Assembly: GCA_012520195.1 (NCBI GenBank)
Contig: JAAYOS010000009.1
Location: forward strand, 1-38,690
Reading direction: 5' to 3'
Length of the DNA stretch: 38,690 nt
DNA from: Clostridiales bacterium
Lineage (GTDB): Bacteria; Bacillota; Clostridia; Oscillospirales; JAAYOS01
The first letter of the stretch is position 1. Every line of letters begins with the position of its first letter. The translations under genes and the position numbers were made by a program. The notes beneath the pieces are model-generated. The model was not told the DNA's origin. It saw only the letters and a list, made by a program, of their open reading frames with translations, and did not search any database. Below are positions 1-38,690 of this stretch, in pieces.

Positions 1-288
1 ACTGCATACGAAATTGTCCGTCGCCCGATTATTACCGAGCAGTCTATGGAGAGCATAGATAACAACAGGTATGTATTCGAGGTTGACAAGAGAGCAAATA
101 AAATCGAAATAAAGAAAGCTGTGGAAGAGATTTTTGGGGTCAAGGTCGCAAAAGTCAACACCATCAACTACAGAGGCAAAGTTAAACGCCAAGGCGTTCA
201 CATCGGACGCCGCCCAGACTGGAAGAAGGCTATTGTTACTCTAACTGAAGATTCCAAGACAATAGAGTTCTTCGAGGGCATGGTATAA
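1..288 (+). CDS. rplW: 50S ribosomal protein L23 (5' end cut by window)
   Basis: L23 binds domain III of 23S rRNA next to the peptide exit tunnel and is the docking point for trigger factor and SRP. The frame is open from base 1, and the residues before the first internal Met at 46 ([12 protein letters not shown]) match the normal L23 N-terminus, so only about two or three residues plus the start codon are missing. The core [19 protein letters not shown] and the NYRGK segment are characteristic. It is followed 33 bases later by rplB, the usual S10-operon order; rplD, rplC and rpsJ are expected just outside the window. Confidence 0.97.
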
Positions 289-321
289 GCCCGAAATCAG
301 ACAAAAGGAGTGTAACGCGAA

Positions 322-1155
322 ATGGCGATAAAAACCTATAAGCCAACAACGCCCTCAAGGCGGCACATGACTGTTCTGGACTTTTCGGGGCTATCCAAAG
401 TTAAGCCCGAAAAGAGTCTGGTTGAAGTCATAAAGAAGACAGCCGGTCGCAACTCGTATGGACGCATAACCGTACGTCATCACGGCGGCGGTGCGAAGCG
501 GAAGTATCGCATCATCGACTTTAAGCGCGACAAGACCGATATGAGTGCAGTTGTTCAAACCCTGGAATACGATCCTAACCGTACTGCAAATATCGCTCTA
601 ATCAAATATGAAGACGGAACTCTTGCATATATTATTGCACCGGTTGGACTAAAGGTTGGAGATACAGTTATCTCTAGCGCAAACGCCGACATAAAACCCG
701 GAAACTGTCTGCCGATTGAGAATATTCCGACCGGAACCTTTATCCACAATATTGAGCTGTATCCCGGAAAAGGAGCTCAGCTTGCTCGTTCGGCAGGTAC
801 AGCAGCACAGTTGATGGCAAAAGGTGATAAGATGGCTCAAGTCCGTCTGCCCTCAGGTGAGGTCCGCATGGTTCCTATGAACTGTAAGGCCACTGTGGGA
901 CAGGTCGGGAACATAGACCATGAGAACGTACACATCGGTAAGGCAGGACGTAAACGCCATATGGGCATCCGCCCAGGTGTTCGCGGATCTGCAATGAACC
1001 CGGTCGATCACCCGCACGGAGGCGGAGAAGGTAAGGCACCTATCGGACTTCCAAGTCCTGTCACGCCGTGGGGTAAACCGACCTTGGGTTACAAGACCCG
1101 TAAGAAGAAACATCGCACAGACAAGTACATTGTCAAGCGTCGCGGCAGCAAGTAG
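322..1155 (+). CDS. rplB: 50S ribosomal protein L2
   Basis: L2 is a primary 23S rRNA binder needed for subunit association and for the peptidyl-transferase centre. The 277-residue length is normal. It shows the N-terminal [14 protein letters not shown], the [16 protein letters not shown] segment of the OB-like domain, and the C-terminal [11 protein letters not shown] motif (residues about 228-238) that carries the conserved functional histidine. The start ATG follows AAAAGGAG with about 11 bases between. It lies between rplW and rpsS as in other bacterial S10 operons. Nothing is unusual. Confidence 0.98.
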
Positions 1156-1172
1156 AGGGGAGTAGGCTATTC

Positions 1173-1445
1173 ATGAGTAGAAGTGTTAAGAAAGGACCTT
1201 TCGTAGCACCGGAACTTTTCAAGAAGATTGAGAAAATGAATCAGTCCGGCGAAAAGAAAGTCATAAAGACCTGGTCGAGGGCCTCGACCATCTTCCCCCA
1301 GTTTGTGGGGCACACGATTGCTGTCCACGATGGTCGTAAGCATGTGCCGGTTTACATTACCGAAGACATGGTTGGCCATAAGCTTGGTGAGTTTGCTCCG
1401 ACAAGGACCTTTAGGGGCCATGCCGGCAGTAAGACCTCGAGATAA
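1173..1445 (+). CDS. rpsS: 30S ribosomal protein S19
   Basis: S19 forms a complex with S13 in the head of the small subunit, near the A site. The N-terminus [11 protein letters not shown] is the family signature, and the segments [18 protein letters not shown] and [12 protein letters not shown] are diagnostic. Length is 90 residues, close to the usual 92. The start ATG follows GAGGGGAG. The stop TAA is embedded in the ribosome binding site of rplV, so the two genes are probably translationally linked. Confidence 0.98.
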
Positions 1446-1459
1446 GGAGGAGCGTGAGT

Positions 1460-1795
1460 ATGGAAGCAAGAGCACATTTAAAGCATGCGCGCATCTCCCC
1501 GAGAAAGGTTAAGATCGTATGTGACTTGATCCGGGGTAAAGATATAGTTACCGCACGTGCAATATTGAAGCAGACGCCCAAGGCTGCTTGTGAACATCTG
1601 CTGAAGCTCCTTGACAGCGCAGTAGCTAACGCAGAGAATAACTATGAGATGGATACCCAGAACCTTTATGTTTCCGAGGTTTTTGCGTGCCCAGGCCCCA
1701 TTCTCAAGAGGATTAGGCCTAGAGCTCATGGGCGGGCATATCGCATAAATAAGCGGACGTCGCACATCACAATTACGCTTAGGGAAAAGGAATAA
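1460..1795 (+). CDS. rplV: 50S ribosomal protein L22
   Basis: L22 contacts all 23S rRNA domains, and its beta-hairpin lines the exit tunnel; mutations in that loop give macrolide resistance in other bacteria. The sequence [18 protein letters not shown] at the start and the loop [16 protein letters not shown] are typical. A GTG at 1454 opens the same frame six bases earlier, but it sits only 3 bases after AAGGAGG, whereas the ATG at 1460 is 9 bases away and gives the standard N-terminus, so I start at 1460 (111 residues). Confidence 0.95.
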
Positions 1796-1807
1796 CAGGA
1801 GGTAGTT

Positions 1808-2605
1808 ATGGGTCAGAAAGTTAATCCACACGGACTGCGAGTCGGCATAATCAGAGACTGGGATTCCAGATGGTATGCATCCGACGAGAAGGTCGGAGAT
1901 CTCCTATACGAAGACTATAAGATCCGCACATACCTCAAAGAAACACTGTATTCAGCCGGTGTTCCCAAGATTGAGATTGAGCGTGACTCCGCAAGAGTCA
2001 GAATATTCCTGCACACTGCCCGTCCGGGTATGGTAATAGGAAGAGGCGGATCAGAGATAGAGAAGCTTAGAGCAAAACTGGAAAAGATGCTCGGCAAGCC
2101 CGTATCTCTGAACATAGTAGAGATCAGATCTCCCGATCTTAACGCGCAACTGGTTGCGGAGAATATCGCGTCACAGTTAGAGAAGCGTATTTCTTACCGT
2201 CGTGCTATGAAACAGGCGATGGGGCGCGCTATGAGACAGGGAGCTAGAGGAATAAAGACAAATGTTTCGGGTCGTCTTGGCGGCGCTGAGATTGCACGCT
2301 CGGAGCATTATCACGAAGGAACTATACCACTGCAGACACTGCGTGCCGACATTGACTATGGCTTCGCAGAGGCAAAGACAACATACGGCCGTATCGGCGT
2401 AAAGGTATGGATCTACAAAGGTGAGGTACTGCAGACATCCGGACGTAAGCTGACACGTTCACTCGAACCTCAGCGTCCGAGAAGCGACCGCCGTCGCGAT
2501 CGCCGTCAAGGTGGTAATCGCCGCCCACAGGACAGGAACAACAGAACAAATAATGCAGGAGGAAACCGTGGCAACGGACCCCGCAGGGAAGGAGGAGGCC
2601 GCTGA
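1808..2605 (+). CDS. rpsC: 30S ribosomal protein S3 with long basic C-terminal tail
   Basis: S3 sits at the mRNA entry site of the small subunit and contributes to mRNA unwinding. It starts [13 protein letters not shown], has the KH domain with GMVIGRGG at residues 74-81, and the C-terminal domain with [13 protein letters not shown]. Known bacterial S3 proteins are roughly 210-235 residues; this one is 265 because residues from about 222 onward form a low-complexity tail rich in Arg, Asn and Gly. The final TGA overlaps the ATG of rplP by one base, which indicates translational coupling. Confidence 0.97.
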
Positions 2606-3042
2606 TGCTTCTGCCTAAGAGAGTTAAATATCGCAAACATCAGAGAGGACGTATGAAGGGCAAGGCAAACCGCGGAAATTCCATAACTTATGGTGATTTC
2701 GCACTGGTTGCAATGGAGCCCGCCTGGATTACCTCTAATCAGATTGAAGCAGCACGTGTTGCGATGACCCGCTATACGAGACGTGGCGGACAGGTCTGGA
2801 TCAAGATATTCCCCGACAAGCCGGTAACTGAAAAGCCCGCCGAGACCCGCATGGGTTCCGGAAAAGGAGCTCCCGACCATTGGGTTGCGGTTGTAAAACC
2901 CGGGAGAGTTATGTTTGAGATTGCCGGAGTATCTGAAGAGTTGGCCCGTGAGGCAATGCGCCTAGCCTCCCACAAGCTTCCGATAAAATGCAAATTCCTG
3001 AGGCGCCAAGATGTGACTGGTGGTGACGTAAATGAAGGCTAA
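2605..3042 (+). CDS. rplP: 50S ribosomal protein L16
   Basis: L16 is a late-assembly protein at the A-site side of the 50S subunit that helps position tRNA. Family marks are [19 protein letters not shown] at the start, the [17 protein letters not shown] segment around residues 84-100, and [11 protein letters not shown] near the end. Length 145 is normal. The start overlaps the rpsC stop by one base, and the GGAGGAGG site lies within the 3' end of rpsC. The gene's 3' end overlaps rpmC by 11 bases. Confidence 0.98.
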
Positions 3043-3229
3043 AGAGATTAGAAAGATGTCGCCTGAAGAACTGAACAAGAAGTTGGGCGAGTTAAGGAAC
3101 GATCTCTTTCAATTGAGACTACAGCACGCCACAAATCAATTAGACAATCCACTGCGGATAAAAGCCGTCAAAAGAGACATCGCACGAGTTCAGACAATTA
3201 TCCGCGAGAATCAATTAAGTAATGTTTAG
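3032..3229 (+). CDS. rpmC: 50S ribosomal protein L29
   Basis: L29 is a small two-helix protein at the exit tunnel beside L23. The 65-residue product begins [18 protein letters not shown] and has the typical [11 protein letters not shown] and [11 protein letters not shown] segments. The ATG lies inside the last codons of rplP, an 11-base overlap, so its translation probably depends on ribosomes finishing rplP; no strong separate ribosome binding site is seen apart from GGTGG at 3020-3024. Confidence 0.97.
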
Positions 3230-3254
3230 TGCCCGCAAAGGAGGAAATTGACAT

Positions 3255-3512
3255 ATGAGCGAAAGAAACTTCCGAAAAACAATGACGGGCACAGTCGTGT
3301 CCGATAAGATGGATAAAACAATAGTCGTTGCTGTCCAGCACAGAGTTAAGCATCCTCTCTATAAGAAGATCATTAAGAGGACCTACAAGCTGAAAGCACA
3401 CGACGAGCATAATGAATGCTCTGTAGGCGACAAGGTAAAGGTCATGGAGACCCGCCCCCTCTCCAAAGAAAAGAGATGGCGCCTTACAGAGATCATTCAG
3501 AAAGCACAGTAA
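3255..3512 (+). CDS. rpsQ: 30S ribosomal protein S17
   Basis: S17 is an OB-fold protein that binds the 5' domain of 16S rRNA early in assembly. Family features are [20 protein letters not shown] near the start and the basic stretch [19 protein letters not shown], followed by [18 protein letters not shown]. The length of 85 is typical. AAAGGAGG lies about 10 bases before the ATG. It is the last member of the classical S10 operon, followed after 12 bases by the first spc gene, rplN, with no visible terminator between. Confidence 0.98.
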
Positions 3513-3524
3513 GGGGGTAAATCC

Positions 3525-3893
3525 ATGATTCAACAGGAATCTCGACTCCGTGTTGCTGACAACACCGGCGCCAAAGAGATTAAATGCATCAGAGTTCTCG
3601 GAGGCACCGGGCGCAGATACGGCAACATCGGTGATGTTATTGTTGCATCGGTGCGAAAGGTAACACCGGGAGGCGTTGTTAAAAAAGGCGAAATAGTCAG
3701 AGCTGTTATAGTTCGCACAGCAAAAGGCGTTCGCCGCCCGGATGGAACCTATGTGCGCTTTGACGATAATGCGGCTGTCATTATCAGGGAAGATAAGAAT
3801 CCCAGGGGAACACGTATCTTTGGTCCCATCGCCCGGGAGCTGCGTGAGAAGGACTATATGAAAATCCTTTCACTGGCCCCTGAAGTGCTATAG
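3525..3893 (+). CDS. rplN: 50S ribosomal protein L14
   Basis: L14 lies at the subunit interface and contributes to bridges with 16S rRNA; it is also the docking site of the silencing factor RsfS. The 122-residue protein begins [19 protein letters not shown] and includes the family signature [15 protein letters not shown] and the region [20 protein letters not shown]. Length and order (rpsQ-rplN-rplX) are standard. A run of AAGGGGG precedes the ATG by 7 bases. Confidence 0.98.
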
Positions 3894-3907
3894 GGGGAGG
3901 ATAAACC

Positions 3908-4222
3908 ATGAAATTACATGTAAGAACAGGTGATACCGTAGTTGTTCTCTCCGGGAAGGACGTCGGGAAAGAGGGTAAAATACTCGCATCCGACCCGTCC
4001 ACCGGTATGGTGCTGGTTGAAGGGATAAACATCGTATCCAGGCATCAAAAGCCACGTAGGCAGGGAGAAACCGGCGGAATAATCGAGAGAGAGGGCTATA
4101 TCCGCGCAAGTAAAGTCATGCGCGTTTGCCCAAAGTGTAACAAGCCAACTCGTCTTGCCCATAGGTTTGATGATGATGGCGTAAAGACCCGCATGTGCAA
4201 AAAATGCGGCGCAGATATATAA
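3908..4222 (+). CDS. rplX: 50S ribosomal protein L24
   Basis: L24 initiates large-subunit assembly by binding the 5' end of 23S rRNA. A KOW motif (GDTVVVLSGKDVGKEGKIL) occupies residues about 8-26, followed by GINIVSRHQKPRRQGETGGI. The C-terminal third has four cysteines arranged as CPKC (about residues 75-78) and CKKC (about 98-101), a small zinc-ribbon form of L24. Length 104 is typical. The stop runs straight into AAAGGAGGAGG for rplE. Confidence 0.98.
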   Translation: MKLHVRTGDTVVVLSGKDVGKEGKILASDPSTGMVLVEGINIVSRHQKPRRQGETGGIIEREGYIRASKVMRVCPKCNKPTRLAHRFDDDGVKTRMCKKCGADI

Positions 4223-4238
4223 AGGAGGAGGATGAAAG

Positions 4239-4787
4239 ATGAACGCACCCCGCTTAAAGGAAATATATGCTGAGTCAGTCGTCCCCGCTCTGATGAAGAA
4301 GTTCGAATACTCCAATGTAATGGAGATTCCAAAGATTGAAAAGGTAGTTATTAGCGTTGGCTGCGGAGACTGCCGGGATAACCCCAAAATGCTGGATGCT
4401 GTAGTAAACGATATCAGCATAATCAGCGGACAGAAAGCAGTTGTAACCAGGGCCAAAAAGTCAGTCGCGAACTTCAAACTTCGTGAAGGCATGCCCGTCG
4501 GTGTCAAGGTGACACTACGCAGCGCACGTATGTGGGAGTTTTTGGACAGGCTGCTGAATGTGGCGCTCCCAAGAGTCAGAGACTTCCGCGGAGTCAGCCC
4601 TAACGCCTTCGACGGTAGAGGAAACTACGCTTTGGGATTAACCGAACAGCTGATTTTCCCAGAGATCGACTATGACAAGATCGAAAAGATACGCGGTATG
4701 AACATTGTAATTTGTACTACCGCAAAGACAGATGAAGAGGCACGTGAGCTGCTAAGGCTTATCGGAGTGCCCTTCGTAAAATCCTGA
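4239..4787 (+). CDS. rplE: 50S ribosomal protein L5
   Basis: L5 binds 5S rRNA and forms the central protuberance bridge to S13. The 182-residue product carries the family pattern [17 protein letters not shown], the segment [21 protein letters not shown], then [21 protein letters not shown] and the C-terminal [20 protein letters not shown]. The length matches other bacteria. It lies between rplX and the zinc-type rpsN, as in Gram-positive spc operons. Confidence 0.98.
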
Positions 4788-4797
4788 GGAGGCACAT

Positions 4798-4983
4798 ATG
4801 GCTAAAAAATCTTTGATTTTGAAGCAGCAGGCAGATCCCAAATTTTCATCACGTAAATACAATCGTTGTAACATTTGCGGCCGCCCGCATGCTTACCTTC
4901 GGAAATTCGGCGTGTGCCGAATCTGCTTTAGGGAGCTTGCCTACAAAGGCCAGATCCCCGGCGTAAAAAAAGCCAGTTGGTAA
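4798..4983 (+). CDS. rpsN: 30S ribosomal protein S14, zinc-binding (type Z)
   Basis: S14 sits in the head of the small subunit next to S3 and S10. At 61 residues this is the short type Z form, with two Cys pairs, CNIC and CRIC, that hold one zinc ion; the long zinc-free paralogue is about 89 residues. The end [11 protein letters not shown] is the family signature. A type Z S14 encoded inside the spc operon is usual for Bacilli and Clostridia. The gene is tightly packed between rplE (10 bases) and rpsH (12 bases). Confidence 0.98.
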
Positions 4984-4995
4984 GGAGGCAGAACT

Positions 4996-5394
4996 ATGCA
5001 CGTAACCGATCCCATTGCGGATATGCTAACCCGCATAAGAAATGCTAGTGCTGCAAAGCACAATACGGTAGACATACCCGCTTCAAATATGAAAAAAGCA
5101 ATAGCTGAGATACTGCGCGAAGAGGGATACATTGTCGCTTATCAGCTAATCGAGGACGGCAAGCAGGGCATAATTCGCATCACGCTGAAATATGTGGAAG
5201 GCAAGGAGCGGGCCATAACAGGTCTGCGCCGAGTTTCCAAGCCCGGTCTTCGAGTTTATGTTGGAACAGATGAGCTTCCAAAGGTATTAAATGGACTAGG
5301 TATTGCAATAATTTCGACACCGCAGGGCGTTATGACCGACAAGGCAGCAAGACGTGCTCATGTCGGCGGAGAAGTCCTTGCGTTTGTCTGGTAG
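4996..5394 (+). CDS. rpsH: 30S ribosomal protein S8
   Basis: S8 binds the central domain of 16S rRNA and, in other bacteria, represses translation of the spc operon by binding a 16S mimic near rplE. The sequence starts [17 protein letters not shown] and ends [22 protein letters not shown], both family signatures. Length 132 is usual. I see no obvious S8-like helix in the short spacers around rplE, so regulation of that type is not shown here. The rplF ribosome binding site begins inside the S8 stop region. Confidence 0.98.
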
Positions 5395-5404
5395 GAGGTA
5401 CGGC

Positions 5405-5953
5405 ATGTCAAGAATAGGTAAGAACCCAATCGCCGTGCCTGCAGGAGTTCAAGTAACACTTGATAATGAAAATACTGTAACCGTTAAAGGGCCCAAAGGA
5501 ACCCTGGTACAGTCATTCAATCCTGCTATTTCGATTGATATCGACGGCGACACTATACAGGTAACCAGACCTAATGATGCTAAGGAAAATCGCTCCCTTC
5601 ATGGACTTACTCGCACACTGCTAAACAATATGATCGTCGGTGTGACCGAGGGATTCAAGAAGGAGCTACAGATCGAGGGAGTTGGATACAGAGCTCAAAA
5701 ACAGGGTAACCAACTTATCATGAATCTAGGATTTTCCCATCAGATCGTATTCGAGGAGAGCGGAGACCTCTCAATTGAAGTTCCCGCACCAAACAGAGTA
5801 ATAGTCAGTGGTCCCAATAAGCAAAAAGTTGGACAGCTGGCTGCGGAAATCCGCATGAAACGTCCGCCTGAGCCATACAAGGGCAAGGGTGTACGTTACG
5901 CGGGTGAGATCGTACGCCGCAAAGAGGGTAAAACCGGCGTAAAGAAGGCTTAA
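5405..5953 (+). CDS. rplF: 50S ribosomal protein L6
   Basis: L6 lies near the GTPase-associated centre of the large subunit. The correct start is the ATG at 5405 (MSRIGKNPIAVPAGV), 9 bases after TAGGAGG; an in-frame ATG at 5354 lies within rpsH and would add 17 unrelated residues. The protein has two repeated alpha/beta domains and the C-terminal signature PPEPYKGKGVRYAGE followed by VRRKEGK. Length is 182 residues, normal for bacteria. Confidence 0.97.
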   Translation: MSRIGKNPIAVPAGVQVTLDNENTVTVKGPKGTLVQSFNPAISIDIDGDTIQVTRPNDAKENRSLHGLTRTLLNNMIVGVTEGFKKELQIEGVGYRAQKQGNQLIMNLGFSHQIVFEESGDLSIEVPAPNRVIVSGPNKQKVGQLAAEIRMKRPPEPYKGKGVRYAGEIVRRKEGKTGVKKA

Positions 5954-5969
5954 AGTGAGGTGTGCCTAA

Positions 5970-6329
5970 ATGGTAAGAAAAGTTGATTCAAATGCCCAAC
6001 GATTGCACAGGCACAAGAGAATTCGCGGTAAGATTTCGGGTACACCCGAAAAACCCCGTCTTTGCGTATTTCGCAGTCTGTCGCATATTTATGCTCAACT
6101 GATCGATGATGTAAACGGAAAAACGATCGCAGCCGCGTCCTCCCTTGACAAGAGCATCTCTGCAGATGGCTCAAAGAAGGACACTGCCAGGGAAGTCGGC
6201 AAGCTCATAGCTGAGCGCGCCAAGGCTTGCGGCATAGAAACCGTTGTGTTTGACCGCGGCGGTTACATCTATCACGGACGCGTTCAGGAGCTTGCTGAAG
6301 GTGCTCGTGAAAACGGCCTAAAGTTTTGA
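5970..6329 (+). CDS. rplR: 50S ribosomal protein L18
   Basis: L18 binds 5S rRNA together with L5. The 119-residue protein has the typical [19 protein letters not shown] near the N-terminus, [19 protein letters not shown], and the C-terminal [31 protein letters not shown] precedes the ATG. It lies between rplF and rpsE, as expected. Nothing about the gene is unusual. Confidence 0.98.
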
Positions 6330-6349
6330 CGGGAGGGTAGACATAATTT

Positions 6350-6865
6350 ATGGCTTATAATAAAGCGTTAGGACTTGATCCGGATACTCTTGAGCTTAAA
6401 GAAAAGGTTGTTTCACTTAACCGTGTAGCCAAGACCGTAAAAGGTGGACGAATATTCAAGTTTTCGGCCCTTGTGGTTGTTGGTGATGAGAACGGCATAG
6501 TCGGATTTGGGCTTGGAAAGGCATCCGAGGTGCCCGATGCAATTCGTAAGGGTATTGAGGACGCAAAGAAGAATCTTGTGAGAATCAATCTCTACGGAAC
6601 TACAATTCCGCATGAGGTAATTGGAAAGTTTGGCGCAGGCGAGGTAATAATCAAGCCCGCTGCACCCGGTACTGGTGTTATCGCAGGAGGACCGGTACGT
6701 GCAGTCATGGAAGCTGCCGGTATCCGCGACGTTCGTACTAAGTCTCTGCGTTCGAACAACCCGCAGAACGTTGTAACCGCCACTATGCAAGGTCTTTTGT
6801 CACTGAAGTCAGCTGAAGGCGTTGCTAAAGTGCGTGGAAAAACACCTGCGCAGATATTAGGTTAA
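6350..6865 (+). CDS. rpsE: 30S ribosomal protein S5
   Basis: S5 is at the mRNA entry channel and affects decoding accuracy; spectinomycin-resistance mutations map to its N-terminal loop in other bacteria. The double-stranded RNA-binding-type domain begins [25 protein letters not shown]. The [24 protein letters not shown] and [20 protein letters not shown] segments follow. Length 171 is typical. The ribosome binding site GGGAGGG is about 12 bases from the ATG, longer than most in this operon. Confidence 0.98.
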
Positions 6866-6880
6866 GGAGGTCCGTGGACA

Positions 6881-7063
6881 ATGGCAAACCTGAAAATCAC
6901 GTTGAAAAGAAGTCTGATCGGACGTCTGAGCAAACACAGGGAAATTGCTGCATCGCTTGGTCTGCGTAAGATCAACGATACAACAGTACAACCCGATAAC
7001 CCTTCCACTCGAGGCAAGATAGCAAAGATTGGCTATATGCTCGAAGTTGAGGAAGTTCAATAA
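6881..7063 (+). CDS. rpmD: 50S ribosomal protein L30
   Basis: L30 is a small, mobile-surface protein of the large subunit. The 60-residue product starts [15 protein letters not shown] and has the typical segment [22 protein letters not shown], which matches bacterial L30 in length and pattern. A perfect AAGGAGG at 6865-6871 overlaps the end of rpsE. The rpsE-rpmD-rplO order is the normal spc order. Confidence 0.97.
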
Positions 7064-7074
7064 GGAGGCGCAAT

Positions 7075-7515
7075 ATGAAATTGCATGAACTTGCCCCCAC
7101 CCCGGGTTCCACCAAGACAAGAAAGCGCAAAGGGCGCGGGCCGGGCACAGGCAATGGCAAGACGGCCGGTCGCGGCCACAAGGGTTTGCTGGCCCGTTCG
7201 GGCGGCGGAGTACGCCCCGGATTTGAGGGAGGCCAGATGCCTCTTGCCAGGCGTCTTCCGAAGCGCGGTTTTGTCAATAAATTTGCAAAACAGTATACCG
7301 CTGTTAACGTCAATGCTCTTGAAGTATTCGATGACGGAAGTGTTGTAGACGCCGAAGCAATGCTATCAAGAGGAATTATTAGTAAAGTTCAGGACGGCGT
7401 TAAGATCCTTGGGAACGGGGATCTAACTAAAAAGCTGACGGTCAAGGCGACCGGGTTTTCAGAAGCCGCCCGCCGGAAGATCGAAGCAGCCGGAGGAAAG
7501 ACAGAGGAGGTATAG
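7075..7515 (+). CDS. rplO: 50S ribosomal protein L15
   Basis: L15 is a late-assembly protein that threads a long basic arm through 23S rRNA. The N-terminal arm is rich in Gly, Arg and Lys ([21 protein letters not shown]), followed by [25 protein letters not shown], both diagnostic. The C-terminal globular part ends with the [18 protein letters not shown] pattern. Length 146 is normal. Its last codons contain the GAGGAGG that serves secY, whose start lies only 2 bases after the stop. Confidence 0.98.
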
Positions 7516-7517
7516 AA

Positions 7518-8804
7518 TTGTTTGAGACAATACGCAATGCGTGGAAAATACCCGACTTGCGAAAGAAATTATTGTTTACGCTATTCATACTCCTAATCTA
7601 CCGCTTCGGGGCTTCAATTCCGGTACCATATATAGATCAGAACGCCCTACAGGTGATGTTCTCAGATACATTCTCCAATACATTCTTCGGATTTATGGAT
7701 GTGATGTCCGGCGGAGCATTCTCATACGCTACCGTCTTCGCACTTTCGATACAGCCCTACATTAACGCATCCATCATAATGCAGCTTCTTGGAGTAGCAA
7801 TACCAGCTCTAGAGCGTATGCAAAAGGATGAGGGAGAAGAGGGAAAGAAGAAAATTGCTTCCATCACCCGGTATGTTACAGTGGCAATAGCGTTGCTCAC
7901 CGGATTTGCATATTACACTACAATTAGCAACATGGGATTTGTGACTGAATCAGGTTTCTTTATAGGTTTAGTCATTGTCCTATCCTTCACAGCTGGCTCT
8001 GCATTTATTATGTGGTTAGGCGAGCAGATAACCGAATTTGGAATTGGAAACGGCATATCCATCATACTATTTACTTCAATAGTATCCCGATTCCCAGCTA
8101 TGGTATCTTCTATAAGCAACTACTTGCGGGATGGGACTATCGATTGGTATGTTGTTGTAATCATTGGGGTCCTAATGGTGATAGCAGTAGCATTTGTAGT
8201 ATTCATTACAAATGCTGAACGCAGAATACCGGTTCAGTATGCAAAGAGAGTTGTTGGGCGCAAGATGTACGGAGGACAGTCGACACATCTACCTCTAAAG
8301 GTTAATATGTCTGGTGTTTTGCCCGTAATATTTGCACAGTCCATCGCCACTTTCCCTGCAACAATAGCTGCATTTTTCCCTGCCCCTAAGGAAGGCTCAT
8401 TCTGGCATGGCGTGCTCAACTCCATCAGCAACACTTCATTGGTCTATGCCTTGATTCTCTTCATCCTGATAATTGGATTCAGCTACTTCTACACTGCGAT
8501 TCAGTTTAATCCACAGGAGATCGCGAACAACATGAAGAAAAACGGCGGATTTATCCCCGGATTCAGACCAGGTAAGCCGACTTCTGACTTCATAAACAAG
8601 GTTCTGAGTAAGATTACATTGTTTGGTGCGCTGTTCCTCGCGATTATCGCCATTACACCCATCATACTCAATAAAGTTATCGACATGCCCGGTCTCTCCA
8701 TAGGAGGAACCTCGCTGCTGATCGTTGTAGGAGTTGCGCTCGAGACAGTCAAAGAGCTCGAAGCTCAAATGATGATGCGCCACTACAAGGGCTTTTTGGA
8801 GTAA
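7518..8804 (+). CDS. secY: Protein translocase channel subunit SecY
   Basis: SecY is the ten-helix channel of the Sec translocon and inserts or exports proteins at the plasma membrane. The 428-residue protein begins MFETIRNAWKIPDLRKKLLFT, has the plug/helix-2 region FFGFMDVMSGGAFSYATVFALSIQPYINASIIMQ (residues about 54-87), and the cytoplasmic loop with KRVVGRKMYGGQSTHLPLKVN. The only fitting start is a TTG at 7518, 7 bases after GAGGAGG; no ATG lies nearby in frame. The rare start and the tight spacing after rplO suggest translational coupling to the ribosomal genes. Confidence 0.98.
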   Translation: MFETIRNAWKIPDLRKKLLFTLFILLIYRFGASIPVPYIDQNALQVMFSDTFSNTFFGFMDVMSGGAFSYATVFALSIQPYINASIIMQLLGVAIPALERMQKDEGEEGKKKIASITRYVTVAIALLTGFAYYTTISNMGFVTESGFFIGLVIVLSFTAGSAFIMWLGEQITEFGIGNGISIILFTSIVSRFPAMVSSISNYLRDGTIDWYVVVIIGVLMVIAVAFVVFITNAERRIPVQYAKRVVGRKMYGGQSTHLPLKVNMSGVLPVIFAQSIATFPATIAAFFPAPKEGSFWHGVLNSISNTSLVYALILFILIIGFSYFYTAIQFNPQEIANNMKKNGGFIPGFRPGKPTSDFINKVLSKITLFGALFLAIIAITPIILNKVIDMPGLSIGGTSLLIVVGVALETVKELEAQMMMRHYKGFLE

Positions 8805-8816
8805 GGGAGCATAGGG

Positions 8817-9452
8817 ATGAAACTCATTCTACTAGGCGGCCCCGGCTCCGGCAAAGGAACTCAAGCAGAACTCCTGAGCAAGGCTCTGTCAATACCATCC
8901 ATCTCCACAGGTGATATTTTTCGTAAGGCCATAGACAGTGGCACAGAAGTTGGAAAGGTTGTCGGCGAGTACATTAATGCAGGAAAGCTCGTACCAGATG
9001 AGATTGTTTTGGAAACAGTCTATCAGAGGCTGGCCTGCGAGGACACCGCTAATGGGTATATACTTGACGGTTTCCCGAGAACAACCATTCAAGCAGAAGC
9101 TATCGATACGTTTGACGAGTGTGATTATGTCGTTTCGCTGGAAGTACCTGATGAAGTGATCGAAAAACGATTAACTGGCAGGCGAGTCTGTAGCGGTTGT
9201 GGGAAAACATATCACATACTGTATGATGAAGCAGCTGTTGTGGGTATTTGTGAGGTCTGCGGTAAAGAGCTGGTAACTCGGAAGGATGACAATCCGACAA
9301 CGGTTCGCCAACGCCTTGAGATTTATCACAAACAAGCCCAACCGCTTAAAGACCACTACAGAAAAAAGGGTAAGCTCCGGGAGATTGACGGGAGCGGAGA
9401 TGCTAAGACAATCAGAGACCTTATCTTGAAGGAACTGGGCGCTGAGATATGA
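8817..9452 (+). CDS. adk: Adenylate kinase, zinc-type LID
   Basis: Adenylate kinase converts ATP and AMP to two ADP in the cytoplasm. The P-loop GGPGSGKGT is at residues 7-15, DGFPRT marks the core, and the LID (about residues 126-155) carries two Cys pairs, CSGC and CEVC, that bind a structural zinc, as in Gram-positive enzymes. Length 211 is the long-LID form. It sits between secY and map, the standard Gram-positive place. Its TGA overlaps the map start by four bases (ATGA). Confidence 0.98.
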   Translation: MKLILLGGPGSGKGTQAELLSKALSIPSISTGDIFRKAIDSGTEVGKVVGEYINAGKLVPDEIVLETVYQRLACEDTANGYILDGFPRTTIQAEAIDTFDECDYVVSLEVPDEVIEKRLTGRRVCSGCGKTYHILYDEAAVVGICEVCGKELVTRKDDNPTTVRQRLEIYHKQAQPLKDHYRKKGKLREIDGSGDAKTIRDLILKELGAEI

Positions 9453-10225
9453 TGATTAACATTAAATCACTATCCGAGATAGAGTTGATGCGTAGAGCCG
9501 GAAAAATCTCAAAGAATGCACTTATAGTGGCAGGAAAGCTCATGAAGCCTGGCACAACAACTGCAGAGGTTGATCACGCTGTCGAGCAGTACATTCTGTC
9601 TGAAGGAGCAACGCCCTCCTTCAAAGGTTACGGAGGATTCCCTGCAAGTGCCTGCATATCGGTAAACGAAGAAGTAATCCATGGAATACCGGGTGACCGT
9701 GTCATGCAGTCCGGAGATATCGTTTCCGTTGATGTAGGGGCTTGCTACGAAGGCTACCATGGAGACTGTGCGGCAACATTTGCTGTCGGAGACGTTTCCG
9801 AAGACAAAAAGGCGCTGATTGAAGTCACCAGACAAAGCTTCTATGAAGGCATCAAATTTGCAAGACCGGGATATCGAATATCCGACATCTCAAGCGCTAT
9901 CCAGGCATATGCCGAATCGCAGGGGTACTCTGTAGTTCGACAGTACGTCGGACATGGTATTGGAACCTCCCTGCATGAGGCACCGGAAGTTCCGAATTTC
10001 GGAAGACCCGGATATGGCCCCCGGCTAATTCCCGGTATGACACTCGCTGTCGAACCTATGATCAATATGGGAGTCTACGATGTACGTGTGCTCTCAGATG
10101 ATTGGACAGTCGTAACTGTTGACGGAATGCCGTCGGCCCACTATGAAAACACAATTCTTATCACTGATAACGAACCTGAGATATTAACGTTAAGTAATGA
10201 GATTTGTGAGATATGTTACCTTTGA
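9449..10225 (+). CDS. map: Methionine aminopeptidase, type I
   Basis: This enzyme removes the initiator Met from new proteins after deformylation. It has the five metal ligands of the pita-bread fold: the two Asp in DVGACYEGYHGD, the His of GHGIGTSLHE, Glu in AVEPM and Glu in HYENTIL. The length, 258, is normal for type Ia without a SEC-C domain. The ATG at 9449 overlaps the adk stop; a second ATG at 9452 is an equally possible start. A peptide deformylase acting just before it is encoded at 36,691-37,191. Confidence 0.98.
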   Translation: MMINIKSLSEIELMRRAGKISKNALIVAGKLMKPGTTTAEVDHAVEQYILSEGATPSFKGYGGFPASACISVNEEVIHGIPGDRVMQSGDIVSVDVGACYEGYHGDCAATFAVGDVSEDKKALIEVTRQSFYEGIKFARPGYRISDISSAIQAYAESQGYSVVRQYVGHGIGTSLHEAPEVPNFGRPGYGPRLIPGMTLAVEPMINMGVYDVRVLSDDWTVVTVDGMPSAHYENTILITDNEPEILTLSNEICEICYL

Positions 10226-10250
10226 TTTCTGATGTAAGGAGGATGCGTTT

Positions 10251-10469
10251 GTGGCAAAAGAAGATGTCATTGAATTGGAAGGCACTGTAGTTGAAGCATT
10301 ACCAAATGCTATGTTCCAAGTTGATATTGGAAACGGACATCAGATACTGGCTCATATTTCCGGTAAGCTCAGGATGAACTTTATCCGTATACTGCCGGGG
10401 GACAAAGTGACCGTTCAGATGTCACCCTACGACCTTACCAAAGGGAGAATTACCTGGAGATCTAAGTAA
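10251..10469 (+). CDS. infA: Translation initiation factor IF-1
   Basis: IF-1 blocks the A site of the 30S subunit during initiation. The 72-residue OB-fold protein shows [23 protein letters not shown] and the end [13 protein letters not shown], both standard. The start is a GTG at 10251, 8 bases after AAGGAGG. In many Clostridia and Bacilli a small KOW-domain gene lies between map and infA; here the 25-base gap leaves no room for it. Confidence 0.98.
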
Positions 10470-10501
10470 GCATTAATATATAAGAGTTCGATTATTCAAA
10501 C

Positions 10502-10684
<183 letters not shown>

Positions 10685-10703
10685 CAGGAGGTGCTTGTAA
10701 AAT

Positions 10704-11072
10704 ATGGCGCGAATAGCCGGTATTGACCTGCCAAGAGACAAAAGAATTGAGGTTGGCCTCACTTATATCTATGGCATTGGCAGCAAGCTTTCAAAAGATA
10801 TCCTAGCAGCGACCGGAGTTGATCCGGATACGCGAGTTAAAGATTTGACCGAGGACGAGGCATCACGACTTCGTGATTATATCGAGAAGAACTACCATGT
10901 TGAGGGAGATCTTCGTCGCGATGTAGCGATGAATATCAAGAGGCTCAACGAGATTGGATGCTATCGCGGCCTCCGTCATCGCAGAGGCCTGCCTGTGCGC
11001 GGGCAGCGTACAAAAACCAATGCACGCACACGCAAAGGACCCAAGCGCATAGTTACAGGTAAGAGAAGGTAA
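10704..11072 (+). CDS. rpsM: 30S ribosomal protein S13
   Basis: S13 forms the head bridges to the large subunit and pairs with S19. The 122-residue protein begins [26 protein letters not shown], and its C-terminal tail has the signature [20 protein letters not shown]. The AGGAGG site is 12 bases from the ATG, but an alternative upstream TTG is followed by an in-frame stop, so 10704 is the only good start. It is the first gene of the classical alpha operon. Confidence 0.98.
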
Positions 11073-11087
11073 GGAGGAATTAATGTA

Positions 11088-11489
11088 ATGGCAGCACCCA
11101 GAAGACGTACTGCAACAACAAGGAAGCGTCGTGAACGCAAGAATATTGAAAGAGGCGCCGCACACATCAGCTCTTCCTTCAACAACACCATGGTTACCAT
11201 AACCGATCTCCACGGCAATGCCCTATCTTGGGCGTCTGCAGGCGGCCTTGGTTTCCGCGGTTCAAGAAAGTCCACACCATTTGCAGCACAGTCTGCCGCT
11301 GAAACGGCAGCTAAGGCAGCTATGGAGCATGGACTCAAGACCGTCGAGGTCTACGTAAAGGGACCCGGTTCCGGTCGTGAAGCAGCAATTCGCGCACTAC
11401 AGGCTGCAGGGTTGGAGGTCAACATGATTAAAGACGTCACCCCCATCCCACACAATGGATGCCGTCCGCCTAAGCGCAGACGCGTCTGA
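11088..11489 (+). CDS. rpsK: 30S ribosomal protein S11
   Basis: S11 lies on the platform of the small subunit and contacts mRNA in the E-site region. Characteristic segments are [30 protein letters not shown] and [20 protein letters not shown], with the C-terminal [18 protein letters not shown]. Length 133 is slightly longer than average because of a basic N-terminal extension. AAGGAGG lies about 10 bases before the ATG. It lies between rpsM and rpsD in the alpha operon. Confidence 0.98.
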
Positions 11490-11512
11490 TGATTATGGAG
11501 GTGTAACAATAG

Positions 11513-12142
11513 ATGGCAAGATATACTGATGCTGTTTGCCGGCTTTGCCGCCGAGAGGGGCAAAAACTGTTTCTAAAGGGTGACCGCTGCTATTCGAGCA
11601 AGTGCCCTGTTGACAGACGTTCCTATCCCCCAGGACAACATGGACAGGGGCGTAGAAGGCAGCTTAGCGAATACGGCCTACAGACTCGTGAAAAACAGAA
11701 GGCTCGCCGCTACTATGGCGTTCTCGAGAGCCAGTTTAGAAATTACTTCAAAATGGCAGTGAGAAGACCGGGAGTTACCGGAACAAACCTGCTTCAAATA
11801 CTTGAATGCCGCCTTGATAATGTTGTATATCGTCTCGGCATGGCAATGTCCCGACCGGAAGCTCGACAGCTCGTACGTCATGGGCACTTTACCGTAAACG
11901 GACGCAAGGTAAACATCCCTTCCTACTTAGTTAAAGTAGGCGATGTGATTGCGCTTAAGTCATCTAGCCGCAATCTTGAGAAGTTTAAGATTGTGCTGGA
12001 GACAAACGAATCAAGGACACCGCCAAAGTGGCTTGACCTGAATCGTGAAGCGGTACAAGGAACAGTAACCGCACTACCCGAGCGTGATGATATCGACTTC
12101 CCGATTGAGGAACACCTAATTGTCGAGTTGTATTCTAAGTAA
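11513..12142 (+). CDS. rpsD: 30S ribosomal protein S4, zinc-binding form
   Basis: S4 is a primary assembly protein that binds the 5' domain of 16S rRNA. The N-terminus has four cysteines in CRLC and CYSSKC (residues about 9-31), the zinc-holding C+ form of S4. The S4 RNA-binding domain begins around [20 protein letters not shown] and continues with [21 protein letters not shown]. Length 209 is normal. In Clostridia rpsD often sits here in the alpha operon, unlike Bacillus subtilis, where it is separate and autoregulated. Confidence 0.98.
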
Positions 12143-12226
12143 TCCGTATTATATGTCTCATATATATTTTTCACGGTTTCTAAGAATTGGAAAAGCTGGT
12201 AACTTGACGAAGGAGGGTGTACGTCA

Positions 12227-13174
12227 ATGGTAGAAATTGAAAGGCCGAGAATTGAATGCCTGGGTTCTGAAGATGATTTGTCGTACGGCAAGTTTGTGGT
12301 TGAGCCCCTTGAGCGCGGATACGGCACCACTTTGGGAAATTCACTCAGACGAGTTCTGTTGTCATCGCTACCCGGCACCGCCGTCACCAGTATTAAGATA
12401 GCTAATGTACAGCATGAGTTTTCAACCATACCCGGAGTTAAAGAGGACGTTACGGAGATCGTGCTCAATGTCAAGGGGATTGTGGCAAAGCTTCACGGTC
12501 CCGGTCCAAAAACGGTTTATATCGAAGCCATGGGAGCTCGTGATGTTCTAGCCGGCGACATTAAGACGGACGGTGAGGTTGAAATTCTTAACCCCGAACA
12601 TCATATAGCAACCCTCGGACCGAACGCCGGCCTAAGTATGGAACTTACACTGAGCAACGGCCGCGGATACGTTCCGGCTGAAAGAAATAAACCACCCCGT
12701 GCAATAATCGGAGTTATACCGGTAGATTCCTTGTACTCACCGGTAAGTAGGGTCAACTACTCGGTGGAGAACACCCGTGTAGGGAATATGACCGATTTTG
12801 ACAAATTGACTCTTGAGGTGTGGACGAACGCAACAATATCGGCAAGAGATGCAGTGAGCTTGGGCTCTAAGATACTGTCTGATCACCTGAACCTGTTCAC
12901 TGACCTGTCCGAATCGATAAGTTCCAAGTCTACAGTTGTCGAGAAGACCGAAGCACAGCGCGATAAGGTTCTCGAAATGACAATTGAAGAGCTTGACCTT
13001 TCTGTTCGTTCCTTTAATTGCCTTAAACGAGCGGGTATCAATACAGTTGAAGAACTGATAAGTAAGACTGAGGCCGACATGATGAAGGTCCGCAATCTTG
13101 GACGGAAGTCTCTTGATGAGGTTGTCTCAAAGCTTGAAGCCATGGATCTCAGTCTTGCCAGTGAGGAAAGCTGA
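12227..13174 (+). CDS. rpoA: RNA polymerase alpha subunit
   Basis: RpoA dimerises to start assembly of RNA polymerase, and its C-terminal domain contacts UP elements and activators. The N-terminal domain shows [28 protein letters not shown]. The C-terminal domain (residues about 245-310) has the two helix-hairpin-helix segments [17 protein letters not shown] and [12 protein letters not shown]. Length 315 is typical. GGAGGG lies 9 bases before the ATG. An 84-base AT-rich gap separates it from rpsD; no convincing promoter was found in it. Confidence 0.98.
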
Positions 13175-13227
13175 GAAGATACCATTTCCTTTCACAATGA
13201 TTTGATACCTTAAGGAGGTAAAATTCG

Positions 13228-13572
13228 ATGCCCAGGAAATTGGGAAGAGCATCTGCTCATCGCCGTGCGGACTTGAGAGCAATGGTAACATATCTGCTCG
13301 AGAGCGGAAGAATCCAGACAACCGTAACCCGAGCAAAGGAAGTAGCACCGATTGCTGAGAAGATGGTTACCTTAGGCAAGAAGAATACGCTTGCCTCAAG
13401 ACGCCGCGCTTTAGCATATATAACAAAAGAAGATGTCGTAAAGAAGCTGTTCGATGAGGTTGCTCCAAAGTATGCTGACCGTAACGGTGGATACACACGC
13501 ATTATGCGTATCGGCCCCCGTCGCGGTGATGCTGCTGAGATGGCAATACTAGAACTCGTAGACGACAAATAG
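13228..13572 (+). CDS. rplQ: 50S ribosomal protein L17
   Basis: L17 lies near the exit tunnel on the back of the large subunit. The 114-residue protein begins [20 protein letters not shown], a family signature, and ends with [32 protein letters not shown] precedes the ATG by about 10 bases. It is the last gene of the ribosomal run; the intrinsic terminator lies 140 bases downstream. Confidence 0.98.
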
Positions 13573-13711
13573 TAATTATCACTGAAATTATCATTGTTAA
13601 TGTTGATTTCCGTGGCTAGTAATGTAAACGTAAGTTTGACAAGGATACTCACTATGACAGTGTGAGTTTCCACGGTCTGTAGTTTTTGCAAAAGTTACAG
13701 CGTATCATATT
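13573..13711 (+). other. 3' untranslated stretch after rplQ with weak inverted repeats
   Basis: The 139 bases between the rplQ stop and the terminator hairpin hold no gene. A small inverted repeat pairs ACTCAC (13647-13652) with GTGAGT (13662-13667), and CCGTGG (13610-13615) could pair with CCACGG (13670-13675) around it. TTGACA occurs at 13636-13641 but without a -10 box at a proper distance. No function can be assigned. Confidence 0.3.
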
Positions 13712-13740
13712 AGCGCCGCTCCAATCGGAGCGGCGCTTTT
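13712..13740 (+). terminator. Rho-independent terminator of the ribosomal run
   Basis: AGCGCCGCTCC (13712-13722) pairs perfectly over 11 bases with GGAGCGGCGCT (13727-13737) across a four-base loop, and the top strand continues with a short run of T then GTGTG. On the opposite strand the hairpin is followed by AATATG rather than T, so it mainly serves the + strand genes and probably does not stop transcripts from the convergent esterase gene. Confidence 0.85.
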
Positions 13741-13837
13741 GTGTGCACTTTGTTATGCCTCTATGTCAAGAATCTTTGCCAATTGAAGTCAAATTTACTG
13801 GGGATTTGCGGTTATAAGCTTTTTCCAAACGCAAGGG

Positions 13838-14713
13838 TTAGAAACCCAGTTCTGCTAACCAGCCAACTGCGAGATCTGCCCAACGTGCTGTACGAGGAAA
13901 GTCTGGTGTTTCGTCCTTCCCATTATAGAGCCCACCACCATGAGGACCGTTGGCAAATGTATGTACCTCAAAAGGAATACCTCTGTCTGCCAGTTCTTTT
14001 CCAAAAATCATGGCGGAACGTGGGTCGTCCTCGTGTGTCTGAAAGATAAAGAATGGCGGGCAATCATAACGAAGATTCTTAACATTGTCAAACTGTGCTA
14101 TTTCATTTTGCTTTTTTATATCGTACCCAAGACCGCCAGCGCTTGATGCTGGAGACATGGCACCATAGAGGATCAGTGCAGCATCGGGTCTGCTGGAGAC
14201 TCTTTCTATTGGGTCATTTGCGTCAGGGTTTCCATAATCGAAGCGTGTTGCGGTATATGCCGATACCATTCCACCAGCTGAGAATCCTCCAATTGCTATC
14301 TTATCAGAGGGGATACCGAATCTATCTGCATTTGCCCGTAAGAAACGAACGGCTCTCAAACCGTCATCACAGCCGGTCTCACGCGAGTGGGGATTTACCC
14401 GATAATCAAGAATCGCAGCATTAAGGCCTGCCCCGTAGAAATACTCTGCAACAGGCTTTGCCTCGTTAAAAGACTTAAACATAAAGCCTCCGCCAGCGCA
14501 GATAATTACAGTGCCGCGATTGCTGTCCTTAACAGGATATAGCGCAAGCCTCGGCTGACTTCCTGTTGCCTCGGGATTCCAATTAGGTGCATCGCCCTCC
14601 CAGAGGTCATAGACTGGGACACCTTCTGAGTTGATCTCATCCCACATATTCGCCCACTGGCGGCCACGAATCTCCCTGAACTCTTGCAGTCTTTTTGGGT
14701 CAATCCTATCCAT
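13838..14713 (-). CDS. Soluble alpha/beta-hydrolase, acetyl-esterase-like
   Basis: This 291-residue protein lacks a signal peptide and membrane segments. An oxyanion-hole motif CAGGGF lies at residues 72-77, the nucleophile elbow GFSAGG gives Ser145, a likely acid is Asp229 or Asp230 in HEDD, and the base is His258 in GPHGGG, so all triad members are present. The pattern fits the acetyl-xylan/BD-FAE-like esterase group (fold family of PF07859/PF20434), which removes acetyl or other small acyl groups; the substrate is unknown. GAGGT is 6 bases before the ATG. It follows the membrane hydrolase by 34 bases on the same strand and probably shares its transcript. Confidence 0.85.
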   Translation of the reverse strand: MDRIDPKRLQEFREIRGRQWANMWDEINSEGVPVYDLWEGDAPNWNPEATGSQPRLALYPVKDSNRGTVIICAGGGFMFKSFNEAKPVAEYFYGAGLNAAILDYRVNPHSRETGCDDGLRAVRFLRANADRFGIPSDKIAIGGFSAGGMVSAYTATRFDYGNPDANDPIERVSSRPDAALILYGAMSPASSAGGLGYDIKKQNEIAQFDNVKNLRYDCPPFFIFQTHEDDPRSAMIFGKELADRGIPFEVHTFANGPHGGGLYNGKDETPDFPRTARWADLAVGWLAELGF

Positions 14714-14747
14714 AAAATTACCTCGTGATTCCTTTCAAAGTTGTTTA

Positions 14748-16631
14748 TTAATAGAAGTAGCTGCTAACCGCTGTTGTAGCGGTCATGGCCCATGTTCCGA
14801 ACAGAAGCGCTGTGAATAAGCCAGGCCAGACGCTGTTTGTTTTCTGGCTGACATATACATTGAGTGCGTTACCAACGCCAATACCGATGACCATTGGAAG
14901 AATCCCGATTCCAAGGATGTATAGCCTGTTAACCTTAAACATAGGAAGGATAACATTATGCACATTCAGCACATAGACAAACACAACCCAGAGAACTAAG
15001 AGACCTCCGACTGCGATTGCTGTAAAGATGGCAACATTCTTAGCAGTTGTCTTAGCAGTGCCATCGCCGATGAGGCCGAGTGCCCTTGCGGCCAAGGTAC
15101 TACTGAGGAAGTATGGCGTTAAGAATAAAAAGTAAACAAGGAAAATGAAAGTGCGATTTGCATCAATAGTCCTCAGCATAAAGGTTGCAATGTGCAATCC
15201 TTGCTGGGTGTAGTGTGATGCAAATGCCATTAGCAGGTAACCACTTCCGACAACAGTCAAGCCGTACAGCAGTGATTTCAAGATGTAACCAAAGCAAAAT
15301 TTCTTTGTGTCAGAGGATGCAAAACCATAGTTTCTGAAATCTCCTCCATTTTTCTTTCCATATGTAAAATGATAGAAGATAAAGAATGCAAATAATACGA
15401 TAGACAGGAGCCACTGCCAGCAAATCCAGGCGCTGACATTGCCCTCAAGCAGCCATAATGATTTGACGGGGATGCCTAGGAATGTTTCCTGTGGTAACTT
15501 GCCTGTTGCATAGAGTGCTGGAGGCAGAATAACAAGGAGCCCCAGTGCTAAGAACCAACGCCAACTATATTTCTTGTAGCCGACGTTCTTAAGTGGCTGT
15601 AGCTCTAAGCTTGCAAATACTTTAGTCTTCATTAGAGCAACCGCGACAATTGCCATAATCGCAACAATTGAAGCGAACTCAAGAAAGTAGCCAATATCGT
15701 GCCACTGCCACACTGTAGAAATGCTCTTGTAGTCATCATAGGAGTTGATGCCAGCATCCAGACCAAGACCAACATGGCTAGTGACAGCGTAGATAACAGT
15801 CTTCACCGCATCTTGATCAACTAAGTAATATGCATGGCAAGAATCAGGCATATAAGCAGTTCGTCTATATGTATTTCCATCGGTTCCTGTTACAGTATAG
15901 ACTTTGTTCAATTCAAGTTCTGGCAGCTCTTCAGCGGGTGTCTCGTAATCGTTATAAAACATTCGTTTAAGCTGCTCAACCTGGAAATGGCTCCAGTTGG
16001 TATCCCCAACTGCTCTAGCTAAAGCAGATTCATCGGAGTCTCCTAAGATGTTGACGAAATTGAAGTTGTGCTCAGTGATACTGTTGGGGCCATACATATT
16101 CATACCAATGTTTACCTGCAGAAAAATATCTTCCTGATTATCAATAGCAAACCCAACGGTATGCATACCACCGCCTGAGTGCCCCATGGTAACGATGCGG
16201 TCGGTATCAACATAGTTGAAGAATTTGACTGTATTCCAAATTGTGTTGAGTCCTCTTTTGCCATAACCGGAGATACCGGAGTTACCTTCCGAATCTCCAG
16301 TCGGAACATCTGACCCGGCTTGTGCAGCATAATCATATGTCACAACAACATAACCTCTGCGAGACAATTCGATAGCATACGAACTGGTCTGTTCGAGCAT
16401 ATCACTGCCGCCGTGAGCAATAATTGCCAGAGGTGCTTTATTTTCTGCTGTGACATTCTTCGGTTTGTAAAGCAGAGTGTGTATTTTATCGCCGTCTGCC
16501 GTTACAAGATTTAGATCGGTAATTTCTACTTTGCCCCAACTTGTAGAAGTTCCAATGATTAGTACCAATGATGTAGCGAAAATCAGAGCTACTAAAATTA
16601 GGGCCATGCTCATTCGTGTTAGTTTTCTCAT
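14748..16631 (-). CDS. Membrane protein with external alpha/beta-hydrolase domain and eight C-terminal helices
   Basis: The start is the ATG at 16631, seven bases after AGGGGG; the longer reading from a TTG at 16655 would run through that site. Of 627 residues, about 9-28 form an N-terminal anchor. Residues about 45-300 form an alpha/beta-hydrolase domain with HGGS (73-76), nucleophile elbow GHSGGG (Ser152) and a candidate His266 in DSCHAYY; D198 or D200 may be the acid. Eight hydrophobic helices follow from about 314 to 625. By the positive residues after the last external part, the catalytic domain is probably outside the membrane. I do not recognise a named family for the whole architecture, and the substrate is unknown. 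Confidence 0.75.
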   Translation of the reverse strand: MRKLTRMSMALILVALIFATSLVLIIGTSTSWGKVEITDLNLVTADGDKIHTLLYKPKNVTAENKAPLAIIAHGGSDMLEQTSSYAIELSRRGYVVVTYDYAAQAGSDVPTGDSEGNSGISGYGKRGLNTIWNTVKFFNYVDTDRIVTMGHSGGGMHTVGFAIDNQEDIFLQVNIGMNMYGPNSITEHNFNFVNILGDSDESALARAVGDTNWSHFQVEQLKRMFYNDYETPAEELPELELNKVYTVTGTDGNTYRRTAYMPDSCHAYYLVDQDAVKTVIYAVTSHVGLGLDAGINSYDDYKSISTVWQWHDIGYFLEFASIVAIMAIVAVALMKTKVFASLELQPLKNVGYKKYSWRWFLALGLLVILPPALYATGKLPQETFLGIPVKSLWLLEGNVSAWICWQWLLSIVLFAFFIFYHFTYGKKNGGDFRNYGFASSDTKKFCFGYILKSLLYGLTVVGSGYLLMAFASHYTQQGLHIATFMLRTIDANRTFIFLVYFLFLTPYFLSSTLAARALGLIGDGTAKTTAKNVAIFTAIAVGGLLVLWVVFVYVLNVHNVILPMFKVNRLYILGIGILPMVIGIGVGNALNVYVSQKTNSVWPGLFTALLFGTWAMTATTAVSSYFY

Positions 16632-16811
16632 AGTGTTTCCCCCTTTCTCTTTCAAACTTGCTATAAAAGTTTCTTAGCTCAACATTGTGTATGTTGGCGG
16701 GCATGACTATATAGTGAGAGTAGTTTAGGAAGTGCGGGCTACGAAAAAATTACAACCATTGATGTTATGATGATAGCGATTTGGGGTTTCTGCACAATAC
16801 TTGTGTTATAC

Positions 16812-16839
16812 ATTATACCAAAACAGGGTAAGTTTTCAA
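16812..16839 (-). promoter_or_regulatory. Extended -10 promoter for the membrane hydrolase unit
   Basis: Read on the minus strand, TTGAAA (16839-16834) and TATAAT (16817-16812) are separated by 16 bases, and TGG directly before the -10 box makes it an extended -10 element. It would give a leader of about 175 bases before the ATG at 16631. This is a vegetative sigma-A type promoter by sequence. Confidence 0.7.
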
Positions 16840-16996
16840 CTGAAACCATAAAAATGTAATAAAACCGGTCTGTTAAAACAAGTAGGTGGTGCTGTTTCCG
16901 TAAGTTCAAAATTCAGAATAATCGTATGCAAAAAGAGATATACCTGTCTCCCTTAAGAGTTGCTCAGAAAGTACACGCCTATGATATAAACGGTTA

Positions 16997-17072
16997 TTGC
17001 GCAGAATATTGAGTTGTGTGTAGCTCGTCAACCTAATATCAAAGTTCTTGCGCAGAATTTAGAGTTGTGTGT
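16997..17072 (+). repeat. Pair of 25-bp direct repeats, 51 bp apart
   Basis: Copies at 16997-17021 and 17048-17072 agree at 23 of 25 positions; both start TTGCGCAGAAT and end GAGTTGTGTGT. The start-to-start distance is 51 bases, close to five helical turns, so both would face the same side of the DNA. No known element was recognised. Confidence 0.8.
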
Positions 17073-17172
17073 GGATCCTCTTTGTGACACATATAGCACA
17101 CCGCATATTCTATATCACACTCCGCATAAAAGTGCCGATATTAACCTTGAGGGTCACACAACACTGCGATTT

Positions 17173-17216
17173 TTGCGCATATTTTGCACAATATGGTGTG
17201 CACAGCATATTCGCAA
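17173..17216. repeat. 44-bp imperfect inverted repeat
   Basis: The outer arms TTGCG and CGCAA, then ATAT with ATAT, then TGCACA (17185-17190) with TGTGCA (17197-17202) pair around a six-base centre, with small bulges between the paired blocks. There is no T-run on either strand, so it is not a terminator; it could be a protein-binding site or a cruciform-prone leftover. Confidence 0.6.
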
Positions 17217-17226
17217 ATTACATCAG

Positions 17227-17250
17227 TATGATGGTGTGATATGATGGTGT
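17227..17250 (+). repeat. Short direct repeat, 11-mer in 13-bp register
   Basis: TATGATGGTGT occurs at 17227-17237 and again at 17240-17250, two bases apart. It lies about 60 bases upstream of the proposed tex promoter. Confidence 0.75.
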
Positions 17251-17273
17251 AGATGGGATAAGGAGAAAAACTT

Positions 17274-17295
17274 AAGCCTGTCTCAAGCCTGTCTC
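17274..17295 (+). repeat. Perfect 11-bp tandem duplication
   Basis: AAGCCTGTCTC at 17274-17284 is repeated exactly at 17285-17295, immediately before the -35 box of the proposed tex promoter at 17300. Confidence 0.85.
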
Positions 17296-17299
17296 TGTC

Positions 17300-17329
17300 T
17301 TGCTATAAGATGCTGATATATGATAAAAT
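17300..17329 (+). promoter_or_regulatory. Candidate promoter for tex
   Basis: TTGCTA (17300-17305) and TAAAAT (17324-17329) are 18 bases apart, and TGA in front of the -10 box forms an extended -10. The predicted leader of roughly 180 bases would contain the whole 22-bp tandem array. Overlapping AT-rich boxes (TATAAG, TATGAT) make the exact choice uncertain. Confidence 0.5.
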
Positions 17330-17365
17330 ATAAGGTGGCGGTAGTTGTAATAGACTTCGCACGAT

Positions 17366-17475
17366 AGAGAGTTCGCACTATCACGACAGAGAGTTCGCAC
17401 CATCACGATAGAGAATTTGCACTATCACGATAGAGAATTCGCGCGATCACTACAGAGAATTCGCACAATCACGAT
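17366..17475 (+). repeat. Five 22-bp tandem repeats in the tex leader
   Basis: Units at 17366, 17388, 17410, 17432 and 17454 follow each other without spacers. Each starts AGAGA(A/G)TT and contains CGCAC-like and ATCACGAT-like blocks, with a few differences per unit. A shortened unit precedes (17352-17365) and a decayed one follows (17476-17485). The array ends about 40 bases before the tex ATG. Absence of unique spacers rules out CRISPR. Confidence 0.9.
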
Positions 17476-17514
17476 AGAAAATTCTCAAGACATTGTTTAG
17501 AAACGGAGACATAT

Positions 17515-19662
17515 ATGGACAAGTATATCTCATCTCTTTCGCAGGAGTTCAAGCTCAGAAGCGAGCATGTTAAGAATATTCTGGATCTTCTCGAAGACGG
17601 AAACACGATCCCATTTATTGCGCGTTACCGCAAAGAGCTGACCGGGTCTGTGGATGACCAGACATTGCGGTCTCTCTCTGAGCGGTACTCATATCTCCTC
17701 GGTTTGGATACACGCAGGCAGGAGATATACAAGCTCATAGATGAGCAGGGGAAGATGACAGAAGAGCTTGAAAAGGCAATAGAGAGTGCTACCATTCTCG
17801 CTGAACTTGAGGACATATATCGTCCATACAGGCAGAAGCGCCGCACAAGGGCAACAGTTGCAAAGGAGAAGGGTCTTGAGCCGTTGGCAGATGTGATCTT
17901 TGAGCAGGATAAGAGTAATGGAGATCCTGATGCACTTGCCTTAGAGTTCATCGACGAAGAAAAAGGTGTAGAGACTGCAGAGGACGCCATTAAAGGTGCC
18001 CTGGACATAATAGCAGAGCGTATTTCAGATGACGCCTCAGTGCGTAAAGCGATACGCGAGTATTGCATGAGGTATGCAATTATAGAAGTTAAGGCTACGA
18101 CAGAGGAGGATTCTGTATACAGCACTTATTACGATTTTTCCTCAGCTGTGGAGAAGCTACAGAGTCACCAGACGCTTGCAATCAACAGGGGAGAGCGTGA
18201 GGGGTTCCTAAAGGTTGCCGTCCGTGTTGATGAGTCGGTTACCCGCTCTCTTATGTATAGACGGACACTAAAGGACGGAGGCAGAGCGACAGAGCTTACC
18301 CAGGAGGCAGCAGATGACTCCTACTCAAGACTAATATTTCCGTCAATCGAGAGAGAGGTCCGTAATGAACTTACAGAGTCAGCGTCTAAGCAGGCCATAA
18401 AAATGTTCGCAATGAATCTCAGAGACCTGTTGATGCAGCCCCCTCTAAAGCGCCGGGTTGTAATGGGATTTGACCCTGCAAATCGAACAGGATGTAAGAT
18501 TGCAGTTGTAGATGACACTGGGCGCCTGCTAGACACTGCAGTCGTTTACCCAACGGCACCTCACAAACGGATTGAGGAAGCGAGTAGAGAACTAATCCGC
18601 CTCATAAACAAGCATGGGGTAGAGGTTATTGCTATCGGAAACGGAACCGCTTCGAGAGAGTCGGAAATATTCGTTGCAGACATGATTACCGAAAACAACC
18701 TAGATGTCTCATATATGGTTGTAAGCGAGGCTGGCGCTTCAGTATATTCTGCCTCTAAATTAGCCGCGGAGGAATTTCCTGATTATGACGTGTCGCTTCG
18801 CAGCGCTGTTTCAATTGCGCGTCGTCTGCAGGATCCGTTGGCAGAGCTTGTAAAAATCGACCCGAAGGCCATTGGTGTAGGGCAGTATCAGCACGATTTG
18901 CCGAAAGCGGCTCTTGACGACTCACTCGGAGGAGTTGTAGAAGATTGTGTAAACAGTGTGGGTGTAAATCTTAACACCGCGTCTGCCCCGTTGCTTTCAC
19001 ATATTTCCGGAATATCCGCGACCGTTTCAAAGAATATAGTCAAGTACCGAGATAGCGTAGGCCAGTTTGAAAGCAGAGCACAACTGTTAGAGGTGTCGAA
19101 GCTCGGTCCAAAGACCTATGAGCAGTGTGCCGGCTTCCTGCGTGTCCTGGAAAGTGATAATGTGCTCGATAACACTGCAGTTCATCCCGAGTCCTACGAC
19201 GCCGCAAGAAAGCTGCTGGATATATTCGAAATATCCGATGAAAGACTGCGCTCCGGCGGCATTCCCGACATCTCCAAAATGGTCGATGAAGCGGGAATGG
19301 AAAGTGTGGCTGAGAAGTGTGGAGTCGGAGTCCCAACCCTTAAAGATATTATTAGTGAACTGCAAAAGCCCGGTCGAGACCCACGGGATGAACTGCCACA
19401 GCCAATCCTACGAAAGGATGTACTTGACATTTCCGATCTCAAACCGGGTATGAAACTGCAGGGCACGGTCAGGAATGTTATTGATTTTGGCGCATTTGTG
19501 GATATTGGAGTTCACCAGGACGGCCTTGTCCACATATCAAAGCTTGCAGATAAATTTGTTAAGCACCCGTCAGAGGTTGTTAGAGTAGGCGATAGGGTAG
19601 AGGTAACTGTTTTGTCTGTAGATACTGACAGAAACAGAATCTCTCTGAGCATGCGAGATTAA
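17515..19662 (+). CDS. tex: Tex family S1 RNA-binding protein
   Basis: Tex is a conserved cytoplasmic nucleic-acid-binding protein linked to transcription and, in some pathogens, toxin expression; its exact action is unsettled. The 715-residue product has the N-terminal helical part (IPFIARYRKELTGSVDD, then DIYRPYRQKRRTRATVAKEKG), a YqgF/RNase-H-like domain near residues 315-450 (MGFDPANRTGCKIAVVD), helix-hairpin-helix motifs (VGVNLNTASAPLLSHISGI), and an S1 domain in about the last 75 residues (GTVRNVIDFGAFVDIGVHQDG). ACGGAGAC precedes the ATG by about 6 bases. It converges with spoVAC, with only 6 bases between the stops. Confidence 0.96.
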   Translation: MDKYISSLSQEFKLRSEHVKNILDLLEDGNTIPFIARYRKELTGSVDDQTLRSLSERYSYLLGLDTRRQEIYKLIDEQGKMTEELEKAIESATILAELEDIYRPYRQKRRTRATVAKEKGLEPLADVIFEQDKSNGDPDALALEFIDEEKGVETAEDAIKGALDIIAERISDDASVRKAIREYCMRYAIIEVKATTEEDSVYSTYYDFSSAVEKLQSHQTLAINRGEREGFLKVAVRVDESVTRSLMYRRTLKDGGRATELTQEAADDSYSRLIFPSIEREVRNELTESASKQAIKMFAMNLRDLLMQPPLKRRVVMGFDPANRTGCKIAVVDDTGRLLDTAVVYPTAPHKRIEEASRELIRLINKHGVEVIAIGNGTASRESEIFVADMITENNLDVSYMVVSEAGASVYSASKLAAEEFPDYDVSLRSAVSIARRLQDPLAELVKIDPKAIGVGQYQHDLPKAALDDSLGGVVEDCVNSVGVNLNTASAPLLSHISGISATVSKNIVKYRDSVGQFESRAQLLEVSKLGPKTYEQCAGFLRVLESDNVLDNTAVHPESYDAARKLLDIFEISDERLRSGGIPDISKMVDEAGMESVAEKCGVGVPTLKDIISELQKPGRDPRDELPQPILRKDVLDISDLKPGMKLQGTVRNVIDFGAFVDIGVHQDGLVHISKLADKFVKHPSEVVRVGDRVEVTVLSVDTDRNRISLSMRD

Positions 19663-19668
19663 AGCAGC

Positions 19669-20106
19669 TCAGCCGAGAATCAATAGGTAGATTCCGTACA
19701 GAGAGGACGCTAGTAGACCAAAGACTATTACCGGTCCGGCTATAGTGAACATCTTTGTACAGAGACCTGTGACTATGCCCTCGGACTTGAACTCCATTGC
19801 AGGAGAAACCACAGCGTTGGCAAAGCCTGTGATGGGCACGAGAGTACCCGCACCACCCAGCTTTGCAATGTTGTCATAAAGCCGTAGAGCTGTCAACAGC
19901 GCACCGAGAAAGACCATAGATACGGCTGTCATGGCGGAGGCGGACTGCTCGTCAGGCATCACGGTGGTAAGGAGATTGTTTATCACTTCTCCTATGGTGC
20001 AGATCGTACCGCCGATGAGAAAAGCCAGTAGCATATCTTTGGCCAGAGGGGATTTTGGAGATTTCTCCTTCACAAACTTCGCATATTGCTTTTCAGACAT
20101 CTTCAT
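19669..20106 (-). CDS. spoVAC: Stage V sporulation protein AC
   Basis: SpoVAC is a multipass protein of the spore inner membrane, part of the SpoVA channel that moves dipicolinic acid into the forespore and out during germination. The ATG at 20106 (MKMSEKQYAKFVKEKSPKSP) is preceded by GAAGGGGG; the open frame extends to a TTG at 20127 that overlaps this site. Features are KDMLLAFLIGGTICTIGE, GGAGTLVPITGFANAVVSPAMEFKSEG and several hydrophobic helices; 145 residues is close to normal. The usual partners spoVAD and spoVAE are absent on both sides, since tex converges on it and an S41 protease lies upstream. Confidence 0.93.
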   Translation of the reverse strand: MKMSEKQYAKFVKEKSPKSPLAKDMLLAFLIGGTICTIGEVINNLLTTVMPDEQSASAMTAVSMVFLGALLTALRLYDNIAKLGGAGTLVPITGFANAVVSPAMEFKSEGIVTGLCTKMFTIAGPVIVFGLLASSLYGIYLLILG

Positions 20107-20124
20107 ATACAGGGCTTCCCCCTT

Positions 20125-20166
20125 CAAAAAAAGTACGCAAAACAGTTGAGCTGTCTTGCGTACTTT
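20125..20166 (-). terminator. Intrinsic terminator after the S41 protease gene
   Basis: On the minus strand, AAAGTACGCAA (20166-20156) pairs over 11 bases with TTGCGTACTTT (20140-20130), with an additional short inner stem, and the second arm runs into a stretch of T down to 20125. It ends the ddl-murI-DUF1934-protease transcript just before the spoVAC ribosome binding site. Confidence 0.85.
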
Positions 20167-20194
20167 AGTATATGTAGCAGTGTTTTCTTTATTC
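20166..20194 (-). promoter_or_regulatory. Candidate forespore (sigma-G-like) promoter for spoVAC
   Basis: On the minus strand, GAATA (20194-20190) is followed after 17 bases by TATACTA (20172-20166). This matches the Bacillus sigma-G pattern GHATR-N17/18-CATNHTA except for the first -10 base. The start site would fall near 20159, inside the first arm of the terminator hairpin. This is an inference from a loose consensus. Confidence 0.4.
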
Positions 20195-20223
20195 TGTTTG
20201 ATTTTTATTGTGCTGTTTGAATT

Positions 20224-21660
20224 TTATTGTGAAATCGCTTTTGCCATATCTATTGCTGTTTCCAACTGAGTATCAACCACGATCTGGGTGGCTGCAAGCT
20301 CTTCAATCGCTCGATTGAGATGATAAATCATATTGCCGCTTGCATAGCCCAAAATGCGAAGATTATTGTCTCTTGCAAAGGACTGCACGGCATAGAGAGT
20401 GGATTCATCAAAGATGTTGTCAGGGGTATCTCTAAGATATCCAAGAACGTTTAACCTCAACTCCAGCTCCCTGACCCTGTCCGACTCTTCACCTAAGAAG
20501 ACAGAATTTCTGTGTGAGAGCTCGCCCAATTTTGGCATCGGATAGGGGGCTTGCTGTTGATATACGGTGTAATCAGGATTAATCCCTTCTCCGTTATAGC
20601 TTACACTTCCGGAGAGCTTGATTTCAAAGCTTGTCAGAATGGCCACAGAGCCGTCATCGAGCGTAAAGTGATACTGGCCAAGACCTTTACCGTAGGTAGG
20701 TGTTCCGACCACCTCAGCGTAACCGAGGACCTTAAGGGTGCCGGCAAGCACTTCAGCTGCTGACGCGGTGTGCTCGTTTACAAGAACGATCATCTTATCG
20801 GGCATCCATCCCAGTCCGTCAGACAAGTAGACATCGTGCCCGCTGTCCCTTGAGTAGATGCTGATGAGTTCCTTGCCTTCTTCGGGTACAATGTAGTTCA
20901 GGATGTTCAGAAGTACGTCGAGGCTACCACCAGGGTTATTCCTTACATCAAATATAACTGAAGTGAATCCCATATCAGGTAACACTGTGTACATGTTTGC
21001 GAAATCGAGGAAAGTCTTGAAATCGCCGAAGCGTAGAATCTTGATGTAAGCGACACCGTCGCCCATGTTATGTAGTTCAATATTTGATACTTGTATCGCC
21101 CTACGTACGATTGTGTATTCAGTAACTGAGGGGAGGTTGTCACGTCTGATAGCAATAGTAACCTCGCTTCCCTCCTCACCTCGGATTTTCGAGGTGAGAC
21201 TGGACATTGGCAAGAACCTGACATCCTCACCGTCAACTGCGATAATCTCATCTCCCGATAGGATACCGGCCGCCTCTGCGGGGGAGCCCCTAAAGACATT
21301 TTTTATGAAATGGCCATCCGTCCGTGAATCGTCCATCTCAACACCTATTCCGACATATTCTGAAGCAGCGGGGTAGAGCTCACTGTAGTCTTCTGCAGAG
21401 TAGTAGTGAGAATACCCGTCATGGTTTTCAAAAATATAGTTCACGAACTCTGAGAACTTGTCGGGATTCTCGGTAAAATAGCGCTCAATCGCTTCCGCAA
21501 TTGGGTCACCGTCATTCGATGAGTAGAGGCCGTATTCTTTGATCAATTCGGCAAGCTCATCTAGTTTCCCTGTATATGTAGATGCGAAAGCGGGCGTTAC
21601 TGTTATGGAAAACAGTACTATTGTGACGAGCAACATAGATAATAACTTCTTAAGCTTCAT
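20224..21660 (-). CDS. Secreted S41 C-terminal processing protease with PDZ and peptidoglycan-binding domains
   Basis: A signal peptide (residues 1-27, ending AFA) sends this 478-residue protein across the membrane. A PDZ domain spans about 102-175 (SPAEAAGILSGDEIIAVDG), the S41 protease domain about 190-370, and a PG_binding_1-like domain about 392-455. The catalytic set is Ser300 (EHTASAAE), Lys325 (YGKG) and Gln329. The Ser-Lys-Gln spacing and total length match Bacillus subtilis CtpB, which triggers sigma-K activation during sporulation; that role is an inference. AAAGGA lies 6 bases before the ATG. It is the fourth gene of the ddl operon, 79 bases after the DUF1934 gene. Confidence 0.92.
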   Translation of the reverse strand: MKLKKLLSMLLVTIVLFSITVTPAFASTYTGKLDELAELIKEYGLYSSNDGDPIAEAIERYFTENPDKFSEFVNYIFENHDGYSHYYSAEDYSELYPAASEYVGIGVEMDDSRTDGHFIKNVFRGSPAEAAGILSGDEIIAVDGEDVRFLPMSSLTSKIRGEEGSEVTIAIRRDNLPSVTEYTIVRRAIQVSNIELHNMGDGVAYIKILRFGDFKTFLDFANMYTVLPDMGFTSVIFDVRNNPGGSLDVLLNILNYIVPEEGKELISIYSRDSGHDVYLSDGLGWMPDKMIVLVNEHTASAAEVLAGTLKVLGYAEVVGTPTYGKGLGQYHFTLDDGSVAILTSFEIKLSGSVSYNGEGINPDYTVYQQQAPYPMPKLGELSHRNSVFLGEESDRVRELELRLNVLGYLRDTPDNIFDESTLYAVQSFARDNNLRILGYASGNMIYHLNRAIEELAATQIVVDTQLETAIDMAKAISQ

Positions 21661-21739
21661 GATATGTCCTTTCCGGTTTATTCCAGGGGCGCAGATGTTC
21701 GGCGAGAGGCGAGATATGGATATGTGTAGGTTCGTAGCT

Positions 21740-22183
21740 TTAGCTCAAATTATATGGCTTTGTCTTGCGGACGTTAAGCTTCAAGATGTTGTCCGAAGCA
21801 ACTGCGTGATCTATTTCAATCGAATAATCGATCTCGATATCGCCGCCGTTTTCGGTGAGATCAGCGTTGACACGATTGGCACTTACACCAATAGTCACTG
21901 CACCGAACTCGGTATCGTAGTAGAGTATGTGTTTCTGTCCCTGCTCAAAAACCATATGCGAGGGTACTTCACCCTCACGAATGATTGTTATCCGCCTGTT
22001 CGGATCTATTGTCAACGTTGTTGTATATGAATTGGAGCTGTCTGATTCGGCTTCACTGTAAGAGATCGTGTATGTGCCATCCTTTACATAATAATTGCCA
22101 GGTGTTAGCATCTCCATTAGGTCTTCGGTATAGTTTTCGTAGATGTGGCTTCCCGAGACAGATATTAGTACATTATCCTTCAT
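21740..22183 (-). CDS. DUF1934 (YwiB-like) beta-barrel protein
   Basis: The start is the ATG at 22183 (MKDNVLISVSGSHIYENYTE), seven bases after AGGAG; the frame is open further upstream but lies inside murI. At 147 residues it has the size and pattern of DUF1934 proteins: a run of short strands such as GTYTISYSEAE and RITIIREGEVPSHMVFEQGQKHILYYDTEFG, which fits the calycin-like barrel known for this family. The function is unknown. It overlaps the murI stop by 11 bases and so is probably co-translated with it. Confidence 0.8.
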   Translation of the reverse strand: MKDNVLISVSGSHIYENYTEDLMEMLTPGNYYVKDGTYTISYSEAESDSSNSYTTTLTIDPNRRITIIREGEVPSHMVFEQGQKHILYYDTEFGAVTIGVSANRVNADLTENGGDIEIDYSIEIDHAVASDNILKLNVRKTKPYNLS

Positions 22184-23009
22184 GGTATCGCTCCTCTCCT
22201 CGGTATTCATCAATATCAACTTTACTGACGGAGTTTGTAATATTTTGTTCCATAAACAGTGATGCGAGTTCACTGAAGTTGCCTGTATCGTCACTTACGT
22301 AATAAGAAACGGAGCCTGTTGAATCGCTGTCGGATAAAAGTTCGTTCTCTTTAAGTATCCGTATTAGCTCGTTTGCAGCCGATACCCCAGGATTTATAAG
22401 ATTTACTTGGGGTAGGATATCGGATATTATACGCCAAAGTAGAGGAAAATGTGTACAGCCAAGTACTAGTGTATCACATCCGAACGTCAAGAAGGGTTCA
22501 AGGTACTCGCACGCTACCAACTCTATAACTTTGTCACCTGGATGTATTCTTCCGTTTTCAACAAGCGGCACAAAGAGGGGACAGGCCGCAGAAAAAACCT
22601 CCGCATGTGGAAGGAGTCTTTTTAGCTCGATCTCAAAAGCTCGGCTGTTGATTGTTGCAGCAGTCCCTATTACACCAATCCTTCCGTTAGTAGTGGTTTC
22701 TGAGGCGTGCCTTGCAGATGGAGCAACAACACTGACAGAGGGAATAGAGTACTCATTCTGAATACTCTTCCAAAGTGAAGAAACAGTACAGCATGCTACA
22801 ACAACAGCTTTAATGTCGAACGTCTGAAGGAAGCGCATGTCCTGCCTGGCATACTTTGTTATGGTCTCTGTGGAGCGGCTGCCGTAAGGTACGCGCCCGG
22901 TGTCACCAAAGTATATGAAGTTCTCATTTGGCAGTACCCTGCACAACTCTTTTAGTACCGTCAGCCCCCCTAGACCTGAGTCAAAAACCCCGATTGGGCG
23001 TCTATCCAT
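22173..23009 (-). CDS. murI: Glutamate racemase
   Basis: MurI makes D-glutamate for peptidoglycan. The ATG at 23009 (MDRRPIGVFDSGLGGLTV) follows GGAGG by 5 bases; an upstream TTG in frame overlaps that site. Of 278 residues, Asp10 and Ser11 lie in the DSGLGG motif, Cys73 is in ACCT and Cys185 in GCTH, the two cysteines that act as acid and base, with His187. The usual Asn after the first catalytic cysteine (ACNT) is replaced by a second Cys. It follows ddl by 27 bases; both enzymes feed wall precursor synthesis. Confidence 0.95.
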   Translation of the reverse strand: MDRRPIGVFDSGLGGLTVLKELCRVLPNENFIYFGDTGRVPYGSRSTETITKYARQDMRFLQTFDIKAVVVACCTVSSLWKSIQNEYSIPSVSVVAPSARHASETTTNGRIGVIGTAATINSRAFEIELKRLLPHAEVFSAACPLFVPLVENGRIHPGDKVIELVACEYLEPFLTFGCDTLVLGCTHFPLLWRIISDILPQVNLINPGVSAANELIRILKENELLSDSDSTGSVSYYVSDDTGNFSELASLFMEQNITNSVSKVDIDEYRGEERYHEG

Positions 23010-23036
23010 AAAGTCCTCCAAAGTTAGGTGTAAAGG

Positions 23037-24110
23037 TTATTCCATTGCGAGCTCTATGAGGCGGGTCAGGAGCTCTGGGTATGGTATCCCACAGTAATCC
23101 CAAAGTTTTGGGTACATGCTTATTGGTGTAAATCCCGGAAGGGTGTTTATTTCATTGAAGCATATTTCTTCAGTCTCCCGGTCAACAAAAAAGTCGACAC
23201 GGCTGAGGCCTGCACATCCGATTGCAGTGTATATGTCGCATGCGTATCTTCTAAGAGTATCCGATGTCCCGTCAGAGAGCTCAGCCGGGATGTGGAGCGT
23301 TGCGACACCGTTTATGTACTTGTCGTCGTAGGAGTAAAACTCGTCGCCCGGTACAATTTCGCCGCATACAGATGCCTCAGGTGAGCTGTTGCCCAAAACG
23401 GCAACCTCCACTTCGCGTCCGTCAACATACTCCTCAATTAGAGCTTTATCTGAATAGCGGAGTGCAATAGTTACAGCATCTTTAAGTTCGGAAGCGGTCT
23501 TAACCTTTGTAATACCGACTGAGGAGCCGGTACTCGACGGTTTTACAAATACCGGGTAGCCCAGTGAAGACTCTACACGACTGGAAATACTGTCGAACCC
23601 GCTCAGCAGGTCATTCCGGGAACAGATCTCATATCTTGCCTGCCTTATTCCAAGCTCTTTAACTATGGCTTTGGTAAGGGTTTTGTCCATAGATACAGCT
23701 GAGGCTGCGACCATTGCACCGACACACGGTATGCCTGCAACTCTGCAGAGACCCTGTATAGAACCATCTTCACCGTTTTCACCGTGCAGCGCCGGAAATA
23801 CGCAGTCGATTCTCTCTTTTATTAGCTCTTCGCCGTAACGGACCAGTAGACCGTCACCCCTTGAAGGTGAGAGAATGGCGGGGTAGAGCTTATCAGAGTT
23901 TATCCATGTGCCGTCGATGATATTTGAAACTTCTCCGTTATACAGAAACCACTTTCCTTCTTTTGAAATTGCAACGGGTAATACTTCAAACAGAGAGCGG
24001 TCGATATTTTTCAGTATTGAGGTTGCGGTCGAGAGGGAAACTTCATGCTCGGGTGACACGCCGCCGAAGAGCACACAGACCCTTTTTCTTTCGGACAAAG
24101 CTTTATTCAT
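23037..24110 (-). CDS. ddl: D-alanine--D-alanine ligase
   Basis: Ddl joins two D-Ala to make the end of the peptidoglycan stem peptide. The ATG at 24110 follows GGGAGGT; a TTG at 24125 overlaps the site. The 357-residue ATP-grasp enzyme has GGVSPEHEVS at the N-terminus, HGENGEDGSIQG, VKPSSTGSSVGI, EEYVDGREVEVAVLG and the ending RVDFFVDRETEEICFNEINTLPGFTPISMYP. The Lys-Tyr pair in the omega loop (DDKYINGVATLHIPAEL) is the arrangement seen in D-Ala-D-Ala ligases rather than D-lactate ones. It is the first gene of an operon with murI, DUF1934 and the S41 protease. Confidence 0.96.
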   Translation of the reverse strand: MNKALSERKRVCVLFGGVSPEHEVSLSTATSILKNIDRSLFEVLPVAISKEGKWFLYNGEVSNIIDGTWINSDKLYPAILSPSRGDGLLVRYGEELIKERIDCVFPALHGENGEDGSIQGLCRVAGIPCVGAMVAASAVSMDKTLTKAIVKELGIRQARYEICSRNDLLSGFDSISSRVESSLGYPVFVKPSSTGSSVGITKVKTASELKDAVTIALRYSDKALIEEYVDGREVEVAVLGNSSPEASVCGEIVPGDEFYSYDDKYINGVATLHIPAELSDGTSDTLRRYACDIYTAIGCAGLSRVDFFVDRETEEICFNEINTLPGFTPISMYPKLWDYCGIPYPELLTRLIELAME

Positions 24111-24160
24111 CTGATAACCTCCCAAATTTAGTAAGAAATACTGTCCGCAAATCGAAAATT

Positions 24161-24189
24161 ATTATATGCCATTGGAACAGATATAGCAA
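24161..24189 (-). promoter_or_regulatory. Sigma-A type promoter of the ddl operon
   Basis: On the minus strand TTGCTA (24189-24184) and TATAAT (24166-24161) are exactly 17 bases apart. The leader to the ddl ATG at 24110 would be about 45 bases. Confidence 0.8.
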
Positions 24190-24221
24190 GTGAAAAACCA
24201 TTCAAAACCTAGAAAAAAGCA

Positions 24222-24250
24222 TTGGCTTTTGTAAGCTAAAGAGGTATAAT
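24222..24250 (+). promoter_or_regulatory. Sigma-A type promoter of the 135-residue unknown gene
   Basis: TTGGCT (24222-24227) and TATAAT (24245-24250) are 17 bases apart. The start codon lies about 35 bases after the expected start site. The -35 boxes of this and the ddl promoter are 32 bases apart, back to back, so a single regulator could affect both. Confidence 0.8.
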
Positions 24251-24291
24251 ATATATAGTACAGAAAAGTTCTGAGCAGGGAGTATGCGTCA

Positions 24292-24699
24292 ATGAATATT
24301 AATCTGACAAAAAAGCAATTCAGGCGGCTTATCGACCTGGTCTATATAGGCAATTGGGTACTAAACTCAAATCGCGGCGGTGACCGCATCAGTGATTATG
24401 ATGATGTAGAGAGAAAGCTTTTCTCTCTATGTATAGAAAATGGGATGGGGATCCTTGCTGATAAAGTTGGTGATGAGGCAGTGCCATCCCGCGCCTTTAT
24501 AGAAGGTGGAATACACGAAGCAATAATGGACTATGAAGATTCGGTCTTTTTTGAGATCCTCGCCGAAGAACTGGCCAGGCGTGATGTCCAATCTGATGGC
24601 TTAAGTGAACACGACGGCGAAGAGATAATAAAGCGGATAAACGAATATATCTCTGAGTTTGAGACAAATGGTATCGATAACATAAACGTCAACATGTGA
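24292..24699 (+). CDS. Uncharacterised 135-residue acidic protein
   Basis: I do not recognise the family. The start ATG follows GGGAG by 9 bases and has its own promoter, so it is probably a real gene. The protein is cytoplasmic by composition and rich in Asp and Glu. The N-terminal half has a basic-hydrophobic start (MNINLTKKQFRRLIDLVYIG), then NWVLNSNRGG and SDYDDVERKLFSLCIENGMG; the C-terminal half is helical and acidic (YEDSVFFEILAEELARRD). The last codons are part of a 21-bp duplicated segment. It is divergent from ddl and converges on spmB. Confidence 0.75.
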   Translation: MNINLTKKQFRRLIDLVYIGNWVLNSNRGGDRISDYDDVERKLFSLCIENGMGILADKVGDEAVPSRAFIEGGIHEAIMDYEDSVFFEILAEELARRDVQSDGLSEHDGEEIIKRINEYISEFETNGIDNINVNM

Positions 24700-24726
24700 A
24701 TCAATAACGCCAACATGTGAATCAAT
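24685..24726 (+). repeat. 21-bp tandem duplication across the gene end
   Basis: Two adjacent 21-bp units (24685-24705 and 24706-24726) differ at one base; each contains CAACATGTGAATCAAT. The first copy includes the stop codon of the unknown gene, and the second reaches into the last codons of spmB on the other strand. It looks like a recent slippage duplication between two convergent genes. Confidence 0.85.
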
Positions 24727-25249
24727 AAAACAATTTGGCCGCAGCAGCCGCTGTGCAAAACCCGACAATATCGGCAACAAGTGCCGCGGGAATAGCATGG
24801 CGGGTTTTTTTTATGTCCGCAGCACCAAAATACACAGCGATTACGTAGAAGGTAGATTCAGTGGACCCTAACATTATGGCCGCCGTACGGCCGATAAGCG
24901 AGTTGACACCATGAACGCGGATAATATCTGTACCAAGAGCCAGTGCTCCGCTACCGCTAAGTGGTCTAATCAACATTAGGGGGACGCATTCGGGAGGGAT
25001 GCCAACCAGTTTAGCGGCAGGTTCGAGAATACCTGTAATATAATCCATGGCACCCGATGCTCTGAACATGTATATGACAGAAAATAGTGCAACAAGGGAG
25101 GGGACAATGCCTATAGTTACCGTCAAGCCCTCTTTTGCACCTTCCTTTATCGCAGGGAAGATATCTTTTTTTTTCAGAATCGCGGTGAGAGCAAGCAGCA
25201 CAAAAAGAGCGGGAACAATGGCAGAGAATCCTAACTGTATTGTATTCAT
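24722..25249 (-). CDS. spmB: Spore maturation protein B
   Basis: SpmB works with SpmA in spore core dehydration and heat resistance in Bacillus and Clostridium. The 175-residue membrane protein has a hydrophobic N-terminus (FSAIVPALFVLLALTAIL), the segment KEGAKEGLTVTIGIVPSLVAL, and the nucleoside-recognition (Gate) domain pattern RPLSGSGALAL, then GSTESTFYVIAVYFGAADIKKTRHA. Its start overlaps the spmA stop by four bases (ATGA), so the pair is translationally coupled. No terminator was seen after it, before the convergent unknown gene. Confidence 0.95.
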   Translation of the reverse strand: MNTIQLGFSAIVPALFVLLALTAILKKKDIFPAIKEGAKEGLTVTIGIVPSLVALFSVIYMFRASGAMDYITGILEPAAKLVGIPPECVPLMLIRPLSGSGALALGTDIIRVHGVNSLIGRTAAIMLGSTESTFYVIAVYFGAADIKKTRHAIPAALVADIVGFCTAAAAAKLFY

Positions 25250-25815
25250 TTACTAAACCTCGCCATAGTTATTGAAGCTAAAATGCCGGCAGAGACAGAA
25301 AGTATGGAAGTCATCCATACTGCGGGGATTATGTCGAAGGGCGATGTACAGCCCATTGCAGATCGTATTCCCGCTATCGTAGCCGGTATTAGTTGTATTG
25401 ATGCGGTGTTTATCACAACAAATAGACACATCTCATCTGTAGCCACCTCACCTCTGCTCATAAGCCGTGTTGCCCTTATGCCCAGGGGCGTTGCGGCATT
25501 ACCCAAACCCAATAGATTCGCGGATACATTGGCGGAAATGGCTTCAAGCGTCTCACGACTTCGCGAAGCGTTAGGAAAAAGGATTGAAAGAAGAGGACGC
25601 ATAGTCTTTGCGAGTGCGGAAGAAAAACCACAGATTTTCATTGCCTCCATAACCCCTGTCCAGAGACATAGTGCCCCAGCTATCGATATCGAAAGGGTTA
25701 TTGCTGCAGCCGCTCCTTCGATGGCCGCTGCCGAGACTTCCCCAATATTTCCTGTTACGAGCCCAAAAACGAAAGAGAGTATTGCCATAATTGCCCATAT
25801 CCATGTCATTGCCAT
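25246..25815 (-). CDS. spmA: Spore maturation protein A
   Basis: SpmA is the partner of SpmB. The 189-residue membrane protein has several helices and the Gate-domain features LSISIAGALCLWTGVMEAMKICG, NASANVSANLLGLGNAATPLG-like text (ISANVSANLLGLGNAATPLG) and FVVINTASIQLIPATIAGIRS. The ATG at 25815 is 12 bases after GGGAGG and is the first in-frame start after a stop. A loose sporulation-type promoter may exist upstream, but its spacing is off. It is divergent from the DUF3343-desulfurase pair. Confidence 0.95.
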   Translation of the reverse strand: MAMTWIWAIMAILSFVFGLVTGNIGEVSAAAIEGAAAAITLSISIAGALCLWTGVMEAMKICGFSSALAKTMRPLLSILFPNASRSRETLEAISANVSANLLGLGNAATPLGIRATRLMSRGEVATDEMCLFVVINTASIQLIPATIAGIRSAMGCTSPFDIIPAVWMTSILSVSAGILASITMARFSK

Positions 25816-25904
25816 GTCTCATCACTACCTCCCTTTTCAACATACACCACTTAATATGTATTCCTGAAATAATGTGATATTCATCTGAGCAGCAGAGCAG
25901 AGCA

Positions 25905-25944
25905 CCTCTTATTATCAACGGGCATACGATATGTAAGAGGAGGG
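25905..25944 (+). promoter_or_regulatory. Hairpin that could mask the ribosome binding site of the DUF3343 gene
   Basis: CCTCTTA (25905-25911) is complementary to TAAGAGG (25934-25940), and the second arm overlaps the ribosome binding site GAGGAGGG (25937-25944). With a loop of 22 bases the stem is weak unless a ligand or protein stabilises it. No known riboswitch class was recognised. Confidence 0.35.
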
Positions 25945-25950
25945 ATTCTT

Positions 25951-26199
25951 ATGACCTGCCTAATAGAATGTAACGGTATGACCAATGCTCAACAGATTAA
26001 GAAGCTGCTCGACAGGTCTCTGATAAAGGCTTCCACTTGCCGGTTACCTGGGGAGCTGACAGAAAGGGGATGCTCTTATGCTGTGAAGGTGAATCCGGAT
26101 CAGCTCATGCAGGCGTTGGGGATCATTCGGGAACGCGGGTTTAGTTATAGGAGGGTTTTTCGTATTGAAGGAAAGACCTGTGAAGAGGTTATCATATAA
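25951..26199 (+). CDS. DUF3343 putative sulfur/selenium carrier-like protein
   Basis: This 82-residue protein matches the DUF3343 pattern: a short alpha/beta fold with NAQQIKKLLDRSLIKASTC, the conserved Pro-Gly/Cys stretch CRLPGELTERGCSYAVKV, and a C-terminal GIIRERGFSYRRVFRI. Family members are annotated as putative Se/S carriers because they are often found near cysteine desulfurases and TusA/YedF-like proteins. Cys29 and Cys40 are candidates for carrying persulfide; this is not proven. Its stop shares one base with the ATG of the desulfurase gene, strong support for a joint function. Confidence 0.8.
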   Translation: MTCLIECNGMTNAQQIKKLLDRSLIKASTCRLPGELTERGCSYAVKVNPDQLMQALGIIRERGFSYRRVFRIEGKTCEEVII

Positions 26200-27371
26200 T
26201 GGGGATGCAAGTTTATTTGGATAATGCTGCTACAACTGTTCAGAAACCGAGGGCGGTCTCAAGGGCGGTAAGATCAGCACTACGTAAGAGCGGCAGCCCC
26301 GGAAGGGGGGGACACCCTCCCGGAATGATCGCGGCAGAGCTCCTTTACTCGTGCAGAGCACTGGCCGCTGAACTTTTTCGAGTTGACTCACCGCACAAAA
26401 TCGTTTTCACCCACAACGCCACACATGCGCTCAACATTGCTATACACAGCATAGTGAGGAGTAGGGCGTTCTCCGAAAGCCACTCGGATGGCAGGGTGCT
26501 TATCTCGGGGTATGAGCACAATGCAGTCTTACGCCCTCTTCACGGCTTAAGAGCCGACGGAGTTACTACGGTGCCCGTCATCTCACCTCTCTTTGAGCCG
26601 GAAGTCTTTTTGCATAAGCTGGAGACCGAGATGGATCGTGGAGCAGGAGCAGTGGTATGCACTCATGTTTCAAACGTTTTTGGATATATTCTTCCAATAG
26701 AAAGAGTTAGCGAAATCTGTGCTGAGCGCGGAGTACCACTTATTATTGATGCAAGTCAGTCAGCAGGTTGTCTGCCAGTAGATGCTTCTAAGCTAAAAGC
26801 AGCGAAGTTCATATGTATGCCCGGTCATAAGGGTCTCCTAGGTCCCCAGGGTACCGGTATCTTAATTTGCCAGACGCCGGAAGTGTGTCCGCTAATTGCA
26901 GGCGGAACAGGAGGCGACTCGCGAAGCACTGAAATGCCAGCTTATCTGCCCGAGCGTATCGAAGCCGGCACCCCGAATGTACACGGTATTGCTGGTCTCG
27001 CAGAGGGGATACGCTATGTGCTTATGCGCGGAACAGACAATATACTTGACCATGAGAGGGCATTTGCTGCCAGGGTAATTGAGGGACTTGAGGTGTTACC
27101 CCATATCAAAGAATACCGGAGCAGGCAGTTTTACTGCCAGACTGGAATTCTCTCTGTGTCTTTCAGAAACGGGGACTGTGAAGCAGTGGCGGAAGCTCTT
27201 GGGCAAAAAGGAATCTGTGTAAGAGCTGGTCTGCACTGTGCTCCGCTCGCACACCGCAGCGCCTGTACTCATAAAACAGGAACTCTGCGTATAAGTCCAT
27301 CGTGTTTCACAAAGCCATACGAAGCCACCAGGCTGTTGAGGGCTTTACGCGATATTTTATACGAAATGTAG
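26199..27371 (+). CDS. Cysteine desulfurase family protein (PLP, class V)
   Basis: The enzyme takes sulfur (or selenium) from cysteine (selenocysteine) as an enzyme-bound persulfide. The 390-residue protein has YLDNAATTVQKP at the start, His107 in GYEHN, Asp184 in IIDASQ (PLP ring contact), the PLP lysine Lys211 in PGHKGLLGPQGTG, and the catalytic Cys347 in RAGLHCAPLAH. It is closest in pattern to the 'cysteine desulfurase family' group (TIGR01977) rather than IscS or SufS. No iscU or sufU is adjacent, and the partner is the DUF3343 protein upstream, overlapping by one base. Confidence 0.92.
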   Translation: MGMQVYLDNAATTVQKPRAVSRAVRSALRKSGSPGRGGHPPGMIAAELLYSCRALAAELFRVDSPHKIVFTHNATHALNIAIHSIVRSRAFSESHSDGRVLISGYEHNAVLRPLHGLRADGVTTVPVISPLFEPEVFLHKLETEMDRGAGAVVCTHVSNVFGYILPIERVSEICAERGVPLIIDASQSAGCLPVDASKLKAAKFICMPGHKGLLGPQGTGILICQTPEVCPLIAGGTGGDSRSTEMPAYLPERIEAGTPNVHGIAGLAEGIRYVLMRGTDNILDHERAFAARVIEGLEVLPHIKEYRSRQFYCQTGILSVSFRNGDCEAVAEALGQKGICVRAGLHCAPLAHRSACTHKTGTLRISPSCFTKPYEATRLLRALRDILYEM

Positions 27372-27434
27372 GCATATTCAGCATTAAAAGCACATCCTTC
27401 GTTATGAAAGGACGAAATTTCATATAAAAAGCTA

Positions 27435-27464
27435 TTCACAATGTTATGCAATGTATGTTAAAAT
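27435..27464 (+). promoter_or_regulatory. Promoter of the cdaA operon
   Basis: TTCACA (27435-27440) and TAAAAT (27459-27464) are separated by 18 bases, with TGT before the -10 box giving an extended -10. The leader to the cdaA start would be about 25 bases. Confidence 0.65.
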
Positions 27465-27494
27465 GTATTTAACTGAGTATTAGGGATGTTGCTA

Positions 27495-28373
27495 ATGGAT
27501 TGGTCTTTGGAGCTGCTTGAAAACTTAAGAAACTATGCATGGCTTGCTGACTGGAGAGATTTTGTCGACATTCTTATCGTCGCCTTTCTTGTCTACAAGC
27601 TGTTAGCCCTTATTCGCAACACCACGGCTGCTCAAGTTCTTAAAGGTATTGGATTGCTGCTTGTTGTCCTTGGAGTCTCCGCGCTTCTCAGATTAAAGAT
27701 GCTGAATTTCATACTTTCAAACACGATGCAGGTTGGACTTACAGCGATCATAGTCCTGTTCCAGCCGGAGCTAAGGAAAATGCTTGAGAGTGCCGGAGCA
27801 CGGCGCTTTCCGAAACTCCTGATAAACAGGACTGATGATGAGCAGACCCGCATAGAGATGGTGCTTAATCAGACCGTCAACGCTTGCAGCCAACTTTCGA
27901 AGAACCGGGTTGGTGCCCTTATTGTCTTCGAGCGAGAGGTCTTTCTAAGCGATGCAATCAAAACTGGCACTCCTCTTGATGCCCAGGTATCAAGTATGCT
28001 TCTGAAGAATCTATTCTTTCCAAATGCGGCTCTTCATGACGGCGCTGTCATAATCCGGGAGGGAAGGATCATTGCAGCGGGGTGTATGTTGCCCCTCTCT
28101 GAGAATACCCACCTCAGCCGTGAACTGGGCATGCGACACAGGGCCGGCGTAGGGATAAGTGAACACTCTGATGCTGTAGCCGTTATAGTCTCGGAGGAGA
28201 GCGGTTCGATATCGGTTGCCGTCGGCGGAATGCTAAAGAGACACATTAACACCGAGACGCTGTCGACTCTGCTAAAAAACGAGTTGATCGAGCAGGAGGA
28301 CCCGGCAGCAAAGAAGGGTATCTTTAGCCTACTACTACGCCTTATAAAGGGGAAGAACAATGAAAAGAAGTAG
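27495..28373 (+). CDS. cdaA: Diadenylate cyclase CdaA
   Basis: CdaA makes cyclic di-AMP, which controls potassium, osmolyte and wall homeostasis. Three N-terminal helices (about residues 22-90) anchor it in the membrane. The DAC domain has the DGA motif (182-184, ALHDGAVII) and the RHR motif (214-216, GMRHRAGVGISE). An ATG at 27486 lies in the same frame, but AGGG directly abuts it, whereas the ATG at 27495 is 9 bases away, so I start there (292 residues). It overlaps cdaR by 14 bases, the normal partner order. Confidence 0.95.
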   Translation: MDWSLELLENLRNYAWLADWRDFVDILIVAFLVYKLLALIRNTTAAQVLKGIGLLLVVLGVSALLRLKMLNFILSNTMQVGLTAIIVLFQPELRKMLESAGARRFPKLLINRTDDEQTRIEMVLNQTVNACSQLSKNRVGALIVFEREVFLSDAIKTGTPLDAQVSSMLLKNLFFPNAALHDGAVIIREGRIIAAGCMLPLSENTHLSRELGMRHRAGVGISEHSDAVAVIVSEESGSISVAVGGMLKRHINTETLSTLLKNELIEQEDPAAKKGIFSLLLRLIKGKNNEKK

Positions 28374-29598
28374 GAAAATTCCATATATGATTCTATCTGT
28401 TCTCATTGCTCTTCTTCTGTGGATCTATATGGTCGGCGTGGAGCAGCCTGAGAAGGAAGAAACAATATCCGGAATAAAAGTTTCTCTAAAGGGCGAGGAA
28501 CAGCTCTTTGAGGATAGGAGACTTGTAGTAACGACTGAGAACATCCCTACAATATCTCTGCTTGTGCGCGGAAACATGATGGACCTCTCAAAGCTGAATT
28601 CTAAAAAGAACGAAATTGTTGTGACTGCCGACTTGAGTGTTATCACTTCTGCTGGCCCATACAGTCTCGCTTACGATATTGAGACATTGCCCGTAGACAC
28701 GGTAAGTATCATCGAACGCAGTCCTTACTATATAAACCTCCAGGTAGACAAGGTCGAGACCGACATAATCGAAGTGGTTGTGCAGAATAAAGGCAGTATA
28801 GCCGAGGGATTTATGGCCGACGCGCCTGTGGTTGAACCAGAGTTCTTGAGGGTCTCAGGCCCGGAAGAAAAGATAAAATCAATAGAGTATGCCAAAGTTG
28901 TTTGGACTCGCGAGAATCAAGAGCGCACGCTGACAGACAACTGTGAATATGTGTTTATCAACAGTGCGGGGGAGGAAGTTGATAAGGAAGGTATAACCGT
29001 CGATCTCGAGACGGTGACCGTGACATTCCCCGTTAAGAAGATCAAAGAAGTTAATCTACTTGTAGACATAATTGACGGTGGGGGAGCCAAAGAAGAGAAT
29101 ATTGAGTACTCCATATCACCCGAGACTATCACCGTTGCCGGGTCAACAACTACCCTAGACGGCATTAACAACATTACAGTGGGAAGAATAGAACTGTCGA
29201 AGATAATCAGTCCGGGAGAAATCCACTTCAAAATCAAGCTGCCAAACGATGTGGAGAGCATAAGTGGCGAGACTGAGTGTACTGTATCAATCAACCGCAT
29301 AGTTGGCGTAGAAACCCGAGAATTCATCTGTGAAGATATCACCGTTATAAACCTGCCCGAGGGGCTCTACGCTGAAATCATTACAAATCAGATACCGGTT
29401 CGTGTACGCGGCAGGGCGGAGATACTTGATCTCATATACTCATACAATCTCAGGGCTGTGGCTGACCTGGCAGAGGCATCACTATCTTCGAACGGCAGAT
29501 ATTCCGTTATAACCGACCTCTTCCTGGACGGATACTCCGATGCCGGTGTTGTCGGTGAATACAGGATTGTCATTGAGGTATCATCGGAGGAAGATTAG
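28360..29598 (+). CDS. cdaR: YbbR-domain regulator CdaR
   Basis: CdaR is a membrane-anchored extracytoplasmic protein that modulates CdaA. The 412-residue product has one N-terminal helix (residues about 8-26, IPYMILSVLIALLLWIYMVG), followed by repeated YbbR domains: ETISGIKVSLKG, VDKVETDIIEVVVQNKGSIAEGF, FLRVSGPEEKIKSIEYAKVVW and similar later units. The start codon lies within the 3' end of cdaA. The glmM gene that often follows in Bacilli is not here; a RseC-like gene comes next, overlapping the stop by one base. Confidence 0.94.
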   Translation: MKRSRKIPYMILSVLIALLLWIYMVGVEQPEKEETISGIKVSLKGEEQLFEDRRLVVTTENIPTISLLVRGNMMDLSKLNSKKNEIVVTADLSVITSAGPYSLAYDIETLPVDTVSIIERSPYYINLQVDKVETDIIEVVVQNKGSIAEGFMADAPVVEPEFLRVSGPEEKIKSIEYAKVVWTRENQERTLTDNCEYVFINSAGEEVDKEGITVDLETVTVTFPVKKIKEVNLLVDIIDGGGAKEENIEYSISPETITVAGSTTTLDGINNITVGRIELSKIISPGEIHFKIKLPNDVESISGETECTVSINRIVGVETREFICEDITVINLPEGLYAEIITNQIPVRVRGRAEILDLIYSYNLRAVADLAEASLSSNGRYSVITDLFLDGYSDAGVVGEYRIVIEVSSEED

Positions 29599-30020
29599 TG
29601 ACACAGACGGTACGTGTAGTTGAATCAGACAACAATGGATTATGTACAGTGGAGCTAACACGCGAGTCTGCTTGTGGTGGACACTGTGCTTCCTGTGGAG
29701 GTTGTGATTCCAGCAAAATAATAAAGGCCGTTGCCCATAATAGACTCGGTGCAGTAGCAGGCGATCTGGTAGTAGTTGAGAGTAGCAAAAAAGATATTTT
29801 CGGTATCGCAGCATTTGTCTATATGCTCCCTGTCTTGATGCTCATCGCATGCTATCTGTTAGCGGATTCGCTGTTTACTGCAGAATATGCCCCCGGCCTC
29901 TGTGCCGCTGCAGGGTTCTTGATTGGACTCGCTTGCCCTGTAATATATGCCGCGAAGCGAAAAGAAAAGGTGTATCTAACAGTGACTCAAGTCCTTGAAA
30001 GGCCGTCCCAGTCCTCCTGA
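29598..30020 (+). CDS. RseC/MucC-like membrane protein with four-cysteine motif
   Basis: RseC-family proteins are linked to reduction of SoxR and to Rnf-type electron transfer in other bacteria. The GTG start at 29598 is 7 bases after GGAGG and shares one base with the cdaR stop. Residues 26, 30, 33 and 36 are cysteines (CGGHCASCGGC), able to hold an iron-sulfur cluster or metal. Two hydrophobic helices follow at about 68-90 and 97-118. The family's role in Clostridia is unknown, and why it shares an operon with cdaAR is not clear. Confidence 0.82.
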   Translation: MTQTVRVVESDNNGLCTVELTRESACGGHCASCGGCDSSKIIKAVAHNRLGAVAGDLVVVESSKKDIFGIAAFVYMLPVLMLIACYLLADSLFTAEYAPGLCAAAGFLIGLACPVIYAAKRKEKVYLTVTQVLERPSQSS

Positions 30021-30065
30021 ATTTGCGGTTGCATGTTCGGGGGGCTGCCTGTTGCTTTCAAACAG

Positions 30066-30095
30066 TTGCCAACACCTGTACTTTTGTAGTATTAT
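30066..30095 (+). promoter_or_regulatory. Promoter of the DUF5685 group
   Basis: TTGCCA (30066-30071) and TATTAT (30090-30095) lie 18 bases apart. The leader to the ATG at 30136 would be about 34 bases and contains CGGAGCGGAGG as ribosome binding site. Confidence 0.6.
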
Positions 30096-30135
30096 AGATA
30101 GGTAAGAAAAGTATGGGGCACGGAGCGGAGGAAGA

Positions 30136-31023
30136 ATGTTCGGGTATGTACGGCCACTAAAAGGTGAATTGAAGGTGTCCGAGTACGAGCTTTTCAAAGC
30201 GGTGTACTGCGGGCTCTGTCATACACTTGGTAGGCGGTACGGGTTGCCATCAAGGTTTGTCCTGAGCTATGATCTAACTTTTTTTGCGACGGTAATTACC
30301 GCCCTTTCGGACGATTTTTCCATAAGCCGCAGCCGTTGCATCGCAAGTCCGTTTCGTAAGAAATGTACCGCATGTACATCCTCTTCATCAGAATTGGCCG
30401 CTGACCTTACAGTGCTTCTCACATACTTCAAGTTAGAAGATGAGATAAAGGATAAAAAGGGTTTATCAAAACTTCCAGCTCTATTTTTCACTGTTTTGCT
30501 CAGGCCGTTCTATAAGCGGGCTCGCAGATTTCGACCACAGCTTTCTGAAAAGATCAAAAAGTCACTCGAGAATCTCTCTCAGTTGGAGCGCGAGAAGGCT
30601 CCCTCCATCGACAGGACTGCTGACACGTTTGCCGTAATTCTATCGGATGCTGTAGGAGATGCCGGACTAGACGAGAAGACATCCAGAATACTTCAAACTA
30701 TGTTCTACCATATCGGCCGGTGGATATATATTATTGATGCGTGTGACGACTACACCGAGGATATTGAGAAAAAACAGTACAATCCAATTGCATACCGTTA
30801 TGAACTTTCTGATTCAACTCTACCTGAGTCAATAAAGTCAGAGCTTGAAATAACCATATCACATTCCCTTGCCTGCGCCGCATCCGCCTATGAACTTATA
30901 GACTGGAAGAACTGGGAGGGTCTGGTGGGAAATGTAGTGTACAAAGGATTGTATGCAGTGACTGCTGAGGTACTCAGTGGAAACTGGCAACGAAGGAGAA
31001 AAGCCAATGAAAGACCCCTATAA
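30136..31023 (+). CDS. DUF5685 family protein
   Basis: This 295-residue protein has the N-terminus typical of DUF5685 ([28 protein letters not shown]). Cysteines 25, 28, 68, 77 and 80 form CGLC and CTAC groups that may bind metal. Two acidic stretches, [10 protein letters not shown] (97-106) and [10 protein letters not shown] (200-209) followed by YNP, lie in an otherwise helical protein. No signal peptide or membrane helix is seen. The function is unknown. It overlaps the J-domain gene by 17 bases; GGAGG precedes the ATG. Confidence 0.8.
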
Positions 31024-31627
31024 GGTACTGAATGTAAGCCGAGATGCTTCTACTGAAACAATCAAGCAGGCGTATAGGGAACTTGCTAGGAAATATCACC
31101 CCGACAACTACGCACAAAATCCCCTTTCCGATCTTGCAGAAGAGAAGATGAAGGAAATCAATGAGGCGTACGACCAGATAATGAAGGAGCGATCGGGCAC
31201 TTCATCCAATCAGGGCGGGTACAGTTCCGGATACAGCTCACAGTCTGGAAACACCTATGGTGGATCAGGCATATATGCTAGAGTGCGCCAGTACATTGCA
31301 ACAGGGAATATTGCCCAGGCGGAACAACTGCTTAATTCTGTTCCCGACCGAAATGCCGAGTGGTACTTCCTGACCGGTGCCGTCTATCATCGAAAGGGAT
31401 GGTTTGACGAAGCAATGCGGCATTACAGGATCGCTGCAGACATGGACCCAAGCAACATGGAGTACCGGCAGGCGGTCAATATGATGCAGACCGGAGGAAG
31501 GGCATACCGTACACCCCAACAATATGGGGGGTACTCAAACGTTGACTGTTGTACAAGCCTGATTTGTGCCGACTGCTGTTGCGAATGTATGGGAGGAAAC
31601 TTAATTCCATGTATCGGGTGCAGATAG
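31007..31627 (+). CDS. J-domain protein with TPR-like middle and Cys-rich tail
   Basis: The J-domain (residues 1-66, [19 protein letters not shown] and HPD at 31-33) stimulates an Hsp70 such as DnaK. A Gly/Ser/Tyr-rich linker (about 69-95) leads to a helical repeat resembling a TPR unit ([20 protein letters not shown], then [12 protein letters not shown]). The tail holds nine cysteines in the last 27 residues, including CCC and CMGG. The ATG at 31007 follows AAGGAG by 8 bases and lies within the DUF5685 3' end; 206 residues. It is not DnaJ: the central zinc-finger repeats are missing. Confidence 0.85.
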
Positions 31628-31628
31628 A

Positions 31629-32162
31629 ATGAAGACTAGACAAATTGCCTTTACAGCACTTATTGCGGCATTGAGCGTTCTTATTCTTTACCTCTCTTCG
31701 GTTATGCCTACAACACGTCTGGCTATGGTTGCATTTGTGGGCATCTTGCCAGCCATAATCGTTGAGAAGTATAGTGTTCCATCGGGCTTTATTCTCTATG
31801 CGGTCGTGTCGCTGCTTTCTCTGCTGATTATTCCCAGTAAAGGCAATGCGATTCTATATATTGTTCTATTTGGGCACTATCCGATGTTCAAAAGTCTGAT
31901 AGAGCGCTTGGACAAGCTATGGGTCGAATGGGTCATAAAAGTGTCGCTGTTTAATGTCCTGCTTACAGTATTTCTGCTAATAAATCTTGCGATTTTAGGA
32001 CCGGGGATACTAATGGGCATACAAATTGTCGGCATCTCTTTGCCCGTATGGCTTGCGGTGGTGCTCTTATATATTTTTGGTAGCATCGTTTTTGTCATCT
32101 ACGACATAGGTTTTACAAGACTGATTGGCCTATTTATTGAGAGGCTTGCAAAGTGGTTGTAG
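31629..32162 (+). CDS. Uncharacterised multipass membrane protein
   Basis: A 177-residue, strongly hydrophobic protein with about five or six membrane helices (about 7-25, 31-47, 52-69, 104-125 and 137-158). It starts one base after the J-domain gene's stop and lacks a good ribosome binding site, so it is probably translationally coupled. In size and pattern it recalls small substrate-binding (S) subunits of ECF transporters, but no specific ligand motif was found, so this remains a guess. Confidence 0.65.
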   Translation: MKTRQIAFTALIAALSVLILYLSSVMPTTRLAMVAFVGILPAIIVEKYSVPSGFILYAVVSLLSLLIIPSKGNAILYIVLFGHYPMFKSLIERLDKLWVEWVIKVSLFNVLLTVFLLINLAILGPGILMGIQIVGISLPVWLAVVLLYIFGSIVFVIYDIGFTRLIGLFIERLAKWL

Positions 32163-32205
32163 GTGCGGTTTGATGCAGAGATGAATATTTATTACGGAGG
32201 ATTCA

Positions 32206-33084
32206 ATGATTAGAAGCATGACCGGCTATGGCAGAGCTCAGACAAGCATTGACGAGTGCGATATTACCGTAGAGCTGAGATCGGTTAACCACCGCTATTA
32301 TGACTGTATGGTGAGAATACCCCGCATCTACGTTTCAATGGAGGAGCATATCAAGGCAAGGGTCCAACGCGAAGTTTCCCGAGGAAAGATAGATGTTTTT
32401 GTAACTATTGAGCACAAAGAAGGGTCAAATATAGAGATAAAGTATAACCCTAATGTTGCCAGAGCCTATGTCGATGCATTAATAGACATGAGTGAGACAC
32501 TTAGTCTTAAGAGCAATATCGATTTGATGTGGCTTTCCCGCATGCCTGAGGTTTTTACGACGGGCACAAAGGAGACAGATGACGATATCATCCTTGAGGG
32601 CATTTTGGCAGCGCTTGATGAGGCACTTGAAGGTCTTAACACAATGCGCATGCGCGAGGGAGAAAACCTGAAAAACGACATACTTGAACATGCGGAGGCA
32701 ATTGAAAGAAATGCCTGTGAGATTGAGAAAATCGCAGCAGATGCCTTACCCGAGTACAGAGAGAAACTGCTTGCGAGAATGCAGGAGGTTCTAGGCGAAG
32801 CCGGGATAGATGAAAACAGGATCTTGCTCGAGGCTGCAATCTATGCCGATAAGGTCGGAGTCGATGAGGAGCTAGTAAGGTTACGAAGTCATATAGGACA
32901 GCTTCGGGATATGCTCGAACAGGGCGGCTCGATTGGCCGAAAACTCGACTTTTTGATACAGGAGTTTAATCGGGAGATCAATACCGTCGGTTCAAAGGCA
33001 AATGATATACAGATTGCAGGATATGTAGTTGAGATAAAATCCGAAATAGAAAAGATTCGTGAGCAGATTCAAAATATTGAGTAG
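32206..33084 (+). CDS. YicC/YloC family endoribonuclease
   Basis: The N-terminus [12 protein letters not shown] and the segment [19 protein letters not shown] are diagnostic for YicC-type proteins, recently shown to be RNA endonucleases. The C-terminal DUF1732 part contains [50 protein letters not shown]. Length 292 is typical. GGAGG lies about 6 bases before the ATG. It heads a conserved group yicC-remA-gmk-rpoZ-priA of Gram-positives. B. subtilis calls the gene yloC. Confidence 0.94.
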
Positions 33085-33100
33085 ATCTTTGGAGGAGCAT

Positions 33101-33364
33101 ATGAAGCTAGTTAATATTGGATTCGGGAATATGGTATCTGCAGCAAGGCTCGTTGCAATTGTTAGCCCCGACTCCGCACCAATAAAAAGAATAATTCAGG
33201 ATGCCAGAGAGAGGGGAACATTAATCGACGCAACATACGGCCGGCGAAACCGGGCAGTCATAATAACAGACTCGGACCATATCATCCTGTCAGCTATACA
33301 GCCCGAAACAATAGCGCATAGGCTCGGAGCTGCAAGCGAGGAAGAGGAAGGTGCCGATGAGTAA
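33101..33364 (+). CDS. remA: RemA-like DUF370 regulator
   Basis: DUF370 proteins are small DNA-binding regulators; RemA activates biofilm matrix genes in B. subtilis by wrapping DNA in an oligomeric ring. The product (87 residues) has [31 protein letters not shown] and [27 protein letters not shown], both diagnostic. The ATG at 33101 has GGAGG five bases upstream; an in-frame ATG at 33059 lies within yicC and adds unrelated residues. The 3' end overlaps gmk by 8 bases. Confidence 0.92.
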
Positions 33365-33956
33365 AGGAATACTGATGGTGGTCTCCGGACCATCCGGTGC
33401 AGGAAAGAGCACTGTAGTTCAGGAGCTGGTTGCTCAGACGGAGGGCACCTACCTTTCTATTTCGGTTACGACCCGATCACCGCGCCCCTTCGAGAAGCAG
33501 GGAGAGCATTACTACTTTGTATCCGAAAGCGAGTTTAGGTCAATGATTGAAGGGGGCGAGCTACTAGAGTACGCGGAGTATGCCGGTAATTTCTATGGGA
33601 CACCTGCCGTCGAGGTCGACAAAATGCTTTCGGAGGGCAAAGACGTAATACTTGAAATAGACATCCAGGGTGGTTTACAGGTTAAGGAACGCAGACCGGA
33701 TGTCGTCTTGGCCTTTCTTATACCACCAACTGTTGAAGAGCTCGAATCGCGGCTGAGGTTGCGGGGAAGCGAGTCAGAAATGACAATCCGTAAGCGCCTA
33801 GAAATAGCAGAACGAGAATACAAGAATGTTTCACAATACGACTATGTTGTAGTAAACGATAACGTTGAGGATGCAGCAGCAAGGCTGCAAGCCATTTTAG
33901 TGGCAGAGCGCTGTAGCGCGAAACGAGTAAACCCTAAAGACATAAAAAAGTGCTAG
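33357..33956 (+). CDS. gmk: Guanylate kinase
   Basis: Gmk phosphorylates GMP to GDP for RNA, DNA and ppGpp pools. The P-loop GPSGAGKST lies at residues 11-19; the GMP-binding region has [23 protein letters not shown] and [17 protein letters not shown]. The ATG at 33357 has AGGAAGG just upstream; a GTG at 33351 is in frame but overlaps that site. Length 199 is normal. It follows remA with an 8-base overlap and precedes rpoZ, the common Gram-positive order. Confidence 0.96.
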
Positions 33957-33976
33957 CACAGGAGGACTGGTAATTA

Positions 33977-34195
33977 ATGCTTTATCCATCAATAAACACC
34001 CTACTTTCAAACATAGATAATAGATACCTGCTCGTAAACATCGCTTCAAAGCGCGCACGCGAGATTGCCGACGAAGCGGAAATGCGGGGAGAGGAACTTG
34101 AAATAAAGCCTGTATCGGCAGCAATAGAGGAAATTGCAGAAGGCAAGCTGAGCGGGAGGCTTATAAATGGTCCTGAAACCATTGTTGAAAAATGA
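33977..34195 (+). CDS. rpoZ: RNA polymerase omega subunit
   Basis: Omega stabilises the beta' subunit during RNA polymerase assembly. The 72-residue protein has MLYPSINTLLSNIDNRYLLVNIASKRAREI, which matches Gram-positive omega, and ends with a short acidic segment. CAGGAGG lies about 12 bases before the ATG. Its TGA overlaps the priA ATG by four bases. The coaBC gene that often comes between rpoZ and priA in Bacilli and many Clostridia is absent. Confidence 0.93.
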   Translation: MLYPSINTLLSNIDNRYLLVNIASKRAREIADEAEMRGEELEIKPVSAAIEEIAEGKLSGRLINGPETIVEK

Positions 34196-36666
34196 CTGAT
34201 AACCCGAGTAGACAGGTTGGGCTCTATGCCAAGGTTGCCGTCAGCTCGATAACATTCGGTATTGACCGGCCCTACGATTACCGTATCCCTCAAGCTATTG
34301 CAGACCAGGTAAAGCCGGGGGTTCGGGTAATCGTCCCATACGGGAAGGGCAACAGAAGAACTGAGGCGATGGTGCTCCAGCTTTCCGACGAGACCGAGTT
34401 CAGCTCACTGAAAGAGATAATTCGTGTACTCGATGAGGAGCCCGTTATGGACAAGGAGATGATTCAGCTCCTACTAAGAGTCCGGGACTCATGCTTCTGC
34501 ACGTTTTACGACGTCCTCAAGGCAGCACTGCCAGCCGGGATATGTTTTGATTTGGAGCAGAGACTGTGTCTTACTGACGGTTTCGACCAATCTGACGCTG
34601 AATCACTAAGTGAACAAGAGAGAACTGTTGTTGAGACGCTGGTCAAGCCAATGACAGCTGAAGAGCTGGAGAAAGCACTCAGCTTTGATTCGGCTGTTGC
34701 GATCAGGGGTCTGTTGGAAAAGGGAATTATTGAGAAAAAAACAGCGGCGATACGCGGAGTTGGGGATAAGACTGTCCGCATAGCGTCGCTTGCTGTATCG
34801 ATTGACGAAGCCGAGGATTACATAGCAAAAAACTCAAAAAGAGCGCCTTACCATGCAAGGATTTTGGAGTTTTTAGTATCTACCGAAAGAGCTGCCGAGA
34901 AGGAAATTGAATATTTTACCGGTTGCGGTAGAGCTTCGATACGAAGACTTGAGGAGAAGGGGCTTATCCTGCTAGAAGAGCAGGAGGTGATGCGTCGCCC
35001 CGAAGTTATCTCAGAAGCAGTATCCCCCAACCCAATAGTATTGAATTCTGAGCAAAAAGAAGCAGTTAAGGGACTTATTTCACTGTATTCAACTGGGGAG
35101 TCAGCTGTGGCACTTTTGCACGGCGTAACCGGCAGCGGTAAGACGCATATCTATATGTCAGTTATAGAACACGTTCTGGAGCGAGAAAGACAGGCACTGG
35201 TACTTGTGCCTGAGATTGCACTTACACCCCAGCTTATGCGAATCTTCCAATCCAGATTTGGAGGGGACAGAGTAGCAATTCTGCACTCAATGCTTTCAGC
35301 AGGAGAGCGGGCAGACGAGTGGAAACGTATTAGAAGAGGCCAGGCAGACATTGTTCTGGGTACACGATCAGCTGCCTTTGCGCCACTTAGTAACATCGGT
35401 GTTATTGTTATAGATGAGGAGCAGGAGCATACTTATAAATCTGAGAACACTCCTCGCTACCATGCAAGGGATGTTTTGAAGTATCGTGCATACTATAATA
35501 ATGCACTTTTGATTTTGGCAAGCGCAACACCTTCAATTGAGAGCTATTACTCTGCAAAATCGGGAGTTTACCACCTATTCAATATAAGTGAAAGATACAA
35601 CAAGTCACCACTACCTGAGGTTCTGATCGCCGATATGAGAAAAGAGTTGGCCGACGCAAACTCTTCCACTATAAGTTCGGTTCTCAAGGATGAGATGGTC
35701 AAGAACATCAAGAACGGAGAGCAGACCATTCTCTTCCTGAACCGAAGGGGCAATAGCAGAAGACTTGTCTGTGGTGAATGCGGTGCCATACCGGAGTGCA
35801 AGCAGTGCAGCAACGCAATGACATACCACTCCGCTAACGGCAGGCTCATGTGCCACCTCTGCGGGTTTTCCCACATCGCTGAAGACCGGTGCTATCTGTG
35901 TGGCGGTGAGTTCAAGTTCGTTGGCGCAGGAACACAGAAATGTGAGGAAGATCTAAAGGAGTTGTTTCCTGACATTGAGGTGTTGCGAATGGATTCGGAT
36001 ACAACTGCTCCGAAACGCTCACACGAGGAAATTCTCAAACGCTTCAGGGAAGAGAAAATCCCCGTTTTACTCGGCACCCAGATGATTGCCAAGGGACTTG
36101 ATTTCGAGAATGTGACTCTTGTCGGAGTAATTGATGCGGACCAGTCGCTCTACGCGGAGGATTACCGCTCACATGAGAAAACCTTTTCCCTTATCACCCA
36201 GGTTGTCGGACGTGCCGGTAGGGGGAGAAAGCCCGGAAGAGCGGTCTTACAGACCTTTACTCCTGAAAATCCAATACTTCTTGCAGCTGTAGAACAGGAC
36301 TATGAAACCTTTTATCGTGAGGAGATACAGCTGAGAGAGAGGCTCTGTACACCCCCATTTTGTGAGATTCTACTATTGACCGTATCATCTGTCTATGAAA
36401 GAAAAGCTTTGAATGCAGCTCTTCAGACTGCGAAGATGCTGCGGGAGATGGTGTTACACTACGGTTTTGAGATTCAGGTCCTTGGCCCGACGCAGGCACC
36501 CGTGTTTAGATTAAGAGGCAGCTACAGATTTCAAATAACCTTAACAACAAAGAATTCAAAAGCTGCAATTAGATTAGTCACTAAAGTAATTAAAGACTTT
36601 CGGAAGAACAGATACCTTAAAGACTGCTCAATATCAGCTGACTTTAAGCCTAACGGTACTAATTAG
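34192..36666 (+). CDS. priA: Primosomal helicase PriA
   Basis: PriA restarts stalled replication forks by loading the replicative helicase. The 824-residue protein has the N-terminal 3'-DNA-binding domain (SSITFGIDRPYDYRIP), Walker A GVTGSGKT at 311-318, motif II DEEQ at 408-411, and eight cysteines in four CxxC pairs (CGEC, CKQC, CHLC, CYLC) that bind two zinc ions. The helicase C-domain shows GTQMIAKGLDFENVTLVGVIDAD and QVVGRAGRG. Motif II is usually DEEH in PriA. It overlaps rpoZ by four bases and lacks its own ribosome binding site. Confidence 0.96.
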   Translation: MTDNPSRQVGLYAKVAVSSITFGIDRPYDYRIPQAIADQVKPGVRVIVPYGKGNRRTEAMVLQLSDETEFSSLKEIIRVLDEEPVMDKEMIQLLLRVRDSCFCTFYDVLKAALPAGICFDLEQRLCLTDGFDQSDAESLSEQERTVVETLVKPMTAEELEKALSFDSAVAIRGLLEKGIIEKKTAAIRGVGDKTVRIASLAVSIDEAEDYIAKNSKRAPYHARILEFLVSTERAAEKEIEYFTGCGRASIRRLEEKGLILLEEQEVMRRPEVISEAVSPNPIVLNSEQKEAVKGLISLYSTGESAVALLHGVTGSGKTHIYMSVIEHVLERERQALVLVPEIALTPQLMRIFQSRFGGDRVAILHSMLSAGERADEWKRIRRGQADIVLGTRSAAFAPLSNIGVIVIDEEQEHTYKSENTPRYHARDVLKYRAYYNNALLILASATPSIESYYSAKSGVYHLFNISERYNKSPLPEVLIADMRKELADANSSTISSVLKDEMVKNIKNGEQTILFLNRRGNSRRLVCGECGAIPECKQCSNAMTYHSANGRLMCHLCGFSHIAEDRCYLCGGEFKFVGAGTQKCEEDLKELFPDIEVLRMDSDTTAPKRSHEEILKRFREEKIPVLLGTQMIAKGLDFENVTLVGVIDADQSLYAEDYRSHEKTFSLITQVVGRAGRGRKPGRAVLQTFTPENPILLAAVEQDYETFYREEIQLRERLCTPPFCEILLLTVSSVYERKALNAALQTAKMLREMVLHYGFEIQVLGPTQAPVFRLRGSYRFQITLTTKNSKAAIRLVTKVIKDFRKNRYLKDCSISADFKPNGTN

Positions 36667-36690
36667 ACCATATGAGAGGAGATACCTTCC

Positions 36691-37191
36691 ATGGCAACTA
36701 GAAATATATTAAAAGATGGCGATCCAACCCTACTCAAGCGTTCAAGGGAAGTTGTTAATTTCGATAATCGGCTCCATGAGCTTCTTGACGATATGGCTGA
36801 GACTATGCATGAAGCCGAAGGAGCGGGTCTCGCCGCACCACAGGTCGGGGTCCTGCGTAGGGTGGCAGTGGTAGCTACACCTGATGGTATAGTTGAACTT
36901 GTAAACCCTGAAATAATTCAGACAGACGGAGAGCAGGAAGGTGCGGAGGGCTGCCTCAGTTTTCCTGGGCTATATGGCCTTGTGAAGAGACCAGAGAGGG
37001 CGACCGTCCGCGCAAAGGATAGACACGGCAAGGAGTTCACCCTTGAAGGTGAAGGAATTGTCGCACGTGCATTCTGTCACGAGATAGACCACCTCGATGG
37101 TATTGTTTTTACCGAGAGGGCTGAGCGCATCCTAACACCTGAGGAACTTCAGGAAATGTTTGAAGAACGCGAAGATAGCTCTGAAGAGTAG
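36691..37191 (+). CDS. def: Peptide deformylase
   Basis: Def removes the formyl group from new N-termini before methionine aminopeptidase acts. Motif 1 GAGLAAPQVG is at 44-53, motif 2 EGCLSFPG has Cys88, and motif 3 HEIDHLDG has His130, Glu131 and His134; the three ligands hold the metal. Length 166 with an acidic tail is normal. GAGAGGAG precedes the ATG. It stands next to fmt, the enzyme that adds the formyl group, the widespread def-fmt pair. Confidence 0.97.
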   Translation: MATRNILKDGDPTLLKRSREVVNFDNRLHELLDDMAETMHEAEGAGLAAPQVGVLRRVAVVATPDGIVELVNPEIIQTDGEQEGAEGCLSFPGLYGLVKRPERATVRAKDRHGKEFTLEGEGIVARAFCHEIDHLDGIVFTERAERILTPEELQEMFEEREDSSEE

Positions 37192-37208
37192 TTCAAGGGG
37201 TGGAATTG

Positions 37209-38120
37209 ATGAGAATATTATTTATGGGTACTCCCGAGATTGCAGCGGAATGTCTAAAAACAATATGTGAGGCGGGGTTCGATGTCGCTGCAGTATTTAC
37301 TCAGCCCGATAGACCGAAAGGCAGGAGAATGGTACTTACACCTCCGCCTGTGAAGGAATATGCCCAAAGCCGGAGTATTGATGTATATCAGCCGCTGAAA
37401 CTGAGTAAAAGTATGGATATAATAAGTGAGATAGACCCGGATCTCATTGTGGTTGTCGCATATGGTAAGATACTACCTGCTAAGGTGCTGGATTACCCCA
37501 AATACGGAGCTGTCAACCTGCATGCCTCGTTGCTACCTCGCCACAGAGGTGCTGCACCCATTCAGGCGGCAATCATTGCGGGCGATAAGACAGGCGGTGT
37601 TGCCACAATGTATATGACTCCTGAGCTGGATGCTGGGGATATTATATTCATGGAAGAGACTCCGATATATGACAACGATACTGCATCAACATTACATGAC
37701 CGTTATGTAGATATTGGTGGAAAGCTCCTGGTTCGAACAATAAACGCCATTGAACAGGGCTCAGCACCACGTACTCCTCAAGACCATAGCCTGGCAACCT
37801 ATGCTCCAATTATAAAGAAGGAGGATGCAGAGATCGACTGGTCAAAGTCCAGTGTTGAGATTCGCAACCACATCAGGGGATATAATCCGTGGCCTGTAGC
37901 TTATTGCGAACTTAACGGACAACCAATAAAGATATACGATTCCACCATTGGTCAGAAAGAGGCATTACCGGGGGTGGAACCCGGAACAGTCATAGCCGAA
38001 GAGGAAAACGGAATCGAAGTTGCAACTGGAGACGGTACGCTGTTTGTTACCGAGCTTCAGGTGCCCGGTAAGCGGAGGATGACAGCTCAGGATTTCTTGA
38101 GAGGAAACAGCTTTCTGTAA
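37209..38120 (+). CDS. fmt: Methionyl-tRNA formyltransferase
   Basis: Fmt formylates initiator Met-tRNA using 10-formyl-tetrahydrofolate. The ATG at 37209 (MRILFMGTPEIAAECL) has AAGGGG 8 bases upstream; a GTG at 37200 in frame overlaps that site. Catalytic residues are Asn103, His105 and Asp144 in VNLHASLLPRHRGAAPIQ and LDAGDI. The C-terminal domain (about 205-303) binds tRNA and ends with GKRRMTAQDFLRG. Length 303 is normal. A zinc-protease gene follows after 25 bases. Confidence 0.97.
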   Translation: MRILFMGTPEIAAECLKTICEAGFDVAAVFTQPDRPKGRRMVLTPPPVKEYAQSRSIDVYQPLKLSKSMDIISEIDPDLIVVVAYGKILPAKVLDYPKYGAVNLHASLLPRHRGAAPIQAAIIAGDKTGGVATMYMTPELDAGDIIFMEETPIYDNDTASTLHDRYVDIGGKLLVRTINAIEQGSAPRTPQDHSLATYAPIIKKEDAEIDWSKSSVEIRNHIRGYNPWPVAYCELNGQPIKIYDSTIGQKEALPGVEPGTVIAEEENGIEVATGDGTLFVTELQVPGKRRMTAQDFLRGNSFL

Positions 38121-38145
38121 AGAAGCTTAGTTGCGAGGTGAAGGA

Positions 38146-38690
38146 ATGTTTTTTGATTCATATTATGTTTTGCTAGTTCTACCTGCAATAATACTATCGT
38201 TATTTGCGCAGAGCCGAGTACAGTCTGCTTATAACAAGTATGCGAAAGTATACTCGCAGAAAGGTATAACCGGAGCAGAAACAGCACGCCGCATACTGGC
38301 CTCAAACGGAGTTAACGATGTGCGTATCGAGACTACTGAGGGGACACTTACAGACCATTATGACCCCCGCGATAATGTTATTCGACTCTCTAAAGAGGTG
38401 TACAGCTCAACATCGATTTCTGCCGTAGGTATTGCTGCACATGAAGCAGGTCATGCTGTACAGTATGCGGATGAGTATGGTCCAATCAAGGTTAGAACCG
38501 CCATAATTCCGATTACCCAATTCGGCGCATCCCTTACAACACCTCTAATTCTTTTGGGTATCATTTTGTCCCTGCCCCTGTTGGTTAATTTGGGCCTTGT
38601 CTTTTTTGCTTTTGCAATTCTGTTCCAAGTTGTAACGCTGCCCGTGGAGTTTAATGCATCGAGTCGCGCTGTGCGTGCACTTGAAAGCAA
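38146..38690 (+). CDS. YugP-type zinc metallopeptidase (3' end cut by window)
   Basis: The frame runs from the ATG at 38146, five bases after GAGGTG, to the window edge without a stop (181 codons plus two bases). The translation begins MFFDSYYVLLVLPAIILSLF (a membrane helix), then AYNKYAKVYSQKGITGAETA, the zinc motif HEAGH (in GIAAHEAGHAVQYADEYG), further hydrophobic helices and LPVEFNASSRA. This is the membrane zinc peptidase family PF04298 (B. subtilis YugP), whose substrates are unknown. It commonly follows fmt in Clostridia, with rsmB next. Confidence 0.92.
   Translation, partial: MFFDSYYVLLVLPAIILSLFAQSRVQSAYNKYAKVYSQKGITGAETARRILASNGVNDVRIETTEGTLTDHYDPRDNVIRLSKEVYSSTSISAVGIAAHEAGHAVQYADEYGPIKVRTAIIPITQFGASLTTPLILLGIILSLPLLVNLGLVFFAFAILFQVVTLPVEFNASSRAVRALES

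Follow-up and report, generated by a model that had tools for sequence, protein, structure and literature searches.

The window analysed here, a stretch of 38,690 nucleotides from a Clostridiales bacterium, carries two adjacent genes between rplQ and tex, one coding for a membrane-anchored hydrolase and the other for a soluble esterase, which raises the question of what the membrane protein does and whether both proteins act as one system. Our analysis indicates that the membrane protein belongs to a real and coherent family that has no name, whose architecture is in part new and whose role can be tested, and that the gene pair is not a conserved system. Both open reading frames were found on the minus strand with the sizes and spacing given in the initial annotation: the first gene (14748..16631, with its ATG start at 16631) encodes 627 residues, and the second (13838..14713) encodes 291 residues and follows after 34 bases. 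The two genes had also been assigned to one extended -10 promoter. A candidate site is present on the minus strand (16812..16839; TTGAAA and TATAAT separated by 16 bases, with TG before the -10; 11/12 in the consensus scan) and has the top score in the region, but the 10 promoter-like sites of the region equal the chance level of 9.6 expected from shuffled sequence, so that the claim holds for the presence of the motif and not for its standing out from chance. On the downstream side, a strong stem-loop terminator on the plus strand (13712..13737; a stem of 11 pairs, nine of them GC, with a T-rich tail) lies between rplQ and the convergent two-gene unit. A structured RNA leader was looked for within the window and gave no Rfam match. 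At positions 17360-17484, a 22-bp unit, CACGATAGAGAATTCGCACTAT, is repeated in tandem about 5.7 times, and the array stops 30 bases short of the tex start codon; the unit was found neither elsewhere in the window nor in the other loci compared.

The two-gene unit had been proposed to interrupt a conserved rplQ-tex core as a later insertion. We found tex in none of 10 relatives on the stretch downstream of rplQ (about 10-13 kb in four of them, short in the others), and the idea of a conserved junction was rejected for the relatives with readable contigs; the proposed interruption of a conserved core is not supported. In addition, codon usage and GC content of both genes were within or near the range of the flanking genes, and the proposed codon comparison gave no signal of a recent foreign origin.

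The AlphaFold2 model of the 627-residue protein (pLDDT 86.2, pTM 0.88) predicted a single helix at the N-terminus, followed by an alpha/beta-hydrolase domain and then by eight membrane helices in the C-terminal part, in agreement with the nine helices counted previously. The anchor helix (residues 6-29; 16545..16616, minus strand) coincides with a hydrophobic N-terminal segment that is found in nearly all of the scanned family members. The following domain (approximately residues 35-290; 15762..16529, minus strand) is predicted to adopt the alpha/beta-hydrolase fold (Foldseek E 6e-7): its top match in VIA-align was the Thermoanaerobacter TTL lipase (7q4j; Z 20.9, 207 residues, rmsd 2.9), whose structure contains a monoacylglycerol intermediate, closely followed by feruloyl esterases such as the ferulic acid esterase 7z2u (Z 20.5) and Est1E (Z 20.1). 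The residues named in the initial annotation were all in place, including HGGS at 73, Ser152 in GHSGG and His266, as well as Ser145 and His258 of the esterase. The GHSGG sequence conforms to the GxSxG nucleophile elbow, and S152 and H266 are conserved in all 25 diverse members compared, as are E88, R91, R92, R257, F339 and W405; together with an Asp or Glu at position 200 in 24 of the 25 aligned members, Ser152, Asp200 and His266 are candidates for the catalytic triad. Profile libraries see the family only as a weak generic hydrolase, with weak Peptidase_S9 matches in all 25 members. Regarding topology, the hydrolase would lie outside because the N-terminus is taken as inside, an orientation that agrees with the positive-inside rule, since among the loops long enough to count, the more positive ones (335-356, with five K/R, and 429-446, with three K/R) would be inside. 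The description of a membrane protein carrying a serine hydrolase is supported, and the domain is probably external.

The C-terminal domain (residues 298-627; 14751..15740, minus strand) was also modelled on its own (pLDDT 83.3) and compared separately with solved structures, as had been suggested. The best match was SpdC (6u0o; VIA-align Z 10.5, 206 residues, rmsd 4.1), with a score below the VIA-align caution line for helical bundles, and the second was Rce1 (4cad; Z 7.6, 200 residues, rmsd 4.3). The following rows fell to Z 4.2, with APH-1B sixth at 3.9, which is noise level, and Foldseek alone gave E values above 0.3, which are not significant. SpdC, Rce1 and APH-1 have all been grouped in the CPBP family (PMC7387801), and for this reason their agreement is probably more than a random match between helical proteins, the CPBP/ABI likeness being one of the predicted model. 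The motifs of CPBP proteases (EExxxR, FxxxH, HxxxN/B) did not form a conserved set in the 25 C-termini, where only isolated partial matches occurred. PF02517 did not match the window protein up to E 1 and was absent from the 25 most frequent Pfam families over the 25 members. Furthermore, a comparison of the C-terminal half with 16 CPBP proteins from the carrier genomes gave an hhalign probability of 0.15, like the controls; sequence homology to CPBP is not claimed because this profile-profile comparison was not significant. The PDB sequence profile search returned chance rows only for the membrane half, the viral structure library gave no match, and no Pfam or NCBIfam family was found for it, which fits the initial remark that no named system of this layout is known. 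Additionally, no transporter profile passed its cut-off in Pfam or NCBIfam, nor did a transporter or other known family surface in these libraries or in the structure searches. The membrane half may thus work as a protease-dead CPBP-like scaffold, CPBP membership not being claimed, and the earlier idea that it serves the hydrolase fits a predicted SpdC/Rce1-like fold devoid of protease motifs.

The 627-residue protein is a member of a scattered, unnamed family of Bacillota and Spirochaetota. Full-length relatives with 72-78% identity were found in four genomes (two rumen Clostridia and two Sphaerochaetaceae), and the family is far beyond chance because of these relatives in other genomes and another phylum and because of the residues invariant in 25 members. 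In the tree, the window protein and four proteins form one clade with a support of 100/100. Strong matches to the C-terminal half occurred in 10 of 398 sampled Bacillota genomes, and all 13 of them were in open frames of at least 592 amino acids that also hold the hydrolase, the other matches being either weak or pieces of a single broken copy. Within the Sphaerochaeta family, 12 of 61 genomes matched the protein, some of them in the hydrolase part only. Several copies per genome are present in some rumen and Sphaerochaeta-type bacteria, up to seven or eight in some, and the source genome has four. Since close relatives exist in another phylum and the family is absent from the only other genome sampled within the genus, the distribution suggests horizontal spread. 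Plasmid records gave weak hydrolase matches only, none of which covered 80% of the query, and an anti-phage role found no PADLOC match. At three loci (L003 3828-7887, L004 1094-7902 and L157 620-11442), at least two subfamilies, of 706-714 and 628-663 residues, adjoin each other; such arrangements occur in both phyla, and these neighbours are perhaps partners. At another locus (L050 8017-11547) the family member forms the last part of an open frame that is unusually long (1176 amino acids), perhaps through the choice of start or a further fusion.

The genes beside the relatives point to L-arabinose and glycerol use. L-arabinose genes (AraR, ribulokinase-like AraB, AraD and AraA) adjoin family members at 7 of 35 loci in six genomes (L002, L155, L156, L157, L160, L165 and L166, with L057 as a weak eighth case), and glycerol genes (GlpK, GlpP, GlpD/GlpA type, the glycerol dehydrogenase GldA and the dihydroxyacetone kinase DhaK) were found at five (L051, L053, L054, L056 and L168), L051 having the order GlpD, GlpP, family gene, GlpK. 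None of 20 control loci, taken around PF02517 genes of the carrier genomes, had either kind of gene, and comparing 13 of 35 with 0 of 20 yields a one-sided exact probability of about 0.001, which is indicative only, as there is relatedness among the genomes and rows and the genes used as context queries came from the family loci themselves. About two thirds of the family loci have neither gene set, and so the family may have several roles. All four closest relatives, those of the window protein's clade, are in arabinose or arabinogalactan loci; the window's own locus is without arabinose genes, and one paralogue of the source genome adjoins a solute-binding protein and an arabinofuranosidase. 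L003 also holds a GH53 galactanase together with an alpha-galactosidase. Two of the closest relatives are followed by a small lipoprotein of 177-185 amino acids (L002 6036-6593 and L005 2598-3131; the L005 copy has no Pfam match), for which no counterpart was found at the window locus. Immediately upstream of the closest relative, within the arabinose locus L002 (2612-3991), lies a protein whose best NCBIfam match is the glycerol-1-phosphate dehydrogenase model, below its cut-off. In the glycerol locus L053 (5957-7660), a second family copy adjoins the intact one and looks broken, its C-terminal part matching in separate pieces.

From these data we tentatively favor, as the most plausible reading and at somewhat less than an even chance, that the 627-residue protein is an outward-facing serine carboxylesterase mounted on an SpdC/Rce1-like, protease-dead membrane domain, and that it frees products of the arabinose or glycerol type from acyl esters. 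The Ser152-Asp200-His266 site would face outward and cleave acyl esters of small compounds with hydroxyl groups; in the clade of the window protein the likely targets would be acylated (feruloyl, acetyl or similar) fragments containing L-arabinose, and for other clades they could be acylglycerols. Sugar or glycerol released in this way would then feed into the pathway for arabinose or for glycerol. The membrane part would most likely orient the enzyme and bring the amphipathic substrate to it, in the way the membrane protein SpdC is described as a scaffold for the hydrolase SagB (PMC10581084), and the soluble 291-residue esterase might strip any acyl groups still left on the material taken up by the cell.

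The same neighbourhoods could be read in terms of import, with the external domain cutting the ester and the eight-helix domain taking up arabinose or glycerol in place of a separate transporter. In the glycerol loci the family gene occupies the operon position beside glpK or adjoins it, as in L051, the hydrolase is fused in every strong C-terminal match, and none of 13 carrier genomes has the aquaglyceroporin PF00230; this absence is weak evidence because PF00230 occurs in just 22% of the sampled Bacillota, and it was dropped as proof of a permease role on account of that base rate. We consider such a hydrolase-permease unlikely, as the predicted fold is nearest to CPBP proteins and to no known transporter, and the helices have no conserved acidic residues or histidines, which a proton-coupled transporter would be expected to carry. 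Its narrower form, in which ester cleavage outside and import of arabinose or glycerol are combined in one polypeptide through a CPBP-like domain turned transporter, is less likely again, and we know of no case of a CPBP fold used as a transporter. Serine hydrolase folds can also serve as acyltransferases, and an acyl-enzyme formed at the outer face of the membrane might pass its acyl group to a cell-envelope acceptor while the CPBP-like part presents the lipid donor, comparable to LnsA/LnsB. LnsB, a CPBP-like partner of an NlpC/P60 enzyme, has no catalytic residues and is needed for lipoprotein acylation (PMC7387801), which makes this scheme conceivable, but the recurrent neighbourhoods are catabolic rather than related to envelope biogenesis and the nearest folds are lipases and feruloyl esterases, so that we regard it as equally improbable as the narrower transporter form. 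Still less probable is a role in signalling or peptide processing, in which the hydrolase would be an S9-like peptidase and the membrane part a regulator: SpdC does bind histidine kinases through its membrane part (PMC5854430) and the Peptidase_S9 profile matches every one of the 25 members, but these matches are weak, esterases rank first in the fold comparison, and no kinase or peptide gene recurs beside the family.

Lastly, both enzymes could form one conserved two-gene system, as initially put forward. The presence of an intact soluble esterase beside the membrane protein was confirmed, since the 291-residue protein exceeds the cut-off of Pfam PF20434 (BD-FAE; E 4e-12, 46.5 bits against 26.8) and keeps Ser145 and His258. 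Its best solved relative is 6a6o (E 1e-32, nearly full-length alignment), it is far below every NCBIfam equivalog cut-off and it has no membrane anchor; judged from its sequence, it is an ordinary predicted esterase of the BD-FAE/Abhydrolase_3 type. The 34-bp gap and the shared strand favor a system, and so does a second esterase copy, 39-42% identical, which in the same genome (contig 50) lies about 1.6 kb away from a distant paralogue of the membrane hydrolase, separated from it by one gene. The genome-neighbourhood search put relatives of the esterase at 2 of about 35 membrane-hydrolase loci, both in the source genome, and at no other family locus searched, so the pairing exists only here and, loosely, at that one other locus; as a general rule the two-gene system is largely refuted, and it is the least probable of the readings considered. 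On contig 50 the second esterase copy is accompanied by a sialate O-acetylesterase-type enzyme, two PF00756 esterases and an S9-like hydrolase, and this set of proteins, the BD-FAE type included, beside a family member of 712 residues (L047 4762-12760) apparently makes up a carbohydrate deacylation locus.

Several known systems resemble one or another part of the unit. We found no named fusion of this kind of hydrolase and membrane domain in the open literature. Among solved structures, those nearest in fold to the N-terminal domain are TTL lipase, Est1E and further feruloyl esterases (Z 20-21), all of them determined as stand-alone enzymes that have no comparable membrane domain; their sequence identity to the N-terminal domain is 10-18%. 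The 291-residue protein, over the curated cut-off and aligned to 6a6o over nearly its full length, shows nothing unusual in comparison with BD-FAE/Abhydrolase_3 carbohydrate esterases. The Rce1 CAAX protease, of the PF02517 family, is the second-best predicted-fold match of the C-terminal half, but this half lacks the EExxxR/His/HxxxN set and a Pfam match, and the profile comparison was not significant. The LnsA/LnsB pair for lipoprotein N-acylation likewise combines a hydrolase-type enzyme with a CPBP-like protein that has no catalytic residues (PMC7387801), but LnsA is an NlpC/P60 enzyme and a separate protein, and the function of the pair is biosynthetic. A further parallel is SpdC (LyrA) with SagB in Staphylococcus aureus, where the membrane protein, the best predicted-fold match of the C-terminal half, has a CPBP/ABI fold that lacks the protease residues and holds an extracytoplasmic hydrolase. 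In the family described here the hydrolase is covalently fused and is a predicted serine alpha/beta-hydrolase, not a glucosaminidase, the recurrent neighbours are sugar or glycerol catabolism genes, and there is no match to SpdC at the sequence level. If our interpretation is correct, it would provide a function class and test substrates for an unnamed family of Bacillota and Spirochaetota, and the CPBP fold would serve, after SpdC-SagB and LnsA-LnsB, as a protease-dead platform for another kind of surface enzyme, in this case with the hydrolase joined to the CPBP-like platform by a permanent fusion.
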